A stretch of DNA of 64,000 bases from a bacterium. GTDB taxonomy: Bacteria; SZUA-79; Acidulodesulfobacterales; Acidulodesulfobacteraceae. The stretch lies in NCBI GenBank assembly GCA_021825865.1, contig JAKAFU010000003.1, forward strand, positions 1 through 64,000, written 5' to 3'. Below, piece by piece: positions 1 to 64,000 of this stretch. The notes below the pieces were generated by a model, which did no database searches, was not told the origin of the DNA, and saw nothing but the letters and a program-made list of their open reading frames with translations. Within the stretch, counting starts at the first letter, position 1. The number at the start of each line of letters is the position of its first letter. Made by a program: the position numbers and the translations under genes.

Positions 1-2
1 TT

Positions 3-1316
3 ATGATAGGAAGCGCAGTCGGACTTGAAAAAGGCATATTAATTAAAAAATCTTCCGCACTTGAAGAATTGGCAAGGATTAACGCTGTCGTATTTGATAA
101 AACGGGAACGGTAACATATGGTAAGCCTGAAATAACGGACATAATTTCTCTCGCTTCCGCCGCCAGCAATAATAAGCCTGCATCCTCAATCTCTTCTTCA
201 TCTCTTTCAGAGGCGGCGTATTCTGAAGACGAAATTTTGTCTATTGCCGCATTCGGCGAAAAATTTTCTTCTCACCCAATCGCAAAGGCTATAACAGAAA
301 AATGGGAGAAGACAATTAAAGACGGCGGTAAAAGTGCTAATGGATTTAATAAATCAAATAAGTTTAACCGGACGAATGATTTAATAAATGATTTGAACGG
401 CGCGTTATTAATAGATAACGAAGTTCATGCTGACAGCATAAATAATTTTATAAAAAATTATAACTATAAAGAAATCGGCGGATACGGTTTAAGCTTTACA
501 TATAACGGGAATAATATATTAATCGGCAAAAAAGAACTCTTTGACAATGCGGCTAAATATATAGACGAAAAATATACCGATAACGGCGGAAATAAAAGCG
601 GGAACAAAGAAGGCGCTGCGAAAATTGAAATAATAAACAGGGCAGAGTTTGAAGCATTAGAAAAAAAATTAAGCTCGGACGGAAAAACTGTAATAGGTAT
701 CGCCGTTGATTCTAAAATAATCGGTATAATTGCAATGTCGGATAAAATAAAAGAGGATGCCGGAGAAACCGTCGAAAAACTGAAAACGATAGGGATAGAT
801 TCATACCTTCTGACGGGCGATAATTTAAAATCTGCTGAATTAACCGCTTCAAAAATTGGAATAAAATTTCAAAATATTATCGCAAATGTTTTACCGCAGG
901 ATAAGTTAAAAGAAATAGAAAAACTTAAAAATAAAAATTTAAAAGTTGCAATGATAGGAGACGGTATTAACGATGCGCCGGCTCTTGCAGCAGCCGATGT
1001 CGGAATAGCTATCGGAAGCGGAACCGATGTGGCGCGTGAAACAGGTGATGTCGTTCTTGTAAAAAGCGATATCAAAGACGTATATAAAAGTATATCGTTG
1101 GGCAGAAAAACATTAAGCAAAATCAAACAGAATTTATTTTGGGCATTTTTTTTTAATGGATTGGGCATTCCTTTTGCAGCCGGTCTTTTTTATCATTTTA
1201 CGGGATGGCTTCTTCCGCCGGCTATTGCCGGAGCCGCAATGGCTGTTTCAAGCATAACGGTATCCCTCAATTCTTTGCTGCTGAGGGGATACACAAAAAA
1301 AATGAATTTATTGTAA
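3..1316 (+). CDS. copA: Copper-type P1B ATPase, C-terminal part (5' end outside window)
   Basis: Heavy-metal P-type ATPase that would export Cu+ across the inner membrane. The reading frame runs off the left edge, so the metal-binding domains and first six membrane helices are missing. Visible in window numbering: phosphorylation motif DKTGT (Asp32), His-Pro of the P1B nucleotide domain (SSHPIAKAI, 89-97), TGDN (271-274), GDGINDAP (319-326) and two C-terminal helices. The last helices carry FFN (383-385) and MAVSS (413-417), matching the Cu+ sites of CopA helices 7 and 8, except that the usual Tyr of Tyr-Asn is Phe. The nucleotide domain contains Ser- and Asn/Lys-rich inserts (about 55-72 and 108-135). 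It converges directly on plsY with no gap between stop codons. Family assignment is sure; Cu+ specificity is inferred from the helix motifs. Confidence 0.9.
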   Translation: MIGSAVGLEKGILIKKSSALEELARINAVVFDKTGTVTYGKPEITDIISLASAASNNKPASSISSSSLSEAAYSEDEILSIAAFGEKFSSHPIAKAITEKWEKTIKDGGKSANGFNKSNKFNRTNDLINDLNGALLIDNEVHADSINNFIKNYNYKEIGGYGLSFTYNGNNILIGKKELFDNAAKYIDEKYTDNGGNKSGNKEGAAKIEIINRAEFEALEKKLSSDGKTVIGIAVDSKIIGIIAMSDKIKEDAGETVEKLKTIGIDSYLLTGDNLKSAELTASKIGIKFQNIIANVLPQDKLKEIEKLKNKNLKVAMIGDGINDAPALAAADVGIAIGSGTDVARETGDVVLVKSDIKDVYKSISLGRKTLSKIKQNLFWAFFFNGLGIPFAAGLFYHFTGWLLPPAIAGAAMAVSSITVSLNSLLLRGYTKKMNLL

Positions 1317-1937
1317 TTACAATTGTTTTTTTTTATTTATTTTATTTTCTGTGCCGTTCAAAAGTCTTGTGATATTCGGAATATGTTTAAATACTATCAA
1401 TAAAGAAATGAAACATGATGCGATGAAGAAATCCATATTCCTTAAACTGTAAAAGACAAGAAAAGGCATAAAAAAAGCTGCTGTAATCGACGACAGAGAA
1501 ACATATCTGCTTAAGAAGAGCATTACTATAAAAATCGCCAGCGCCAGCAGTACAGCCTCCGGCGATACTGCGGCAAAGACGCCGAGAGCTGTTGCAACGC
1601 CCTTGCCGCCTTTAAATTTTATATAAATTGAATAACAGTGTCCGATTATAGGCGCAATCATTATAATAGACAGCATAATAAACGAAAAATGAAAAAATTT
1701 ATAATATTTAAAGGCGATATAAACGGGTATAAAGCCTTTTAGCGCATCCGCCGCCAAGGTTATTATGCCGTATTTTTTTCCGATAACCCTTGATACGTTG
1801 GTTGCTCCAAGATTTCCGCTGCCGGTTTTAGAAAGGTCTAGTCCGCCGACCAATCTGGCTATTATTGCGGATGTCGGAAAACTCCCCAGCATATATGTTG
1901 CCAGAATGTAAATAATGCAAGTAAGTATATGTTCCAT
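1317..1937 (-). CDS. plsY: Glycerol-3-phosphate acyltransferase PlsY
   Basis: Integral inner-membrane enzyme that transfers an acyl group from acyl-phosphate to glycerol-3-phosphate, the first step of phospholipid synthesis; it works with PlsX, which is not in this window. At 206 residues it has family length. It shows the conserved GSFPTSAIIARL near residue 18, then SGNLGATNVSR and GHCYSIYIKFKGGKGVATALG, which are the catalytic and acyl-phosphate-binding loops of PlsY. Several hydrophobic helices span the protein. Its stop codon abuts that of copA (1314-1316), and it is divergent from rdgB across about 200 AT-rich bases. Confidence 0.96.
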   Translation of the reverse strand: MEHILTCIIYILATYMLGSFPTSAIIARLVGGLDLSKTGSGNLGATNVSRVIGKKYGIITLAADALKGFIPVYIAFKYYKFFHFSFIMLSIIMIAPIIGHCYSIYIKFKGGKGVATALGVFAAVSPEAVLLALAIFIVMLFLSRYVSLSSITAAFFMPFLVFYSLRNMDFFIASCFISLLIVFKHIPNITRLLNGTENKINKKKQL

Positions 1938-2139
1938 TTTGCCTAATGTTTTTATCTGTAAATATTATGTTGTTTATAGTAAAATATTATCATGAAATGA
2001 TATTGCCGTACCGGATTAACGAATTAAGCTATTATATAATATTATTTTAAAATTATAAATAAATTATATGCAGAATAAATAAACGGGTATCAAACTGAAA
2101 ATTATTAAATTAAAAGTAATTGCAGGAGGCTGAGGTACA

Positions 2140-2829
2140 TTGAATATTCTTATAGGAACAGGCAATAAGCATAAATTTCAAGAAATTTCATTTATTATGA
2201 AAGACTGCCATGATGTTAGGCTTATTTACGCCGATGCTCTGTTTGGTCCGAAAAATATAGTCGAAGACGGATTAACATATAAAGATAATGCCTTAATTAA
2301 GGCGGAAGCATATTATGCTCTGCTAAAAAATAATGATAAAAGTAATAATAATATATACTATATTATATCCGAAGATACGGGATTGGAAGTTAAATGCCTT
2401 AATAATGAGCCCGGATTATATACGGCGAGATATTCTGAACCGGATGACGGCGCCGCCGCAGCAGTTCCGGCAAATATAAACGGCAAAGACAACATTGTGA
2501 ATATCAGGATTAATAATATTAATAAACTTCTAAATAAGATGAAAGCTAACAAGGAAGACTGTATTGACGGCAGGGAAGCCAAATTTGTCTGCTGGGCATG
2601 TTTATATGACGTAAGGAACGGGAAGCACAATTTCTTCTATGGCGAATTGAACGGCTCAATTACGGAAGAGCTCGCCGGTGCTGCGGGATTCGGATACGAC
2701 CCCGTATTTTATGTTCCAGAGTTTAATAAAACCCTTGCAGAGCTTAGCGAGGAAATAAAAAATAAAATATCCCACAGAGCAAATGCTATTAACAAAGTAA
2801 TAGATTTTATCAATCTTAATAATAAATAA
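2140..2829 (+). CDS. rdgB: dITP/XTP pyrophosphatase (RdgB/HAM1 family)
   Basis: Housecleaning enzyme that hydrolyses dITP, ITP and XTP to monophosphates so deaminated purines are kept out of nucleic acid. Motifs: TGNKHK near the start (7-12), EDTGLEV (78-84, with the catalytic Asp), GFGYDPVF (183-190) and SHRANA (211-216). The start is TTG at 2140, supported by a strong ribosome site AGGAGG at 2124-2129. The protein is 229 residues against about 200 for the family. The extra length lies in an Asn/Lys-rich stretch near 63-72 and an Ala/Asn-rich loop at 103-118. Downstream is a convergent lipoprotein gene. Confidence 0.95.
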   Translation: MNILIGTGNKHKFQEISFIMKDCHDVRLIYADALFGPKNIVEDGLTYKDNALIKAEAYYALLKNNDKSNNNIYYIISEDTGLEVKCLNNEPGLYTARYSEPDDGAAAAVPANINGKDNIVNIRINNINKLLNKMKANKEDCIDGREAKFVCWACLYDVRNGKHNFFYGELNGSITEELAGAAGFGYDPVFYVPEFNKTLAELSEEIKNKISHRANAINKVIDFINLNNK

Positions 2830-2937
2830 CAGCTCGGTAACAAATCATAGCAAATTCAACCATCGCCGTCCAACGTCGCGTACTGCCGGCTGCTGTTTTA
2901 TTAAAGAATATTTTTTAGCTGAACAAATGAATATTAG

Positions 2938-3657
2938 TTAACGGACCTTGTATATCATAGAACTCAAGGCGCTTAATCCGTTGTTGATTTTTAATGTTGC
3001 CTGATAGACATACACGCCCGGTTTGGTAGCAGGCGGTATCTTAACGTTCAGCTCTGTTTTATACTTTCCTTCTCTGCTTATGTTGGTCGTAGAAACATGA
3101 TTGTAATAGATCTTTCCGTTTATACCCTCAAGCAGTCTGTCTTCTGTAATAGCAGAATTTTGTACGCTTGTTCTGGTTCCAAGAACATTGTATGACATAA
3201 TCAGTTTAATTGTTTCACCCGGCGTTATTGTTTTAGGATATATTGCAATTTTTAAATTAGAAACCAAAACCCCTTTTATCTGTTTAAAATTAAATTTAAA
3301 ATTACTCGACGGGTCGTATATTGCTTCGTTGCTGGCAAGCTGATAAGGGAGGTTAAGCATTGAAAGCCCCCTTATGTTTCCTTCTCTTGTGACTACATAC
3401 TTGCCGGTTGCATATCCCACGCCGTACCCGATTGACAGTCCGGCTGCAGTACCAATTATTGCGCCTATAGGTCCGCCCGTTAATGCTCCTATAACGAAGC
3501 CCGTGCCCGCTCCGAATATTGCGCCTGTAGTACCGCTTGCCGCGGTAGCTCTTGATGTAGCACATCCGCTAAGAGAAGATGATACAATGAAGATAGATAA
3601 AATTAAAATTATTATTACAGAAGATTTCTTTTTATAGTTTATGTCTTTAAAATTCAT
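2938..3657 (-). CDS. Glycine-zipper lipoprotein, function unknown
   Basis: Predicted lipoprotein. It has a hydrophobic signal segment (about 13-30) and a lipobox LSGC with the acylated Cys at residue 32. A glycine-rich stretch at about 42-88 has repeated GxxxG spacing, typical of glycine-zipper 2TM domains that pack in membranes. The C-terminal half (about 120-239) is beta-rich and contains YPKTITPGETIKLIMSY and later GVYVYQATLKIN, which look like an Ig-like or extracellular sandwich fold; this is inferred from pattern only. The gene is monocistronic in appearance, convergent with rdgB, with about 330 bases of upstream DNA. Its exact role is unknown. Confidence 0.8.
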   Translation of the reverse strand: MNFKDINYKKKSSVIIILILSIFIVSSSLSGCATSRATAASGTTGAIFGAGTGFVIGALTGGPIGAIIGTAAGLSIGYGVGYATGKYVVTREGNIRGLSMLNLPYQLASNEAIYDPSSNFKFNFKQIKGVLVSNLKIAIYPKTITPGETIKLIMSYNVLGTRTSVQNSAITEDRLLEGINGKIYYNHVSTTNISREGKYKTELNVKIPPATKPGVYVYQATLKINNGLSALSSMIYKVR

Positions 3658-3986
3658 TTCAGCGCCTCTTGAATATGCTAAACTTATTAATATTTAATAA
3701 TTAAATAACTGCTTAATAATAACAAATTATTATTATGATAATGCATAATAGCATAAAATGCAAGAGCTGAATCGTATTTTTATACTAAATATATTTATAT
3801 CTTAGTTTATTTTATTTAGATTTTTTCACTAAGTTTAAGAAGACAAAACCGAGAGATATAGCTCTTTTTATCTGATATATAAATGAATTTTGTTTTTTTA
3901 TATCTTTTTTAGTGAATCTGAACTTTGGTTTTATCTTATTTTTATTATTATCTGCCATTTTTTCGCCTTTTTAAATTTTGATTTTT
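3658..3986. other. AT-rich intergenic stretch upstream of the lipoprotein gene
   Basis: This 329-base gap lies between the 3' end of the sulfide:quinone oxidoreductase gene and the start of the lipoprotein gene, both on the minus strand. It must hold the lipoprotein promoter. I see no convincing -35/-10 pair, RNA gene or coding signal in it, only long A/T runs. Confidence 0.5.
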
Positions 3987-5519
3987 TCATGGAATTATTT
4001 TCCAGCCCGGTTTTGCCTGAAGTTTATATAAAAATGAATAATGAAGACCTACTTTATACCAGCCGCCGGCTTTCCCCACTTCCGCTACGGAATAATCAAG
4101 ATTTCTTCCGTACTCCGGATATTCTTTTCTGTTTCTTGCCACAGGGTATACAGCTATTGTTCCGGCAAGTCCGTTAAAAAATCCTTCTTTCATTGAAGCG
4201 ACGCAAAGCCCGGGAGTATCTGCCATAGACGCATTATGCGAAGGTTCGTTGCCTTCGACCATATCCGCTATATTTAAAGCCGCAGCTTTACCCGATAATT
4301 CAGCCGTATATCCGGTTCTTGGAGGCGCAGGGCTTATTATCGTACCGTTAGGACTTTTGTTTGGTTTAGATAAAGGTCCGGGAGGGGCAAAGTTAATTCC
4401 TGCCGCAAAAATATTCTTATATAATTGAGTCTGATATGTTTTCGGCCAGTCCGGACCGTCTAATTCTTCGTAAGATTTTCCGTACGCAGCGTCAACTTTT
4501 ATGAATCCTGCAGGATTGCAAATCTTTTCTTTTATATCTTCCCCGTTTTCTCCTATCCATTTTATAGAATTTCCGGTAAAAGGAGGAAGCAGCATAGCGA
4601 AATTGCACTCAAGTTCCTTGAACTCGCCGTCTATATTTTCGGTATATATTTTTTTATCGTCTATTTTATGCACATGACTTCTTATCTGATATTTAATATC
4701 GCAATAGTTAAATACACCTTCGGCCATCATCTCCGAAGTATATATTAAGGATTCTTTCCTTACTTCAACGCCGTCCATACCGAAATCGCCAAGTTTGGGC
4801 TCGTTTGAAAGCCATGTTATTTCTGCCCTGTCCCTCAGTTTTCTTTCAACAAGGTCATAATGAATATTTGCGATATATTCAAAAGCGGCTCCTTGGCATG
4901 TCGCAGTTCCGTGTCCTGTCCCGACAAAAATTTTAGCCTTATCGCCCTTTTTCATTCTTTCAATTAATGCAAGATAGTTTTTTGCGGTATCCATTGCATG
5001 ATGCGGAGTGCAGATTGAATTATTATAACCGAATTCAGGATTTAAATTTTCGGTAGCTTCGAAATTTAATTTTGGACCTGTAGCCATAAGCAAAAAATCA
5101 TATTCTATTTTATTTTGATTTGTCGCGCCGATATCCGCAGAATTAATATTATTCGGCTTGTTTATATTTGCGTTTTCAGAGAGCATTTTGCCGCTATGCG
5201 TATTATTAAGGTTTTTGACATCGGAATCAATATCCGAAGGCTCAATGATGACGAAATTATTATCGGGATGAACTTCTTTTATAAACGCGTGTTTAAAGTT
5301 GATATTTACTTTATCGTATATTTTTTTTAAATTAAATTGAGTCTTCTCCGCTTTCATTTTATTAACCCCTACCCATACTAAAGAAGGCAGATAATTAAAT
5401 GTTGTGTTAGGCGTTATTACCGTTATTTCATGTGTCCCTTTATTTTTTAAAATATCATTAAGAATTAAGGCGCCGTAATGTCCGGCAAAGCCGCTTCCGG
5501 CAATTAAAATTTTAGCCAT
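3987..5519 (-). CDS. sqr: Sulfide:quinone oxidoreductase-family flavoprotein
   Basis: FAD-dependent membrane-associated enzyme expected to oxidise sulfide to polysulfide and pass electrons to quinone. The N-terminus has the FAD Rossmann motif GSGFAG (8-13). Three cysteines, Cys170 (NSICTPHH), Cys208 (GTATCQGAAFEY) and Cys439 (PGLCVASM), fall in the order and approximate spacing of the redox and flavin-linked cysteines of known SQRs. Residues 100-135 are an Asn/Ser-rich insert. A strong ribosome site AGGAGGAG lies just upstream (about 5529-5536 on the plus strand). The gene stands alone, divergent from an rRNA methyltransferase gene. It could instead be a related flavocytochrome c or NDH-2-like protein, but the cysteines favour SQR; I do not assign a subtype. 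Confidence 0.8.
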   Translation of the reverse strand: MAKILIAGSGFAGHYGALILNDILKNKGTHEITVITPNTTFNYLPSLVWVGVNKMKAEKTQFNLKKIYDKVNINFKHAFIKEVHPDNNFVIIEPSDIDSDVKNLNNTHSGKMLSENANINKPNNINSADIGATNQNKIEYDFLLMATGPKLNFEATENLNPEFGYNNSICTPHHAMDTAKNYLALIERMKKGDKAKIFVGTGHGTATCQGAAFEYIANIHYDLVERKLRDRAEITWLSNEPKLGDFGMDGVEVRKESLIYTSEMMAEGVFNYCDIKYQIRSHVHKIDDKKIYTENIDGEFKELECNFAMLLPPFTGNSIKWIGENGEDIKEKICNPAGFIKVDAAYGKSYEELDGPDWPKTYQTQLYKNIFAAGINFAPPGPLSKPNKSPNGTIISPAPPRTGYTAELSGKAAALNIADMVEGNEPSHNASMADTPGLCVASMKEGFFNGLAGTIAVYPVARNRKEYPEYGRNLDYSVAEVGKAGGWYKVGLHYSFLYKLQAKPGWKIIP

Positions 5520-5577
5520 TTTTATTATCTCCTCCTAAAAATTTAAATTTACACCTATTTTCGTAATTAATCAACAT

Positions 5578-5603
5578 TATAATTATAATATATTATAATT
5601 ATA
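5578..5603. repeat. 26-bp perfect palindrome in the sqr / methyltransferase divergent region
   Basis: Bases 5578-5603 read the same on both strands and consist only of A and T. Each arm begins with TATAAT, so the element could provide symmetrical -10 boxes or an operator for the divergent genes. The AT background makes a chance origin possible. Confidence 0.5.
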
Positions 5604-5766
5604 GCATTTTTATATATAAATATATATATAAAAATATATATATATTTATATTATTTGTATGACGGTTATGCAAATTATAATTTTGCCGCTTGGTTTTTTT
5701 AATAATTAAACTTATAATAAAGCTATAAAAGCTAACGAAAATAATAAAGCTAATGAAAAAAGACAA

Positions 5767-7299
5767 TTGAAAAAAGACAATAAAAAAAATGATGCGGCAG
5801 CGATACTTGAAATAGTCGGATTGGCATATAACGGCTATGGAGTAGGCAAAGAGCAGGATAAATGCGGCGACAAGATAACATTTGTCGAGTATGCCTGCCC
5901 GGGCGATACGGCGGAAGTCGCTATTTACGAAGAGCATAAGCGGTACGGTTTTGGAAAGATTAATAAAATTGTTCATCCTTCCTCTTCCCGGGTGAAACCT
6001 GTATGCCGGTACTTTACGCTATGCGGCGGATGCAATTATCTTAATATATCTTATGAAACAGAAGTTTTCTGGAAGAAAAAAATATTCGCAGATAATTTTG
6101 CAAAGACCGGATTGTCTATTAATAATAATAAGCTATATAACAATAAGCTGTATGAAACAATAGACATAATAAAATCTGAAAATGTTTTGCATTACAGACA
6201 AAAAATAAGTTTAAAAGTTCATTCGGACGAAGCCGTAGGATTATTCAAAAAAAATTCTCATTATGTCGTGGATGTCGATTACTGCTATCTTGCAAGCGGC
6301 AGGATAAATATAATGATAGAAACGCTCAGGAACTTTTTTCTTAAAAATAATAAAAGTCTGCTGAAAAAGATTAAATCAATAATTTTAACCGACGCGGAAG
6401 CGCAGAGCGCAATATTGCAATTAAAAGAAGAATTTTCTGAGAAAGAAAAAAAAATATTATCAAATCTGGCTCTAACTAAAATTTATATAGAATTCAACGG
6501 GAAAAAAGAAAAGATAGAAAAAAAGAAAGACACGCAGGAAATAAGAAAAACTATGGAAATAACAGAAATAACAGAAGATATTAACGATTATTTTACACTG
6601 TCCGGTATTAAATTTGCTTACGAATCTTTTTCGTTTATTCAGGTGAATAAAAAACAAAACGAAAATTTAATAAATCTTATAATAAATTATTTAGCCGATG
6701 AGCAAACTAAGCGCTGCGGCATACTAAACAAGGATAATTTTTTATTCGATAAAGCGCTTGACCTGTTTTGCGGCTATGGAAATTTAACATTCTTTGCCTT
6801 GCCGTTTGTTTCGCAAATGACGGGGGTAGAATCGAATATTTATTCTATAGAACTTGCAAATAAAAATATAATATTAAATAATGATTTAATTGAACGTATT
6901 GAACGTGAACGCTGCATACCGGATAAATATCAAAAGCATGGTTATAAAAAGCAGCCGTTTATCTCATTTGTCAATGAGAACGCTGAAAAATTTCTAATAA
7001 ATGCGGTGAAAAATAATTCAAGTTATGATTTAATAATGATAGACCCGCCGAGAGCGGGCATAAAAGGTTTGGTAGGTTATATAGCAGAGTTGAATCCTAA
7101 ATTGGTTATTTATCTTTCATGCGACCAAATGACATTATTGCGGGATTTAAAGGAATTTGTTCAGGAAGGATATTTTATTGACGGCATAAAACTGTTTGAT
7201 ATGTTTCCGCGTACTTATCATACTGAATCTTTAGTTTTTTTAAAAAATGAAAAAATAATCAACACGACTAAATCAAATAAATCAAATAAACCAAATTAA
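5767..7299 (+). CDS. rlmD: 23S rRNA (uracil-5-)-methyltransferase, RlmD/RumA type
   Basis: SAM-dependent enzyme that makes 5-methyluridine in 23S rRNA. It has an N-terminal TRAM-like domain (about 12-68), then the four cysteines of a [4Fe-4S] cluster, Cys80, Cys86, Cys89 and Cys173, spaced much as in E. coli RlmD. SAM-binding DLFCGYGNLT is at 332-341, DPPR at 426-429, the catalytic Cys452 is in YLSCDQ, and the general-base Glu is in TYHTES near 487. Linker inserts at 115-130 and 245-270 are Asn/Lys-rich, and the tail ends in a repeated Ser-Asn-Lys unit. The start chosen is TTG 5767; no in-frame ATG or clear ribosome site is seen nearby, so the start is uncertain. RlmC or TrmFO-independent TrmA paralogs are alternatives. 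Confidence 0.88.
   Translation: MKKDNKKNDAAAILEIVGLAYNGYGVGKEQDKCGDKITFVEYACPGDTAEVAIYEEHKRYGFGKINKIVHPSSSRVKPVCRYFTLCGGCNYLNISYETEVFWKKKIFADNFAKTGLSINNNKLYNNKLYETIDIIKSENVLHYRQKISLKVHSDEAVGLFKKNSHYVVDVDYCYLASGRINIMIETLRNFFLKNNKSLLKKIKSIILTDAEAQSAILQLKEEFSEKEKKILSNLALTKIYIEFNGKKEKIEKKKDTQEIRKTMEITEITEDINDYFTLSGIKFAYESFSFIQVNKKQNENLINLIINYLADEQTKRCGILNKDNFLFDKALDLFCGYGNLTFFALPFVSQMTGVESNIYSIELANKNIILNNDLIERIERERCIPDKYQKHGYKKQPFISFVNENAEKFLINAVKNNSSYDLIMIDPPRAGIKGLVGYIAELNPKLVIYLSCDQMTLLRDLKEFVQEGYFIDGIKLFDMFPRTYHTESLVFLKNEKIINTTKSNKSNKPN
7270..7296 (+). repeat. Three 9-bp tandem units at the rlmD 3' end
   Basis: The unit AAATCAAAT occurs at 7270-7278 and 7279-7287, then as AAACCAAAT at 7288-7296, directly before the TAA stop. 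It encodes the repeated Ser-Asn-Lys tail of the methyltransferase, and similar TAATCTAAT bases follow the stop. It looks like a microsatellite that has grown inside a tolerant C-terminus. Confidence 0.7.
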
Positions 7300-7382
7300 T
7301 CTAATCTAATCACCAATTTAATTATTCATAATACTTAAATTCATTGATTTAATATATTGAGTATTATGTCCGGAGGGTTTGC

Positions 7383-8306
7383 ATGAAAATATTAATAACA
7401 GGCGGGGCCGGGTTTATCGGGAGCAATGTAGCCGATATGCTTATTGCAAAAAAACATGACTTAGTCATAATAGACAATCTTTCAAGCGGTTTTGAATATA
7501 ATGTAAATAAAGAAGCTAAATTAATAAAAGCCGATATTACCGATTTTGATAAAATTGAAAAAATATTCAATGAAGAAAAACCTGAAATAATATATCACTT
7601 TGCAGCACAGATTGATGTCAGAAAATCAGTTTCCGACCCGATATTTGACGCTAAGACAAATATTATGGCGACGCTTAATCTGATTAAACTTTCTAATGAT
7701 TTTAAAATCAAAAAATTTATATTTTCTTCAACCGGCGGCGCTATTTACGGCGATACCGACGACAGACCTACCAAAGAAGAGCATTCGGAATGGCCGTTGT
7801 CTCCTTACGGTATTGCAAAGCTTGCGACCGATAAATTTCTAAACTTTTATTATGAAATATTCGGTTTAAAATATGTTTCGCTGCGCTACGGCAATGTGTA
7901 CGGTCCAAGGCAGAATCCATACGGCGAAGCAGGGGTTGTAGCTATATTTTTAAATAAGATGCTTAAGAACGAACAGCCGATTATTAACGGCGACGGTAAG
8001 CAGACAAGGGATTATACATATATAGACGATGTAGCAAAAGCAAATATCCTCGCACTTGAACATATGGATAAAATCGGCATATATAACGTAGGTACATCGA
8101 TAGAAATCAGCGTTAACGATTTATTTACAGAAATTAATAAAAATTTTGGCGGCAAGTTTAAAGAAATGCACGGTCCTGCTAAACTCGGAGAACAGAAAAC
8201 AAGCTGCTTAAATTATGAAAAAATAAAAAAAGATATGGGTTTTGAGCCGGAAATTAATTTTAGCGAAGGCATAAAAAAAACTTATGAGTGGTTTAAAAAC
8301 TTATAA
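7383..8306 (+). CDS. galE: NAD-dependent sugar epimerase (UDP-glucose 4-epimerase type)
   Basis: Extended short-chain dehydrogenase/reductase that most likely interconverts UDP-hexoses for cell-surface polysaccharide. Visible features: the NAD-binding TGGAGFIG at 6-13, FSSTGG (114-119), the catalytic Tyr142-x3-Lys146 in PYGIAK, and RYGNVYGPRQNPYGEAG downstream, as in GalE-like epimerases. The length of 307 residues fits. A ribosome site GGAGGG at 7372-7377 supports the ATG. The substrate cannot be fixed from sequence; GalE, WbpP-like or dTDP-sugar epimerases share these motifs. Confidence 0.85.
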   Translation: MKILITGGAGFIGSNVADMLIAKKHDLVIIDNLSSGFEYNVNKEAKLIKADITDFDKIEKIFNEEKPEIIYHFAAQIDVRKSVSDPIFDAKTNIMATLNLIKLSNDFKIKKFIFSSTGGAIYGDTDDRPTKEEHSEWPLSPYGIAKLATDKFLNFYYEIFGLKYVSLRYGNVYGPRQNPYGEAGVVAIFLNKMLKNEQPIINGDGKQTRDYTYIDDVAKANILALEHMDKIGIYNVGTSIEISVNDLFTEINKNFGGKFKEMHGPAKLGEQKTSCLNYEKIKKDMGFEPEINFSEGIKKTYEWFKNL

Positions 8307-8360
8307 TTTTATGGCATAAAAAAATATATACAAAATAATTAATATAAAAAAATATAAATT

Positions 8361-9596
8361 ATGACCAAAAATGAACGCAAAACAACATTTCTTTTGAGTT
8401 TATCGCATTTTTTCTGTCATGTTGCAATTCTGACGTTTCCGGCAATCTTGATTCTTTTGAAGGCGAAATTTCATGTAAATTTTGCAACGCTCGGTATAGT
8501 TGCAGGCGTGTACCTGTTCCTGTTCGGCGCAGGCTCTCTGCCAATCGGCTTTATCGCAGACAGGATGAATAAAAATTTACTGCTCAGGATTTATCTGCTT
8601 GGTATGTCGTTAAGCGCATTTTTGGCGGCTTTATCCGGAAATTTTTATATTTTCGCTATTTTTATTATATTAATGGGATTAGTCGGAAGTATTTATCATC
8701 CAGTTGGATTAAGCATTATGTCTTTTGTAAAAACGGATAAATTGAGAGGTTTTGCCATTCACGGGATAGCCGGAACTTTAGGCGTAGCTTTAAGCGCTGC
8801 ATTTGCGGGATTTTTAGGCTATTATTTCGGATATAATGCGCCTTATTTAATATTAGGTTTGATTTTTTTATCTATTTTTATTTATTCTTTTTTTGTCAAA
8901 ATTGAAAACAATAAAATAAACAATACAAAAATAAACAATACAAAAGCAGCTCATATAAAAGAAGACAAGATACAAAACGAAAACATTAAATCTTTTTTTA
9001 ATGACTTTTTTCACAGAAATATAGCATTTATTTTTATAGTTGAATTTTTAAACGGTTTCGTTTTTCAGGGAGTATTCTCTTTTCTGCCCGCTTATACGGG
9101 GATGAAGCTGAAAAATTTTTTATTTTTTCATAATCAGACCGTTGCGGCAGGCAGTTTTTATGTGACTATAGCGCTGCTGGTCGGCGTTTTGTTTCAATAT
9201 TCAAGCACCTATATCACAAAAAGATATAAGCCTCACAGCGTATTTTCCGTTTTAATATTAATATCCGGTCTATTTATATTAATATCCGGTTTTTCAGCGG
9301 GGTTTATTCTATTTTTTTCTATACTGCTATATTCCGCCTTCAGTTTCTCAATGAACCCTATCTCAAATCTTCTAATCAGCAGGAATGCAAAAGAATATTA
9401 CAGGTCGGCGGCTTACGGGATATTCTTTTTTGCCGGATTCGGCATAGGTTCTATTGCGGCGCCGATAGGGGGTTTTATAGCCAGCAGTTTTAAATTAAGC
9501 GATACGTTTATATTTTATGGAATTATAGCCATGATTTCTTTTACGATATCTGTATTTATAACTAATTATAACGTTGGCGATGCTGCTGCCGAATAA
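8361..9596 (+). CDS. MFS transporter, fosmidomycin-resistance (Fsr)-like
   Basis: Major facilitator with about twelve hydrophobic helices. It resembles the Fsr branch: LSHFFCHVAILTFPAIL at the start, the loop-2 motif PIGFIADRMNK (MFS motif A) and GSIYHPVGLSIMSF, which in Fsr proteins lies at the end of helix 4. The central cytoplasmic loop (about 185-215) is an Asn/Lys-rich repeat-like insert. It is probably a drug or metabolite exporter in the inner membrane. The stop is six bases before the antiporter start, so the two may be cotranscribed. The substrate is unknown. Confidence 0.82.
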   Translation: MTKNERKTTFLLSLSHFFCHVAILTFPAILILLKAKFHVNFATLGIVAGVYLFLFGAGSLPIGFIADRMNKNLLLRIYLLGMSLSAFLAALSGNFYIFAIFIILMGLVGSIYHPVGLSIMSFVKTDKLRGFAIHGIAGTLGVALSAAFAGFLGYYFGYNAPYLILGLIFLSIFIYSFFVKIENNKINNTKINNTKAAHIKEDKIQNENIKSFFNDFFHRNIAFIFIVEFLNGFVFQGVFSFLPAYTGMKLKNFLFFHNQTVAAGSFYVTIALLVGVLFQYSSTYITKRYKPHSVFSVLILISGLFILISGFSAGFILFFSILLYSAFSFSMNPISNLLISRNAKEYYRSAAYGIFFFAGFGIGSIAAPIGGFIASSFKLSDTFIFYGIIAMISFTISVFITNYNVGDAAAE

Positions 9597-9602
9597 AATA
9601 TT

Positions 9603-10922
9603 ATGCATGGAAGCCATTACATAGTTATTACGGCAATTGTTCTGCTTTCTATTGCCTCAATAGGCGGAATTTTGACTAACTACTTTAAAATTCCGTACAC
9701 CTCTATGCTTGTTATTATCGGTCTCATTGTAGGTATTTTTCATATTTTTCCCAATTTAAAAATAACCCCGACCTTGATTTATTATGTTTTTCTTCCGATT
9801 ATTATTTTTGAAGGGGCGGTTAATATAAAGATTGCTCCATTAATGTCAAACGCTGTTCCTATAGGCATATTGTCTATTTTCGGCACTATTATTTCAGCAG
9901 TTTTTATAGGTATAGTTTTTCATTTTATTCTGGATTTTCCGTTAAAACAGGCTTTAATATTCGGGGCTATAATTACCCCTACCGACCCTATTTCAATACT
10001 TGCATTATTAAAAAATAGCGCAAAAAAAAATTCCGGCGTCGGCGACTATAACGGCGATAACAACGACGGCATTAAGACGGTGCTTGAAGGGGAAAGTCTT
10101 TTTAACGACGGAATAAGTCTCGTGCTGTTTGAAGTTTTTTTAGGATTAAATTTTCATAATGCAGGATTGATTTTTTTAAAAGGCGATATTTTAAATATAT
10201 TTAAATATATTTTCGGAATAATCGGCATATCAGCGCTTAAGTTTTTATATGAAGCGCTTGGAGGTTCAATACTTGGTGTTGCACTTGGCTATGCAGTATC
10301 TTTTTTACTGTCTCTTACGGTAGATTATTTAACGGAAATAATGATATCCCTTCTGCTTGCTTATGTATCTTTGATATTCGCATATTATTTGCATGTTTCT
10401 TTTATAATGGCTATAATATTTAGCGGCATAGTATTGGCAAACTTCGGATTTGAGAAAAAAGTATCAAGTAAAGCGGTGGAAGTATTTCCCGTTATTATTG
10501 AATATTTAGCTTTTATTATTAATTCAGTCCTCTTTCTTATTATAGGGATAGAGATTAATTTGTTTAAAATTTTAAACTTATGGATTATTTCAATTTTCTT
10601 AATATTTCTTGTTATACTGTCAAGGTTTATAGCGGTGTACCTGTTTGCTCCGCTAAGCGATAAAATTGTTAATAAGCTTAGACATAAAATTAAGACATTT
10701 TCGCAGAGTATAAATTTAAATAAGCGATATAAAAGATTTCTTGTATTCGGAGGACTGAGGGGTGCATTGCCTATTGCTATGGCATTGTCGCTGCCTTTAG
10801 ATTTGCATATGAGGTCTAAAATAATAACATATGTTTTTATTTCAGTTCTCTTTTCATTAACCGTGCAGGCAATAATTTTCGATATTTTTTCGAAAAAAAA
10901 ATTAAAAAAGATTAAAGCGTAG
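9603..10922 (+). CDS. nhaP: Na+/H+ antiporter, CPA1 family (NhaP-like)
   Basis: Inner-membrane cation/proton exchanger for pH and Na+ homeostasis. Diagnostic CPA1 motifs are present: PIIIFEGAV in the third helix region (65-73), ITPTDPISILALLK with Thr-Asp-Pro at 127-129, and EGESLFNDG (162-170) with the ion-site Asn168-Asp169. A further motif, FGGLRGALPIAMALSLP, lies near the C-terminus, and the arginine in it is typical. The protein is 439 residues and lacks the long cytosolic tail seen in some members. It starts six bases after the MFS gene. Confidence 0.92.
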   Translation: MHGSHYIVITAIVLLSIASIGGILTNYFKIPYTSMLVIIGLIVGIFHIFPNLKITPTLIYYVFLPIIIFEGAVNIKIAPLMSNAVPIGILSIFGTIISAVFIGIVFHFILDFPLKQALIFGAIITPTDPISILALLKNSAKKNSGVGDYNGDNNDGIKTVLEGESLFNDGISLVLFEVFLGLNFHNAGLIFLKGDILNIFKYIFGIIGISALKFLYEALGGSILGVALGYAVSFLLSLTVDYLTEIMISLLLAYVSLIFAYYLHVSFIMAIIFSGIVLANFGFEKKVSSKAVEVFPVIIEYLAFIINSVLFLIIGIEINLFKILNLWIISIFLIFLVILSRFIAVYLFAPLSDKIVNKLRHKIKTFSQSINLNKRYKRFLVFGGLRGALPIAMALSLPLDLHMRSKIITYVFISVLFSLTVQAIIFDIFSKKKLKKIKA

Positions 10923-10970
10923 CTGACCCGATTACAGGCTAAATTACACAATTACAGGAATTAAATTTAG

Positions 10971-12956
10971 ATGGAAAAAATAAAAAAATATAAGACGGCC
11001 GGTCTCCTTTTAGACAGGCTGCATATTGTACAAAATACGCATGGTTTTATAGACGAACAATCCATAGAGCTTATTGCAGACGAATTAAATATGTCAAAAG
11101 CAGAAGTTTACGGCGCAGCAACATATTATAAGGATTTTATTGTACAGCGGAACGGCATCAAAAATAACAATATTAAAAGCAATGTTATTTTATCGGAAAA
11201 TAACCGCAAAGCGAGCGATAATAAACTTAGTGCTGCAAACGGCGATGTTTTTTCTAAAACAAAATTTGTTTTCAAGAGGGCAGGAAAAGTAAATCCGCTC
11301 TCATTAGACGATTATAAAAATCATCATGGATTTAAAGGGCTTGAAAATGCGTTATCTTTAATTAATCCAATCATATCTTCCGGCGGCAAGCCCTCCGTCA
11401 GCTCGGCTGTGAATACGGGAAGCTATAAAAATACGAAAATTATCATCGATATTTTAAAAAGCTCCGGCTTAAAAGGCAGGGGCGGCGCAGGTTTTCCGGT
11501 GGGCATAAAATGGGAAACCGTTCTTAATGCAAATACAGGCGGAATGAAAGAAGCAGAGTATAATAATACAAAATGCAATATAAATCTTAATCTTAATAAT
11601 ATAGATAATACAGAGAATAAAGCAAATAATGATAGAAAAGTTCATAATGATATAAATCATAACATTGCAGATATTAACGATAGTCTCTTAAATGAAAAAG
11701 AAACACAAGAGATATGGAACAGAGATGCGGAATACAGCGAAAAATACATAGTGTGCAACGGAGACGAGGGCGACGAAGGTGCGTTTGCCGACAGATTAAT
11801 TCTTGAGTATGACCCGTTCATGCTTATAGAAGGTATACTTATAGCTGCGGTCACAATTTGCGCAGAATACGGTTTTATTTACATCAGGTCAGATTACAAA
11901 AACGGTATTGAAAAATTGCAGAATGCTATAGATTTATGCTATAAGTCAAATGAGCTCGGTAAGAATATTTTAAATACCGGATGCAATTTTGATTTAAAAA
12001 TAATAGCAGGAGGCGGAAATTATGTTTGCGGCGAAGAGACGGCACTTTTGGAAAGCATTGAAAATAGAAGGGGCATGGTAAGAGTCCGCCCGCCTGTTCC
12101 GGCTGTTTCAGGTCTTTACGGTAAACCTACTATTTTAAATAATGTAACGACTTTTGCGTCGGTTGCGTATATTTTCGGCGAGCTTAATATTAATCTTGAT
12201 TTAAGCGGAGATTTAACTGGTACCGCAGATGAAGAAGATGGAAATCAAGAAGAAAATAAATATAAATATAAAGACAAAGAGAAAGACGATAAAGACATAA
12301 AGTTTAATGATAAGCAGGTTTTAATCAAAGATAAAGACATAAAGTTTAATGATAAGCCGGATTTGAAATATTTGGATAAATTAAATGTTCCGAAAGTACC
12401 TTTTCCGTTTCAGCTGTCTGGAGCCGTAAAATTTTCCGGTCTTTACGAATTAGACAACGATATATCATTGAAAGAATTGCTGTATGATTTCGGCGGAGGG
12501 CCTCTGCAGGATAATATGCAATTTAAAGCAGTGCAGATAGGAGGACCGCTTGGCGCCTTTTTCCCGTTGTACGGCGGTTATGCCGGCGAATTTTTAAATA
12601 TTAAACTTACATACGAAGATGTAGCGAAAAAGGCAGGAATGCTTGGGCATGGCGGCATAGTAGTCTATGCGGAAGATGCGGATATAAAGGATATTTTAAA
12701 TAAAACGTTAGATTTTTGCATTGAGGAATCGTGCGGAAAATGTGCGCCCTGCAGAATCGGTTCCGTCAGATTAAAAGAATTGTTTGAAAGAATATTCAAG
12801 TCGAATCGGAATGATAATATTAAAAACGATAATCTCAATGTAATTTATGAAATTCTTGAAACTATGAAATATTTATCTCTATGCGGATTGGGAAGCGGAA
12901 TAACTTTGCCGATAGAAAGTCTTTTGAAATATTTCGGCGATGAAATATTTATTTAA
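10971..12956 (+). CDS. fdhB: NAD-linked formate dehydrogenase beta subunit: NuoE-type helical domain fused to NuoF
   Basis: Diaphorase subunit that would carry electrons between formate dehydrogenase and NAD+. Residues 1-58 match the N-terminal helical bundle of NuoE (LIADELNMSKAEVYGAATYY). The [2Fe-2S] thioredoxin fold that normally follows is absent; no suitable cysteines occur before Cys202. From about 98 it is NuoF: GRGGAGFPVGIKW (169-181, FMN/NAD site), YIVCNGDEGDEGAF (259-272), GGGNYVCGEETALLES (347-362), an SLBB-like region, and the cluster ligands Cys588, Cys591, Cys594 and Cys638. Two low-complexity inserts occur, Asn-rich at 187-256 and Lys/Asp-rich at 418-470. The gene is 135 bases upstream of the alpha subunit. 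A hydrogenase diaphorase role is excluded by that neighbour. Confidence 0.88.
   Translation: MEKIKKYKTAGLLLDRLHIVQNTHGFIDEQSIELIADELNMSKAEVYGAATYYKDFIVQRNGIKNNNIKSNVILSENNRKASDNKLSAANGDVFSKTKFVFKRAGKVNPLSLDDYKNHHGFKGLENALSLINPIISSGGKPSVSSAVNTGSYKNTKIIIDILKSSGLKGRGGAGFPVGIKWETVLNANTGGMKEAEYNNTKCNINLNLNNIDNTENKANNDRKVHNDINHNIADINDSLLNEKETQEIWNRDAEYSEKYIVCNGDEGDEGAFADRLILEYDPFMLIEGILIAAVTICAEYGFIYIRSDYKNGIEKLQNAIDLCYKSNELGKNILNTGCNFDLKIIAGGGNYVCGEETALLESIENRRGMVRVRPPVPAVSGLYGKPTILNNVTTFASVAYIFGELNINLDLSGDLTGTADEEDGNQEENKYKYKDKEKDDKDIKFNDKQVLIKDKDIKFNDKPDLKYLDKLNVPKVPFPFQLSGAVKFSGLYELDNDISLKELLYDFGGGPLQDNMQFKAVQIGGPLGAFFPLYGGYAGEFLNIKLTYEDVAKKAGMLGHGGIVVYAEDADIKDILNKTLDFCIEESCGKCAPCRIGSVRLKELFERIFKSNRNDNIKNDNLNVIYEILETMKYLSLCGLGSGITLPIESLLKYFGDEIFI
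12288..12357 (+). repeat. In-frame 28-bp direct repeat inside fdhB
   Basis: An identical 28-base block occurs at 12288-12315 and 12330-12357, exactly 42 bases apart. The frame is kept, and residues 440-448 (DKDIKFNDK) are repeated at 454-462. It sits in the Lys/Asp-rich linker of the NuoF-like protein and looks like a recent slippage duplication. Confidence 0.9.
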
Positions 12957-13091
12957 TTTATTTATTCAATAAATATTTGTAAATATTTATAAATATTCGG
13001 CACGGTTATATATGTTTTATTTTATTTAACGGATTTAATTTTATTTCTTCTTAATTCAGGAAGTATATCAACTAAATAATATAGGCATGAT

Positions 13092-16000
13092 ATGATAACT
13101 ATAGAAATAGACGGCAATATAATTGATGCGGAAGAAGGCGCAATTCTTCTTGATGCCGCAAATAAAGCGGGAATTGCAATACCGTCGCTGTGCGCCTCAA
13201 AAAATCTTTTACCTTACGGGGCGTGCAGAATGTGCGCCGTTGAAGCGGAAGGTAAAAAAGGTTATATATACGCATGCTCCACGCATATTGTCGAAGGTAT
13301 GAAAATAAAGACTTATTCGGAAAAACTTTTTGCTTTAAAACGTACATTAATTGAACTTTATCTTTCCGACCACCCTAACGACTGCCTTACGTGTCCGCAG
13401 AATTTAGATTGCGAATTGCAGAAATGGGCTGCTTATTTCGGGGTTAGAAAAATAAGATATAGGGGCAAAAGTCATTTGCTGAGCGATATTGACGAATCAA
13501 ATCCTTATTTCAGATATGACCCTTCAAGATGTATTGTCTGCGCAAGGTGCGTAAGGGCCTGCAGCGAAATTCAGGGCAATTTTGCATTGACTATTGCAGG
13601 AAGAGGGTTCGATTCTATTATAAAATCTGTTAAAAGAAGTGCAAATAATCTAAATTTGCCGGCAATTAATAAAATTAATAAAGGTTTTGTTGTCGGCAAT
13701 AATAAAAATAATAAAATAAACAGTGCGGTAAAAAGCAATGTTGATACAAATTTCGGCGGTTATAATGAAAATGCAGATAAAGCAGCAGATAATTTTATAA
13801 ATTCCGAGTGTGTTTCTTGCGGAGCTTGTGTAAAAGAATGCCCCACAGCGGCATTGACGGAAAACAATTTATTCGAATCAGGAAAAGCTTTTTCGAAAAT
13901 AAAGACAACCTGCGCATATTGCGGAGTGGGATGTTCGTTTGAGGTTCAATATAAAGGCGATAATATAATAAGGATGCTCCCTGTTGACGACAGTCTGTCA
14001 AATTACGGTCATTCCTGCGTCAAGGGGCGTTTTGCATGGAGTTATGTTAAAAGCAAAGATAGACTGACGAAACCGCTTTTGAGAAATAATTTAAATGAAG
14101 AATTTAGAGAGGTTTCATGGGAAGAAGCTTATAGCCATATTGCCGAAAAATTTATAGAACTGCAGTATAAATACGGCATTAAATCAATTGGAGCTATAAG
14201 TTCTTCAAGATGTACAAACGAAGAAAATTATTTAATGCAAAAAATGGTCAGAACCGTTTTTAAAAATAATAATATCGATACTTGCGCAAGGGTCTGTCAT
14301 CAGCCTACCGGATATGCGCTTGGCGTCGCTTTCGGCGCAGGCGCAGGGACTCAGGATTTAAGTTCTATGTTTAGTTCAGATTTAATTATGCTCATAGGAG
14401 CTAATCCCACGGAAGCTCATCCTGTAGTCGGCGCATTTATAAGAAAAATGGCGAGAAAAGGAGCCGATTTAATTGTTATAGACCCGCGCATAACGGAAGC
14501 TGCCAGATCTGCGAACGTGCAGGCAAAATTTCATTTAAGACCGAAACCGGGAACAAATGTAGCTCTTTTAAATGCTTTTGCTTACACGATAATTAAAGAA
14601 GGACTTTTAAAACATGATTTTATTAAAGATAGATGCAATATTGAAAGTTTTAATTTATGGGAGAAATTTATTTTAAACGATGATAATTCTCCTGAAGCGG
14701 CGGAAGTTATAACGGAAGTTCCCGCTAATGAAATTAAAAAGGCGGCGATGCTGTACGCAAGAGCTAAAAATGCCTCAATATTTTACGGACTCGGCGTAAC
14801 GGAACATTTGCAGGGTTCAAGCGGCGTACTTGCGATAGCCAATCTTGCAATGCTGACGGGAAATATCGGCAGAAAGGGCGTCGGGGTTAGTCCTTTAAGA
14901 GGGCAAAACAATGTACAGGGAGCTGCCGATATGGGAGCAGAACCTGCTACCCTGCCAGGCTATCGTCATATATCGGATGACAGAGCCAGAGGACTATTTG
15001 AAAAAGAATGGAAAGTAAAATTGGAGCGCGAACCAGGCATGAGGCTTCCCGATATGCTCAGGAATGCTTTGGCCGGAAGATTTAAGGGGCTTTATATCTT
15101 TGGCGAAGATATTGTTCAGACCGACCCTGATTCTAATCGTATAATAGAATCTTTAAAGTCTATGGATTTAGTTATAGTGCACGATTTATTTAAGACCGTC
15201 ACTTCCGGATATGCTCATGTGATACTTCCCGGTTCATCATTTCTTGAAAAAGACGGAACGTTCACAAACTGGGAAAGAAGAATCCAGAGAGTCAGAAAGG
15301 TGCTTGAACCTGCTGCAGGAAAACAGGACTGGCAGATTATTGAAGATTTAAGCCGGTATTTGACAGAGTATGGCGGCAAATACAAATATGAATCGGGTAA
15401 TTTGGCGGCTGCTTTTATAAAATCTGCTGCAAAATCTGCGAATGCTGCGGCAGAAGAAGATAACAGGCAGACGCCGCCGCCTGCAGCCGGCAATAAGAGC
15501 TTCGGTAATCATAATGCAGATTTAAATTATACGCATCCTTCTGAAGTTATGGATGAAATAGCAAGACTTACGCCGTCTTTTGCATTGGTGAGTTATGAAA
15601 AATTAGATAATAAGCCTTATTCTATTCAATGGCCCTGCAATGAAAATGCCCCGAACGGAACCGATATTTTACATAAAGACGCTTTTATCGGACAGAAAGG
15701 AAGATTTGTCATTACATCTTTTGCGGGGTCTAAAGACCGCACCGACAGGCAGTATCCTTTTATTCTTACAACAGTCAGGAATTTGTTTCAGTATAATTCT
15801 GCAAACAATACGAGGCGCACCGAAAACAATTTATGGTATTGTGAAGATTATTTAGAGATAAGTAAAGAAGATGCGGAAACATTAAATATAGAAAACGGCG
15901 AAACTGTTTTAATTGAAAGCAGGAAAGGAAAAATTAATTTGACGGCAAAAATAAGCGGCAGAGTGATGAAAGGCGTGGTTGCAACGACATTTCATTTCCC

Positions 16001-16319
16001 TGAACTAAAAACCAATGTATTAACCAGCGATTACTCGGACTGGTCAACTGAAACTCCTGAATATAAAGTAACGGCGGTTAATATTAAAAAAATTGAAATC
16101 GCCAAAAGCGCTAAAAAAGAACCAAGTGTATCCGCAGACGCAGATTATAGGCAAACTGAAACATACGATGAAGAAGCTGCAAGAATGTTTAATGATCTGA
16201 CTAAAACTTTCGAAGCTTACGACCGTGAAACGGCGGATAGAGAAATAGCTGCACACATAAAAAAATACTGGGAAAAAGAGCTAGTCGAAAGACTTATTAA
16301 ATTAAAATTGCTAAATTAA
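13092..16319 (+). CDS. fdhA: Molybdenum/tungsten formate dehydrogenase alpha subunit (FdsA-like), probable fused FdsD tail
   Basis: Catalytic subunit of a cytosolic NAD-dependent formate dehydrogenase; there is no Tat signal. Cluster ligands run in order: [2Fe-2S] Cys34, Cys45, Cys48, Cys62; His94, Cys98, Cys101, Cys107; ferredoxin sets Cys147/150/153/157 and Cys240/243/246/250; and the molybdopterin-proximal Cys274, Cys277, Cys281, Cys309. The active site is Cys402-His403, with plain Cys and not selenocysteine. NNVQGAADMG is typical of Fdh alpha subunits. An Asn-rich insert of about 55 residues (180-237) splits the ferredoxin sets. Residues 1032-1075 resemble the separate delta subunit FdsD (spaced Phe, then IAAHIKKYWEKEL). 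The gene follows fdhB. No maturation gene is in the window. Confidence 0.93.
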   Translation: MITIEIDGNIIDAEEGAILLDAANKAGIAIPSLCASKNLLPYGACRMCAVEAEGKKGYIYACSTHIVEGMKIKTYSEKLFALKRTLIELYLSDHPNDCLTCPQNLDCELQKWAAYFGVRKIRYRGKSHLLSDIDESNPYFRYDPSRCIVCARCVRACSEIQGNFALTIAGRGFDSIIKSVKRSANNLNLPAINKINKGFVVGNNKNNKINSAVKSNVDTNFGGYNENADKAADNFINSECVSCGACVKECPTAALTENNLFESGKAFSKIKTTCAYCGVGCSFEVQYKGDNIIRMLPVDDSLSNYGHSCVKGRFAWSYVKSKDRLTKPLLRNNLNEEFREVSWEEAYSHIAEKFIELQYKYGIKSIGAISSSRCTNEENYLMQKMVRTVFKNNNIDTCARVCHQPTGYALGVAFGAGAGTQDLSSMFSSDLIMLIGANPTEAHPVVGAFIRKMARKGADLIVIDPRITEAARSANVQAKFHLRPKPGTNVALLNAFAYTIIKEGLLKHDFIKDRCNIESFNLWEKFILNDDNSPEAAEVITEVPANEIKKAAMLYARAKNASIFYGLGVTEHLQGSSGVLAIANLAMLTGNIGRKGVGVSPLRGQNNVQGAADMGAEPATLPGYRHISDDRARGLFEKEWKVKLEREPGMRLPDMLRNALAGRFKGLYIFGEDIVQTDPDSNRIIESLKSMDLVIVHDLFKTVTSGYAHVILPGSSFLEKDGTFTNWERRIQRVRKVLEPAAGKQDWQIIEDLSRYLTEYGGKYKYESGNLAAAFIKSAAKSANAAAEEDNRQTPPPAAGNKSFGNHNADLNYTHPSEVMDEIARLTPSFALVSYEKLDNKPYSIQWPCNENAPNGTDILHKDAFIGQKGRFVITSFAGSKDRTDRQYPFILTTVRNLFQYNSANNTRRTENNLWYCEDYLEISKEDAETLNIENGETVLIESRKGKINLTAKISGRVMKGVVATTFHFPELKTNVLTSDYSDWSTETPEYKVTAVNIKKIEIAKSAKKEPSVSADADYRQTETYDEEAARMFNDLTKTFEAYDRETADREIAAHIKKYWEKELVERLIKLKLLN

Positions 16320-16350
16320 AAATAATTTAAATAATTTCTTTATTTTCAAA

Positions 16351-16373
16351 AAATTAGCGCCAGTCTCTAATTT
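16351..16373. terminator. Possible bidirectional terminator hairpin, weak
   Basis: AAATTAG (16351-16357) pairs with CTAATTT (16367-16373) around a 9-base loop, between the convergent fdhA and exported-protein genes. The stem is AT-rich and there is no clean T-run, so it is only a candidate. Confidence 0.25.
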
Positions 16374-16389
16374 CTGCCTAATTTCTAAT

Positions 16390-16875
16390 TTAATAAAATA
16401 CAGGTCTTATCGTTTTTGCTATTAATTCGCCCGCCGTATTTTTAGATGCCGTTATGTTCACGGTCTGCCCTTTTTTGTAGTCGGAACATGAGGCGGTCTT
16501 TAAATTAACCCCGACGCCGCCGTAGCATACCGTTGAACTGTTTATTTCAAACAGCAGGGTGGTTCTGCCTGATAATTTTAATGCCGTATTATTTACAGCA
16601 ATGATTGTTCCGGCATAAAAAAAAGTATTTTTATGCAATAATGAAAGCGGACCGCCTGTATGAGGCGCAGCGGCTTCAGAGTTAGGCAAAAAAAATGAAG
16701 ATACCGCCGCAAAAAGAAACACGAGAAGTATTAAGAATACGGATGCAGGTTTAATTTTATTTAATATAAAATATTTAATGCCGGATTTATTATTATTAAA
16801 ATTTTTTGTGTTTCCCATATTATTGCATCTGTCATTTTTATTGTTTTGAATATTTTTTATTTTTATTATACGCAT
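16390..16875 (-). CDS. Small exported protein downstream of pilY1, function unknown
   Basis: A protein of 161 residues with a long Asn/Lys-rich N-region, a hydrophobic segment at about 43-62 and a possible signal cleavage after SEAAA. The mature part is a short beta-rich domain (GTIIAVNNTALKLSGRTTLLFEI, shown here only as a pattern of alternating strands) with two Cys that could form a disulfide. The layout resembles DUF5666-like or OB-fold exported proteins, a weak resemblance by eye. A ribosome site AAGGAG lies upstream of the ATG; Met20 is an alternative start. It follows the pilus tip genes on the same strand and may belong to that cluster. Confidence 0.65.
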   Translation of the reverse strand: MRIIKIKNIQNNKNDRCNNMGNTKNFNNNKSGIKYFILNKIKPASVFLILLVFLFAAVSSFFLPNSEAAAPHTGGPLSLLHKNTFFYAGTIIAVNNTALKLSGRTTLLFEINSSTVCYGGVGVNLKTASCSDYKKGQTVNITASKNTAGELIAKTIRPVFY

Positions 16876-17046
16876 TGAAACATCTCCTTACTGGTTTAAT
16901 TTAACAATGAATTAATCATATACATTTATAGCAGCCATATTTATATATCATAAAACGACGATTCGCTTTAGCAGAACATACATAATATATCTGCATAACT
17001 TTATATTAGTATATAATTTTTATATATAGGTCATATATTTTATTTT

Positions 17047-20000
17047 TTAAGGTTCTTCAAACCATGAAGTAGGAGTCACCTTAGACGGCAGAGACGGTAT
17101 CTGCTGTCTAAAAACTTTGCCGGTCGATGTAGTTACGCCAAGATAATTATTAGCTATAGTAGGCGCAGATGCTACGCCTGAACCCACAACCGTTGATTGC
17201 GCAGCGCCGCTGGACGCAGATGCATTATTCACAATCGAAATAGTTCCGGAAGTTGAAACCAATATTGTACCCCCGCCGTTAAGATAGCTTAAAGCGTACA
17301 GCCTTGACGTTCCATAACCGCAGGCGTCCTGAACGGACGACGGAGTAAATGTCGTGAAATAAACTACGCCGTCGTAAACCAGCGGCGCCGATGTCACTTT
17401 TTCGCCCTGAGGTAACGTTATATACCATCCGTCCGCCGCTTGAACATCTGATAAATTTGCAGTAGAACCGCTCACGCCGGTCTGATTGTATAGATCCGAT
17501 TCATTGATTGGACCGCTTGAAGGACAAGTTAAGGGACCGCCTATTTGTGAAGTATTAATTGCTATAAATTCATTATTTCTTGATGTGTTTACTTCATTTA
17601 AATCTTCTCTGTTGCCGGTGCCGAAAAAAATCCAGAAGTTGCCTAACGTATCTGTTGCGGTTGCCGGCGAAAAGAAAATATTCAACGGGTCTGAGGTTGA
17701 AGCATCGGAATCAAAAACCCTGCAGGCGTCCCAGTTTGAAGTTCCGTTTGCGGTATAAGGAGCAGAGCCGTACGGTATATTGACCGACCATAACTGTCCG
17801 CCTAAATCACCGGCATAAAAACCCTCGGTTCTAAAATTCTGGCTTAATACCGGCGTGATTGAAGAAGGTATAGAATATTTCATATTTGAATCATTTGACG
17901 AACTAAATTCCCATAAAATCTGCTTGTCAACATAGTTAGGAGCGGCAGACGTTCCGGTGTTTACGGGATTCGGTTCTGCATACAGCGCATAAAGCGCGTT
18001 TCCGGTGCTGTTGTTTGACGAATACCCTCCGCCTATAAAAGCGGTGTAGGTTTTTATATATTGCGGAGGCAACAGCGGACTTGCGGGGTCTGGATTATTG
18101 CCGCAAGCCCCCGCTTCTCCGTTTGTTTTTGAATAATCCGGATTTGGCAGGCATACATAAGATATATACGGTTTTGACCAGGTATTACCCATTGAACTGC
18201 CGGTAATATTCCATAACGGATCGGGGTAAGACGAACTTGAAGGGTTGGTGACTCCCAATGCATAATAATATGTTCCGCCGTTTCTTTCGCCGCCTATTAA
18301 AATTGAATGCCAGCTGTTCTGCAGGCTGCTCTGGTTTATAGAATATTCCGAGCTGCTGACAGGATTAATTTCTGGAGATTCAACGGTTTCCGCTCCTCCG
18401 CTCACGTAATCCGGAAAAATATTATTAAAAAATACGTCCGACGCATCCGGCGTAGAATCGACGAATTCCGGAAAATTCAGCGCCGTTCCCGCCCCTATCG
18501 AACTGTCGTACCATGCGGTTACTTTTGGAAGCAGATTGGGCGGAATATAGCCAAAAATTTCAGCTCCTGTTCCGTAGTTGTAAGAATTTGTCGTACTGTC
18601 CCATGTTCCTGCGTTAAAGGCATGAAGCATACCGTCGTTAGCGCCGACGTAAAGTACCTCGTTCCTTGGTTTTGTGACAGTGTAATACTGTTTAAAAGTT
18701 TGATAAGAATGGCTTGAATACGGAAAAGGCGGCGGACCGACAAGAACAGGGTTTGAATGAAATATTGCCCCGAGTTTCCAATTATCCGTCGAAGAATCCG
18801 GGTCTAGAACAAAATTTAAAATGTCTGACGCGCATGCCGATGCCGATGTTGAACCTGGACAGATTGTACCGTAGTAATCGGGGCTTGTACTGTCGGAGCT
18901 TATATTAAGCATACTGTCTAAATTGCTGTTGCCGCTGCTTGTACTTACAGGATTTATGTCAATGGTTTGCTGTTCTCCCGTGGAAGGATTTAAATAAGAC
19001 GTTAATACATCTCTTGAAGAAGCAGACTCTGACTGAAGGAGACCTCCTGCTCCGTTTCCGTCATCCCAGTAAGAATCGCTGGTGATTATTTGTCCGTTTG
19101 CTCCTACAGCCGGACCGTAAGGACCGACAAGCTCGTCTTGGGCATTTAAACCGAAAAGATAAACATTTCCTTCGCCCCAAAGCGGCTGGTTTAAAGATTT
19201 GAAATTTGTGTAATATACATACAGTTGATTAGATGTTTCATTTACGACGGGAGACGTAAAAGAAGCGGTTTGTTTTTCAATCTGATTAAATATTGTTGTC
19301 AGAGAAGACTGCAGCTCGTTTAAGTTGTATGCAAGGTAAACAGTGCCGGACAAAGTAAGAGGATTTGCCGGAGAAGCTAATGAATTTGATAAAAGAATTT
19401 CGTCCGTGTTTGGATAAACCGCCGTAATAGTTGCACATTGAAATCCGTCTGCATAAGAACCGCTGTCGTTATTATTGGTTTCGCAATCTGAAGACTGCCA
19501 GCCGTTATCGGAGATTGTATCTCCTATCTGCACGCCGTTAGTTGTTCCAAACAGCGACGGAGGAATCTGCAGGAGCGTTTCGGCAGTATTTTCCACCGTA
19601 GCGGAAATATTAGGTATCCCATTAAGATATACGGGATTATTTATTGTGCCCGGATTAATTCCGACGCCTGCGTTTGCGACCTCCTGAATATATGTTCCGC
19701 TGCCTACGTTATTTGCATAACCGAATCCGATAATAAAAAGTTCTATAGGATACGACGGGTCTAAATTGTATAAGTCATAAACCTCCTGAGGAGTTTCGGA
19801 AGACGGAATACCGTTTGGAGCGTTTCCGCCGGACTGACATAAATTTCCGTTCGTATTGTCTGTGTAAATATTAAGAGGGGAAGACGGAACGTCGAGCGGC
19901 GACCAACGACAGCCGGAATTGGCTTCGCCGTCCGTTATAATTATAGAAAAATTTCTTCTGCATGCTTTTGCGGAATCCGCCTGCAGCGAATTTTGAAAAT

Positions 20001-21081
20001 ATCCGTACATATCGGCAACGGAATCTGCCGTCGGCGTTCCGCCTCCCGCTTTTAATCCGGAAATAACATTTCCGTCGGGGTCAAGAGCGTTGCTGCCGTA
20101 AATAGGGGCTTTCCAAAGAAGCCAGTTTATTGCGTTAGACGCTGTTTTCGCAGGTTCAAAATAAGGGTCTGTACTGTTTGTCGTGTTTGCTCCGGCAGGT
20201 ACCGTATCGGTATTATTCAAGGGACTTAATGTACCGTCGACGCTTAAAGGCACGTAAACTACCCAGGGGCTTGCCCATGTTATGTAAGGTTCACCTTCTT
20301 CGCCGCTGTAATCGTAAGAAATAAAATAATATGTTGCGCCGTTATAGTTGAGAGTATCGGGGCAACCGGCATAACCGTTATCAGAAACAGGCTGCCATCC
20401 CTTATTATTTAAATAATTGTTTAAAGTGAGTATATAATTACTTCTCGAACCGCCGTAATAAAACAGTGCAAAAGGATAATTCGGATTATTATAGGCATCC
20501 AATCTGCCGGTTTCGTCCGGCGTACCGTCGGCTGTAGTACCGGGTACGGCATAATACGGCGCATCAGCAGTATTCTGAAACGACTCGTCGTCAGAATAAA
20601 CGCACATATTTTCTCGTCTGCCTGAATAAGTCTGCTGGAATGAAGCAAAAGCAAAATTTAAATTTGAAAATTCAGGACTGTTCACGATGCCGCTTATAGC
20701 TAACTTTGCATTATATATTTTTGAAAACATAGAATTTGAACCCGGTGCCCAGACATATGAGCCAATTCTCACCGGCTGACCATTACTTCCAGTAATCCAC
20801 GTTCTTGCCCAGCTTTCCGGTTTGTCATATCCGCTTGAGGATGAATTTTTCCACAAAACGTCTTTATTCCACATCATTGAACCGGATGTGTCTAAAAATA
20901 TCATTACATTCGGGTTATTAACATTTGTAAGAAACGATGTGTCGGAAGCGTAAGCCGGCATCCCGATAATAGCAGCGCCTATATTTATGGTAATTATAAA
21001 AAGAAAAAATATTAAAACATTTTTTACGGTAAGCACAAACGGCATAAACGTTTTAATATTGTTTTTTGTTTTTGGTCTCAT
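17047..21081 (-). CDS. pilY1: Type IV pilus tip adhesin PilY1
   Basis: Large secreted protein thought to sit at the pilus tip, where it promotes assembly, adhesion and surface sensing. It has a signal peptide (hydrophobic 18-40, cleavage near AYA-S). A von Willebrand A-like domain begins at IFLDTSGSMMW with the metal-site residues Asp64, Ser66 and Ser68, and includes IIITDGEANSG. The C-terminal half is the PilC-type beta-propeller, marked by VLYVGANDGMLHAFNAGT followed by GYIPPNLLPKV. At 1344 residues it is within family range. It is preceded on the same strand by the minor pilins PilX, PilW and PilV. No calcium-site consensus was clearly found. Assignment is firm; the ligand is unknown. Confidence 0.93.
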   Translation of the reverse strand: MRPKTKNNIKTFMPFVLTVKNVLIFFLFIITINIGAAIIGMPAYASDTSFLTNVNNPNVMIFLDTSGSMMWNKDVLWKNSSSSGYDKPESWARTWITGSNGQPVRIGSYVWAPGSNSMFSKIYNAKLAISGIVNSPEFSNLNFAFASFQQTYSGRRENMCVYSDDESFQNTADAPYYAVPGTTADGTPDETGRLDAYNNPNYPFALFYYGGSRSNYILTLNNYLNNKGWQPVSDNGYAGCPDTLNYNGATYYFISYDYSGEEGEPYITWASPWVVYVPLSVDGTLSPLNNTDTVPAGANTTNSTDPYFEPAKTASNAINWLLWKAPIYGSNALDPDGNVISGLKAGGGTPTADSVADMYGYFQNSLQADSAKACRRNFSIIITDGEANSGCRWSPLDVPSSPLNIYTDNTNGNLCQSGGNAPNGIPSSETPQEVYDLYNLDPSYPIELFIIGFGYANNVGSGTYIQEVANAGVGINPGTINNPVYLNGIPNISATVENTAETLLQIPPSLFGTTNGVQIGDTISDNGWQSSDCETNNNDSGSYADGFQCATITAVYPNTDEILLSNSLASPANPLTLSGTVYLAYNLNELQSSLTTIFNQIEKQTASFTSPVVNETSNQLYVYYTNFKSLNQPLWGEGNVYLFGLNAQDELVGPYGPAVGANGQIITSDSYWDDGNGAGGLLQSESASSRDVLTSYLNPSTGEQQTIDINPVSTSSGNSNLDSMLNISSDSTSPDYYGTICPGSTSASACASDILNFVLDPDSSTDNWKLGAIFHSNPVLVGPPPFPYSSHSYQTFKQYYTVTKPRNEVLYVGANDGMLHAFNAGTWDSTTNSYNYGTGAEIFGYIPPNLLPKVTAWYDSSIGAGTALNFPEFVDSTPDASDVFFNNIFPDYVSGGAETVESPEINPVSSSEYSINQSSLQNSWHSILIGGERNGGTYYYALGVTNPSSSSYPDPLWNITGSSMGNTWSKPYISYVCLPNPDYSKTNGEAGACGNNPDPASPLLPPQYIKTYTAFIGGGYSSNNSTGNALYALYAEPNPVNTGTSAAPNYVDKQILWEFSSSNDSNMKYSIPSSITPVLSQNFRTEGFYAGDLGGQLWSVNIPYGSAPYTANGTSNWDACRVFDSDASTSDPLNIFFSPATATDTLGNFWIFFGTGNREDLNEVNTSRNNEFIAINTSQIGGPLTCPSSGPINESDLYNQTGVSGSTANLSDVQAADGWYITLPQGEKVTSAPLVYDGVVYFTTFTPSSVQDACGYGTSRLYALSYLNGGGTILVSTSGTISIVNNASASSGAAQSTVVGSGVASAPTIANNYLGVTTSTGKVFRQQIPSLPSKVTPTSWFEEP

Positions 21082-21367
21082 AATTACGCACCTTTTTTAA
21101 TATTAATTTATATTTATATTACTTACTACTTACTATTGATATTTATATTTTTTAATATTTTATTTTGTTTTTGAATAAAAAATTAAGATATATAACAACT
21201 TGAACAAATAAACTTAATTAAATTAAGAACGCCGATAATTTAATTAAGTTAAGTAATCGCATGAAAAATATTTATACGTTCCGGTTATTTTTATATTGAA
21301 TACAATCGGTTTTATGCTGCCGCTTTTTTATATTGCTGCATAGTTTTCTGCATTATTATCGTTATTA

Positions 21368-21973
21368 TCACTGATACCCCATTTTTAGAGGTCCGTATTC
21401 AAAGTTCATACCCGTAGTTATCGTTTTTGTGGAATTAATATTTTTATTTGCGATAGAATACGCAATTCCTTTATAAAACATATAATTTGAACTGTAAGCG
21501 GGGACATTGCCGTATTGGCCGGTATATTCAAAACCTGCATTTCCTTCGTTATTTTGAAATCCTAAATTTTGAGAAACTGCAGCGCTGATATTTGCGGCAG
21601 TTAACTGTTGAAATGAGCCTGATGTGCAGATATACGGCCCGGGTGAACATCCAGCCGGCGGATTTGCCGCCGTATAATAATAAGTATTGCTTGTAGGAAC
21701 TCCTATTCCGGCATCTGTTCCGATATTGGTCGCAATTTCGCTTACTGCAAGATTGAGCATTGCATTGGACGTATTCAAAGCATAGGCTGATGTATAATTT
21801 TGTCCCGCATTAATCATATCTGTTCCGGTAGTTTCTATAGCAACGGCTGCTAATAGGCTTAAAATCAGCGTAATAAGCAGAACTGTGATGAGGGCAACGC
21901 CGTTTTCGTCTGCCGTGAACTTTCTTTTTATGTTTAACGCATTGTTTTTAAATGCGGTAGATAAGTTTTTCAT
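21368..21973 (-). CDS. pilX: PilX/GspK-like minor pilin
   Basis: Minor pilin likely to be part of the tip-priming complex with PilV, PilW and PilY1. It has a 25-residue basic leader ending in Gly25, then VALITVLLITLILSLLAAV. The position +5 residue of the mature chain is Thr rather than the Glu found in most pilins; loss of Glu5 is known for PilX/GspK-type initiators. The remainder is a 170-residue periplasmic domain rich in Asn, Ala and Gly, with a Cys pair (near CSPGPYICTSG) that may form a disulfide. It lies nine bases after pilW. Confidence 0.8.
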   Translation of the reverse strand: MKNLSTAFKNNALNIKRKFTADENGVALITVLLITLILSLLAAVAIETTGTDMINAGQNYTSAYALNTSNAMLNLAVSEIATNIGTDAGIGVPTSNTYYYTAANPPAGCSPGPYICTSGSFQQLTAANISAAVSQNLGFQNNEGNAGFEYTGQYGNVPAYSSNYMFYKGIAYSIANKNINSTKTITTGMNFEYGPLKMGYQ

Positions 21974-21982
21974 GATTATTTT

Positions 21983-23131
21983 TTAGCTTCCGTAATAAGC
22001 ATTTCTTAAAAAAACATTAGAGTTAAGGGTTTCGTCTATGTTGTACCCGCGAGAACTGTTTGAGTTTGGATTATATTTTGAATCCACGCTGTAATTCGGA
22101 GAATTATTTGAAATTACGGTATTTGTTTCTCCCTGAAGCAGAATATTATACAGCCATGGATTAGCAGTCGGAGTCACAGAAAAATTGGTTATATAGCTGT
22201 CAAGTCTGATAGCAGTCCCTTGATAGCAGGAAGGCAATGCCGCTAAAACAGGCGGCTGCGCCGGAAGAGCCACGGCGGGTAAAATCTGACATTCATATAA
22301 TCCTCCGGGTTGATTAAAAGGAGAATTAAAATTATATGCTGTATTACCCCAGTAAAACATAGTCTGAGTCAGAATGGAAACGTCGCCGCCGGCTATATCT
22401 TGCGGCGGTATAGGATTTGGATTATTCGGGCATACGCCGCCGCCGTTTCCCGGACTTAATTGGATTTCATCGGCTGCGTTCTGAACATTCTTTATGCAGA
22501 ATATCAAATTGCCGGACGGAAGCGATCCCCTCTGTACCGGAACCGGATTTTGAAAACTTAAAAGCTGACCGGCTTGAAAATCGGATATATTGCAATTTTG
22601 ACCAAGGGTAAACTCTGCGCTTGTCGCCTTGGCATTTGTGTTTGCCTGCTCAGTCAGAAAACACGGAGCGGCATTATTGACGACTGAAAAATTTGTAATA
22701 AGCGCCGCAAAAGGATATGCCGGATAATCCGCAGGCACAATCTGTACCGGAGGAATTGCGCCGGACACCGGCTGCCCCGGAGATGTATAAAAAAAGTTGG
22801 AACCGTAGTCAAAACCGGCAAGCCTGAAAGAATATTTCAGTTTGTTATATGCGACGTTAAGATTTTGCTGCTCAGCCGATATTGAATTCTGAGACCTGAA
22901 GACCCCTGATTGCGACAGGAGTATAAATGACGCCGCAGCAAGAACCAGAAGAGAAATTACAACCGAAATTATCAGTTCTATAAGGGTTACCCCATTGATA
23001 TTGTTGAGCTTATTAAGCGGCTTCAGCCTATTGAATGATTTCAGCATATTACGCTGCTTAACTTTAAATGGCAGACCGCCGTCTCGTTTAATTGTATAAA
23101 TTTTCTTATCGATTTTCGATATTTTTTTCAT
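21983..23131 (-). CDS. pilW: PilW-like minor pilin
   Basis: Prepilin-like protein of 382 residues. The long basic leader ends at Gly47, followed by VTLIELIISVVISLLVLAAA with Glu at mature position 5, a proper prepilin peptidase site. The first part of the mature protein (QSGVFRSQNSISAEQQNLN and a following RLAGFDYG) matches PilW proteins, where this is the helical stalk. The C-terminal domain has several Cys and many Pro. The leader contains an Asn/Lys/Leu-rich repeat-like tract (LKSFNRLKPLNKLNN). Same-strand neighbours are PilV upstream and PilX downstream. Confidence 0.85.
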   Translation of the reverse strand: MKKISKIDKKIYTIKRDGGLPFKVKQRNMLKSFNRLKPLNKLNNINGVTLIELIISVVISLLVLAAASFILLSQSGVFRSQNSISAEQQNLNVAYNKLKYSFRLAGFDYGSNFFYTSPGQPVSGAIPPVQIVPADYPAYPFAALITNFSVVNNAAPCFLTEQANTNAKATSAEFTLGQNCNISDFQAGQLLSFQNPVPVQRGSLPSGNLIFCIKNVQNAADEIQLSPGNGGGVCPNNPNPIPPQDIAGGDVSILTQTMFYWGNTAYNFNSPFNQPGGLYECQILPAVALPAQPPVLAALPSCYQGTAIRLDSYITNFSVTPTANPWLYNILLQGETNTVISNNSPNYSVDSKYNPNSNSSRGYNIDETLNSNVFLRNAYYGS

Positions 23132-23244
23132 AATATGCGTTATGTCTATTTATATTTATATATATTAAATATATATAATAATTAAAATAGCGCTCATTTA
23201 AATTTTTATATTTTTTTATAATTTAAGTTCTCTTCCGCTCATTC

Positions 23245-23270
23245 GCAAGACAGGGTGCATCACCGTCTGC
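23245..23270 (-). other. Intercistronic RNA hairpin between pilV and pilW
   Basis: A GC-rich patch in an otherwise AT-rich gap folds as GCA/TGC, GAC/GTC and GGTG/CACC, ten pairs with two small bulges and a 3-base CAT loop, followed on the plus strand by the palindrome GGCGCGCC. There is no U-tract in the direction of transcription, so it is more likely an mRNA stability or processing element than a terminator. Confidence 0.4.
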
Positions 23271-23281
23271 GGCGCGCCTTC

Positions 23282-23752
23282 CTATACTATAATAGAATTT
23301 AATAGTATTACATTTGCATTTTTATTCCATGATACTTCAATTTTAGCATTAATAACGGTATTCATATTCTGATTTTGATAAAGATATATATTTACCGTGT
23401 AGTCGTCGTTTATTCCTTCTATAGATGCAGGCATTGCGCACTTCGCAAAACCTGCGTTAAATACATTGCCGTTTTGTGTCTGGCTGACTGTATATGTTAT
23501 CGGAGTGCCGTTAGAAATATCAGCACTATAATCGGCTCCCAGATTCAGCGCGTCTATACATTGCAGCTGAGATGCCTGCATCTGAGCTATATTAGTTGCC
23601 TGATTTGTCCGCGATGCCATAGCGTTTCCGTTTATAAAACTTAAAGACAGCGCCATGATGCCCATAAAGACAAACGTTAATATTATCATTGAAATAAGAA
23701 CCTCTATCAGAGAAGCCCCTCTGCTGTCGGTTGTAAAATTAAATCCGTTCAT
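23282..23752 (-). CDS. pilV: PilV-like minor pilin
   Basis: Prepilin-like protein of 156 residues, first gene of the pilus tip cluster on the minus strand. A short leader ends at Gly12, then ASLIEVLISMIILTFVFMGI with Glu17 at mature position 5, as expected for PilD cleavage. The text SRGASLIEVLI is close to the start of PilV/GspI proteins. The periplasmic domain carries NQATNIAQMQASQLQCID, matching the PilV pattern after the transmembrane helix. A 150-base gap containing a hairpin separates it from pilW. No strong ribosome site is visible. Confidence 0.83.
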   Translation of the reverse strand: MNGFNFTTDSRGASLIEVLISMIILTFVFMGIMALSLSFINGNAMASRTNQATNIAQMQASQLQCIDALNLGADYSADISNGTPITYTVSQTQNGNVFNAGFAKCAMPASIEGINDDYTVNIYLYQNQNMNTVINAKIEVSWNKNANVILLNSIIV

Positions 23753-24086
23753 TTTATTTTTTATTATTTTTATTATTTTTTATTTTATTCTTTTAGTAAA
23801 ATTATTTTTTTCACAAAAGAGCTTAAAAACTTAGAGTTATTTAATATTATGTATAATATTATTATATACCAAAAAAATAAATAAATGGCAACAAATTTTA
23901 TTATTTGACTTTTATACGTGTATAATAATATGATATATTACTATATAGATAAATCGGCAGGAATATCTATAAAAATAAATTTATTTTAAAGCGCCGTCAG
24001 TAAAATCATTCATACAAAAACTATTATTATATTAAACTATTATATTAAATATATTAAACCCGTTAATTTTATGGGTTAGTAAAATT
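23753..24086. other. Divergent intergenic region, pilV / small lipoprotein
   Basis: This 334-base AT-rich stretch separates the minus-strand pilus cluster from the plus-strand lipoprotein, tRNA and channel genes. It must contain both promoters. One candidate sigma-70 promoter on the plus strand is listed separately. I found no sigma-54 style GG/GC pair for the pilus genes despite rpoN being in the window. Confidence 0.5.
23905..23934 (+). promoter_or_regulatory. Candidate sigma-70 promoter
   Basis: TTGACT at 23905-23910 and TATGAT at 23929-23934, spacer 18. It lies about 150 bases before the small lipoprotein gene. High AT content makes false hits likely. Confidence 0.35.
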
Positions 24087-24338
24087 ATGAAACTCGGAGA
24101 TATTATTAATAAATTTAAGAAAGCCAATAAGTTTAACAAATTAGCTATTTTTGCATTCGTATGCGGCGGGATGCTTCTGCTTTCAGGCTGCGCCGGAACA
24201 AACAGGCAGTTAGAGAAAGAGCATATAATGAACAACGGCTGCTTTATTACGTGCAGAAATAATATTACGACCGAACATAAGACACCGGATATAGCGTCTT
24301 TCACGCGCAAAAACAATAAAATACAAATAATCAGATAA
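24087..24338 (+). CDS. Small lipoprotein, function unknown
   Basis: A protein of 83 residues with a hydrophobic signal (about 18-32) and a lipobox LSGC, the acylated Cys being residue 35. The remaining 48 residues are polar with two further Cys (NGCFITC) and match no family I recognise. The basic leader contains KKANKFNKL, one more Asn/Lys-rich repeat-like tract. It lies 34 bases upstream of the tRNA gene and may share its transcript. Confidence 0.6.
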   Translation: MKLGDIINKFKKANKFNKLAIFAFVCGGMLLLSGCAGTNRQLEKEHIMNNGCFITCRNNITTEHKTPDIASFTRKNNKIQIIR

Positions 24339-24372
24339 AAAAATAACTAATTAATTAAATAAATAAATAACA

Positions 24373-24447
24373 GGCCCCATAGTCTAGCGGTCAGGACGTT
24401 GCCCTCTCAAGGCAGTAACACGGGTTCAAATCCCGTTGGGGCTACCA
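24373..24447 (+). tRNA. tRNA-Glu (anticodon CTC), CCA encoded
   Basis: Cloverleaf read by hand. The acceptor 24373-24379 pairs with 24437-24443, with G.U as the first pair. The anticodon stem TTGCC/GGCAG encloses the loop CTCTCAA, giving anticodon CTC. The T stem ACGGG/CCCGT encloses TTCAAAT. The discriminator A24444 is followed by genomic CCA. The body matches bacterial tRNA-Glu (GGCCCCATAGTCTAGCGG). CTC reads GAG, so a second tRNA-Glu (TTC) should exist elsewhere. Confidence 0.96.
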
Positions 24448-24467
24448 ATTTTGTCAAATTTTGCTAT

Positions 24468-25457
24468 ATGTTCACCGTATTATTCAACTTATACCGCAAG
24501 TTTAATATTATTACGCTGAAACACCGCTCCGAACTTCTGAGAATATTAATTATTTTATTAGCCATACTTCTTATTTTCGCTTTTCTGTTCAGCCACTATG
24601 AAAAAATTTCATATTTTAAAGCTTTTTACTGGGCGGTAACTACCGCATCCACCGTCGGCTACGGCGACGTAGTTCCGACTAATAATATCGGAAGAGTTAT
24701 AGCAATGGGTTTGATGCTGATAGGCATCGGTATGCTGGGCGTTTTTTTAGCAACCCTTTCTTCAATTATGTTTGAGTTTAGACTCGGGAGGATTTTTGGA
24801 ACTATGGAAAGTCATTTTGTAGAAAAGCATGTTGTTATACTCGGATACAGCAATTTAATAAGGCAGTCTTTAGACGAAATATTAGAAGAAAAGGATAACA
24901 TAACGCTAGTTGCCGATATTGAAAAGTCTCCGTCGAACGCCCTTAATTTTGTTTTTATCAAAGGGGATATAACGGAAGGCAAAAATATTGAGAAAGCTAG
25001 AATAGACAAGGCTAAACTCTGTATAATCTCAGATGACGACGATTCCAAGACTTTAATATCCGCAATAACGGTAAGAACGAAATATAAAGATATTTATATT
25101 ATTGCTCTCGTCGTCAAGAAAGAAACGGCAAAAGCTCTGAAAGAAATAGGGGTTAACGAGGTATTTGCAACAGGTTCTTTTTCAAGCAGACTGCTTGTTA
25201 AATCTGTAAAAATAAGGGGAGCGTCAAATTTTTTCAGCCAGCTGATGAACGAAGATTTTGAAGAAGGTTTAATTGAGAAAAATATTCCATCCGGCATAAT
25301 CGGCAAGTCATTTCATGATGCGCTGCTTTTTGTAAAAGAAACGACGGACGAACTTTTCGTAGGGGTAAAAAGGGACGGTAAAATGATAGTAAATCCGGAC
25401 GGGAAAACTTTTATTCTTGATAAAAACGATAAGATGCTTCTTATAGGCAAAAAATAG
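24468..25457 (+). CDS. Two-TM potassium channel with RCK domains
   Basis: Inner-membrane K+ channel gated by a cytosolic RCK (TrkA-N/TrkA-C) module. Counting from the ATG at 24468, it has a first helix (about 24-40), a pore loop with the selectivity filter TVGYGD (62-67), a second helix (about 77-100), an RCK nucleotide domain from about 120 (HVVILGYSNLIRQSL) and a TrkA-C-like domain at the end. The longer in-frame TTG start at 24399 would overlap the tRNA and is rejected. The channel starts 20 bases after the tRNA CCA, so the two may share a transcript. It resembles MthK/Kch-type channels; the ligand is unknown. Confidence 0.9.
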   Translation: MFTVLFNLYRKFNIITLKHRSELLRILIILLAILLIFAFLFSHYEKISYFKAFYWAVTTASTVGYGDVVPTNNIGRVIAMGLMLIGIGMLGVFLATLSSIMFEFRLGRIFGTMESHFVEKHVVILGYSNLIRQSLDEILEEKDNITLVADIEKSPSNALNFVFIKGDITEGKNIEKARIDKAKLCIISDDDDSKTLISAITVRTKYKDIYIIALVVKKETAKALKEIGVNEVFATGSFSSRLLVKSVKIRGASNFFSQLMNEDFEEGLIEKNIPSGIIGKSFHDALLFVKETTDELFVGVKRDGKMIVNPDGKTFILDKNDKMLLIGKK

Positions 25458-25572
25458 CCGGCGGCAATTATTGATGCGCAACCCTGATTTTATACTTTTT
25501 TTTTACGTACTAAAATGCTAATATAAATAACATAAAAACTTTATAACTTCATGATACGGGGCGCCTGCAGAT

Positions 25573-26709
25573 ATGAAATTTAAATTAATTCCTGCAATCT
25601 TTTTAATATTATTTACATTAATCCTGAATTTTTTTTATTTAAGTTTGAATGCCCGCAATTCTTTTGCTTCTGCTTCGGATTCCAAAATCCCTGCCGTCTT
25701 GAAGCATTCTAAACTTTCGGTTCGTTCAAGTATTCGTCCGCATGCAAAAAGTAAAAAAGGCTATGTGAAAATTTTTAAAGGCGTCAGCAGTCCGATGGCA
25801 ATAGCCGTCGGCGGAAACGGCGATATTTTTATTGCAGGGGATAAGGGCAGAGGCGAAATAGCCGAATTTGATGCCGAAGGAAACAGGATAAAGACCTTCC
25901 GCAGAGGAATTTATAAACCATGGGATATTGCAATAGATAAAGCCGGAGATATTTTGATAGCAAACGACGGAATTTATAAAAACAAAAATGGAATAAAATC
26001 AAAAGGCTTTATTACCGAACTGAATCCTTCCGGAAAAATTATTTTCAAAACATCCGACGGCGTTAATTATCCTTACGCCGTCGCAATAAGCAAAAACGGT
26101 GAAATAGCTGCTGCAAATTACGGGAACGGCTTTGACGGTTCTATAAGCATTTATTCCGAAAAAGGAAGATTGCTGCATAAATTCGGGCATGGAATACAGA
26201 ATCCTTATTCTATTGTTTTTTCAAAATCGGGTTTAATCTACGCTGCTAACTTTAACGAAGGCAGCATAGTATGTCTGTCGTCTTCAGGAAAAGTGCTGTG
26301 GTCTGCGCAGAAAAAGGTAAGCTATCCGTATGCCGTAGCTTTGGGAATGAACGGCAATTTGTGGGTATTAAACGACGGATACGGCGGCAGCCTTTCCAAA
26401 TTTTCGCCTGAAGGTAAACTGCTCAAGCATATTAACGGTCCCGTCAGCTATCCGTACGGAGAAGCTATTGACGAAAAAGGGGATATTTTTATCGCAAATT
26501 ATAACAGCAGCAGCGTTTCTGAATTTTCTTCGCGGGGTAAATTTTTAGGGTATGCCTCAAAAATAAACAGACCGATAGGCATAATTATAGATAAAAAAGG
26601 TAATATATGGGCTGCGGACGGAAACGGCAATCTGACCAAAATTGAAAACGTAGCGGCAGGCGGAGAATATTTTCAATTCGATAAAAAAGGATTCCCGTAT
26701 GGCAGGTAA
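25573..26709 (+). CDS. Secreted NHL/Vgb-like beta-propeller protein
   Basis: A protein of 378 residues with an N-terminal signal peptide (hydrophobic 5-25, possible cleavage near FASAS). It is followed by about six repeats of roughly 45 residues such as GDIFIAGDKGRGEIAEF, GDILIANDG and GDIFIANYNSSSVSEF, with SYPYAVALG or NYPYAVAIS between. This is the pattern of NHL or virginiamycin B lyase-like six-bladed propellers. No catalytic residues are recognised, so it is probably a binding or scaffold protein in the periplasm. The last 11 bases overlap the ClC channel start, which implies translational coupling. Confidence 0.8.
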   Translation: MKFKLIPAIFLILFTLILNFFYLSLNARNSFASASDSKIPAVLKHSKLSVRSSIRPHAKSKKGYVKIFKGVSSPMAIAVGGNGDIFIAGDKGRGEIAEFDAEGNRIKTFRRGIYKPWDIAIDKAGDILIANDGIYKNKNGIKSKGFITELNPSGKIIFKTSDGVNYPYAVAISKNGEIAAANYGNGFDGSISIYSEKGRLLHKFGHGIQNPYSIVFSKSGLIYAANFNEGSIVCLSSSGKVLWSAQKKVSYPYAVALGMNGNLWVLNDGYGGSLSKFSPEGKLLKHINGPVSYPYGEAIDEKGDIFIANYNSSSVSEFSSRGKFLGYASKINRPIGIIIDKKGNIWAADGNGNLTKIENVAAGGEYFQFDKKGFPYGR

Positions 26710-28546
26710 AAAGAGAAAGGGTATTACAGGCATCATGAGAAGACCGCTGCTTAATATTAAGAGATACATGATAAAGTTTCAGGATAACAGATTCATGTAT
26801 TTTTCACGCTGGCTTTTTTTTGGATTGCTGATAGGTATTGTTGCCGGCGTCGGAGCAATTATTTTCAACGCTCTTATAAGATTGTTCAGATTTATATTTC
26901 AAAATACCCTCGAGGGATATTACTCCCCTCGTCCGGAATTAATGGGACATACGGGAGCGCCTCCCCATGTTGTTCTGGTTCACTGGCTGTTTCTGCTCAT
27001 TCCTGCGGTAGGCGGACTTTTTTCGGGACTTTTAGTTTATACTTTTGCACCTGAAGCCGAGGGTCACGGCACAGACGCCGCTATTGACGCGTTTCATAAT
27101 AAAGAAGGCTTTATAAGGGGCAGGGTACCTATAATTAAAACCTTAGCCTCGTCAATTACTTTAGGTTCAGGAGGTTCGGGAGGCAGAGAAGGACCGGTTG
27201 CGCAGATAGGCGCCGGATTCGGTTCGGTTCTTGCAACGTTTCTGGGTCTTCCTGTTCCTGAAAGAAGAAAAATGCTTGTTGCCGGCATTGGAGCGGGCAT
27301 AGGAGCAATATTTAAATCTCCGCTTGCAGGGGCGATGTTCGGCGTCGAAGTTCTGTATTCCGACATGGACTTTGAAAGCGGCTCGCTTATGCTTGCTATA
27401 GTTTCTTCAATAATCGCCTATTCTATTTATGCATACTTTTACGCAGGTTTTAAACCGGTTGTACTTGTTCCGATGTTCACATATACGCGGCCGGTGACGC
27501 TGTTTTTTTACGCTATTATGGGTTTTGCTCTTGCATTCATAGGTCAGTTTTATGTCAGATTTTTTTACGGCGTGCATAGTTTTTTTGAAAAAATAAAAAT
27601 CAAACCGCATTTTAAACCTATGATAGGCGGTCTGATTGTCGGCGTTATAGCTTATTTTCTTCCGGAAATTATGGGCGTCGGTTATGGATGGCTTCAGCTT
27701 GCCGTTTTAGGAAAAATAAGCCTTATAATGCTTATTATGATAGGTTTGTTTAAAATTATAGCAACGTCTTTTACTATCAGCTCAGGAGGTTCAGCCGGTG
27801 TTTACGCCCCTTCTCTTATAATAGGAGGAATGTTCGGCGGAGCATTCGGAATCATATTTCATATGCTTTTGCCGCATATTATTCTGCAGTCGGATATTGC
27901 GCCGTTTGTTCTTATAGGGATGGGAGGTTTTTTTGCCGGCGTTGCCAAAACGCCTATTTCTTCACTTCTCATGGTATCTGAAATGACCGGAAGCTATGGT
28001 CTTTTACCTCCGCTGATGCTTGTTAACGCCATTACTTTCATAGTCAGCGGAAAAAGGAGCATATATTCTAAACAGAAAAAAAACAGAATGGATTCGCCAG
28101 CGCACTCAAAGGATTATCTCATTGAACCGCTTAAAAAATATTCCGTAAAAGATATAATGAAGGATGAGAATTTTGCCAAGCCTATAAAACCTGAAGCCAC
28201 TCTGTATGAGATGATTACAGTTTTTTTTAATTCTAATTTTACAATACATCCGGTCGTTGATGCGGACGGAAGAATTATAGGATTTATAAAATATGCCACA
28301 ATAAAAAATATGATGATGAATACGCCTGATGATGAAAGAACTGCCAGAGATATAATGGAAACGAAAAAAATTCCTAAAATAAAAATAACCGAAACACTTG
28401 ACGTTGTCGTGCATAATTTTTTTAGAAAAAAGACCGATGAACTTTTTGTAGTAGAAGGAAAAACCGAAAAATACAGGGCTATAATTAGGAAAAGAGATGT
28501 TCTTGTAGTAATTAATAATGCGGAAAATATTTTTAAGAAGAGCTAA
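26699..28546 (+). CDS. clcA: ClC-family chloride channel or transporter with CBS pair
   Basis: Integral membrane chloride channel or Cl-/H+ exchanger of 615 residues. ClC signatures: GSGGS (156-160) in place of the usual GSGIP, GREGP (162-166) with the gating Glu164, IFKSPLAGAMFGVEVLY, and SSGGSAGVYAPSLIIGG, the third anion-site loop. Two CBS domains follow (about 465-610, starting YSVKDIMKDENFAKP). CBS pairs usually bind adenosine nucleotides and regulate gating. It starts inside the last codons of the beta-propeller gene (ATG at 26699, upstream stop at 26707-26709), so the two are coupled. Acid resistance is one plausible role, not shown here. Confidence 0.92.
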   Translation: MAGKKRKGITGIMRRPLLNIKRYMIKFQDNRFMYFSRWLFFGLLIGIVAGVGAIIFNALIRLFRFIFQNTLEGYYSPRPELMGHTGAPPHVVLVHWLFLLIPAVGGLFSGLLVYTFAPEAEGHGTDAAIDAFHNKEGFIRGRVPIIKTLASSITLGSGGSGGREGPVAQIGAGFGSVLATFLGLPVPERRKMLVAGIGAGIGAIFKSPLAGAMFGVEVLYSDMDFESGSLMLAIVSSIIAYSIYAYFYAGFKPVVLVPMFTYTRPVTLFFYAIMGFALAFIGQFYVRFFYGVHSFFEKIKIKPHFKPMIGGLIVGVIAYFLPEIMGVGYGWLQLAVLGKISLIMLIMIGLFKIIATSFTISSGGSAGVYAPSLIIGGMFGGAFGIIFHMLLPHIILQSDIAPFVLIGMGGFFAGVAKTPISSLLMVSEMTGSYGLLPPLMLVNAITFIVSGKRSIYSKQKKNRMDSPAHSKDYLIEPLKKYSVKDIMKDENFAKPIKPEATLYEMITVFFNSNFTIHPVVDADGRIIGFIKYATIKNMMMNTPDDERTARDIMETKKIPKIKITETLDVVVHNFFRKKTDELFVVEGKTEKYRAIIRKRDVLVVINNAENIFKKS

Positions 28547-28760
28547 AATTATGATTGCAAAAAATATTAACCGGAAGTTTTGAAAAAATAAAACATTATT
28601 AAAAGCTATATTGAGGTAATATATTGTACATTATTATTACATAATTTAACTATATAAAATAATAAAATAAATTAAATTTTTTGTAAAAATAACTGTAAAA
28701 ATGAACTTTTATGTTTATATATTAGTATTATGACTAATTTATTAAAATTATGAGGCTGTT

Positions 28761-29819
28761 ATGGCGACGACTATGACCGATGTTATGAAAGAAGCGCTTT
28801 ATTATAGCAATAACGACATAAGAATTATTGAAAAACCTATACCTGAAATAAATGACGATGAAATATTGTTAAAGGTTGAAGCTGCAGGCATCTGCGGAAG
28901 CGATGTCATAGAATGGTACAGACGCGATAAAGTTCCGCTGGTTTTGGGTCATGAGGTTTCAGGCACTGTTGTTGAAGCAGGCGCGAATGTGGAAAAATTT
29001 AAAATAGGCGACAGGGTAGTTGCGGCGCATCATGTTCCGTGCAATACCTGTAAGTACTGTTTAAGCGGACATCAAACCGTTTGCGATACGCTAAGAAGCA
29101 CGAATTTTTACCCTGGCGGATTTGCCCAATATTTAAGACTTCCTGAAATTAACGTTAAAAACGGACTTTATTTATTGCCGGACTCTGTCAGTTTCGAGGA
29201 AGGAACTTTTGTCGAACCTTTGGCGTGCTGCGTCAGAGCACAGAGGCTGGCAGGCGTCAAACCCGCTCAAACGGCTGTTGTTATAGGAAGCGGATTGGCA
29301 GGGCTTCTGCATATAAATCTTTTGAGGGCATCCGGAGCGACGACTATTATAGCAACGGATATTAACGATTTCAGGCTTTCCGCAGCAAAGAAATTCGGCG
29401 CCGATTATACTTTAAACGCAAAAGAAAACATTCCTGAAGTAATTAAAGGCATAAACGGCGGATTTCTTGCAGACACGGTAATCATTTCGGCAGGAGCAAA
29501 CAGCGCAATAGAACAGGGGCTTAAATCCGTAAGAAGAGGCGGTACGGTACTATTCTTTTCTGCCGCCGAAGACGGAGCAAAACTTCCAATGTCGATAAAT
29601 GAAATATTCTGGAGAACGGAGGTAAGCTTGCTCAGCTCTTATGCAGGTTCTATTGCCGACCATATTAATGCTCTTGAACTTATAAGAACAAAAAGAGTAA
29701 ATATAAAAGATATGATTACGGAAGTACTGCCGCTTGCAGAAATATCGCAGGGATTCAAACTTACCGCAGAAGCAGGCAGCTCTCTTAAAATTATTATAAA
29801 ACCGAATACGGCTTTATAA
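28761..29819 (+). CDS. Zinc-dependent alcohol/polyol dehydrogenase, MDR family
   Basis: NAD(P)-linked medium-chain dehydrogenase, 352 residues. Catalytic zinc ligands are Cys45 (GICGSD), His64-Glu65 (LGHEVSG) and Glu152 (FVEPLACC). The structural zinc site is Cys94, Cys97, Cys100 and Cys108. The Rossmann motif is GSGLAG at 176-181. Overall it is closest to sorbitol/threonine dehydrogenase-type proteins, but the substrate cannot be named. ATG 28761 has a GAGG site shortly upstream. It converges on a universal stress gene, with a strong hairpin between them. Confidence 0.87.
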   Translation: MATTMTDVMKEALYYSNNDIRIIEKPIPEINDDEILLKVEAAGICGSDVIEWYRRDKVPLVLGHEVSGTVVEAGANVEKFKIGDRVVAAHHVPCNTCKYCLSGHQTVCDTLRSTNFYPGGFAQYLRLPEINVKNGLYLLPDSVSFEEGTFVEPLACCVRAQRLAGVKPAQTAVVIGSGLAGLLHINLLRASGATTIIATDINDFRLSAAKKFGADYTLNAKENIPEVIKGINGGFLADTVIISAGANSAIEQGLKSVRRGGTVLFFSAAEDGAKLPMSINEIFWRTEVSLLSSYAGSIADHINALELIRTKRVNIKDMITEVLPLAEISQGFKLTAEAGSSLKIIIKPNTAL

Positions 29820-29892
29820 AATATTTATTACGGCATTATAATTAAGTTAGATTATAATTACAGCATTACAATATTACTGCACTGTAAGAAGA

Positions 29893-29912
29893 CTCCGTCC
29901 GTGAGGACGGAG
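29893..29912. terminator. Perfect 8-bp hairpin between convergent genes
   Basis: CTCCGTCC (29893-29900), loop GTGA, GGACGGAG (29905-29912). It is GC-rich in an AT-rich gap between the adh and usp 3' ends, the usual place for a bidirectional terminator. Neither side has a clear T-run, so the termination role is inferred from position. Confidence 0.6.
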
Positions 29913-29931
29913 ATAAATTATTGATTAGAAA

Positions 29932-30378
29932 TTAGTTTTTAGTTTGCTGTTTTCTAAATAAAAGTACAGGTAATGAGGAATGCCGCACCAGGGATTCTGC
30001 TACCGAGCCTAAAAGTACTCTGGAAAGACCTGTTCTGCCGTGGGTTCCCATTACTATTAATTCGTAATTTTCATTTTTTGCTTTTTCAAGCACAATGTCC
30101 TGAGGCACGCCGTGAGTCAAAACGGTATCGACTACAACGCCTTTAGACACGGCGATTTCATCTAATTTTTTCAATAGTCCCTTTTCTTCTTCCGCTAATG
30201 TTTCGTATATATCAACCGAACCGAAAGATAAATCTCCTGCATTTTGCATAAGATTGACATCTAAAACGTGGATAAAAGTAATTGTGGATTTTAACTGCTC
30301 TGCAAGTTCAATTGCGTTATTAGATGCATTAAGCGAGGTTTCGCTAAAATCAACCGGGCATAGAATTTTCTTAAACAT
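29932..30378 (-). CDS. uspA: Universal stress protein, UspA family
   Basis: Single-domain Usp of 148 residues. The start MFKKILCPVDFSETS and the ATP-binding motif GTHGRTGLSRVLLGS (Gly111, Gly114, Gly124-Ser125, spacing G-x2-G-x9-GS) place it in the ATP-binding group. It is likely to help survival under stress or growth arrest; the exact role is unknown. A strong AGGAGG site lies before the ATG. It is divergent from uppP across about 400 bases. Confidence 0.93.
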   Translation of the reverse strand: MFKKILCPVDFSETSLNASNNAIELAEQLKSTITFIHVLDVNLMQNAGDLSFGSVDIYETLAEEEKGLLKKLDEIAVSKGVVVDTVLTHGVPQDIVLEKAKNENYELIVMGTHGRTGLSRVLLGSVAESLVRHSSLPVLLFRKQQTKN

Positions 30379-30783
30379 TTTTCCTCCTGATTAATAAATG
30401 AATTTGATACGGCTATTTAGTTTTATTTTAAATAATTCTTATGTTTAAATAATTATTATGGTATACGTATTTAGTTTGTTTTGCTTAGTTTAATTTTTTT
30501 TAATTTTAGACTAAATTCAGGATGCAATTTTTTAATATATTTTTTATATATTATATATCATATTATTATAATAAATTGTATATTTTTATTTTTTTTATTA
30601 TAATTATCTCTTTATTATTTTATCATTTCAATCGATACAAATTTTAAAATATAAGAAAAATAGAAAATCTAATTTTAATTTCGGTATAAATTTTAAAATA
30701 TAAGCAAAATATAAATTTAATTTTAATTATGGAGGCGTTTCAGTTTAAGCCGGTATGTTTAAACGGACGGATGTGAATTATAT
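30379..30783. other. Divergent intergenic region, usp / uppP
   Basis: A 405-base very AT-rich gap. It contains a 49-bp imperfect tandem duplication (30636-30732). After that comes a short possible leader peptide ORF starting at ATG 30729, 15 codons ending at TGA 30774-30776, eight bases before the uppP ATG. No promoter could be chosen with confidence. Confidence 0.5.
30636..30732 (+). repeat. Imperfect 49-bp tandem repeat upstream of uppP
   Basis: Unit 1 is 30636-30684 and unit 2 is 30685-30732, both built on TTTTAAAATATAAG followed by TAATTTTAATT. They share most bases, with a one-base length difference and scattered substitutions. It sits 50 bases before the uppP start. Confidence 0.75.
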
Positions 30784-31632
30784 ATGATTAATCTTTCTAT
30801 CTTTCAGGGTATTATTCTTGCCGTAATTCAAGGCATCAGCGAACTTTTTCCTATTTCAAGTCTGGCTCAGGGAGTAATAATACCCACGCTGCTTGGATGG
30901 CATATAAATAGACAGTCTGAAGGCTTTTTGCCTTTTCTCGTTGTTCTGCATCTCGGCACTGCCCTGGCTCTTATCATATATTTTTACAAGGATTGGATTA
31001 GTTTGTTTAAGGGTTTTTTTAAAGGAGTGGCTGAAAGAAATATTAACATAAATGAAGATTCTAAAACCTTGTATTTATTAGCATTAGCCACAATTCCGGC
31101 AGGTATTTTAGGTTTAATTTTTGTCCATAAACTTAAGAAATTATTCGGTTTTACAGATATAGCAGCTTTTTTTCTAATAATAAACGGCATTATTTTGTAT
31201 CTCGGCGAAAAAAGAAGGAGAAAGCAGGGTATAGCTAAAATAGCTGATATGACGGTATATATGGCGCTTATAATAGGTTTTTTTCAATCTTTTGCCCTGA
31301 TTCCCGGAATATCCCGTTCTGCTATAACTATGGTGGCTGCCCTATATCTCGGTTTTAAACATGAATCTGCCGCAAAGTTCTCGTTCCTTCTTGCCACGCC
31401 TATTATATTTGCCGCAGGACTTTTAGAAGTTCCAAAAATGCTGAAACTGCATCTTGCCAATTTTGATGCAATAGCTGTTATAAGCGGCATTGTTGCCGGC
31501 GTTGTAGCATATTTTAGCATATGGTTTTTAATGAAATATTTTCATAAATATGAGGTTAATGCGCTTTATCCGTTTGCGTTTTATTGCATTTTATTCGGCT
31601 CTTTTGTTCTGCTATATAGAATTATTTTTTAG
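30784..31632 (+). CDS. uppP: Undecaprenyl-diphosphatase (UppP/BacA family), atypical active site
   Basis: Membrane phosphatase that recycles undecaprenyl diphosphate to the monophosphate carrier for peptidoglycan and LPS O-antigen; it also gives bacitracin tolerance. Eight or so helices, 282 residues. The two signature regions are recognisable: QGISELFPISSLAQGVI (16-32) and PGISRSAITMV. Compared with E. coli BacA, Glu21 and Ser27 are kept (Glu20, Ser26 here) and the Ser-Arg of the second motif is kept, but the conserved His30 is Gln29. Glu17 is Gln16, which is common in the family. It could be a divergent subgroup with a different substrate. Confidence 0.85.
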   Translation: MINLSIFQGIILAVIQGISELFPISSLAQGVIIPTLLGWHINRQSEGFLPFLVVLHLGTALALIIYFYKDWISLFKGFFKGVAERNININEDSKTLYLLALATIPAGILGLIFVHKLKKLFGFTDIAAFFLIINGIILYLGEKRRRKQGIAKIADMTVYMALIIGFFQSFALIPGISRSAITMVAALYLGFKHESAAKFSFLLATPIIFAAGLLEVPKMLKLHLANFDAIAVISGIVAGVVAYFSIWFLMKYFHKYEVNALYPFAFYCILFGSFVLLYRIIF

Positions 31633-31831
31633 AAAATTATTGAAAATTTTTGATTTTTAAATCTATTTTTAAAATTTAATTTTATAATAAATATTTATAA
31701 AATTGCGGATATTTAATTATTATTTGTGATATAATTTTAGTTTAAAGTTTTTTAATAATTATCTTTGTTTAATTATTTTATTTATTCTAAGATCTCTTTT
31801 ATTCGCTTTTTATTTGATAATTTCTTTAATT

Positions 31832-32866
31832 ATGGAAAAGCAACCGGATTATATAGCAGAGTTTGAAAATTATTTGCGGCTTGATAAAAATTATTCCATA
31901 AATACGGTAATGGCATATTCTTCAGATGTGAAGGAATTATTTATATATTTGAAAAACGTTTCCGAGAGCCGAAAGAAAAATTGCGGACAAAATAACGGCG
32001 ATTGCGATAATAATAATAAAAAAAAGACGGATAATATAACTATAAACGGCGATGATGATGATGATAATGATATAGATATTAAAGAAATTGCCGAGATAGA
32101 CATAAGAGGATATTTAAGCAAAGAATACGATAAGGTTAAAAAAGTAAGCCTTGCCAGAAAAATAGAATCCATTAAGGCTTTTTTTAATTTTCTTGAAAAA
32201 AGACATATAATAGATAAAAATCCTGTTTTTTTATTAGAACTTCCAAAAATAGAAAAAAAATTACCCTTTTTTTTAACCGTAAATGAAGCAAAATTTTTGT
32301 TAGACAATTACAGGTCTTTATCTTTCGAAAAAAAAGGCGTAAAATATGAGTTTGAAATCTTGAGAAACGATTTAATATTAGAATTTCTTTACGGGAGCGG
32401 TTTAAGAGTCAGCGAAATAATTTTTGTAAAGTATAAAGATTTAGCTCTCAACGAAGGCTACGTCAAGGTTTTAGGCAAAGGTTCAAAAGAGAGAATAATA
32501 CCTTTAACCATTCAAACCGTTAATAAAATTCAAAAATGGAAAAACTATGCCGGCGCTCATATCGCTAATTTAAATTTTAAAAGCGAATTTTTGATTATTA
32601 ATAAAAAAGGCAATCATCTGACACGCAGAACTGTTCATAGAATAGTTCATGAATCTATGCTTATAACAGGTCAATTTAAAAATATATCGCCGCACAGTTT
32701 AAGGCATTCTTTCGCTACGCATCTGCTTGATAACGGCGCAGATTTGCGTTCTATTCAGGATATGCTCGGACATTCTAATCTTTCAACGACTGAAAAATAT
32801 ACTCATTTGAGTTTGAAGAAATTATTAGATGTCTATAAGCAATCCCATCCGCATGCGGTTAAATAG
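31832..32866 (+). CDS. xerD: Tyrosine recombinase, XerC/XerD type
   Basis: Site-specific recombinase, probably the chromosome dimer resolvase acting at dif. It has an N-terminal SAM-like DNA-binding domain, then the catalytic domain. The Arg is in GSGLRVSEI, the Lys in LGKGSKERIIP, His-x-x-Arg in HSLRHSFATHL, the second His in LGHSNLSTTEKY, and the nucleophile is the Tyr of that last motif. A low-complexity Asn/Asp insert with a run of Asp splits the N-terminal domain (about residues 45-85). ATG 31832 is chosen over an in-frame TTG 18 bases upstream. It sits just before hslV, as xerC/D does in several proteobacteria, which argues against a mobile-element integrase. Confidence 0.87.
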   Translation: MEKQPDYIAEFENYLRLDKNYSINTVMAYSSDVKELFIYLKNVSESRKKNCGQNNGDCDNNNKKKTDNITINGDDDDDNDIDIKEIAEIDIRGYLSKEYDKVKKVSLARKIESIKAFFNFLEKRHIIDKNPVFLLELPKIEKKLPFFLTVNEAKFLLDNYRSLSFEKKGVKYEFEILRNDLILEFLYGSGLRVSEIIFVKYKDLALNEGYVKVLGKGSKERIIPLTIQTVNKIQKWKNYAGAHIANLNFKSEFLIINKKGNHLTRRTVHRIVHESMLITGQFKNISPHSLRHSFATHLLDNGADLRSIQDMLGHSNLSTTEKYTHLSLKKLLDVYKQSHPHAVK

Positions 32867-32899
32867 TTTATTATCTAACTTAAGGAGAATTAATATACA

Positions 32900-33460
32900 A
32901 TGGCAAATTATAACAATGAAGGGATAAAACTTTTAGGTACAACCATAATAGGCGTCAGAAGAAACGGTCACATAGCCGTCGCGGGAGACGGGCAGGTTAC
33001 ATTGGGCAATACCGTTATGAAAAATACCGCAAAAAAGGTCAGAAGGCTTTACGACGACAAAGTAATAACAGGTTTTGCCGGTGCGACGGCAGATGCCTTT
33101 ACCCTTTTTGAAAAAATGGAAGAAAAACTTGCAAAATTTAACGGTAATGTAAGAAGAGCAAGCGTTGAACTCGCTAAAGACTGGAGAACCGATAAGATTT
33201 TACGCAGGCTTGAAGCTATGCTCATCATTGCCGATGCCAAGGATTTATTTATAATATCGGGAGCGGGGGATGTTATAGAACCCGACGAAAACGAAAATGT
33301 TCTTTCCATCGGTTCAGGCGGACCTTACGCTATGGCGTGCGCTCTTGCTTTGATGGAAAATACGGAAATGGAAGCAAAAGAAATAGCGGAATATTCAATA
33401 AAAACAGCTTCAAGGATATGTATCTATACCAACAATAATATTATAGTAGAAGCAATATAA
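32900..33460 (+). CDS. hslV: HslV peptidase subunit of the HslUV protease
   Basis: Proteasome-like threonine protease that degrades proteins unfolded by HslU in the cytosol. The N-terminal nucleophile Thr14 follows a 13-residue propeptide in [32 protein letters not shown] and [13 protein letters not shown] are conserved HslV blocks. Length is 186 residues. A strong AAGGAG site (32882-32887) precedes the ATG. It is followed after 67 bases by hslU. Confidence 0.97.
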
Positions 33461-33527
33461 ACGCAAATCAAACAATATTATTAATTATTACAATTTAAAA
33501 CTTAACGGCGAGGATAAATAATCTAAT

Positions 33528-34895
33528 ATGGCTGGGAAAATAGATTTTTTAACACCTAAAGAAATAGTTAAAGAACTGAATAAATACGTTATAGGTCAGG
33601 ATAAAGCCAAAAGGGCTGTTGCTATAGCCTTAAGGACCCGTTTTAGAAGAAACACCGTGCCGGCAGATATAATGGATGATATAGTGCCTAAAAATATCTT
33701 ATTAATCGGACCGACCGGTGTAGGCAAAACCGAAATAGCGCGAAGAATAGCTAAACTTTCGGACTCTCCCTTTATTAAAGTGGAAGCTTCTAAATTCACT
33801 GAAGTGGGGTATATGGGCAGAGACGTAGAAGCGATGATAAGAGACCTGACCGAAATTTCTATTATGAGCGAAAAAACAAAAGAAATGGACGATGTTATTG
33901 AAAAAGCTCAGGAAAATGCCGAGGAGATGCTGCTGGATTTATTAGTTCCGCCGCCGCCTAAGGTGTCCAAAAAAAATGCGGCAGAAATTTCTGCCGACAC
34001 GCATGCGCATACAAGAGAAAAATTCAGAAAAATGTTTAAAGAAGGGAAGCTTGACGGCAGAACCGTCGAGATGGAGGTCAAATCATCCAATAGGCAATCA
34101 TTTCCGGTTATAGAGGTTTTTTCCGGTCAGGCAGGGTTTGACGACATAGGGCAGGATTTAAAAGAAATGTTTTCAGGCATGTTTCCTAAGCAAAAAAAAC
34201 TTGAAAAAGTCAGGGTTCCCGAAGCGTATGAAGTACTGATACGCGAAGAAAGCGAAAGACTTGTGGATATAGACAAAGTAATTAAAAATGCAATAGAAAA
34301 GTTAGAAAATTCAGGATTGGTTTTTATAGATGAAATTGATAAAATTGCTTCGCGTGAAAAATCGTATGGACCGGACATTTCGAGAGAAGGGGTCCAAAGG
34401 GATTTGCTCCCTATTATAGAAGGTTCAAATGTAATGACCAAATACGGAGTCGTCAAAACAGACCATATATTATTCATAGCGGCGGGAGCTTTTCATGTAT
34501 CCAAACCGTCTGACCTCATACCTGAATTGCAGGGCAGATTTCCGATACGCGTCGAAATGGAATCATTAAGCAAAAATGACTTTGTACGTATCTTGAAAGA
34601 GCCTAAAAATGCATTAATAAAACAATACCGTGAGCTTTTAAAAACTGAAAAGGTAAATTTAGATTTTACGGAAGACGGCATAGAACGTATTGCCGAGATA
34701 GCCGAAGAAGTCAATCTTAAAACCGAAAATATCGGCGCAAGGAGGCTGCAGACAATATTAGAAAAAGCTATGGAAGATATATCATTTGACGCGCCGTATA
34801 AAACTGCCAAAAAATTTATTATTGACGCAAAATATATTGATTCCAAATTAAAAGATATAGTTAAAGACGAAGACCTTGCAAGATATATTTTATAA
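33528..34895 (+). CDS. hslU: HslU ATPase subunit of the HslUV protease
   Basis: AAA+ unfoldase that feeds substrates into HslV. Walker A is GPTGVGKT (61-68), the pore loop is GYMG (94-97; GYVG is usual), and Walker B is VFIDEID (265-271). The I-domain lies between about 110 and 230, with sensor and C-domain motifs following. The C-terminus DEDLARYIL is the tail that docks into HslV. At 455 residues it has family length. The gene is followed after 25 bases by argB. Confidence 0.97.
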
Positions 34896-34920
34896 TTATT
34901 TGCCGCAAATATAAAAAATT

Positions 34921-35769
34921 ATGGAAGAATATATAAAAAAAGCGAAAACACTTCTCGAGGCATTGCCGTATATTCAAGAATTTTATTCAAAAACATTTGT
35001 AATAAAATTCGGCGGTTCTATCGCTGCTTCCAATGAGCTCAAAGAAAATTTCGTAATGGATATAATATTGCTGAAATTAGTAGGAATTAATATTGTTGTT
35101 GTGCACGGCGGAGGCAAAGATATTGACAATCTTTTAACCCGTCTCGGCATAAAGAGCAATTATCACAACGGGTTTCGTTTAACGGATGCCGGAACTATGG
35201 AAGTCGTAGAAATGGTTTTATCGGGCAAAATCAATAAAGACCTTGTTGCCTTAATAGGCAAATTTGGCGGAAAAGCCTGCGGAATATCAGGAAAAGACGG
35301 AAATTTGATTATTGCAGAAAGAATTAAGAATGAATATGTAGATTTGGGAAGCGTAGGCATCGTAAAAAAAATCAACAAAGAAATATTAGAAACATTGGAT
35401 AAATCATTTATTCCGGTCATAGCTCCCGTCAGCATGGATGAATCCGGTATTACGTTAAATATTAATGCCGATGTAGCGGCTTCCGCCATTGCTTCCGAAC
35501 TGAAAGCGGAAAAACTCATCATGCTTTCCGACCAGGACGGGCTTTTAAACGGCGAAGGAAAACTTATAGAATCCGCAAAAGAAAAAGATATTGAAAAAAT
35601 GTTAAAAAATGGGATAATATACGGAGGCATGATACCCAAGGTAAATTCATGCATAAACGCCGTAAAGAACGGAGTTAAAAAAGTTCATATAATTAACGGT
35701 TCCGTTCCTCATGCCGTTTTATTAGAGATATTTACCAAAAAAGGCATAGGCACGCAGATAACGCTTTAA
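34921..35769 (+). CDS. argB: Acetylglutamate kinase
   Basis: Second step of arginine synthesis: ATP-dependent phosphorylation of N-acetylglutamate. Conserved blocks: VIKFGGSIAAS (kinase glycine loop), VVVHGGGKDID, GFRLTDAGTMEVVEMVL, SGKDGNLI and YGGMIPKVNSC near the C-terminus. Length is 282 residues. It is the first arginine gene after hslU and begins the run argB-argD-argF. Arginine feedback depends on an N-terminal helix; residues 1-20 look helical, which leaves inhibition possible. Confidence 0.97.
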   Translation: MEEYIKKAKTLLEALPYIQEFYSKTFVIKFGGSIAASNELKENFVMDIILLKLVGINIVVVHGGGKDIDNLLTRLGIKSNYHNGFRLTDAGTMEVVEMVLSGKINKDLVALIGKFGGKACGISGKDGNLIIAERIKNEYVDLGSVGIVKKINKEILETLDKSFIPVIAPVSMDESGITLNINADVAASAIASELKAEKLIMLSDQDGLLNGEGKLIESAKEKDIEKMLKNGIIYGGMIPKVNSCINAVKNGVKKVHIINGSVPHAVLLEIFTKKGIGTQITL

Positions 35770-35837
35770 AATGCAAGAAAAATAGAATATCCGTACTCAC
35801 TTAAAAATAATTTTAGGATTTTAGGGGTTATAATAAA

Positions 35838-37037
35838 ATGAACACAAAAGAACTTACTGCTAAATATATAATGAATACCTATTCAAGATTTGACCTTGAA
35901 TTGACAAAAGGCAGCGGGACAGAACTTTTTGATGAAAAAGGAAAAGGATATATTGATTTTGCAGCCGGCATTGCCGTAAATAATCTCGGGTATAATAATG
36001 AATTTATTAATAATGCCGTTATAGCTCAGTTAAAAAAATTAATTCACGTCTCAAATTATTTTTATACGGAGCCGCAGGCTTTATTGGCGCAAAAATTAGT
36101 AGAAAATTCATTTGCATCCAAAGTATTTTTTTGCAACAGCGGCGCCGAAAGTATAGAGGGAGCTATTAAGCTGGCGAGAAGCTATTCCGGTAAAATTTCA
36201 AAAAGGGGCTATAAAATAATCAGCATGAATAATTCTTTTCACGGCAGAACTTTCGGAGCGCTTGCGGCGACAGGACAGGAAAAATACCGCAAAGGTTTTG
36301 AACCGCTTTTGCCCGGCTTCGATTACGCTGATTATAATGATATAAAGCAGATAGAAAATCTTATAGACGGCAATAATGACTACTGCGCAATACTGCTTGA
36401 ACCGGTGCAGGGAGAAGGCGGAGTGAATATAGCATCGCGCGATTATATTAAAAAAATCAGAGAAATTACCGAAAAAAATAATATGATGCTGATATTTGAC
36501 GAAGTGCAGGCGGGGCTCGGAAGAACAGGGAAGCTTTTTGCATATATGCATTTTGATGTAGAACCGGATATTATGACTTTGGCAAAACCGCTTGCAGGGG
36601 GCTTGCCCATAGGCGCAGTGCTCGCCACACAGAAAGCGGCGGACGCATTCGAACCCGGAAACCACGCTTCTACATTCGGCGGCGGACCGTTAGTCTGTTC
36701 TGCGGCTAATGCCTTTATGGATGAAATTTTAAAAAAAGATTTTCTTAAAAATGTTACGGAAAAAGGTATTTATTTGAAGGAAAAGCTGATTAAGCTGAAA
36801 GAAAAGTTTTCAGGCAAAATTAAAGAAATACGTTCGATAGGTCTTATAAGCGCAATCGAATTTTATGACATAAAATCAAAGGATATGGCTATAAAATTGT
36901 TCAATATGGGATTTCTTACGACTACCGTGCAGGAAAAAGCCATCAGATTAACGCCTCCTTTAATTATAGGCATCAAAGAAATTGATTTAATCTGCAGCGC
37001 TATTGATGAAATTTTAAGTTCTGAAATATTTAATTAA
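35838..37037 (+). CDS. argD: Acetylornithine aminotransferase
   Basis: PLP enzyme of arginine synthesis that converts N-acetylglutamate semialdehyde to N-acetylornithine; in many bacteria it also serves the diaminopimelate route. Class III aminotransferase motifs: FFCNSGAESIEGAIKLAR, NSFHGRTFGALAATG, Asp221 in LIFDEVQAGLGRTG and the Schiff-base Lys250 in TLAKPLAGGLPIG. Length is 399 residues. It sits between argB and argF with 68 and 50 base gaps. Confidence 0.96.
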   Translation: MNTKELTAKYIMNTYSRFDLELTKGSGTELFDEKGKGYIDFAAGIAVNNLGYNNEFINNAVIAQLKKLIHVSNYFYTEPQALLAQKLVENSFASKVFFCNSGAESIEGAIKLARSYSGKISKRGYKIISMNNSFHGRTFGALAATGQEKYRKGFEPLLPGFDYADYNDIKQIENLIDGNNDYCAILLEPVQGEGGVNIASRDYIKKIREITEKNNMMLIFDEVQAGLGRTGKLFAYMHFDVEPDIMTLAKPLAGGLPIGAVLATQKAADAFEPGNHASTFGGGPLVCSAANAFMDEILKKDFLKNVTEKGIYLKEKLIKLKEKFSGKIKEIRSIGLISAIEFYDIKSKDMAIKLFNMGFLTTTVQEKAIRLTPPLIIGIKEIDLICSAIDEILSSEIFN

Positions 37038-37087
37038 TATAAGCAAACAGAATAAAGCCGATAAATTGAACAGGAATATAAAATAAA

Positions 37088-37996
37088 ATGAATAAAATAA
37101 AAAATTTTCTTTCCGTATTAGACTTAACCGAAGAAGAAATTTATTCCATTTTTGAACGCGCGGCATATTTTAAAAAAAATAGAATAGATAATAACAATAA
37201 ACCCCTCACCGACAAAAAAATAGGTATGATATTTGAAAAATCTTCTACAAGAACAAGAGTGTCTTTTGAGGTAGGCATTATAGAACTGGGCGGCTCGCCT
37301 CTGTTTATGTCTTCCAGAGACATGCAGCTCGGAAGAGGGGAACCGGTAAAAGATACCGCAAGGGTGCTTTCCAGATATTTAGACGGTGTTATCATCAGAA
37401 CCTTTGGACAGGATAGAATAAAAGAGTTTGCCGATTTTTTTGAAAAACCGGTAATAAACGGTTTGACGGATATGTATCATCCTGCACAAATTTTAGCGGA
37501 TTTATTTACGGTTTATGAAATTAAAAATGATATAAAAAAAATTAAAATAGTTTATTTAGGCGATCCGAATAATATGTCCAATTCATGGATTAATCTTCAG
37601 GCGATTATGGGTTTTAAGCTTGTTCTTGCCATTCCTGAAGGTTTTAAGGTTAATAAAGAAGTTGCCGAGAATTCTAAAAAATACGGCGGTTCTTTTGAAA
37701 TAATCCATAACAAATTAACAGCTTCAGAAGATGCCGATGTTGTCACTACCGATGTTTTTATAAGTATGGGACAGGATAACGACGCTCTAAAAATACAGAA
37801 GCTTAAGCCTTATATTATCGATAAACCGGTTATAGACAGCGCAAAGCATGACGTTATTCTTCTTCATTGTCTGCCTGCCCACAGAGGCGAGGAGATATCG
37901 GAAGAGGTATTTGAAAGTTTTTCAAAAAATATTTTTGATGAGGCTGAAAACAGGCTGCATGTTCAAAAAGCGATAATGGAAAAGATATTTGTATAA
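37088..37996 (+). CDS. argF: Ornithine carbamoyltransferase
   Basis: Makes citrulline from ornithine and carbamoyl phosphate. The carbamoyl-phosphate loop is KSSTRTRVSF (51-60); HPAQ (131-134), DVFISMGQD (222-230) and HCLPAH (260-265, with the Cys of the ornithine site) are all present. Length is 302 residues. A 191-base AT-rich gap follows before argG, so argG may have its own promoter; TTGACA occurs at 38144-38149 but I see no good -10 at the right distance. Confidence 0.96.
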   Translation: MNKIKNFLSVLDLTEEEIYSIFERAAYFKKNRIDNNNKPLTDKKIGMIFEKSSTRTRVSFEVGIIELGGSPLFMSSRDMQLGRGEPVKDTARVLSRYLDGVIIRTFGQDRIKEFADFFEKPVINGLTDMYHPAQILADLFTVYEIKNDIKKIKIVYLGDPNNMSNSWINLQAIMGFKLVLAIPEGFKVNKEVAENSKKYGGSFEIIHNKLTASEDADVVTTDVFISMGQDNDALKIQKLKPYIIDKPVIDSAKHDVILLHCLPAHRGEEISEEVFESFSKNIFDEAENRLHVQKAIMEKIFV

Positions 37997-38187
37997 TTTT
38001 TTAATATAATTTTAAATATTTATTTATTTATATTTATTTTTTTATTTATTTTCTAAGCTTAAATCTTAATGCTTTTAAATTAATAAATTTAGTTAATTTT
38101 ATTCATTAATCAAAAATCAGTGTTTAAATAATAATTTATTTATTTGACAATTTATAACTTTAATTAATTAATCAGGGAATAAAAAAA

Positions 38188-39387
38188 ATGGCGGAAAACA
38201 CCGGAAAAACAAAAATTGTTCTTGCATATTCTGGCGGTCTGGATACTTCGGTTATACTAAAATGGCTCATTAATACCTATGATGCCGATGTGACAGCCTA
38301 CTGTTCCGATGTAGGACAGAAGGAAGATTTAAATGCCGTAAGAGAAAAAGCATTTAAGACAGGCGCGGCAGAAGTAGTTATAGAAGACTTAAGGGAAGAA
38401 TTTGCTTTAAATTATATTTTTCCGGCTTTAAGAGGCAATGCTTTATATGAAGGCATATATCTGCTCGGTACGTCAATTGCAAGACCTTTAATCGCAAAGA
38501 GACAGATTGAGCTGGCTGCTCAAACCGGAGCCGAATACGTTGCCCACGGGGCTACCGGCAAAGGCAACGACCAGGTTCGTTTCGAACTTGCCTATGCCGC
38601 GGTCAATCCCAAAATTAAAGTTATCGCGCCATGGAGAATATGGGATATAGCGTCAAGAACGGAACTTATAGACTATGCCTCTAAAAACGGTATTGCCGTT
38701 CCAGTCACAAAAGAGAAACCATATTCAAGCGACAGAAATCTTTTTCATATAAGCTATGAGGGCGGCATACTGGAGGATTTAAATAATGCGCCGGATGAAA
38801 GCATGTTTGAAATTACCGTTTCGCCGGCAAATGCTCCGGATAAATCCGAAAAAGTCGAGATTTCTTATGAAAACGGAAACCCTGTATATTTAAACGGCAG
38901 CAAAGAGACCCCGTTCAATATTATAGAAAAACTGAATATAATTGCGGGAAGAAACGGCGTAGGAAGGGCGGACGTTGTAGAAACAAGGATTACAGGAATG
39001 AAATCAAGAGGGATATACGAAACTCCGGCAGGAACGCTGCTGCAATTTACTCATAGAGCGCTGGAGGCTGTAACATTAACAGGCGAGGAAATAGAATTAA
39101 AAGACAGCCTTCTGCCAAAATATTCAAAATTAATTTATGAAGGCAGCTGGTTCAGCCCCGAGTTTAGCGCATTGCAGAGTCTGATTGATTCAACGCAGAA
39201 AAATGTCTGGGGCAGTATCGGCATAGAATTATACAAAGGCAATATAAAAATATTATACAGAAAGTCTGATAAAAGTCTGTATTCGGAATCCATTGTTACA
39301 TTTGAAGACGACAAAGGTTCTTATTCCCAGAAAGATGCAACAGGTTTTATTAATTTAAAAGCGTTAAGATTTAAGCTGAGAAAATAA
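38188..39387 (+). CDS. argG: Argininosuccinate synthase
   Basis: ATP-dependent condensation of citrulline with aspartate. The N-terminal P-loop-like AYSGGLDTSV is at 13-22. Also present are SVGQ-equivalent SDVGQKED, GATGKGNDQVRFE, ENGVAVPVT-equivalent KNGIAVPVTKEKPYS and GRADVVETRITGMKSRG. Length is 399 residues. There are about 190-base gaps on both sides, larger than within argB-D-F. Confidence 0.97.
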   Translation: MAENTGKTKIVLAYSGGLDTSVILKWLINTYDADVTAYCSDVGQKEDLNAVREKAFKTGAAEVVIEDLREEFALNYIFPALRGNALYEGIYLLGTSIARPLIAKRQIELAAQTGAEYVAHGATGKGNDQVRFELAYAAVNPKIKVIAPWRIWDIASRTELIDYASKNGIAVPVTKEKPYSSDRNLFHISYEGGILEDLNNAPDESMFEITVSPANAPDKSEKVEISYENGNPVYLNGSKETPFNIIEKLNIIAGRNGVGRADVVETRITGMKSRGIYETPAGTLLQFTHRALEAVTLTGEEIELKDSLLPKYSKLIYEGSWFSPEFSALQSLIDSTQKNVWGSIGIELYKGNIKILYRKSDKSLYSESIVTFEDDKGSYSQKDATGFINLKALRFKLRK

Positions 39388-39585
39388 ATAAATAAACTAT
39401 ATTCATTCGTTGATTGTCGATTAAATAATAAAATTAACTGAATTAGCTAAACTATCAGATATTGATTATAATAGACCGATGAATTAACCGAATTAATATA
39501 TTAAAGTAATTGGCTGCTATATTAATTATTTTTTAACTATTTAATTGAACTACAATATAATATAACGGTATAAAAATTATATAAA

Positions 39586-41025
39586 ATGTCGGCAAAAAGA
39601 GCAAATAAAGCAAACGAAAAGGGTAACGAAAATTTTGTCCGCGGAAGATTTAAAGAAGATATTTCTGATTTAACCGCCGATTTTACCGCTTCTCTAGACA
39701 TAGATAAAAAATTTGCGGAATTTGATATCAAAGGCAGTTTTGCCCATCTTGAAGCGTTGTCTAAGGCAGGACTTGTTACGGAAGATGAAAAAAATAAAAT
39801 TAAAGAGGGGCTTTCCGTTATAAGTGAAGAACTGAAATCAAATAAATTTAAATTTGACAAAAGATATGAAGATATTCATATTAATATTGAAAAGAGACTT
39901 ATCGAACTTACAGGCGGCGCAGGTGAAAAACTGCATACCGGCAGGTCTAGAAACGACCAGGTTTCATTAGATTTCAGGCTCTATGTTAAAAATGAAATAA
40001 AAAAGATAGCGGATGTGCTGCTCGGTTTAAGAAGCGAACTTATAAAAAAAGCGAAAGATAATGTTGAAACTTTTTTACCCGGTTATACGCATATGCAGCA
40101 TGCCCAGCCTGTTTCATTAGCTCACCATCTGTTGGCTTATTATGAAATGTTTACCAGAGATTTTATTAAACTAAAAAATACATATATTTCGGCAGATTCA
40201 ATGACCCTCGGCAGCGGAGCTCTTGCAGGCGCCGATTTCAATCTAGACAGAGAATTAGAGGCAGAAATACTCGGTTTTGGAAGAATATCCAGAAACAGCA
40301 TAGATTCGGTTTCAGATAGAGATTTTGCCATTGAATTTAATTTTGTTTTATCGATGATATCGCTGCATCTTTCAAGATTTTGCGAAGAATTAATATTGTG
40401 GAATTCTCAGGAATTTAATTTTGTAGATATTAAAGATGAATTTACGACAGGTTCAAGCATTATGCCGCAAAAAAAAAATCCCGATGTCTTAGAGCTTATA
40501 AGGGGAAAAACAGGTTCCGTAATATCAGGGTTAGTCTCTCTTTTTATAATGATGAAATCTTTGCCCCTTGCTTACAACAGGGACATGCAGGAGGATAAAA
40601 AGCCTGTTATGGAAAGCTCTGAAACTATTTATAAGTCACTGGAAATATTCAAGGAAATAATAAGGACGCTTGAATTTAAAAAAAGCAATATGATGCTGCA
40701 GCTGAACGATGATGAAATATACGCGACCGATATGGCCAGCTATCTTGTCAATAAAGGTCTGCCTTTTAGAAAATCTCATGAAATAATCGGCAATGCCGTG
40801 AGCTATGCGAAAGCTCAAAATGTAAAATTATCAGAAATCACGATTAATGATTACAAAAAATTTTCCGAACTTTTTGAGAATGATATTTATGTTTTATTTG
40901 ACGCCGGACATTCGGTAAACAGTAAAAAAACTTACGGCAGCACGTCATTAGCCCGAATAATGAAGATAATACCTGATTATGACGATGAAATTAAAAGAGA
41001 TAAATATGATGAAATATTTTCATAA
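39586..41025 (+). CDS. argH: Argininosuccinate lyase
   Basis: Last step to arginine, releasing fumarate. Family blocks: HTGRSRNDQVSLDFRLY, PGYTHMQHAQPVSLAHH with the catalytic His, and the flexible signature loop GSSIMPQKKNPD with the catalytic Ser. Length is 479 residues. The first 15 residues (AKRANKANEKGNEN) are a Lys/Asn-rich extension before the usual start of WxGRF-type sequence (here VRGRFKED). A lipoprotein gene follows after 59 bases. Confidence 0.96.
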   Translation: MSAKRANKANEKGNENFVRGRFKEDISDLTADFTASLDIDKKFAEFDIKGSFAHLEALSKAGLVTEDEKNKIKEGLSVISEELKSNKFKFDKRYEDIHINIEKRLIELTGGAGEKLHTGRSRNDQVSLDFRLYVKNEIKKIADVLLGLRSELIKKAKDNVETFLPGYTHMQHAQPVSLAHHLLAYYEMFTRDFIKLKNTYISADSMTLGSGALAGADFNLDRELEAEILGFGRISRNSIDSVSDRDFAIEFNFVLSMISLHLSRFCEELILWNSQEFNFVDIKDEFTTGSSIMPQKKNPDVLELIRGKTGSVISGLVSLFIMMKSLPLAYNRDMQEDKKPVMESSETIYKSLEIFKEIIRTLEFKKSNMMLQLNDDEIYATDMASYLVNKGLPFRKSHEIIGNAVSYAKAQNVKLSEITINDYKKFSELFENDIYVLFDAGHSVNSKKTYGSTSLARIMKIIPDYDDEIKRDKYDEIFS

Positions 41026-41084
41026 AGCTAAAAAGAGCTCTGAAAACAGGTTAAATAAGTTATGCTATATATGTTATACTGCGT

Positions 41085-41579
41085 ATGCTATTAATTAATC
41101 TTCCTAAAAAGAATCATTTCATTTTATCCGGTTTATTAGTTATATTTATTGCTCTGTTTGTTCTAATTTTATCCGGATGCGCAAAAACAGGATATCCGCA
41201 GGCCCCTACTGTTCAGCCCCCTTACGCTCCGCATATAATTTCAATTAAAAAAAACGCAGACAGTCTTGTTGTTATTTATAACTATAAATTTAATACCGGG
41301 AATATTAAGGAATTTTTAATATATGAAAAAAGTTTTAAAAAGAAAACAAAGAAAGTTTTATCGTGCTCTCAGGCAAAACTCGTCGCAATACAAAATTTAA
41401 AATTTGTCAAAAAATTTAAATTAAATAAAACCGGAAACCGCTATCTGAATCTATTTTTTTATAAAATAAATAAATCTGCGTTAAAAAGAGGCTATTATTA
41501 TATCTTTTGCGTAAAAAGCAAAAATTATTTTAACATTAGTTCTTCCTTTTCTAATTTTCTTGCTTTACATATTAATTGA
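41085..41579 (+). CDS. Lipoprotein downstream of argH
   Basis: A protein of 164 residues with a hydrophobic signal (11-29) and lipobox LSGC, acylated Cys32. The mature part begins with a Pro-rich linker (QAPTVQPPYAPH), then a Lys-rich beta domain with IISIKKNADSLVVIYNY, an arrangement seen in single fibronectin III-like domains; this is by eye only. A lipoprotein between argH and lysA also occurs, from memory, in Geobacter relatives. No function is known. Confidence 0.7.
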   Translation: MLLINLPKKNHFILSGLLVIFIALFVLILSGCAKTGYPQAPTVQPPYAPHIISIKKNADSLVVIYNYKFNTGNIKEFLIYEKSFKKKTKKVLSCSQAKLVAIQNLKFVKKFKLNKTGNRYLNLFFYKINKSALKRGYYYIFCVKSKNYFNISSSFSNFLALHIN

Positions 41580-41884
41580 TTGGTGATAAGAATAATAACT
41601 TAAATGTTTAACTTATATATTGCAATTTGTCCTATAATTATATAACTTATTTTATATAAGCGATATTTCATAATTATAATATATAATATTGAAGCGTTTT
41701 ATATAATTTTTTTTACAAATTTTATATAATAAATTTATAAATATTAATTATAATAGTCATATAAATATATTTCATTAAGCAGTATATTTAGTTAAAATTC
41801 GGTAAAATTTTTTCAATGGAATATTTAAGTTCAATAAATTAATAATACAGTAATCAGAATGTAATTTAATGCGGAGGCAAGTTT
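41580..41884. other. AT-rich intergenic region before the NHL protein gene
   Basis: A 305-base gap. A possible sigma-70 promoter is TTTACA (41712-41717) with TATAAA (41736-41741), spacer 18, but such matches are common at this base composition. A clear GGAGG ribosome site precedes the next gene. Nothing else is recognised. Confidence 0.4.
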
Positions 41885-42877
41885 ATGGCCTTTAAAGAAA
41901 AATTAAGCAAAATAGTTTTGGTTTTAACTTTAGTTGTAATAATTATTCTCGCAATTCTTGTGTTTCAAAAGAAATTTATAAACAATTTTCAAAAAGTGCC
42001 GTTTTCAATAAAATTAGTCAGAATAATCGGAAAGAAATATGCCTTAAAAGGTCCTGCCGATGTATTTTTTCAGGGCAGCAGGATTATTTATATTGTAGAT
42101 TCCGGCAATTCCAGAATTTTGAAGTTTAATATTCAGGGAAAATATATAAGACAATGGGGATTGCAAGGAGGCGCAGCGGGTGAATTTATGGTGCCTCTTT
42201 ACGGCACCGTTTATCAGCCTGCCAATGAGAAACCTGACATTTATATTGTAGATTCCGGCAATTCCAGAATTCAGGTTTTTACACCTGAAGGAAACTTCAT
42301 AAAAGAATTCGGCAAGTCTAAAAACGTCAAGAAAATGCTTGTAGAACCGACATACATCGGTTTTGCCAACGGCAAAATTTATGTTGCAAATTCCGGCGAT
42401 AACGATATCTTAATTTATTTCAAAGACGGTCAATTTTATGAAAAGAAAGACCCGAAAAATAAAGCTAAACATAATATTTTAAAAAAACCGGTCAGTATGG
42501 CATTTTCTAAAAAATATATATATGTTTCGGATTACAAACTTTCAAAGATATTAGTATTCGATAAAGAATTTAATTTGCTCGGCACTATCGGAACAAAAGG
42601 CGAAAACGGGCATAAACTTTTTCATCCTGTCGGTATAGTTTATAAAAACGGTTATTTATTTGTTGCAAATTACGGAAGAAGCATAATAACTGTTTTTAAA
42701 CTTTCTAAAGGGTTTAACGTTATTAAATCATATAATTTCGGAACTCCAGGGACCGGCGGCAGAAATTTTAATCATGAGTCGAATATTTCAATATCTAAAA
42801 ACGGAAAATATCTTGCGGCAGCCGACACTAATAATAACAGGATAATTTTGTACAGAGTTTTTGGATTGAATAAATAA
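41885..42877 (+). CDS. Membrane-anchored NHL-repeat protein
   Basis: A protein of 330 residues with an uncleaved-looking N-terminal hydrophobic anchor (about 10-28), then NHL beta-propeller repeats. IYIVDSGNSRILKFNIQGK and IYIVDSGNSRIQVFTPEG are nearly identical blades, followed by IYVANSGDNDILIYF, IYVSDYKLSKILVF and LFVANYGRSIITVF. Such propellers bind protein or carbohydrate partners and often scaffold envelope assemblies; the partner here is unknown. A strong site GGAGG lies just upstream. It differs from the propeller at 25.6 kb in repeat sequence and anchoring. Confidence 0.83.
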   Translation: MAFKEKLSKIVLVLTLVVIIILAILVFQKKFINNFQKVPFSIKLVRIIGKKYALKGPADVFFQGSRIIYIVDSGNSRILKFNIQGKYIRQWGLQGGAAGEFMVPLYGTVYQPANEKPDIYIVDSGNSRIQVFTPEGNFIKEFGKSKNVKKMLVEPTYIGFANGKIYVANSGDNDILIYFKDGQFYEKKDPKNKAKHNILKKPVSMAFSKKYIYVSDYKLSKILVFDKEFNLLGTIGTKGENGHKLFHPVGIVYKNGYLFVANYGRSIITVFKLSKGFNVIKSYNFGTPGTGGRNFNHESNISISKNGKYLAAADTNNNRIILYRVFGLNK

Positions 42878-42903
42878 ATAATTTTAAATAATTTAATAAA
42901 AAA

Positions 42904-43080
42904 TAATTTAAACAGACTAATTTAACTATACTAATTTAAAAAGAATAATTAATAAAAATAATTCAAACAGAATAATTTGAATATACTAATTTAAACAGAC
43001 TAATTTAAACGAGTAATTAATAGAATAATTAAATTTAAATAATTAAGTTAAACAGATTAACTAAAAAACAAACAAAATAA
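42904..43080. repeat. Degenerate AT-rich repeats built on TAATTTAAACAGACTAAT
   Basis: The intergenic stretch before the flavoprotein gene is a patchwork of variants of TAATTTAAACAG and ATACTAATTTAAA. One larger unit starts at 42904 and recurs with changes at 42959, 55 bases later. No GC-rich hairpin or coding sense is visible. Confidence 0.55.
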
Positions 43081-43085
43081 ATTTT

Positions 43086-44183
43086 ATGAAAACGGATGTG
43101 CTGATTGTAGGAGCGGGACCTGCCGGAAGTGCTTGCGCCTATGAATTATCGAAGCGCGGCGTCGGCAATATACTTATAGAGAGGAAGGCAAAACCCGGAA
43201 CGCCGGTTCAATGCGCCGAGTTTATTCCTGTTAATATAAATCAATATATAGATTTAACGGATAAGCCGGAAGCAGTCTGCCAAAATGTCGAATATATGGA
43301 AGTGGACACGGAAAAAGAGAATTATAAATTTGACGGCAGAGGCTATATATTAAATAGAGAAATTTTTGATTATTACATTGCTATGCTTGCGGCTGGAAAA
43401 GGAACGGAATTAATAACTAATACTTTTGCACAGACGGTGATAGAAAATGAAAATAAATTAATTGCAAGAGATAAAATAAGCAATAATATAATAGAAATAA
43501 ATTATAAATATCTTGTAATCGCAGCCGGAGCAAAAAATTTCATAGATTTTAGCGCTCAAAAGCGCAATGCCCGATATATTTGTAATGAAGTTTACATACA
43601 CGGTATTCAGATTAAAACCAAACTCTTGAAGCGTTTAAATTCCGCTATGATTTATTTCAGGAATTACATTCCTTACGGTTACGGCTGGGTTTTCCCTAAA
43701 CTTGATTTTGCAAATGTCGGAATAGGCATAGAACAAAATAGTCATAATGACATTAATTTAAGGCAATCCTTTGCTCTTTTTTTAAGTGAAATGAAGCAGA
43801 AAGGTATTATAGGCGGGGAAGTAATATCAAAAACCTCAGGTTTAATACCAATTTCAGCCCTTAATGAAACGGTATGCGGAAATATTGCATATTGCGGGGA
43901 TGCCGCAGGACTTACCCATCCTATAACGGGTGCGGGTAATTTAAGCGCCGTTATTTCAGGAACATTGCTCGGAGAATTTATATATGAAAGTTTGAAAACA
44001 GGAAGTAATTTGCTGGCAGATTATAAAGAAGAACTTTTTTCAATTTTTCATAAACCGCTATTAAAAGCCAAAACAAAAAGGAATAATTTTTATATAAAAA
44101 AATACGAGCAATTGAGTCCGGAAGAACTTGATAATATAGTAAGACAATCGTGGCCTTCCTTTGCAGGATATCATGCTATATAA
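43086..44183 (+). CDS. Geranylgeranyl-reductase-family flavoprotein
   Basis: FAD-dependent oxidoreductase of 365 residues. The dinucleotide motif GAGPAG is at 9-14, followed by LIERKAKPGTPVQCAE, where the Cys after PVQ is conserved in the family. YGYGWVFPK lies mid-protein, and GDAAGLTHPITGAG is the second FAD motif. This family saturates isoprenoid chains of quinones or lipids, so a role with the polyprenyl synthase gene 2.6 kb downstream is possible but unproven. The nearest other option is an electron-transfer flavoprotein-quinone-like enzyme, less likely by motifs. Confidence 0.82.
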   Translation: MKTDVLIVGAGPAGSACAYELSKRGVGNILIERKAKPGTPVQCAEFIPVNINQYIDLTDKPEAVCQNVEYMEVDTEKENYKFDGRGYILNREIFDYYIAMLAAGKGTELITNTFAQTVIENENKLIARDKISNNIIEINYKYLVIAAGAKNFIDFSAQKRNARYICNEVYIHGIQIKTKLLKRLNSAMIYFRNYIPYGYGWVFPKLDFANVGIGIEQNSHNDINLRQSFALFLSEMKQKGIIGGEVISKTSGLIPISALNETVCGNIAYCGDAAGLTHPITGAGNLSAVISGTLLGEFIYESLKTGSNLLADYKEELFSIFHKPLLKAKTKRNNFYIKKYEQLSPEELDNIVRQSWPSFAGYHAI

Positions 44184-44658
44184 AATATAACATATAAAAT
44201 GCTTCGATGCAGTTTAATGCAGAGATTTAAATACCCCATTTGCTGAAACAAGGGATTTTACGGCAATTTTCGGTAACTAATAATAATATTGATATACCGT
44301 TTCTATTATTTTTTTGGATTGTTTTTAAACGATAAAACTTATTTATATTCGAATGCTCTTATAATATGTCTTTAGCATCTTTATATTCAAATGATATTAT
44401 AATATATCTTTAACATCATTTTTGATATATAATAACAGTATGATGCAGGTATTAATTTATCAACATATTAATAAATTAATATGTTTTATTGTTAATGAAT
44501 TTTAAGACAGGCAAGGCAATATATGCGATATATATAGTGCATAATGTACAAGCTGTGCAAGGTAATTTTAGATAATATTATAATAAATAAGAGTGAATAT
44601 CGGTTAAAGCACGGTGTTTGGTTTTATTATTAATAAAAATAAGGAGGTTTAAATTAAA
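44184..44658. other. Long intergenic region upstream of the RpiB-like gene
   Basis: A 475-base gap with no coding signal. It contains a 38-bp imperfect tandem repeat (44342-44417) and ends in a textbook AAGGAGGT ribosome site at 44641-44648. I could not place a promoter or an RNA fold with confidence. Its length and strong ribosome site suggest the downstream gene has its own regulated promoter. Confidence 0.5.
44342..44417 (+). repeat. 38-bp imperfect tandem repeat
   Basis: Unit 1 is 44342-44379 and unit 2 is 44380-44417. They are identical at 33 of 38 positions; at all five differences unit 2 has A where unit 1 has G or C. Located 240 bases upstream of the RpiB-like gene. Confidence 0.75.
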
Positions 44659-45171
44659 ATGGCTTCCCAGATGCATTTGCAGGATTTTGTCAATGTTGAC
44701 GACAGAGATACGAAGAAAGCGCTTAAAGTCGGCATATTTTCAGATAAAGATAGTTTTTTCTTTAAAGAAAAAATAGGTATATTTCTCGATACACAATGGA
44801 CAAGTCTTTATGATTTAGGTCCTTCAAGGGTGGACCAGCATAAAGATATTTTTAAAATGGCCGGTAAAATGGCTGAAGCCATATCGGCGGGAAGATTAGA
44901 ATACGGCATAGTGCTGTTAAATGAAAATTATGAAATCATGAATGTTATATTTAATAAATATAAAAATATAAGGGCTATTTTTGCAGTCAGCGAAGATTAT
45001 ATAATAAATTCAAGAAAGCAGTTTAACGCTAATGTCCTGATTGTTAAAAACAATGGCATTACAATAGATACAAGGGGTTCGGAAAAAGAAGTCAAATTGT
45101 TTTTAACTACGGAATTCGATGAAGAAAACTGTGCGCTTTTAAAATTGGTTAGTGATGCTGAAAATAAATAA
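44659..45171 (+). CDS. RpiB/LacAB-fold protein lacking catalytic residues
   Basis: A protein of 170 residues that aligns by eye across its length with ribose-5-phosphate isomerase B: VGIFSDKDSFFFKEKI with IAFGCDHVGFILKHEI, EYGIVLLNENYE with DGGILICGTGVG, and NIRAIFAVSEDY then SRKQFNANVL with GIRAVVCSEPY then SRQHNDTNVL of E. coli RpiB (recalled). The catalytic Cys66 is Leu87, His99 is Gln121, His10 is Lys30, and the phosphate-binding GTG is NEN. Isomerase activity is therefore unlikely, and a regulatory or scaffold role is inferred. A perfect AAGGAGGT site ten bases before the ATG suggests strong translation. radA follows after 62 bases. Confidence 0.7.
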   Translation: MASQMHLQDFVNVDDRDTKKALKVGIFSDKDSFFFKEKIGIFLDTQWTSLYDLGPSRVDQHKDIFKMAGKMAEAISAGRLEYGIVLLNENYEIMNVIFNKYKNIRAIFAVSEDYIINSRKQFNANVLIVKNNGITIDTRGSEKEVKLFLTTEFDEENCALLKLVSDAENK

Positions 45172-45233
45172 ATAAATCTTGGAAAAGAAATCTAATAAAT
45201 AAATAAAATAAAATAAAATATTTTAAATAATTA

Positions 45234-46586
45234 ATGTATCAATGTTCTGTTTGCGGCGCTCAATCAATAAAATGGGTCGGTAAATGTTCCGAATGCCATA
45301 ATTTTAATACTATGGCTGAGGTTGCCGAACGAACTTCTTCCGCGAAGCAAGCCAAATGCGGATATGAAAAAGCGCCTGCTATTGCTGCGGTATCTGCTGC
45401 ATCTGCTCCGCTTCAGGAATCTCATGAAAGAACAGCCACAGGGATTGAAGAATTTGACCTTGCGGTAGGCTCCGGTGTAGTAGAGGCGCAAAGTATATTG
45501 ATAGGCGGCGAACCCGGCATCGGCAAATCTACGTTAATGCTTCAGATATCAAGCCGGTTAGCCCAGGCAGGTTTAAAGATTTTATATATCTCAACTGAAG
45601 AATCTATAAGTCAGCTCCTCTCACGCGCCAAGAGATTAAAAACTGTTTCTCCAAATATGTTTTTGCTTGCCATTAACGAAATCGGCGAGATTTTATATAT
45701 TATTAACAACAACGACTATGATTTTATCGTTATTGATTCAATACAGAGGGTTACTTCTCCCGAATCCGACAAAGCATACGGAAGCCCAAATTCTTTAAGG
45801 CAAATTTCACATGAAATTATAACAGCCTGTCTTGAAAAAGGCTCCGGCGTTTTTTTGGTCGGACATGTTACCAAAGAAGGCTTATTCGCAGGACCTAAAA
45901 CATTAGAGCATATAGTAGATACTGTTTTGTATTTCGATTCAAATAAAAGCGATTCCTATCGTGTTTTGAGATGCTACAAAAACAGATTTGGTTCTACTAA
46001 TGAAATAGGTATTTTTGAAATGACGGAAAACGGACTTGCAGGCGTTAAAAACCCCTCAGGATATTTTATTAATCAAAGGCAGGAAGGCTCAACGGGCTCG
46101 GTAATTTCAGCATGTCTTGAAGGCAGCAGGTCATTGCTTGTAGAGGTGCAGGCTCTTATAGTTCATTCTTATATGCCTGTGCCTAAAAGAGTTTGTCTTG
46201 GAATAGACAGCGGGAGGGTGTCTATTATTGCCGCTGTTTTAGAAAAGAAAGAGGGTATTAAACTTTCCTCTAAAGAAATATATATTAAAATAGCCGGCGG
46301 TTTAAGCATACAGGAACCGTCAATAGATTTGCCGCTTGCTCTTGCTATTATTTCAAGCTATAATGAAAAACCTCTTCCTTCCAACTTTATTGCTTTCGGG
46401 GAAATAGGACTTACCGGAGAAATAAGAGGGGTGAATAATCCTTCTTCAAGGGTCAGAGAAGCTAAAAATTTAGGATTTACCGATGTTATTTTGCCTGATG
46501 TAAATATGAAAGAAGTTCAAATAATAAAAAATGTTAATTTTCATCCTGTTTCAAAATTAAAAAAAATCATTGAATATTTGACTTAA
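45234..46586 (+). CDS. radA: DNA repair protein RadA
   Basis: RecA-like ATPase that promotes branch migration during recombinational repair. The N-terminal zinc finger is Cys4, Cys7, Cys18, Cys21 in MYQCSVCGAQSIKWVGKCSE. Then come Walker A GGEPGIGKST, the RadA-specific KNRFG (in CYKNRFGSTNEIG) and a C-terminal Lon-like domain. Length is 450 residues. The first Cys is only three residues from the start, slightly shorter than usual, and no ribosome site is seen; no better start exists in frame nearby. Confidence 0.96.
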   Translation: MYQCSVCGAQSIKWVGKCSECHNFNTMAEVAERTSSAKQAKCGYEKAPAIAAVSAASAPLQESHERTATGIEEFDLAVGSGVVEAQSILIGGEPGIGKSTLMLQISSRLAQAGLKILYISTEESISQLLSRAKRLKTVSPNMFLLAINEIGEILYIINNNDYDFIVIDSIQRVTSPESDKAYGSPNSLRQISHEIITACLEKGSGVFLVGHVTKEGLFAGPKTLEHIVDTVLYFDSNKSDSYRVLRCYKNRFGSTNEIGIFEMTENGLAGVKNPSGYFINQRQEGSTGSVISACLEGSRSLLVEVQALIVHSYMPVPKRVCLGIDSGRVSIIAAVLEKKEGIKLSSKEIYIKIAGGLSIQEPSIDLPLALAIISSYNEKPLPSNFIAFGEIGLTGEIRGVNNPSSRVREAKNLGFTDVILPDVNMKEVQIIKNVNFHPVSKLKKIIEYLT

Positions 46587-46816
46587 GTAAAATAAAATAG
46601 TAGCATTTGAATGTCAAATATTATGTAGCATAATGATGATGTGCAAACAATATAAGCTGAAGATAAAGTCATTAAATAAAGAGTATCTAAGTCAAGTAAT
46701 GAAAAATAGTGATTAGAAAAAGTAATGGTATAAAATAAATAAAAATAATTTGCAGTCAATTAGCATTTAACATTTCATATTATAATATTATAAATACTTA
46801 AATATTAAAAATAAAG

Positions 46817-47797
46817 GTGGCCGATTTGTTTGACATTAATTTTATTGAAGATGACCTGAGCAAAGTAGAAAAGCAATTTGATATTTATTTAATGTCGGAG
46901 ACCCCGCTAATAAATAAAGTTGCAAAATATGTTATATCAAGCGGCGGTAAAAGGATAAGGCCTGCTTTAGTTATATTATCGGCAAAGTTATGCGGCTATA
47001 CGGGAGAAGACCATATACTGCTTGCGACTATCATAGAATTTATTCATACTGCGACGCTTCTTCACGATGATGTTGTTGACAGCGCTCTTTTAAGAAGAGG
47101 ACAAAGTTCGGCTAATATAGTTTTTGGGAATGAAGCATCCGTCCTGGTAGGCGATTATTTATTTGCTAAATCTTTTGAGATACTTTCAAAAATAAATAAT
47201 CTTAAAATAATATCTGCGTACGCGAATGCAACCACGTTAATGGCTGAAGGAGAAGTGAAAGAATTAGTTAAAACGGCGGATATTAATACTGCCGAAGATG
47301 AATATTTAGATATAATTATAAAAAAAACAGCGGTTCTTTTCGCATGCGCTTCACAGGCAGGAGCTATTATATCAGGCAGAGACGCAGAACCTGAATACGA
47401 ACAAAATCTTTATGATTATGGTTTAAATATAGGTATAGCGTTCCAGTTAATGGACGACACATTAGACTATACTTCAAAAAATGAAGCGTTTGGAAAATAT
47501 ATAGGCAACGACCTGAAAGAAGGCAAAATTACACTGCCCGTCATTCATACGCTTGAACGATGCGATGCTCAAGAGAAAGAGGATTTTAAAGAAATAATAT
47601 TCAAAAAAAAGATTACAAAAAATGATTTAAAAAATGTTTTAGAACTTATAAATAAATACAATTCTATTGAATATACTATAGAAAAAGCTAATGAATCTAT
47701 AGAGAAAGCAAAATATAATTTGAGAAAATTCGACAATTCAATAGTCAAAGAAAGTTTAATGAGTCTTGCAGATTACGTTGTAGAAAGAAAATTATAA
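46817..47797 (+). CDS. ispB: Trans-polyprenyl diphosphate synthase (octaprenyl type)
   Basis: Condenses isopentenyl units to make the side chain of a quinone. It has both aspartate-rich motifs, LLHDDVVDSALLRRG (first DDxxD) and FQLMDDTLDY (second), plus GGKRIRPALV near residue 44. Length is 326 residues. The start is uncertain: GTG 46817 lacks a ribosome site, while TTG 46826 has AAAGGTGG (46813-46820) at good spacing and may be the true one. It lies between radA and lysA, separated from radA by 230 AT-rich bases. Chain length is not decidable from sequence alone. Confidence 0.9.
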   Translation: MADLFDINFIEDDLSKVEKQFDIYLMSETPLINKVAKYVISSGGKRIRPALVILSAKLCGYTGEDHILLATIIEFIHTATLLHDDVVDSALLRRGQSSANIVFGNEASVLVGDYLFAKSFEILSKINNLKIISAYANATTLMAEGEVKELVKTADINTAEDEYLDIIIKKTAVLFACASQAGAIISGRDAEPEYEQNLYDYGLNIGIAFQLMDDTLDYTSKNEAFGKYIGNDLKEGKITLPVIHTLERCDAQEKEDFKEIIFKKKITKNDLKNVLELINKYNSIEYTIEKANESIEKAKYNLRKFDNSIVKESLMSLADYVVERKL

Positions 47798-47865
47798 TTT
47801 GTCGGAGTACTGCAAAAAATTCAATTAATAATTAACCTCTAGAAAAAAGGAAATTATTTAATAAT

Positions 47866-49122
47866 ATGAATGATTTTATTTTTAAAGATAATGAGCTCTA
47901 TTGCGAATCCGTTTCCGTAAAAAAAATAGCAGAGGAAGTAGGAACCCCTTTTTATTTATATTCTTTAGCTACTATAAAAAGACATTTTAAAGCTTTTAAC
48001 GAAAGTTCCAAAGTCATGAATTCAATTGTATGCTTTAGCGTTAAAGCTAATTCCAATATAGCTGTTTTAAATGTTTTATTTAAATTAGGCTGGGGAGCCG
48101 ATATAGTATCCGGCGGAGAATTATACAGAGCTATAAAAGCCGGCGTTGATACGTCAAAGGTTGTTTATTCCGGTGTAGGAAAAACTGAGGGTGAAATAGA
48201 ATTTGCATTAAATTCCAATATTTTAATGTTTAATGTCGAATCCTTGTCCGAGCTGTATCTCATAAATAAAATAGCGGGAAATATGGGTAAAAAGGCGAGA
48301 ATTTCTTTTAGGGTTAATCCTGACGTAGACCCAAAAACGCATCCTTATATATCTACCGGTATGAAAAAAAATAAATTTGGAATTAATATTAAACATGCGC
48401 TGGACAGTTATGACGAAGCCGAAAAATTAAATAATATTGAAGTTATCGGTCTTGATTGTCATATAGGTTCCCAATTAACCGAGATTTCACCGTTTAACGA
48501 TGCGGTAAAAATTATTAAAGATTTGCTCCTAAAATTAAATAAAAGGGGTTTTGATATACAATATTTAGACCTCGGCGGCGGACTGGGTATAACTTACGAA
48601 AACGAAATGCCGCCTCATCCGTCCACATATATGAATTCAATTAAAGAGATTCTTAAAGGCTACGACGGCAAGGTTGTTTTTGAACCGGGCAGGGTTATTA
48701 TCGGCAACAGCGGAGCATTTATAACAAAAGTTATATACAAAAAAAGCACCGGACATAAAAATTTCATAATAGTAGACGGGGGAATGAATGACTTGATACG
48801 TCCGGCTCTATACGAAGCTTATCATGAAATCGTTCCGGTAATTAAAAAGACGGGTTCTAAGTTCAAAGCAGATATCGTCGGTCCTATATGCGAATCGGCA
48901 GATTTTCTGGGAAAAGAAAGAACTTTTCATTCTATTGACGAAGGTGATTATTTAGCAGTTCTTAGCGCAGGAGCATATGGATTTTCTATGTCGTCTAATT
49001 ATAATTCGCGTCCGAGGGCTGCAGAGATTTTGGTTGACGGTGATAGATTTTTCACCATAAGAGAGCGCGAAAAATATGAAGATTTAATAGAAAAAGAAAA
49101 TATTCCGGATTTAGAATTATAA
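47866..49122 (+). CDS. lysA: Diaminopimelate decarboxylase
   Basis: PLP enzyme that makes lysine from meso-diaminopimelate. Schiff-base Lys60 is in VCFSVKANSN. HIGSQLTEISPF, DLGGGLGITYENE and GPICESADFLGKER (with the substrate-contacting Cys) are typical. Length is 418 residues, usual for the family. AAGG upstream of ATG serves as ribosome site. It starts the lysine run lysA-dapA-dapB. Confidence 0.96.
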   Translation: MNDFIFKDNELYCESVSVKKIAEEVGTPFYLYSLATIKRHFKAFNESSKVMNSIVCFSVKANSNIAVLNVLFKLGWGADIVSGGELYRAIKAGVDTSKVVYSGVGKTEGEIEFALNSNILMFNVESLSELYLINKIAGNMGKKARISFRVNPDVDPKTHPYISTGMKKNKFGINIKHALDSYDEAEKLNNIEVIGLDCHIGSQLTEISPFNDAVKIIKDLLLKLNKRGFDIQYLDLGGGLGITYENEMPPHPSTYMNSIKEILKGYDGKVVFEPGRVIIGNSGAFITKVIYKKSTGHKNFIIVDGGMNDLIRPALYEAYHEIVPVIKKTGSKFKADIVGPICESADFLGKERTFHSIDEGDYLAVLSAGAYGFSMSSNYNSRPRAAEILVDGDRFFTIREREKYEDLIEKENIPDLEL

Positions 49123-49281
49123 ATTTCATTTATTGTATTGCGTATTGCCGTGTATTGTGTGTTAATGCTGCTGCATTTCATTATATGATGCATTATGTGT
49201 TATACGCTTTGCTTTATTTTGTACGTTTTGTATATTTTATATGTTTTATTGAATAAATTAATTAAAATGGGAGATGAAAAT

Positions 49282-50154
49282 ATGTTTAAAGGAGTTTATA
49301 CTGCCATCGTAACACCTTTTAAAGCAGACAAAATAGATGAGGATTCCCTTCAAAAATTAATTGAATTCCAAATAGAAAACGGCGTGAATGGTATAGTTGC
49401 ATGCGGAAGCACGGGAGAATCCGCAACTCTTTCATTTGAGGAGCATATCAGGGTTATTGAACTTGCCGCAAAATTTGCTTCAGGACGCATTAAAGTTCTT
49501 GCCGGAACAGGTTCTAATAACACCCAAGAGGCGATAGAACTCGTTAAAGAAGCAGAGAAATTACATATAGACGGACATTTGCAAATCACTCCGTATTACA
49601 ATAAACCTACGCAGGAAGGTCTTTATCTTCATTTCAGAAAGATATCGGAAAATGCAGGATTGCCCATAGTTTTATATAACGTTCCGACGAGAACATCCGT
49701 TAATATGCTGCCGGAAACTGTTTTACGGCTTTCAAAAATTGATAATATAAAAGGAATTAAAGAAGCAAGCGGTTCGATAGAGCAGGCTGCGACAATTTTA
49801 AGAAGCGCGCCCGAAGATTTTTGTCTATTATCCGGCGACGATGCGATGACGCTTCCTATAATTGCACTTGGCGGTCACGGTGTAATATCCACCGTTTCGA
49901 ATGTTGCTCCTAAAGATATGTCGCTCATGACGGATTATTGTTTTAAAGGCGACTATAAAAGCGCAAGAAAATTAAATTTTAAATTATTACCGTTAATACA
50001 CGCTATGTTTATAGAAACCAATCCTATTCCTGTTAAAAAAGCTTTAAATATTATGGGATTTATCGAAAATGAAATAAGATTGCCTTTATCGGAGCCTTCA
50101 GGCTCGACTATTGAGAAGCTCAATAAGGCGCTGAAGGATTACGGTATAGTTTAA
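49282..50154 (+). CDS. dapA: 4-hydroxy-tetrahydrodipicolinate synthase
   Basis: Condenses pyruvate with aspartate semialdehyde at the start of diaminopimelate synthesis. From the ATG at 49282 it reads MFKGVYTAIVTPF, the normal family start. GSTGE is at 42-46, active-site Tyr132 is in LYNVPTRTS, and Schiff-base Lys160 is in IKGIKEASG. Length is 290 residues. Upstream in-frame starts at 49195 and 49267 are set aside; GGGAG (49269-49273) is well placed for 49282. Lysine inhibition cannot be judged. Confidence 0.95.
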   Translation: MFKGVYTAIVTPFKADKIDEDSLQKLIEFQIENGVNGIVACGSTGESATLSFEEHIRVIELAAKFASGRIKVLAGTGSNNTQEAIELVKEAEKLHIDGHLQITPYYNKPTQEGLYLHFRKISENAGLPIVLYNVPTRTSVNMLPETVLRLSKIDNIKGIKEASGSIEQAATILRSAPEDFCLLSGDDAMTLPIIALGGHGVISTVSNVAPKDMSLMTDYCFKGDYKSARKLNFKLLPLIHAMFIETNPIPVKKALNIMGFIENEIRLPLSEPSGSTIEKLNKALKDYGIV

Positions 50155-50222
50155 TTAGTTCGGATAAAATAATAAGATAATCTGAATAATAAATATAATA
50201 TTAATAAAAAAGGTTGAAACTA

Positions 50223-51068
50223 ATGGATAAAACAGCGGTAATAGTATGCGGCAGCAGCGGAAAGATGGGGCAGTCTATAATTTCCCTGCTTAAAGACGAC
50301 CAGTATCAAGACCTTATACTAATCGGCGGGGTTGATATCAATAACTCGGAAAATATAACTAAAGAATCAATAAACCTTAAAGATATAGAAGATAAAAAAA
50401 TCTCTTTCGGAAAATTCGTTACATTAAAAGAAGCGCTGCATTTTACGTCTTCCGTAAAAAATAAGGTTGTCATTGATTTTACTTCAAGGCAGTCTTCGCT
50501 GATTCATGCCGAAGAGGCTATGCTTTATAGCGTTCCCATAGTTATAGGCTCAACAGGATTTAACGATGAAGATATTGCTAAAATAACAGGTTTTGCAAAG
50601 CATATGCCTGTGGTATTATCGGGAAATATGAGTTTAGGAATTAATGTCTTGCTTAGTGCAGTGTATGATATTTCTGAACATCTCGGTAAAGATTATGATT
50701 GCGAAATAATAGAAATGCATCACAGGCATAAAAAAGATGCCCCGAGCGGAACAGCGCTAATGCTTGCTAATGCAGTTGCAGAAGCAAAGAAACTTGACCT
50801 TAAAGAATCGGCGGTATATGGAAGATGCGGAGAAATCGGCGAAAGACTTGAAAATGAAATCGGTATCTCTTCGGTAAGGGCAGGCGATATTATAGGCGAA
50901 CACAAAGTAATCTTTGCAGGCAACGATGAAGTTATAGAGATAACCCATAAAGCAATATCAAGGAATAATTTTGCAAGAGGCGCTATTAAAGCGGCTTTAT
51001 GGCTAAAAGATAAAAAAATGGGGTTTTATGATATGAGAGACGTATTAGGTTTAGAAAAACGATTATGA
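50223..51068 (+). CDS. dapB: 4-hydroxy-tetrahydrodipicolinate reductase
   Basis: NAD(P)H-dependent second step after DapA. The nucleotide motif is [10 protein letters not shown] near the start; the signature [16 protein letters not shown] contains the catalytic His and Lys. Length is 281 residues from ATG 50223, which has AAGG about nine bases upstream; TTG 50214 is in frame but less likely. It overlaps pyrG by four bases (ATGA), so the two are coupled. Confidence 0.95.
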
Positions 51069-52750
51069 ACAGTAAAACAAAATATATATTTGTAACGGGA
51101 GGCGTCGTTTCAAGTCTGGGAAAAGGCATAGCTTCATCTTCCATAGGCGCTCTTTTGGAAGCGAGGGGCTTAAGTATTACAATTCAGAAGCTTGACCCGT
51201 ACATAAACGTTGACCCGGGCACAATGAACCCGTTTCAGCACGGGGAAGTTTTCGTAACGGATGACGGAGCTGAAACCGACCTTGATTTAGGTCATTATGA
51301 AAGATTTACGTCACTGTCTTTAACCAAAATCAATAATTTTACCAGCGGTCAGGTATATGACGCAGTAATAAATAATGAGAGAAAGGGGATTTATCTCGGA
51401 AAAACGGTACAGGTGATTCCGCATATTACAGACCAGATTAAAAAAAATATTATTAAAGTTTCTGAAAAAAAAGATGTTGCAATAATAGAAATAGGCGGAA
51501 CGGTAGGCGATATTGAAAGCCTTCCTTTTCTTGAAGCTATAAGGCAGTTTAAATTAGACAAAGGCAGAGAAAATGTTCTTTATATACATCTTACCCTTGT
51601 TCCGTATATCAGTACCGCCGACGAGCTAAAAACTAAACCTACCCAGCATTCCGTGAAAGAACTTAGAGCTATAGGAATAGAGCCTAATATAATAATATGC
51701 AGGGCGGACAGACTGCTTCCGGATGACATCAGAGCTAAAATTGCCTTATTTTGCAATGTAGAACAAGATGCGGTTATTACGGCAAAAGATGAAAAAAGTA
51801 TTTACGATGTTCCTTTAAGTTTACACAAAGAAAAACTTGACGCGAAAATTATCGAATATTTAAATATATGGGCAAAGTCGCCGGACCTGAGCGCTTGGTC
51901 AAAAATTTCTAACGGATTTAAAAATGTTAAAGGTTCCGTGCAGATAGGCATTATCGGTAAATATGTCGACCTTAAAGAATCTTATAAAAGTCTGAATGAA
52001 AGCCTTATTCACGGCGGTCTTGCCAATAATGTCTCAGTAGATATTATATATTTTAATTCAGAAGATTTTGAAGGCGATGCGGATAAAGTCAAAGAATCTC
52101 TTAATAAATTATCCTGCTGCGGAGGCATTCTTGTACCCGGAGGGTTCGGCTCAAGAGGTATTGCCGGTATGGTCAACGCTATAACATACGCAAGACAGAA
52201 CGATATTCCGTATTTTGGCATCTGTCTCGGGATGCAGCTTATGACTGTTGAATATGCCAGAAATGTTTTAGGTCTTAACGATGCGGATTCTTTAGAGTTT
52301 AATGAAAATACGCCTAATCCTGTTATCAGTTTAATGGAAAATCAGAAAAATATAGGCAAAATGGGCGGCACTATGCGTCTTGGCGCCTACCCGTGCGTTC
52401 TTAAGAAAAATACGCTTGCCTATAATATTTATTATAAAAATTTCAAAAAAACAAATAGCGAAAACAACAAGAATCTTGTAAAGACAAACCTCGACGGTTC
52501 AGTTTATATTTCTGAAAGACACAGGCACAGGTTTGAGTTTAATAATAAATATAAAGATATATTTAATGACGGAAAATTTGTATTCTCGGGACTTTCTCCT
52601 GACGGCAGGTTAGTTGAAATATGTGAACTATCAGACCGCAAGTGGTTTTTAGGCTGCCAATTTCATCCTGAGTTTAAATCATCGCCGTTGTCGCCGCATC
52701 CGTTGTTCAAAGAATTTGTGGCGGCAGCCGTTAAATATAAAAAGAAATAA
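51065..52750 (+). CDS. pyrG: CTP synthase
   Basis: Makes CTP from UTP with glutamine nitrogen. The N-terminal synthetase has [17 protein letters not shown] and [18 protein letters not shown]. The C-terminal class I glutaminase has [12 protein letters not shown], nucleophile Cys in [11 protein letters not shown], and His-Glu in [12 protein letters not shown]. Length is 561 residues; an Asn/Lys-rich insert near 458-478 enlarges the glutaminase domain. CTP feeds CMP-Kdo synthesis, which fits the kds genes next to it. Start overlaps dapB. Confidence 0.97.
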
Positions 52751-52809
52751 AATATAATGTAATGTAATGCAGACGAGCAATATTATATTGTATCTTTAGC
52801 ATAATTATT

Positions 52810-53667
52810 ATGAATAGAACAGAAAAAGAAAACGAATTTACAAAAAACGATTTAATAGAACATCTGGGACTTAAAAATTTTAATAACGCTTATCCGCTTA
52901 TTATTGCAGGACCTTGCGTAATCGAAAGTTTTGAGCTGGTTGACAGCTGCGCTTCTTTTTTAAAAAGTCTTTCAGAAGATATGTGTTTTAATTTGGTATT
53001 TAAAGCGTCTTACGATAAAGCGAACAGGACTTCCATAGATTCTTTCAGAGGTCCCGGCGTCGATAAGGGGATTGAAATTCTTGCAGAAATTAAAAATAAA
53101 TACAATCTTCCTATACTTACAGATGTACATAGAATTTCAGAAATAGAAAAATTAAAAAATACGGTTGATATTATTCAAATACCGGCGTTTTTATCCCGTC
53201 AGACGGATTTGATAGTCGAGTCTGCTAAAACAGACAGAATAATTAATATAAAAAAAGGCCAATTTTTAGCGCCATGGGATATAGCAAATGTTATTGATAA
53301 AATTAGAAGTACCGGAAATAATAAAATATTAATTACGGAACGGGGTGTCAGCTTCGGATATAATAATCTCGTTGTAGATTTCAGGTCTATTATTATAATG
53401 AAAGAGTTTGGAGTGCCTGTTGTTTACGACGCTACGCACAGCGTTCAGCTGCCCGGAGGCTCCGGTTCATGTTCCGGCGGCGACAGAAAATATGTAATAC
53501 CGCTTGCAAAAGCCGCAGCTGCTTTAGGTTCAGATGTTTTGTTTTTTGAAGTCCATCCTAATCCTCCGGAAGCGAAAAGCGATTCTGCCAATTCTTTATA
53601 TTTGTCATCTTTAAAAGATGGTTTGAAGTCGATTTTTGCAATTGCAGCAGTTGAGGATAATATTTAG
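52810..53667 (+). CDS. kdsA: 3-deoxy-8-phosphooctulonate synthase
   Basis: Condenses arabinose-5-phosphate and phosphoenolpyruvate to Kdo-8-phosphate for LPS inner core. Family blocks: LIIAGPCVIES, FKASYDKANRTSIDSFRGPG, LTDVHRISE, QIPAFLSRQTDL and YDATHSVQLPGG. Length is 285 residues. The N-terminal 15 residues are charged and not in the shortest family members. It is followed by about 240 bases before the arabinose-5-phosphate isomerase gene. Whether it needs metal is not decided here. Confidence 0.96.
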   Translation: MNRTEKENEFTKNDLIEHLGLKNFNNAYPLIIAGPCVIESFELVDSCASFLKSLSEDMCFNLVFKASYDKANRTSIDSFRGPGVDKGIEILAEIKNKYNLPILTDVHRISEIEKLKNTVDIIQIPAFLSRQTDLIVESAKTDRIINIKKGQFLAPWDIANVIDKIRSTGNNKILITERGVSFGYNNLVVDFRSIIIMKEFGVPVVYDATHSVQLPGGSGSCSGGDRKYVIPLAKAAAALGSDVLFFEVHPNPPEAKSDSANSLYLSSLKDGLKSIFAIAAVEDNI

Positions 53668-53905
53668 CTAAACTGTCCGTTTTTCGCAATTCTCTTGTAT
53701 AGCACGAATGCTTCTCTGTAAGGGGTAGAAGATGCCGATACGGTTGGCTGTTCGGCTGTAATAAGATATGATGCAAAATTAAAACTGCTATGCTTAAGTT
53801 TTAAGATAGATGACAAAAGATGATTTACCGGAATTTAATCAATTAATTAATGACAAAAAATTTGATATTATATAATATTATCTCATATATTAAACATCTT
53901 ATATT
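53668..53905. other. Kds intergenic region, less AT-rich, unassigned
   Basis: The first 150 bases (about 53670-53830) are richer in G and C than other gaps here. A 34-codon stretch from about 53723 to 53824 is open in one frame but has no start or recognised homology. It may be a decayed gene or an untranslated region; I cannot decide. Confidence 0.3.
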
Positions 53906-54943
53906 ATGGAAGAATTAAATCTGAATAAATTAAATAATAAATTAGATAAACCGGATAACAGATTTACTGATGCGGAAATTATAGCCGCCGCTTCAGAGGT
54001 TCTTAAAATAGAGGCAGATTCTATTGTTAATCTTATCGGCAGGCTCGACGCCGATTTTCAAAAAGCTGTCGATTATCTTTATAATATTAAAGGAAAAGTT
54101 GTGCTTACCGGCATGGGAAAGTCAGGGATAATTGCCAGAAAAATTTCTTCTACGCTTGCCAGTACCGGTACTCCGTCTTTTTTTATGCATCCTGCCGAAG
54201 CCTCTCACGGAGATCTTGGTATGATAGCTTCCGATGATGCAGTTATTGCATTATCTTATAGCGGATATACAAAAGAACTTATTTCCATATTGCCTGTGAT
54301 TAAGCTTATAGGGGCAGGTATAATATCTTTTTGCGGAAATAAAGCCTCTCCGCTTTTTGAACTTTCAGATTATTTTTTTGATGTTTCAGTTGATAAAGAG
54401 GCATGTCCGTACAATATCGCTCCTACGGCAAGTACGGCGGCGCAGCTTGCAATAGGAGACGCTCTTGCAATGTGTCTGCTAAAGAAAAGAAATTTTCTTG
54501 AAGAAGATTTTGCAAGACTGCATCCGGGCGGGTCAATCGGGAAAAAGTTTTTAAAAGTTAAAGATATAATGCACAAAGGAGACGATATTCCATTAGTAAA
54601 AGAAACAAGCCGGCTTAATGAAACAATTATGGAAATGACGTCAAAAAGGCTTGGTTTGACAGGTGTGGTTGATTTCTCAGGTAACTTAAAAGGCATAATT
54701 GTGGACGGTGATTTAAGAAGAGCTATGCTCGCCAAAGAAGATGTGTTAAATAAATCAGCGGCAGAAATAATGACTCCGGAGCCGAAAGTTATACTTGAAG
54801 ATGCATTGTTGTCAAGCGCTTTAAAAAAAATGGAAGATTTAAAAATCACGGCGCTTTTTGCAATAGAAGCCGAAAAAGAAATGAAACCTGCGGGGGTAAT
54901 ACACATACATGATATTATTAAAGCAGGTATCACGTCGTACTAA
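53906..54943 (+). CDS. kdsD: Arabinose-5-phosphate isomerase
   Basis: Converts ribulose-5-phosphate to arabinose-5-phosphate for Kdo synthesis. The SIS domain has GMGKSGIIARKISSTLASTG and MHPAEASHGDLGMI with the key His. Then come TASTAAQLAIGDALAMCLL and LHPGGSIGKKFLKVKDIMHKG leading into two CBS domains. Length is 345 residues. The first 20 residues are Asn/Lys/Leu-rich low complexity. The last 37 bases plus stop are duplicated 89 bases downstream. Confidence 0.96.
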   Translation: MEELNLNKLNNKLDKPDNRFTDAEIIAAASEVLKIEADSIVNLIGRLDADFQKAVDYLYNIKGKVVLTGMGKSGIIARKISSTLASTGTPSFFMHPAEASHGDLGMIASDDAVIALSYSGYTKELISILPVIKLIGAGIISFCGNKASPLFELSDYFFDVSVDKEACPYNIAPTASTAAQLAIGDALAMCLLKKRNFLEEDFARLHPGGSIGKKFLKVKDIMHKGDDIPLVKETSRLNETIMEMTSKRLGLTGVVDFSGNLKGIIVDGDLRRAMLAKEDVLNKSAAEIMTPEPKVILEDALLSSALKKMEDLKITALFAIEAEKEMKPAGVIHIHDIIKAGITSY

Positions 54944-55028
54944 TTCTATTAGTATATTGACAGCAATAAACGGGTGTCCGTTCCTAATTGTACATACATG
55001 ATATTATTAAAGCAGGTATCACGTCGTA
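54903..55028 (+). repeat. 37-bp perfect direct repeat of the kdsD 3' end
   Basis: Bases 54903-54939, which encode the last residues of KdsD, recur exactly at 54992-55028, 89 bases later. After one differing base both copies continue with TAA. The spacer has a small AACGG/CCGTT hairpin (54969-54982). The second copy has no open upstream frame and is not a gene. Confidence 0.92.
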
Positions 55029-55141
55029 TTAAAAACAGCTTAACAGCAATTAATGGCAATCCATAGCAAAATTATCAAAAAAATTATAAAATAAATTGCT
55101 GATTATTTAATTATAAGTCAGCGTAACTTAATGCAGGTCAT

Positions 55142-55669
55142 ATGAAAAATTTAAATAACGTTAATTATTCCGATATTAAAATTTTAATTTTTGATATTGA
55201 CGGCATATTAACGGACGGCAAAATATATATGTCGGAATCAGGAGAAGAAACAAAATGTTTTTTTGCTCATGATGGAGCAGGTATAAGGTTAGCAAAAAAA
55301 TTCGGTATTCTGGTAGGATTTATATCGGCAAGAAAAAGCCGTGCTGCAAAAAAAAGGAGTGAGGAATTAGGCATTGATTTCTATGTGGAAGGATGTATTG
55401 ATAAATTCAATAGTTTGCAAAACATTTTAAATGATTATAATTTAAATTTTCAGAACGTTTTTTATATGGGCGATGATATAGTAGATATAGAACTTTTAAA
55501 ATGCGCAGCTCTTTCCGCAAGCGTTCCCGAAGCTCCTGCTTATGTGAAAAACTTTGCTTCCATAACGGCAAAAAATCGCGGAGGACAGGGTGCCGTCAGA
55601 GAAATGATAGATTTTATTCTCGAAAAAAAAGGTTTGTTAGTTCAATTACTAAAAGAATTTGAGCAATAG
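55142..55669 (+). CDS. kdsC: Kdo-8-phosphate phosphatase
   Basis: HAD-family phosphatase that frees Kdo from Kdo-8-phosphate. Motif I is FDIDGILTDG with the nucleophile and acid Asp; ISARKS is motif II region; MGDDIVDIELL is the Mg-binding motif IV. Length is 175 residues, the usual for the C0-type tetrameric family. It precedes lptC. Three short tandem units lie across its stop codon. Confidence 0.95.
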   Translation: MKNLNNVNYSDIKILIFDIDGILTDGKIYMSESGEETKCFFAHDGAGIRLAKKFGILVGFISARKSRAAKKRSEELGIDFYVEGCIDKFNSLQNILNDYNLNFQNVFYMGDDIVDIELLKCAALSASVPEAPAYVKNFASITAKNRGGQGAVREMIDFILEKKGLLVQLLKEFEQ

Positions 55670-55707
55670 CAATTTAAAGCAATAGTAATTTAAGCATAAA
55701 TAATTTA
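55663..55707 (+). repeat. Three degenerate ~15-bp tandem units across the kdsC stop
   Basis: GCAATAGCAATTTAAA (55663-55678), GCAATAGTAATTTAA (55679-55693) and GCATAAATAATTTA (55694-55707). The first unit contains the TAG stop of kdsC. Confidence 0.65.
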
Positions 55708-55849
55708 GCTTGTATCACTGAAAAATGGGCGATAAATGGTATTTTCAATATTAAATAATAATTCAATCAATAACGGATTATGAACATTTCTCTCAGCAGC
55801 AATAATTTGACCAATATTTCTTTTAGCAATAACAATTTAATTAATAACA

Positions 55850-56422
55850 ATGATTAAAAATATTAATGTAATAAAAAAAATTTCTTTATTTATAGGTATT
55901 TTCTTTATAATAGTTCTTGCATTTTTTTTAATTCTCCATTATATAAATATAAAAAAAGAATCATTTTTGCAAATAAAAATTTCTAAAAATTACATAAAAT
56001 TAAAAAAAATAAATTATAAATTTTTTAAACACGGCAAATTAACGTATGAGATATTTGCAAAAAGTTTGAAATATTTAACTCCAAAAAAAAATATAATTAA
56101 ACTAAAAGACGTAAAGGCTGTCATATTTAATTCGGTAAATAAACCGGAATATACTATCACCGGCAATTCAGGCAGACTTAATATTAAAACTAAAAATGTA
56201 ATATTTTCAGGCAATATTTTAGTTAAAAGCACCAAAGATTCCGAGCTTGCGACTGATTTGCTTTATTATTTTAATTTAAAGCAAAAAATTTTAGCGCCGA
56301 ACGACTTCAAATTGTCAGGCAAGAAATATTTTGTTACCGGTAAAGAATTAACGATGTATCTTAAAAAAAATATTTTTGTTATAGGTAAAGATGTAAATTT
56401 TAACGCAGAAATGATAAAATAG
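55850..56422 (+). CDS. lptC: LPS export protein LptC
   Basis: Bitopic inner-membrane protein that links the LptBFG transporter to LptA. One N-terminal helix (about 10-30) is followed by a periplasmic beta-jellyroll of LptC type, visible as repeated alternating strands such as YTITGNSGRLNIKTKNVIFSGNI. Length is 190 residues, as usual. Very Lys/Ile-rich. No strong ribosome site precedes the ATG. Assignment rests on pattern plus its place before lptA and lptB. Confidence 0.85.
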   Translation: MIKNINVIKKISLFIGIFFIIVLAFFLILHYINIKKESFLQIKISKNYIKLKKINYKFFKHGKLTYEIFAKSLKYLTPKKNIIKLKDVKAVIFNSVNKPEYTITGNSGRLNIKTKNVIFSGNILVKSTKDSELATDLLYYFNLKQKILAPNDFKLSGKKYFVTGKELTMYLKKNIFVIGKDVNFNAEMIK

Positions 56423-56513
56423 ACTTATAGCTGCAATATTTATTAAAGTTTAAAGAAAAATTAGTTGAAATAAAAATTAGTTTAAAGAAAAATTACGGAG
56501 AATATATTAATAT

Positions 56514-57248
56514 ATGAAAATTTTTGAAAGCAGAAATGGCTTAGCGCATCGATTTATCGATAACAATAGCAATAACATTAGCAATAATATTGATAACTAT
56601 AATAGCATTAACATCAATAACAATACCGATAATAGCGGGCGGCAATGTCTGCTAAAACCGGCATACCGTGAACCGTCATGGTCACGTATACTAAGCATAT
56701 TAAAAGTTTATGCAGCGCCAGCCGTACTGTATTTGCTGCCGTTAAGTATTTTTTTGTGCGCAAATTATACATATGCTGCCGGTATTGCCGTTCCGGTTAA
56801 AAATGATGTAAAAACGTCAAAAACTAAAATTCATATCACATCAAATTCTCTTGTGGTAAACAATAAAAAAAAAATTGCTATTTTTTCAGGCAAAGTGATA
56901 GCCGTTAAAAAAAACCTTAAAATATTTTCGCACATTCTTAAGGTTTTCTATAACAAAAGAAATAAAATTAAACAGCTGATAGCCATTGGCAATGTCCATA
57001 TTATTAAAGGCAGCGATAATATCACGGGCAATAAAGCGGTATTTAATAATACCTCCAAAACAGTGATTATAACCGGACATCCGTACGCCTGGTCAGGAAA
57101 AAACAAGATTACCGGAAAAATAATAGAAATGAACCTTGCTACCGGAATTTCAAAAATATTGTCAGGGCGGGGACAGCGGGTAAATGCGGTTATTTATTCA
57201 AAAAAATCTTTAATTATTAAAAAAAATCAGTCGAAGTCTATTAAATAA
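56514..57248 (+). CDS. lptA: LPS transport protein LptA, with long N-terminal extension
   Basis: Periplasmic bridge protein that carries LPS. The OstA-like repeats run from about 105 (IHITSNSLVVNNKKKIAIFSG, broken as strands; GNVHIIKGSDNITGNKAVFN; ITGKIIEMNLATG). The first 60 residues are an Asn-rich, Ser/Ile-rich tract with no family counterpart, followed by a hydrophobic signal (about 62-84) and cleavage near YAA-G. This unusually long n-region may begin after the true start, but no later in-frame ATG is well placed. Length 244 versus about 185 for E. coli. Confidence 0.85.
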   Translation: MKIFESRNGLAHRFIDNNSNNISNNIDNYNSININNNTDNSGRQCLLKPAYREPSWSRILSILKVYAAPAVLYLLPLSIFLCANYTYAAGIAVPVKNDVKTSKTKIHITSNSLVVNNKKKIAIFSGKVIAVKKNLKIFSHILKVFYNKRNKIKQLIAIGNVHIIKGSDNITGNKAVFNNTSKTVIITGHPYAWSGKNKITGKIIEMNLATGISKILSGRGQRVNAVIYSKKSLIIKKNQSKSIK

Positions 57249-57266
57249 AGAAAATCAGTCGAAGTC
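57223..57266 (+). repeat. 16-bp direct repeat across the lptA stop
   Basis: AAAATCAGTCGAAGTC occurs at 57223-57238, inside the last codons of lptA, and again at 57251-57266, three bases after the stop (57246-57248). Confidence 0.85.
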
Positions 57267-57419
57267 AAAATAGGCTAAAATAAAAAGACAAAGCAAAGTA
57301 AAAAAATAAATTAAATTATATAAAAATTAAGTCAATAGTCTGAATATAAAAATGCTTGTTAAAAATTTAGTAAAAAACATTTAATTTAACGTTTAATAAT
57401 TTCAATAAATAAATACAAA

Positions 57420-58142
57420 TTGTTAAAAGCCGCTAACTTAATAAAAACATTTAAAAAAAGAACCGTTGTAAACGATATAACGCTTGAAATAAATGTAGGC
57501 GAAATAACCGGTTTGTTGGGTCCCAACGGTGCAGGCAAAACTACTACGTTTAATATGATTTCAGGAACCATAAAACCTAATAAGGGAAATATATTTATTA
57601 ACGGCATTAATATTACCAAAGAGCCTATGTATAAAAGGGCAAGACTAGGCATCAGCTATTTGCCTCAGGAGTCTTCGGTATTTAGGAAACTTACTGCTGA
57701 AGAAAATTTGCTTGCTATTTTTGAACTGTTAAAAATTTCAAAAACTGAAAGAAATAAGCGCTTAGACGAATTAATCGACAGATTCGGGTTGGAGCATGTC
57801 AGAAAATCAAATGTTATGAGTTTGTCAGGCGGTGAAAGAAGGAGAGTAGAAGTTGCAAGATCGTTAATTCTTTCGCCTAAATTTATTTTATTGGATGAAC
57901 CGTTTTCGGGTATAGACCCGATAGCCGTCGAAGATATGCAGGACATTCTGCTAGAATTAAAAAAAGAATCTATAGGGATATTAATCACCGACCATAACGT
58001 CAGAGAAGCATTAAGAATATGCGACAGCGCCTATATTTTAAATGACGGTCAAATAATAGAAAAAGGTAAGCCTTCGCAGATAATCACCAGCAATGTCGTG
58101 AGAAGATTTTTTCTTGGCGAAAAATTCAGTCTTGGCAATTAG
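57420..58142 (+). CDS. lptB: LPS export ABC transporter ATPase LptB
   Basis: Cytosolic ATPase of the LPS transport machine. Walker A is LLGPNGAGKTTTFNMISG, signature LSGGERRRVEVARSL, Walker B FILLDEPFSGIDPIA, and H-loop ITDHNVREAL. These are typical of LptB rather than branched-chain amino-acid ATPases, and the lptC, lptA, rpoN context confirms. TTG 57420 is chosen because no in-frame ATG precedes the conserved start (LKAANLIKTFKKRTVV); no ribosome site is seen. rpoN starts three bases after its stop. Confidence 0.96.
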   Translation: MLKAANLIKTFKKRTVVNDITLEINVGEITGLLGPNGAGKTTTFNMISGTIKPNKGNIFINGINITKEPMYKRARLGISYLPQESSVFRKLTAEENLLAIFELLKISKTERNKRLDELIDRFGLEHVRKSNVMSLSGGERRRVEVARSLILSPKFILLDEPFSGIDPIAVEDMQDILLELKKESIGILITDHNVREALRICDSAYILNDGQIIEKGKPSQIITSNVVRRFFLGEKFSLGN

Positions 58143-58145
58143 AAT

Positions 58146-59669
58146 ATGTCGCAAATAGAATTAAAACAAAATCTTAAATTAAGCCAGCAGCTTATAATGA
58201 CGCCCCGCTTACAGCTTGCCATAAAAATGCTGGCGATGAATAACATCGAACTGTCTGAATTAATAAATCAGCAAATTGTAGAAAATCCTATTATTGATGT
58301 TGACGTTGTAATGAACGGCGATGAAAAAAACTACAACGAAGGCACTGATAGCGCTAATTCCGATGTTAATACGGCGGACTATAAGAAAGAATTCATTAAC
58401 GATAGCGATGCGGACACTTCTGATTTTACCAATCGCGATTCTGAAGGCATACCGGAAAATATTCAAAATTTGAATGACAAAGATGATATGCATGCAATAA
58501 ATGATTACATTGTTAATTATGATGAACAGCTGTATGATTTATCCATCAATACAAATACCGATTGGAAGCAGGATAAAAATTATATAATTGAAAACACCGT
58601 TGCCGGGACGGAAACACTTTATGAATTTGTTATGAAGCAGGTAAGGACAGGTGATTTTAACAATGACGAAGTTAAACTTGCCGAATATATTGCAGGCAAT
58701 TTAGATTCTGACGGATTTTTAAGGGTATCTTCGGATGAATTAGAAAAATATGCCGGTAATTTAGCCTACCTTTTAGATAATGTTTTATTTAAAATACGTA
58801 AATTGGAACCTGTCGGGATTGCGACTTATGATCCTCTGTCGTGTCTCCTATTTCAGGCGGATTATTTTTTTCCGGAGGACGATTTATTGAAAAATATTAT
58901 AAAAAATTATATAAAAGATATTGCTAACGGAAATTATAGCAAAATTGTTAAAGAAACAGGAAATATTTTGGAAAATGTTATTAAATCAGTCAACCGCCTT
59001 AAATCGCTTGCACCTAAACCGGCGATAAATTTTGACAATCAGAATAATAATTATATTATTCCGGATTTATATGTAGAAAAAATAAACGGCAAATATACTG
59101 TTTTTATGGAGGACAATTATTTGCCGCCTATAAGAATAAATTCGTACTACAAAAAAATATTAAACGGCGAACTTATATCAAACGCAGTTACAAAAGATTA
59201 TGTAGAAGAAAAATTAAAATCGGCTGTTTGGCTCATTAAAAGTATTAAAAACAGAAAGGAAACAATATTAAAAATTGCACAGTTAATTATTGATAAACAG
59301 CATGATTTTTTTGAAAAAGGCACAGGTTATTTAAAACCGATAATATTAAAAACAATCGCCGATGAATTAAATTTACATGAATCTACCGTTTCAAGAGCAA
59401 CATCGAATAAATATATAAGTTCTCATTTAGGTGTTTTTGAACTTAAAAGTTTTTTTTCTAATTTTTCATTCGGAGAGATTTCACCTGACAATATTATGTC
59501 TAAAATAAAACTTATCATTGAAAATGAAAAAAACTATGGTAAAATTTACTCAGATAATGATATAGTGAATTTATTAAAAATAGAAAATATCGCAATAGCA
59601 AGAAGAACTATTGCAAAATACAGAGAAATTTTAAATATACCGTCTTCAGCTAAAAGAAAAAAGAAATAA
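58146..59669 (+). CDS. rpoN: RNA polymerase sigma-54 factor
   Basis: Alternative sigma factor that binds -24/-12 promoters and needs enhancer-binding activators. Region I (LKQNLKLSQQLIMTPRLQLA, residues 5-25) is the activator-response region. Region II is a long Asp/Asn-rich acidic stretch (about 55-125). Then come the core-binding domain, an HTH (about ESTVSRATSNKYI) and the RpoN box ARRTIAKYRE at 485-494, whose Ile replaces the usual Val. Length 507. Operon follows lptB directly. Confidence 0.97.
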   Translation: MSQIELKQNLKLSQQLIMTPRLQLAIKMLAMNNIELSELINQQIVENPIIDVDVVMNGDEKNYNEGTDSANSDVNTADYKKEFINDSDADTSDFTNRDSEGIPENIQNLNDKDDMHAINDYIVNYDEQLYDLSINTNTDWKQDKNYIIENTVAGTETLYEFVMKQVRTGDFNNDEVKLAEYIAGNLDSDGFLRVSSDELEKYAGNLAYLLDNVLFKIRKLEPVGIATYDPLSCLLFQADYFFPEDDLLKNIIKNYIKDIANGNYSKIVKETGNILENVIKSVNRLKSLAPKPAINFDNQNNNYIIPDLYVEKINGKYTVFMEDNYLPPIRINSYYKKILNGELISNAVTKDYVEEKLKSAVWLIKSIKNRKETILKIAQLIIDKQHDFFEKGTGYLKPIILKTIADELNLHESTVSRATSNKYISSHLGVFELKSFFSNFSFGEISPDNIMSKIKLIIENEKNYGKIYSDNDIVNLLKIENIAIARRTIAKYREILNIPSSAKRKKK

Positions 59670-59698
59670 TAAAATTGAAAATTAAAGGAGATATGCCC

Positions 59699-60223
59699 AT
59701 GGATGTCGTTGTCACGTTTAAACATCTTGAACCTACAGAAGCTATAAAAAAATACGCCGAAACTAAAATTTCAAAACTGGAAAAGTATTTGAGCGATATT
59801 ATAGAAGCTCATGTAACATTAAGCATGGAAAGGGTTCAGCATAAGGAATCCGGTGCTGCGTCAATTAAGCTGGTTGCTAAAAATATTACGATAAATGCGC
59901 AGGAAGAATCCTCTGATATATATGCGGCAATCGATCTTCTGACAGATAAAGTCGAAACGCAAATAAAAAAACATAAAGAAAAATCACGGGAAAAGTTTAA
60001 AGATAGCGAACAGGCAGATATATTTATGCAAGAAATGCCTACTTCGGATATTGAAATTATAGACAATTATGAAATAAAGCAGATGGATTTAAATGAAGCT
60101 GTAAATAAGCTGAATAAGAAAAATGAAAATTTTATAATTTTTAAAAATAGAGAATCATTTAAAAATTCCGTGCTTTATGCGAAAGACAACGGAGAATATG
60201 CAGTGATAGAAATAAATCCTTGA
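59699..60223 (+). CDS. hpf: Ribosome hibernation promoting factor, long form
   Basis: Binds and dimerises idle 70S ribosomes. The N-terminal S30AE domain (about 1-95, DVVVTFKHLEPTEAIKKYAE start) is followed by a linker and the C-terminal domain (about 120-174) containing MDLNEAVNKL and VLYAKDNGEYAVIE, as in long-HPF proteins that form 100S particles. ATG 59699 is chosen because AAAGGAG (59684-59690) sits eight bases upstream; TTG 59675 and ATG 59693 are poorer. It is the usual gene after rpoN. Confidence 0.94.
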   Translation: MDVVVTFKHLEPTEAIKKYAETKISKLEKYLSDIIEAHVTLSMERVQHKESGAASIKLVAKNITINAQEESSDIYAAIDLLTDKVETQIKKHKEKSREKFKDSEQADIFMQEMPTSDIEIIDNYEIKQMDLNEAVNKLNKKNENFIIFKNRESFKNSVLYAKDNGEYAVIEINP

Positions 60224-60234
60224 TAATTAACGAT

Positions 60235-61122
60235 ATGGGTACGGCGGAAGATTCAAAAAGTTATTTTAATATTGTCTTAATAAGCGGCATATCCGGCTCA
60301 GGTAAGACCTCTGCTTTAAAAATTTTAGAAGACAAAGGTTTTTTTTGCGTAGACAATATGCCCGTACTGCTTCTGCCAAAATTCTTGGAAGTGGTGTTTG
60401 CCGCAAGAATAAAAAATATTCTTTTCGTTATAGATATAAGAGAAAAAAATTTTCTTTCAAGATTTGAGGAATATGTAAGATTCCTCAAAGACAGGTCAAA
60501 TTTCTTCAAATTTATTTTTTTTGATGCCGATGATGATACAGTTATAAAAAGATACTCGGAAAGCAGGAGAAAACATCCGCTTTCCGAAGAAAAAAGCATC
60601 CATGAATCTATTAAAAAAGAAAGAATGCTCCTGAGCGGTATTAAAAAGCTTTCAGATATTATTATAGACACATCTAATGTATCCATACACGAATTAAATT
60701 CGCTAATATTGCCGCATGTTGAATGCGTGAGCAATAATCATATTTTTAGCGTAAGAGTGGTATCTTTCGGATTTAAGTTCGGCATACCGTTAGAATCTGA
60801 TACGCTGTTTGATGCGAGATTCCTGCCCAATCCTTTTTTTATGCCGGAGCTTAAAGATCTGACCGGATTAGACGAGAATGTAGCCGCGTATCTGAAACAT
60901 TTTGAAGAAACAGACAGATTTCTAAATTATATATACGATTTTTTAACATTTTTTCTTCCCTTATATAAGAAAGAAAATAAGTCGTATTTCACTGTTGCCG
61001 TTGGATGCACTGGCGGCGTACACAGGTCTGTTTTTGCGGTAAATGAATTAAAAAATATGTTTTATGCGGAAAATGAAGCATATAATATATCTTATTTTCA
61101 TAGAGATATAGGTAAAATTTAA
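60235..61122 (+). CDS. rapZ: RNase adapter protein RapZ
   Basis: P-loop protein which in enterobacteria directs RNase E to the sRNA GlmZ and senses GlcN6P; elsewhere called YvcJ. Walker A is GISGSGKT; family blocks KGFFCVDNMPVLLLPKF, LDARFLPNP-equivalent FDARFLPNPF and GCTGGVHRSVFAVNEL. The ATG 60235 is preferred; TTG 60220 would overlap the hpf stop and add five residues. Length 296. ptsN and hprK, often next to it, are absent between hpf and rapZ here. The role in this organism is inferred from family. Confidence 0.93.
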   Translation: MGTAEDSKSYFNIVLISGISGSGKTSALKILEDKGFFCVDNMPVLLLPKFLEVVFAARIKNILFVIDIREKNFLSRFEEYVRFLKDRSNFFKFIFFDADDDTVIKRYSESRRKHPLSEEKSIHESIKKERMLLSGIKKLSDIIIDTSNVSIHELNSLILPHVECVSNNHIFSVRVVSFGFKFGIPLESDTLFDARFLPNPFFMPELKDLTGLDENVAAYLKHFEETDRFLNYIYDFLTFFLPLYKKENKSYFTVAVGCTGGVHRSVFAVNELKNMFYAENEAYNISYFHRDIGKI

Positions 61123-61374
61123 GATAAACTTCTAAATTCTTGAAATCCATTGTCTTTTTTTTAAATTAATTATATGCAAACAATGCTGTTTTGCGGCAGA
61201 CAATGATGTATTGATATAAATATTCTTTAATTTTGCCATAATTAGTGTTGAAAATACATTAATTTTATATTATCATTAAATAAATGCAGTAAATAAAAAT
61301 AAATCATGAATAATTAATAATAACAATATGCAGTTTATGTTTAAATAAACACATGCATATTCGGAGGCGCAACA

Positions 61375-62568
61375 ATGGACCATAAAAGCGGAAATTATAT
61401 TTTTACTTCAGAATCTGTAACAGAAGGACATCCCGATAAGATATGCGATAAAATATCTGATTCACTCCTTGATAATTTTATATCTCAGGATAAAAATTCC
61501 AAGGTTGCTATGGAAACTATGGTGACAACAGGTTTAGTGGCTGTTGCAGGCGAAGTTAAATCAAACGCTACAGTTAATTATCAGGAAATAATCAGAAAAA
61601 CTATACAGGATATAGGATATGACGATTCCCGCATAGGTTTTGATTTTAAAAGCTGCGGAATTATCGTTGCGGTGGGTTCTCAGTCTGCGGATATAAGAAT
61701 GGGCGTTGAAAGAGAAAAAGACGAAGACCAGGGAGCCGGAGACCAGGGTCTTATGTTCGGTTATGCTACTTCCGAAACCGATGAGTTTATGCCTATGCCT
61801 ATATATTATGCTCATAAACTTACAAAAAGACTTGCAGAGGTCAGAAAAAATAAATCGTTGGATTTTATAAGACCTGACGGCAAATCTCAGGTTTCTGTCA
61901 GATATGAAAAATCTCAGCCTGTAGAAATAAGTTCAATAGTGGTATCTACACAGCATTCAGATGATGTTTCTCAAGAACGTCTTACGGATGCCGTCATAGA
62001 TGAAGTTATAAAAAAAGTCATTCCGGCGGAACTCATAAATAGCAGCACAAAATTTTTTATTAATCCGACGGGAAGGTTTGTTATAGGCGGACCAAACGGC
62101 GATACAGGGCTTACCGGAAGAAAAATAATTGTTGATACCTATGGCGGAATGGGAAGACACGGAGGAGGAGCTTTTTCGGGCAAGGACCCTTCAAAGGTTG
62201 ACAGAAGCGGTTCATATATGGCTAGATTTATTGCCAAGAATATTGTCGCATCCGGTCTTGCTAAAAAATGCGAGGTTCAGATAGCCTACGCAATTGGGGT
62301 TGCAGACCCTGTTTCCGTAATGGCAAATACGTTCGGAACAGGTATATATAATGATGAAACAATTTCCAAAACCGTAAGCAGCGTTTTCAATTTAAGACCA
62401 TACTCTATTGTTAAAACCCTTGATTTACTTAAACCTATATATGCCAGAACATCTAATTACGGGCATTTTGGAAGGACTGAAGACGGTTTTACATGGGAAC
62501 AGACGGTGAAAATTGCAGAACTGAAAGAAACAGCTAAGGAATTAAATAAATCAATGGTAACGGTTTAA
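61375..62568 (+). CDS. metK: S-adenosylmethionine synthetase
   Basis: Makes SAM from methionine and ATP. Blocks: [53 protein letters not shown] and [19 protein letters not shown] (Mg and ATP loop). Length is 397 residues. A clear GGAGG site (61362-61366 area) precedes the ATG. The 252-base region upstream was searched for SAM riboswitch features and none was recognised. ahcY follows after 132 bases, so SAM use and SAH recycling are adjacent. Confidence 0.97.
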
Positions 62569-62700
62569 ATATCGTTTTAAATACAGACATCGCTGATGAA
62601 GGATGAACGCATCATAGCATAGTACTTAAATATTTTAATATATATGAAAATAAATACATATAATAAACTAAAGTTATAAAATTTAAAGGGGGGTTGTGTT

Positions 62701-63951
62701 TTGGCTGATATAAAGGATATAAAACTTGCAAAACAGGGTAAAGAAAGAATACTGTGGGCAGAGCATGATATGCCGGTTTTGTCTATTATAAAAGAGCAAT
62801 TTGCTGAAAAAAAACCTTTCAAGGGTAAAAAAGCAGGGTTGTGTCTTCATGTAACGGCTGAGACCGCCAATCTTGCAAGAACTCTTAAAGAAGGCGGAGC
62901 AGAAGTAGTGCTGTGCGCATCAAATCCGCTTTCGACTCAGGATGATATTGCCGCTTCATTAGTCAAAGATTTTGGAATAGACGTATATGCCATAAAAGGG
63001 GAAGATTCCGAAACTTATTACAATCACATAGAAAGCGTATTAAAATATGAGCCGAATTTTACATTAGATGACGGTGCCGATTTAATATCTACGATACATA
63101 AAAAACATAAAAATTTAATAAAAAATATCAAAGCTTCGATGGAAGAGACTACTACCGGGGTCATAAGACTGCGCTCTATGGAAACCGCAGGCGAATTAAA
63201 AATTCCGGTGATTGCCGTTAACGATGCCGATACAAAACATTTATTCGATAACAGGTACGGAACAGGACAGTCCACTATTGACGGTATTATAAGAGCAACC
63301 GATATGCTTCTTGCCGGCAGAAATTTTGTAGTTTGCGGGTACGGATGGTGCGGAAAAGGGCTTGCAATGAGAGCAAGAGGAATAGGCTCTAACGTTATAG
63401 TCACGGAAGTCGACCCTATTAAAGCGTTAGAAGCCGTCATGGAAGGTTTCAGAGTGATGCCGATGGTTGAAGCCGCAAAAATAGGAGATTTTTTCTGCAC
63501 GGTTACCGGCGATATAAATGTTATAGACGAGCATCATTTTGAAGTTATGAAAGATGGAGCAGTTATTTCAAATTCAGGGCATTTTGATGTTGAAATTAAT
63601 ATTAAAAAATTAAAAAAAATGTCAAAATCCGTGAAGAATATTAAGGATTATGTTGAAGAATTCACCATGAAAGACGACAGAAAATTATATGTTCTTGCTG
63701 AAGGCAGGCTTATTAACCTTGCCAGCGCGCATGGTCATCCTGCAAGCGTTATGGATATGAGTTTTTCCGTTCAGGCGCTTTCTGCAGAATTTGCTTTATA
63801 CAGCAGCGATATGCTGCCTAAGGTTTACGGTGTACCAAGGGAAATAGACGAAAGGATAGCTTTTCTGAAACTTAAATCCTTAGGAATAGATATAGATACT
63901 CTCACGGAAGAGCAGGTCAAATATTTACGCTCCTGGCAGGAAGGAACATAA
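62701..63951 (+). CDS. ahcY: S-adenosylhomocysteinase
   Basis: NAD-containing hydrolase that splits SAH into homocysteine and adenosine, relieving inhibition of methyltransferases. Family blocks: [49 protein letters not shown] with the NAD-linked Lys, and the Rossmann [15 protein letters not shown]. The C-terminus ends in a [10 protein letters not shown], where family members end in KPxxYRY. Length 416. TTG 62701 is well supported by AAAGGGGGG (62684-62692). Confidence 0.96.
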
Positions 63952-64000
63952 AAAAATCTCCCTCTTTTTCATAGATATATTAGATATAATATATATTAGA

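Follow-up and report, generated by a model that had tools for sequence, protein, structure and literature searches.

In complex I and its relatives, an N1a-type cluster flanks the FMN on the side away from the electron chain, and what it does there is a matter of dispute. Among formate dehydrogenases, the FdsABG(D) enzymes (R. capsulatus, 6tg9/6tga; C. necator FdsBG, 6vw7) carry the corresponding [2Fe-2S] thioredoxin-like domain in FdsG. FdsG of the R. capsulatus enzyme is described as contacting FdsB over 1754 Å2 and FdsA over 490 Å2, and FdsB is described there as having a Cys-less thioredoxin-like N-domain (PMC7171172). Beta subunits in which NuoE and NuoF are fused are already known from MeFDH1 (Fdh1AB of Methylobacterium extorquens, 7e5z/7vw6), which is reported to consist of two subunits with fused FdsG- and FdsB-like parts and no FdsB-type N-domain, its equivalent of the N1a-type cluster lying outside the electron relay at a distance of >15 Å (PMC10869683). 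In HoxF of the NAD+-reducing [NiFe]-hydrogenase of R. eutropha, a further NuoE/NuoF-like (Nqo1/Nqo2-like) fusion, the N1a cluster is reported as missing; the protein retains a NuoE-like part that aligns with Nqo2 minus most of the cysteines, and it is a working diaphorase within a module that cycles NAD+ and NADH (PMC3189943). The bifurcating HydABC and BfuABC enzymes share a homologous NuoF core.

We analyzed a window of 64,000 nucleotides, that is, positions 1 to 64,000 of contig JAKAFU010000003.1 from a bacterium of an uncultured genus of the Acidulodesulfobacteraceae. An open frame at positions 10971–12956 of the forward strand, fdhB, encodes a beta (diaphorase) subunit of 661 amino acids in which part of an FdsG/NuoE-type protein is fused to NuoF. 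The Pfam profile PF01257 matched residues 6–62 only, corresponding to profile positions 7–64 of 145 (E 7.2e-10), and was followed by PF01512 and PF10589. Similarly, the NCBIfam model for formate dehydrogenase subunit gamma matched residues 8–62 only and NuoF models matched the rest, all below their curated cut-offs. The helical bundle thus delimited (residues 1–58, positions 10971–11144, forward strand) was conserved in all seven genomes of the genus and aligned with the FdsG of relatives. The NuoF part (residues 99–661, positions 11265–12953, forward strand) contained the FMN/NAD motifs, and its best solved-structure match was FdsB of 6vw7. An AlphaFold2 prediction made from three near-identical sequences gave no usable structure (pLDDT 29.2).

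A sequence-only reading of this DNA had described the bundle as joined straight to NuoF, with no [2Fe-2S] thioredoxin domain and no cysteines to form one. The bundle at residues 1–58, its fusion to NuoF and the lack of the domain were all borne out, whereas the word "straight" was not, as an Asn-rich linker of about 40 residues (residues ~59–98, positions 11145–11264, forward strand) stands in place of the thioredoxin-like domain. The linker was cysteine-free and had no Pfam match. The cysteines of FdhB are at residues 202, 262, 297, 323, 338, 353, 583, 588, 591, 594 and 638; that is, none precedes residue 202, and neither Pfam nor the cysteine map revealed a thioredoxin-like [2Fe-2S] domain or any further ferredoxin-type Pfam match. 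The ligand set of the N3-type [4Fe-4S] cluster was present (C588, C591, C594 and C638), and the last cysteine was 23 residues from the C-terminus, as compared with 23 and 25 residues in the FdsB proteins of two relatives with separate genes, G009 and G025. The Cys-less thioredoxin-like N-domain of ordinary FdsB was also missing when FdhB was compared with G009, G025 and the R. capsulatus enzyme, residues 1–98 being accounted for by bundle and linker.

Linker length depended on the species, and the linker spanned 79–97 residues in the congeners G002, G004 and G006. Two variable inserts were found within NuoF on the same strand: an Asn-rich insert at residues ~191–255 (positions 11541–11735), which differed among congeners and was missing from G006, and a charged, Asn-containing insert at residues ~404–476 (positions 12180–12398), which also differed among congeners. 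Asn-rich low-complexity sequence occurred in 5 of the 49 open reading frames tested in the window (3987–5519 on the reverse strand, 10971–12956, 13092–16319, 16390–16875 on the reverse strand, and 56514–57248). The beta subunits from G002, G004 and G006 had much longer stretches of this kind, and the subunits of other families that were compared had none.

The gene adjoining fdhB downstream, fdhA (positions 13092–16319, forward strand), encodes an FdsA-type alpha (catalytic) subunit. FdhA scored 824 bits against TIGR01591, the Fdh-alpha equivalog model, with a cut-off of 666, and Pfam and NCBIfam identified NuoG-like N-terminal cluster domains together with the bis-MGD catalytic domain of formate dehydrogenase. 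The RGQNNVQG and CHQP motifs were present in FdhA and common to all eleven family members compared. Its C-terminal tail (residues 1031–1070) resembled FdsD, with a PF11390 score of 27.9 bits against a cut-off of 27; the same tail was above the cut-off in G002, G009 and G025 and below it in G018 and G262, and the Pfam search gave no such match for Microvirga or Methylobacterium. The region directly upstream of fdhB (positions 8361–10922) holds genes for an MFS transporter and a Na+/H+ antiporter-type protein. This pair likewise lies upstream in 5 of the 6 congeners, as judged by the start of the sequence; the stretch in G004 has unread bases there.

The alpha subunit type and the NuoF core, with its FMN/NAD domain and single [4Fe-4S] ligand set, are those of FdsABG(D). 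In contrast to FdsABG(D), both the [2Fe-2S] domain of FdsG and the Cys-less N-domain of FdsB are lost, and two genes stand in place of three, with the FdsD-like part fused to alpha. MeFDH1 is also a two-subunit fusion enzyme; however, its beta subunit retains the thioredoxin-like [2Fe-2S] domain that FdhB lacks. In our trees MeFDH1 formed a distant lineage, and FdhB grouped with Fds-type beta subunits and not with Fdh1B, which speaks against descent with the Methylobacterium Fdh1 subunits. Unlike HoxF, FdhB lacks the whole fold, and its partner is a formate dehydrogenase. The locus most likely encodes a lineage-specific, reduced Fds-type enzyme that would work like FdsABG while missing two of its defining features.

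We surveyed the family through 30 genomes, which were all those returned by a phylum search. PF01257 was matched in 18 of them and had no match in the other 12. The matches comprised helical-only fusions in seven genomes, which are all seven of the genus, separate full-length FdsG in two (G009 and G025) and full fusions in nine. The gene order in G009 and G025 was fdsG, fdsB, fdsA, and FdsB began with the Cys-less N-domain. The full FdsG–FdsB fusions, found for example in genus g6 (G018 and G011), shared the beta–alpha order and the position of the bundle N-terminal to NuoF; those of g6 differed in that they retain the entire domain, including its four cysteines, and show no Asn-rich linker by the measure used. 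The cysteines of SESC and CFG[HL]C were present in 9/9 full fusions, with one protein translated per genome, and all four cysteines of the domain are kept in these nine genomes. Within the genus, the PF01257 match ended at profile position 61–67 in 6 of 7 genomes, and in G003 it continued weakly to position 110 via the linker. A search of genome contigs with the single protein FdhB matched only two congeners.

We consider it likely that the product is an NAD+-dependent Mo/W formate dehydrogenase of alpha–beta composition and Fds lineage, from which the off-path N1a-type domain has gone while the bundle was retained as a brace. By homology, formate would give its electrons to bis-MGD; from there they would follow the Fe-S clusters of alpha to the N3-type [4Fe-4S] cluster of beta, and then reach NAD+, which we infer to be the acceptor, by way of FMN. 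The lost N1a-type cluster would have lain off this main path. Reduction of NAD+ should survive loss of the cluster, because the equivalent cluster of MeFDH1 is off the relay and HoxF works without N1a; the enzyme therefore probably still makes NADH from formate. The retained bundle would act as a structural brace.

With respect to origin, helical-only and full fusions may have arisen separately, a history that most of the trees favour. In the ancestor of the genus, a neighbouring fdsG–fdsB pair would have lost the end of fdsG, encoding the thioredoxin-like [2Fe-2S] domain; the same event would have removed the start of fdsB, encoding the Cys-less thioredoxin-like domain, and the remainders would have fused. 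Judging from the layout in G009, a deletion of ~0.7 kb would convert separate genes to the helical-only fusion. Alternatively, a full fdsG–fdsB fusion may have formed first, and an internal deletion may later have cost the genus the thioredoxin-like domain, with the same resulting function. The first NuoF tree, built from whole proteins, is consistent with that order of events in that it unites the helical-only and full fusions (91/93), and the FdsB-type N-domain is missing from both fusion types. However, the refined trees placed the separate G025 genes inside such a group, together with the full fusions (NuoF core 95/94; FdhA 99/97), and the first FdhA tree rejected a clade of helical-only and full fusions (p-AU 3.5e-5). 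In addition, the bundle was closer to the separate FdsG of G009 (57% identity over 47 amino acids) than to the eleven full-fusion rows (33–41%); its identity to FdsG of G025 was 46%. We therefore regard an internal deletion in a full fusion as improbable. In the refined FdhA tree, the alpha subunits of the helical-only genomes grouped with that of G009 (91/94). A tree from 55 helical columns, which was poorly resolved, joined the FdsG of G009 to that of G025 and to the full fusions (84/82), apart from the helical-only proteins.

We also compared the linker with the cluster loop of FdsG. At residues ~72–80 (positions ~11184–11210), the four closest species have the pattern V-x-LSENN(H/R)K, and FdsG of G009 has VCLSESCH. 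In these four species, between 0 and 17 of 5000 shuffles reached the score of the V-x-LSENN(H/R) loop, a motif that was picked post hoc; in the other three species there was no signal (1873–2829 of 5000 shuffles as high). When the linker was compared without bias with the thioredoxin-like domains of relatives, the loop pairing was best in 0 of 14 tests, and 43–860 of 1000 shuffles scored as high. That the linker loop may be a remnant of the cluster loop without its cysteines is thus a post hoc, unproven lead.

Under separate origins as under internal deletion, the cluster would be missing from the enzyme itself; it could instead be restored by a [2Fe-2S] thioredoxin-like protein encoded elsewhere that docks in trans. 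PF01257 gave one match in the source genome, FdhB itself, and one in each of six further species of the genus, and no second NuoE/FdsG-type domain was found in any of these seven genomes. The earlier suggestion that a second electron path to FMN is missing is to that extent supported: FMN lacks its neighbouring N1a-like cluster, and the search proposed there for a separate nuoE or fdsG gene found none in these genomes. At 90.5% completeness, the source genome could harbour an unseen gene, and a solitary domain may have diverged beyond the reach of PF01257. However, completeness ranges from 90 to 99% across the seven genomes, with the best at 98–99%, and the full domains of relatives scored strongly in the same search (E 1.5e-34 to 2.1e-29), compared with E 1.5e-12 to 7.5e-10 for the helical-only proteins. 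Docking in trans is therefore very unlikely in our view.

Next, we considered gene decay or mis-assembly, with a non-functional enzyme as the outcome. Rates of substitution were compared between seven congener pairs. The dN/dS values were 0.05–0.34 for the bundle, 0.09–0.27 for the FMN domain and 0.04–0.12 for the C-terminal part of NuoF; those for the start of NuoF were 0.12–0.63 and those for the linker 0.11–0.44, with one pair undefined. The first insert gave 0.69–1.61 in four pairs and the second 0.07–0.69 in seven pairs. Purifying selection thus acts on the retained bundle, which is constrained and does not resemble a relic.

FdhD is usually needed for formate dehydrogenase activity. PF02634, which represents FdhD, had no match in any of the ten family genomes searched (G000–G006, G009, G018 and G025), all of which have this type of formate dehydrogenase, and 8 of 14 control genomes had a match. 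Therefore, activity is uncertain for these enzymes, including those of relatives with a complete FdsG. This absence from 10/10 genomes fits decay, as does the interruption of NuoF as well by Asn-rich inserts. However, FdhD is just as absent from the relatives with complete FdsG, the cofactor motifs are intact, the bundle and the FMN domain have the low dN/dS values given above, and the architecture is identical in 7/7 genomes of the genus, which also indicates that it is not an assembly accident. We find a decayed or mis-assembled gene hard to credit.

The sequence-only reading had further proposed that the missing cluster bears on whether the complex can bifurcate electrons. This was not supported, since the related formate dehydrogenase of R. 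capsulatus, with its FdsG cluster present, is already named as non-bifurcating, and the non-bifurcating relatives, the R. capsulatus enzyme included, are described in that report as having a BfuB homologue without the B2–B5 clusters of all true bifurcators (PMC9304861). FdhB had no B2–B5 cluster domains or cysteines by Pfam and the cysteine map, and the PF01257 search of the genus gave no BfuC/HydC-type C1 domain; the B2–B5 and HydC/BfuC-type clusters of the bifurcating relatives are thus absent here. Bifurcation is unlikely because the B2–B5 clusters are absent, and we infer that the enzyme does not carry it out; a novel mode of bifurcation, with NAD+ and ferredoxin as the two acceptors, found no support in our analysis and can be dismissed as having next to no probability.

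Returning to the preferred reading, in which an NAD+-dependent enzyme has dropped the N1a-type domain, the genus would provide a natural test of the purpose of the side cluster. The N1a-type cluster is reported to have no effect on flavin ROS production and to serve probably in assembly or stability (PMC3898324); another proposal has it governing a redox switch of the NADH site (PMC6560083). Its loss here may alter control. The whole N1a domain would have been removed by a fixed natural deletion, and the close relatives in which it persists, separate or fused, form a ready-made comparison set; the loss is less surprising given that HoxF is already without the N1a cluster. More tentatively, the lineage may have removed, along with the whole N1a domain, the redox gating that has been proposed to control nucleotide release; what is left would be a minimal bundle-plus-NuoF module in which the cluster is dispensable and the affinity for NAD(H) or the formate/CO2 bias is shifted. 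We think this possible but rather unlikely. If true, the N1a cluster would be dispensable for assembly and turnover in the superfamily, the bundle alone would do the structural work, and loss of the cluster would shift NAD(H) affinity or formate/CO2 bias.

The sequence-only reading had also considered that many close relatives might share the fusion and have known chemistry. Six relatives do share it; however, no known chemistry was found for them in the literature, and the titles and abstracts of open-licence literature yielded no description of a helical-only NuoE fused to NuoF. We surveyed its occurrence more widely, on a scale that does not establish uniqueness. Of 386 genomes, 289 had a match to a helical-domain profile. 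Among the best-ranked of these matches, five fused frames of >400 amino acids came from outside the family, and all five had a Cys-bearing domain. The helical profile gave no frame of >203 amino acids in 25 further genomes, and a profile of virtual helical-only fusions, which was not run on the genus as a positive control, found none in 9 genomes. One row, from G389, started inside the helical part; by eye, it was an RnfC-like protein with an RnfD-like neighbour and was rejected.

A tie between loss of the domain and loss of aerobic respiration was not supported. Full-length heme-copper oxidase was found in 0 of the 7 helical-only genomes, which had partial matches or none, and it was also missing from 5 of the 9 genomes with full four-Cys fusions (G011, G017, G021, G023 and G028), three of which are only 65–86% complete. 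Cytochrome bd was present in 6 of the 7 helical-only genomes.

The same genome also has a cluster of complex I genes outside the window (locus L074; contig C20, positions 5092–18581), which contains no NuoE and no ordinary NuoF. Between NuoD and NuoG lies a 636-amino-acid protein that combines PF10589 (NuoF-type [4Fe-4S]), Fer4_20 and a GltD/Nfn-like pyridine-nucleotide oxidoreductase part. Its sole match in the genome was the NuoF of the formate dehydrogenase.
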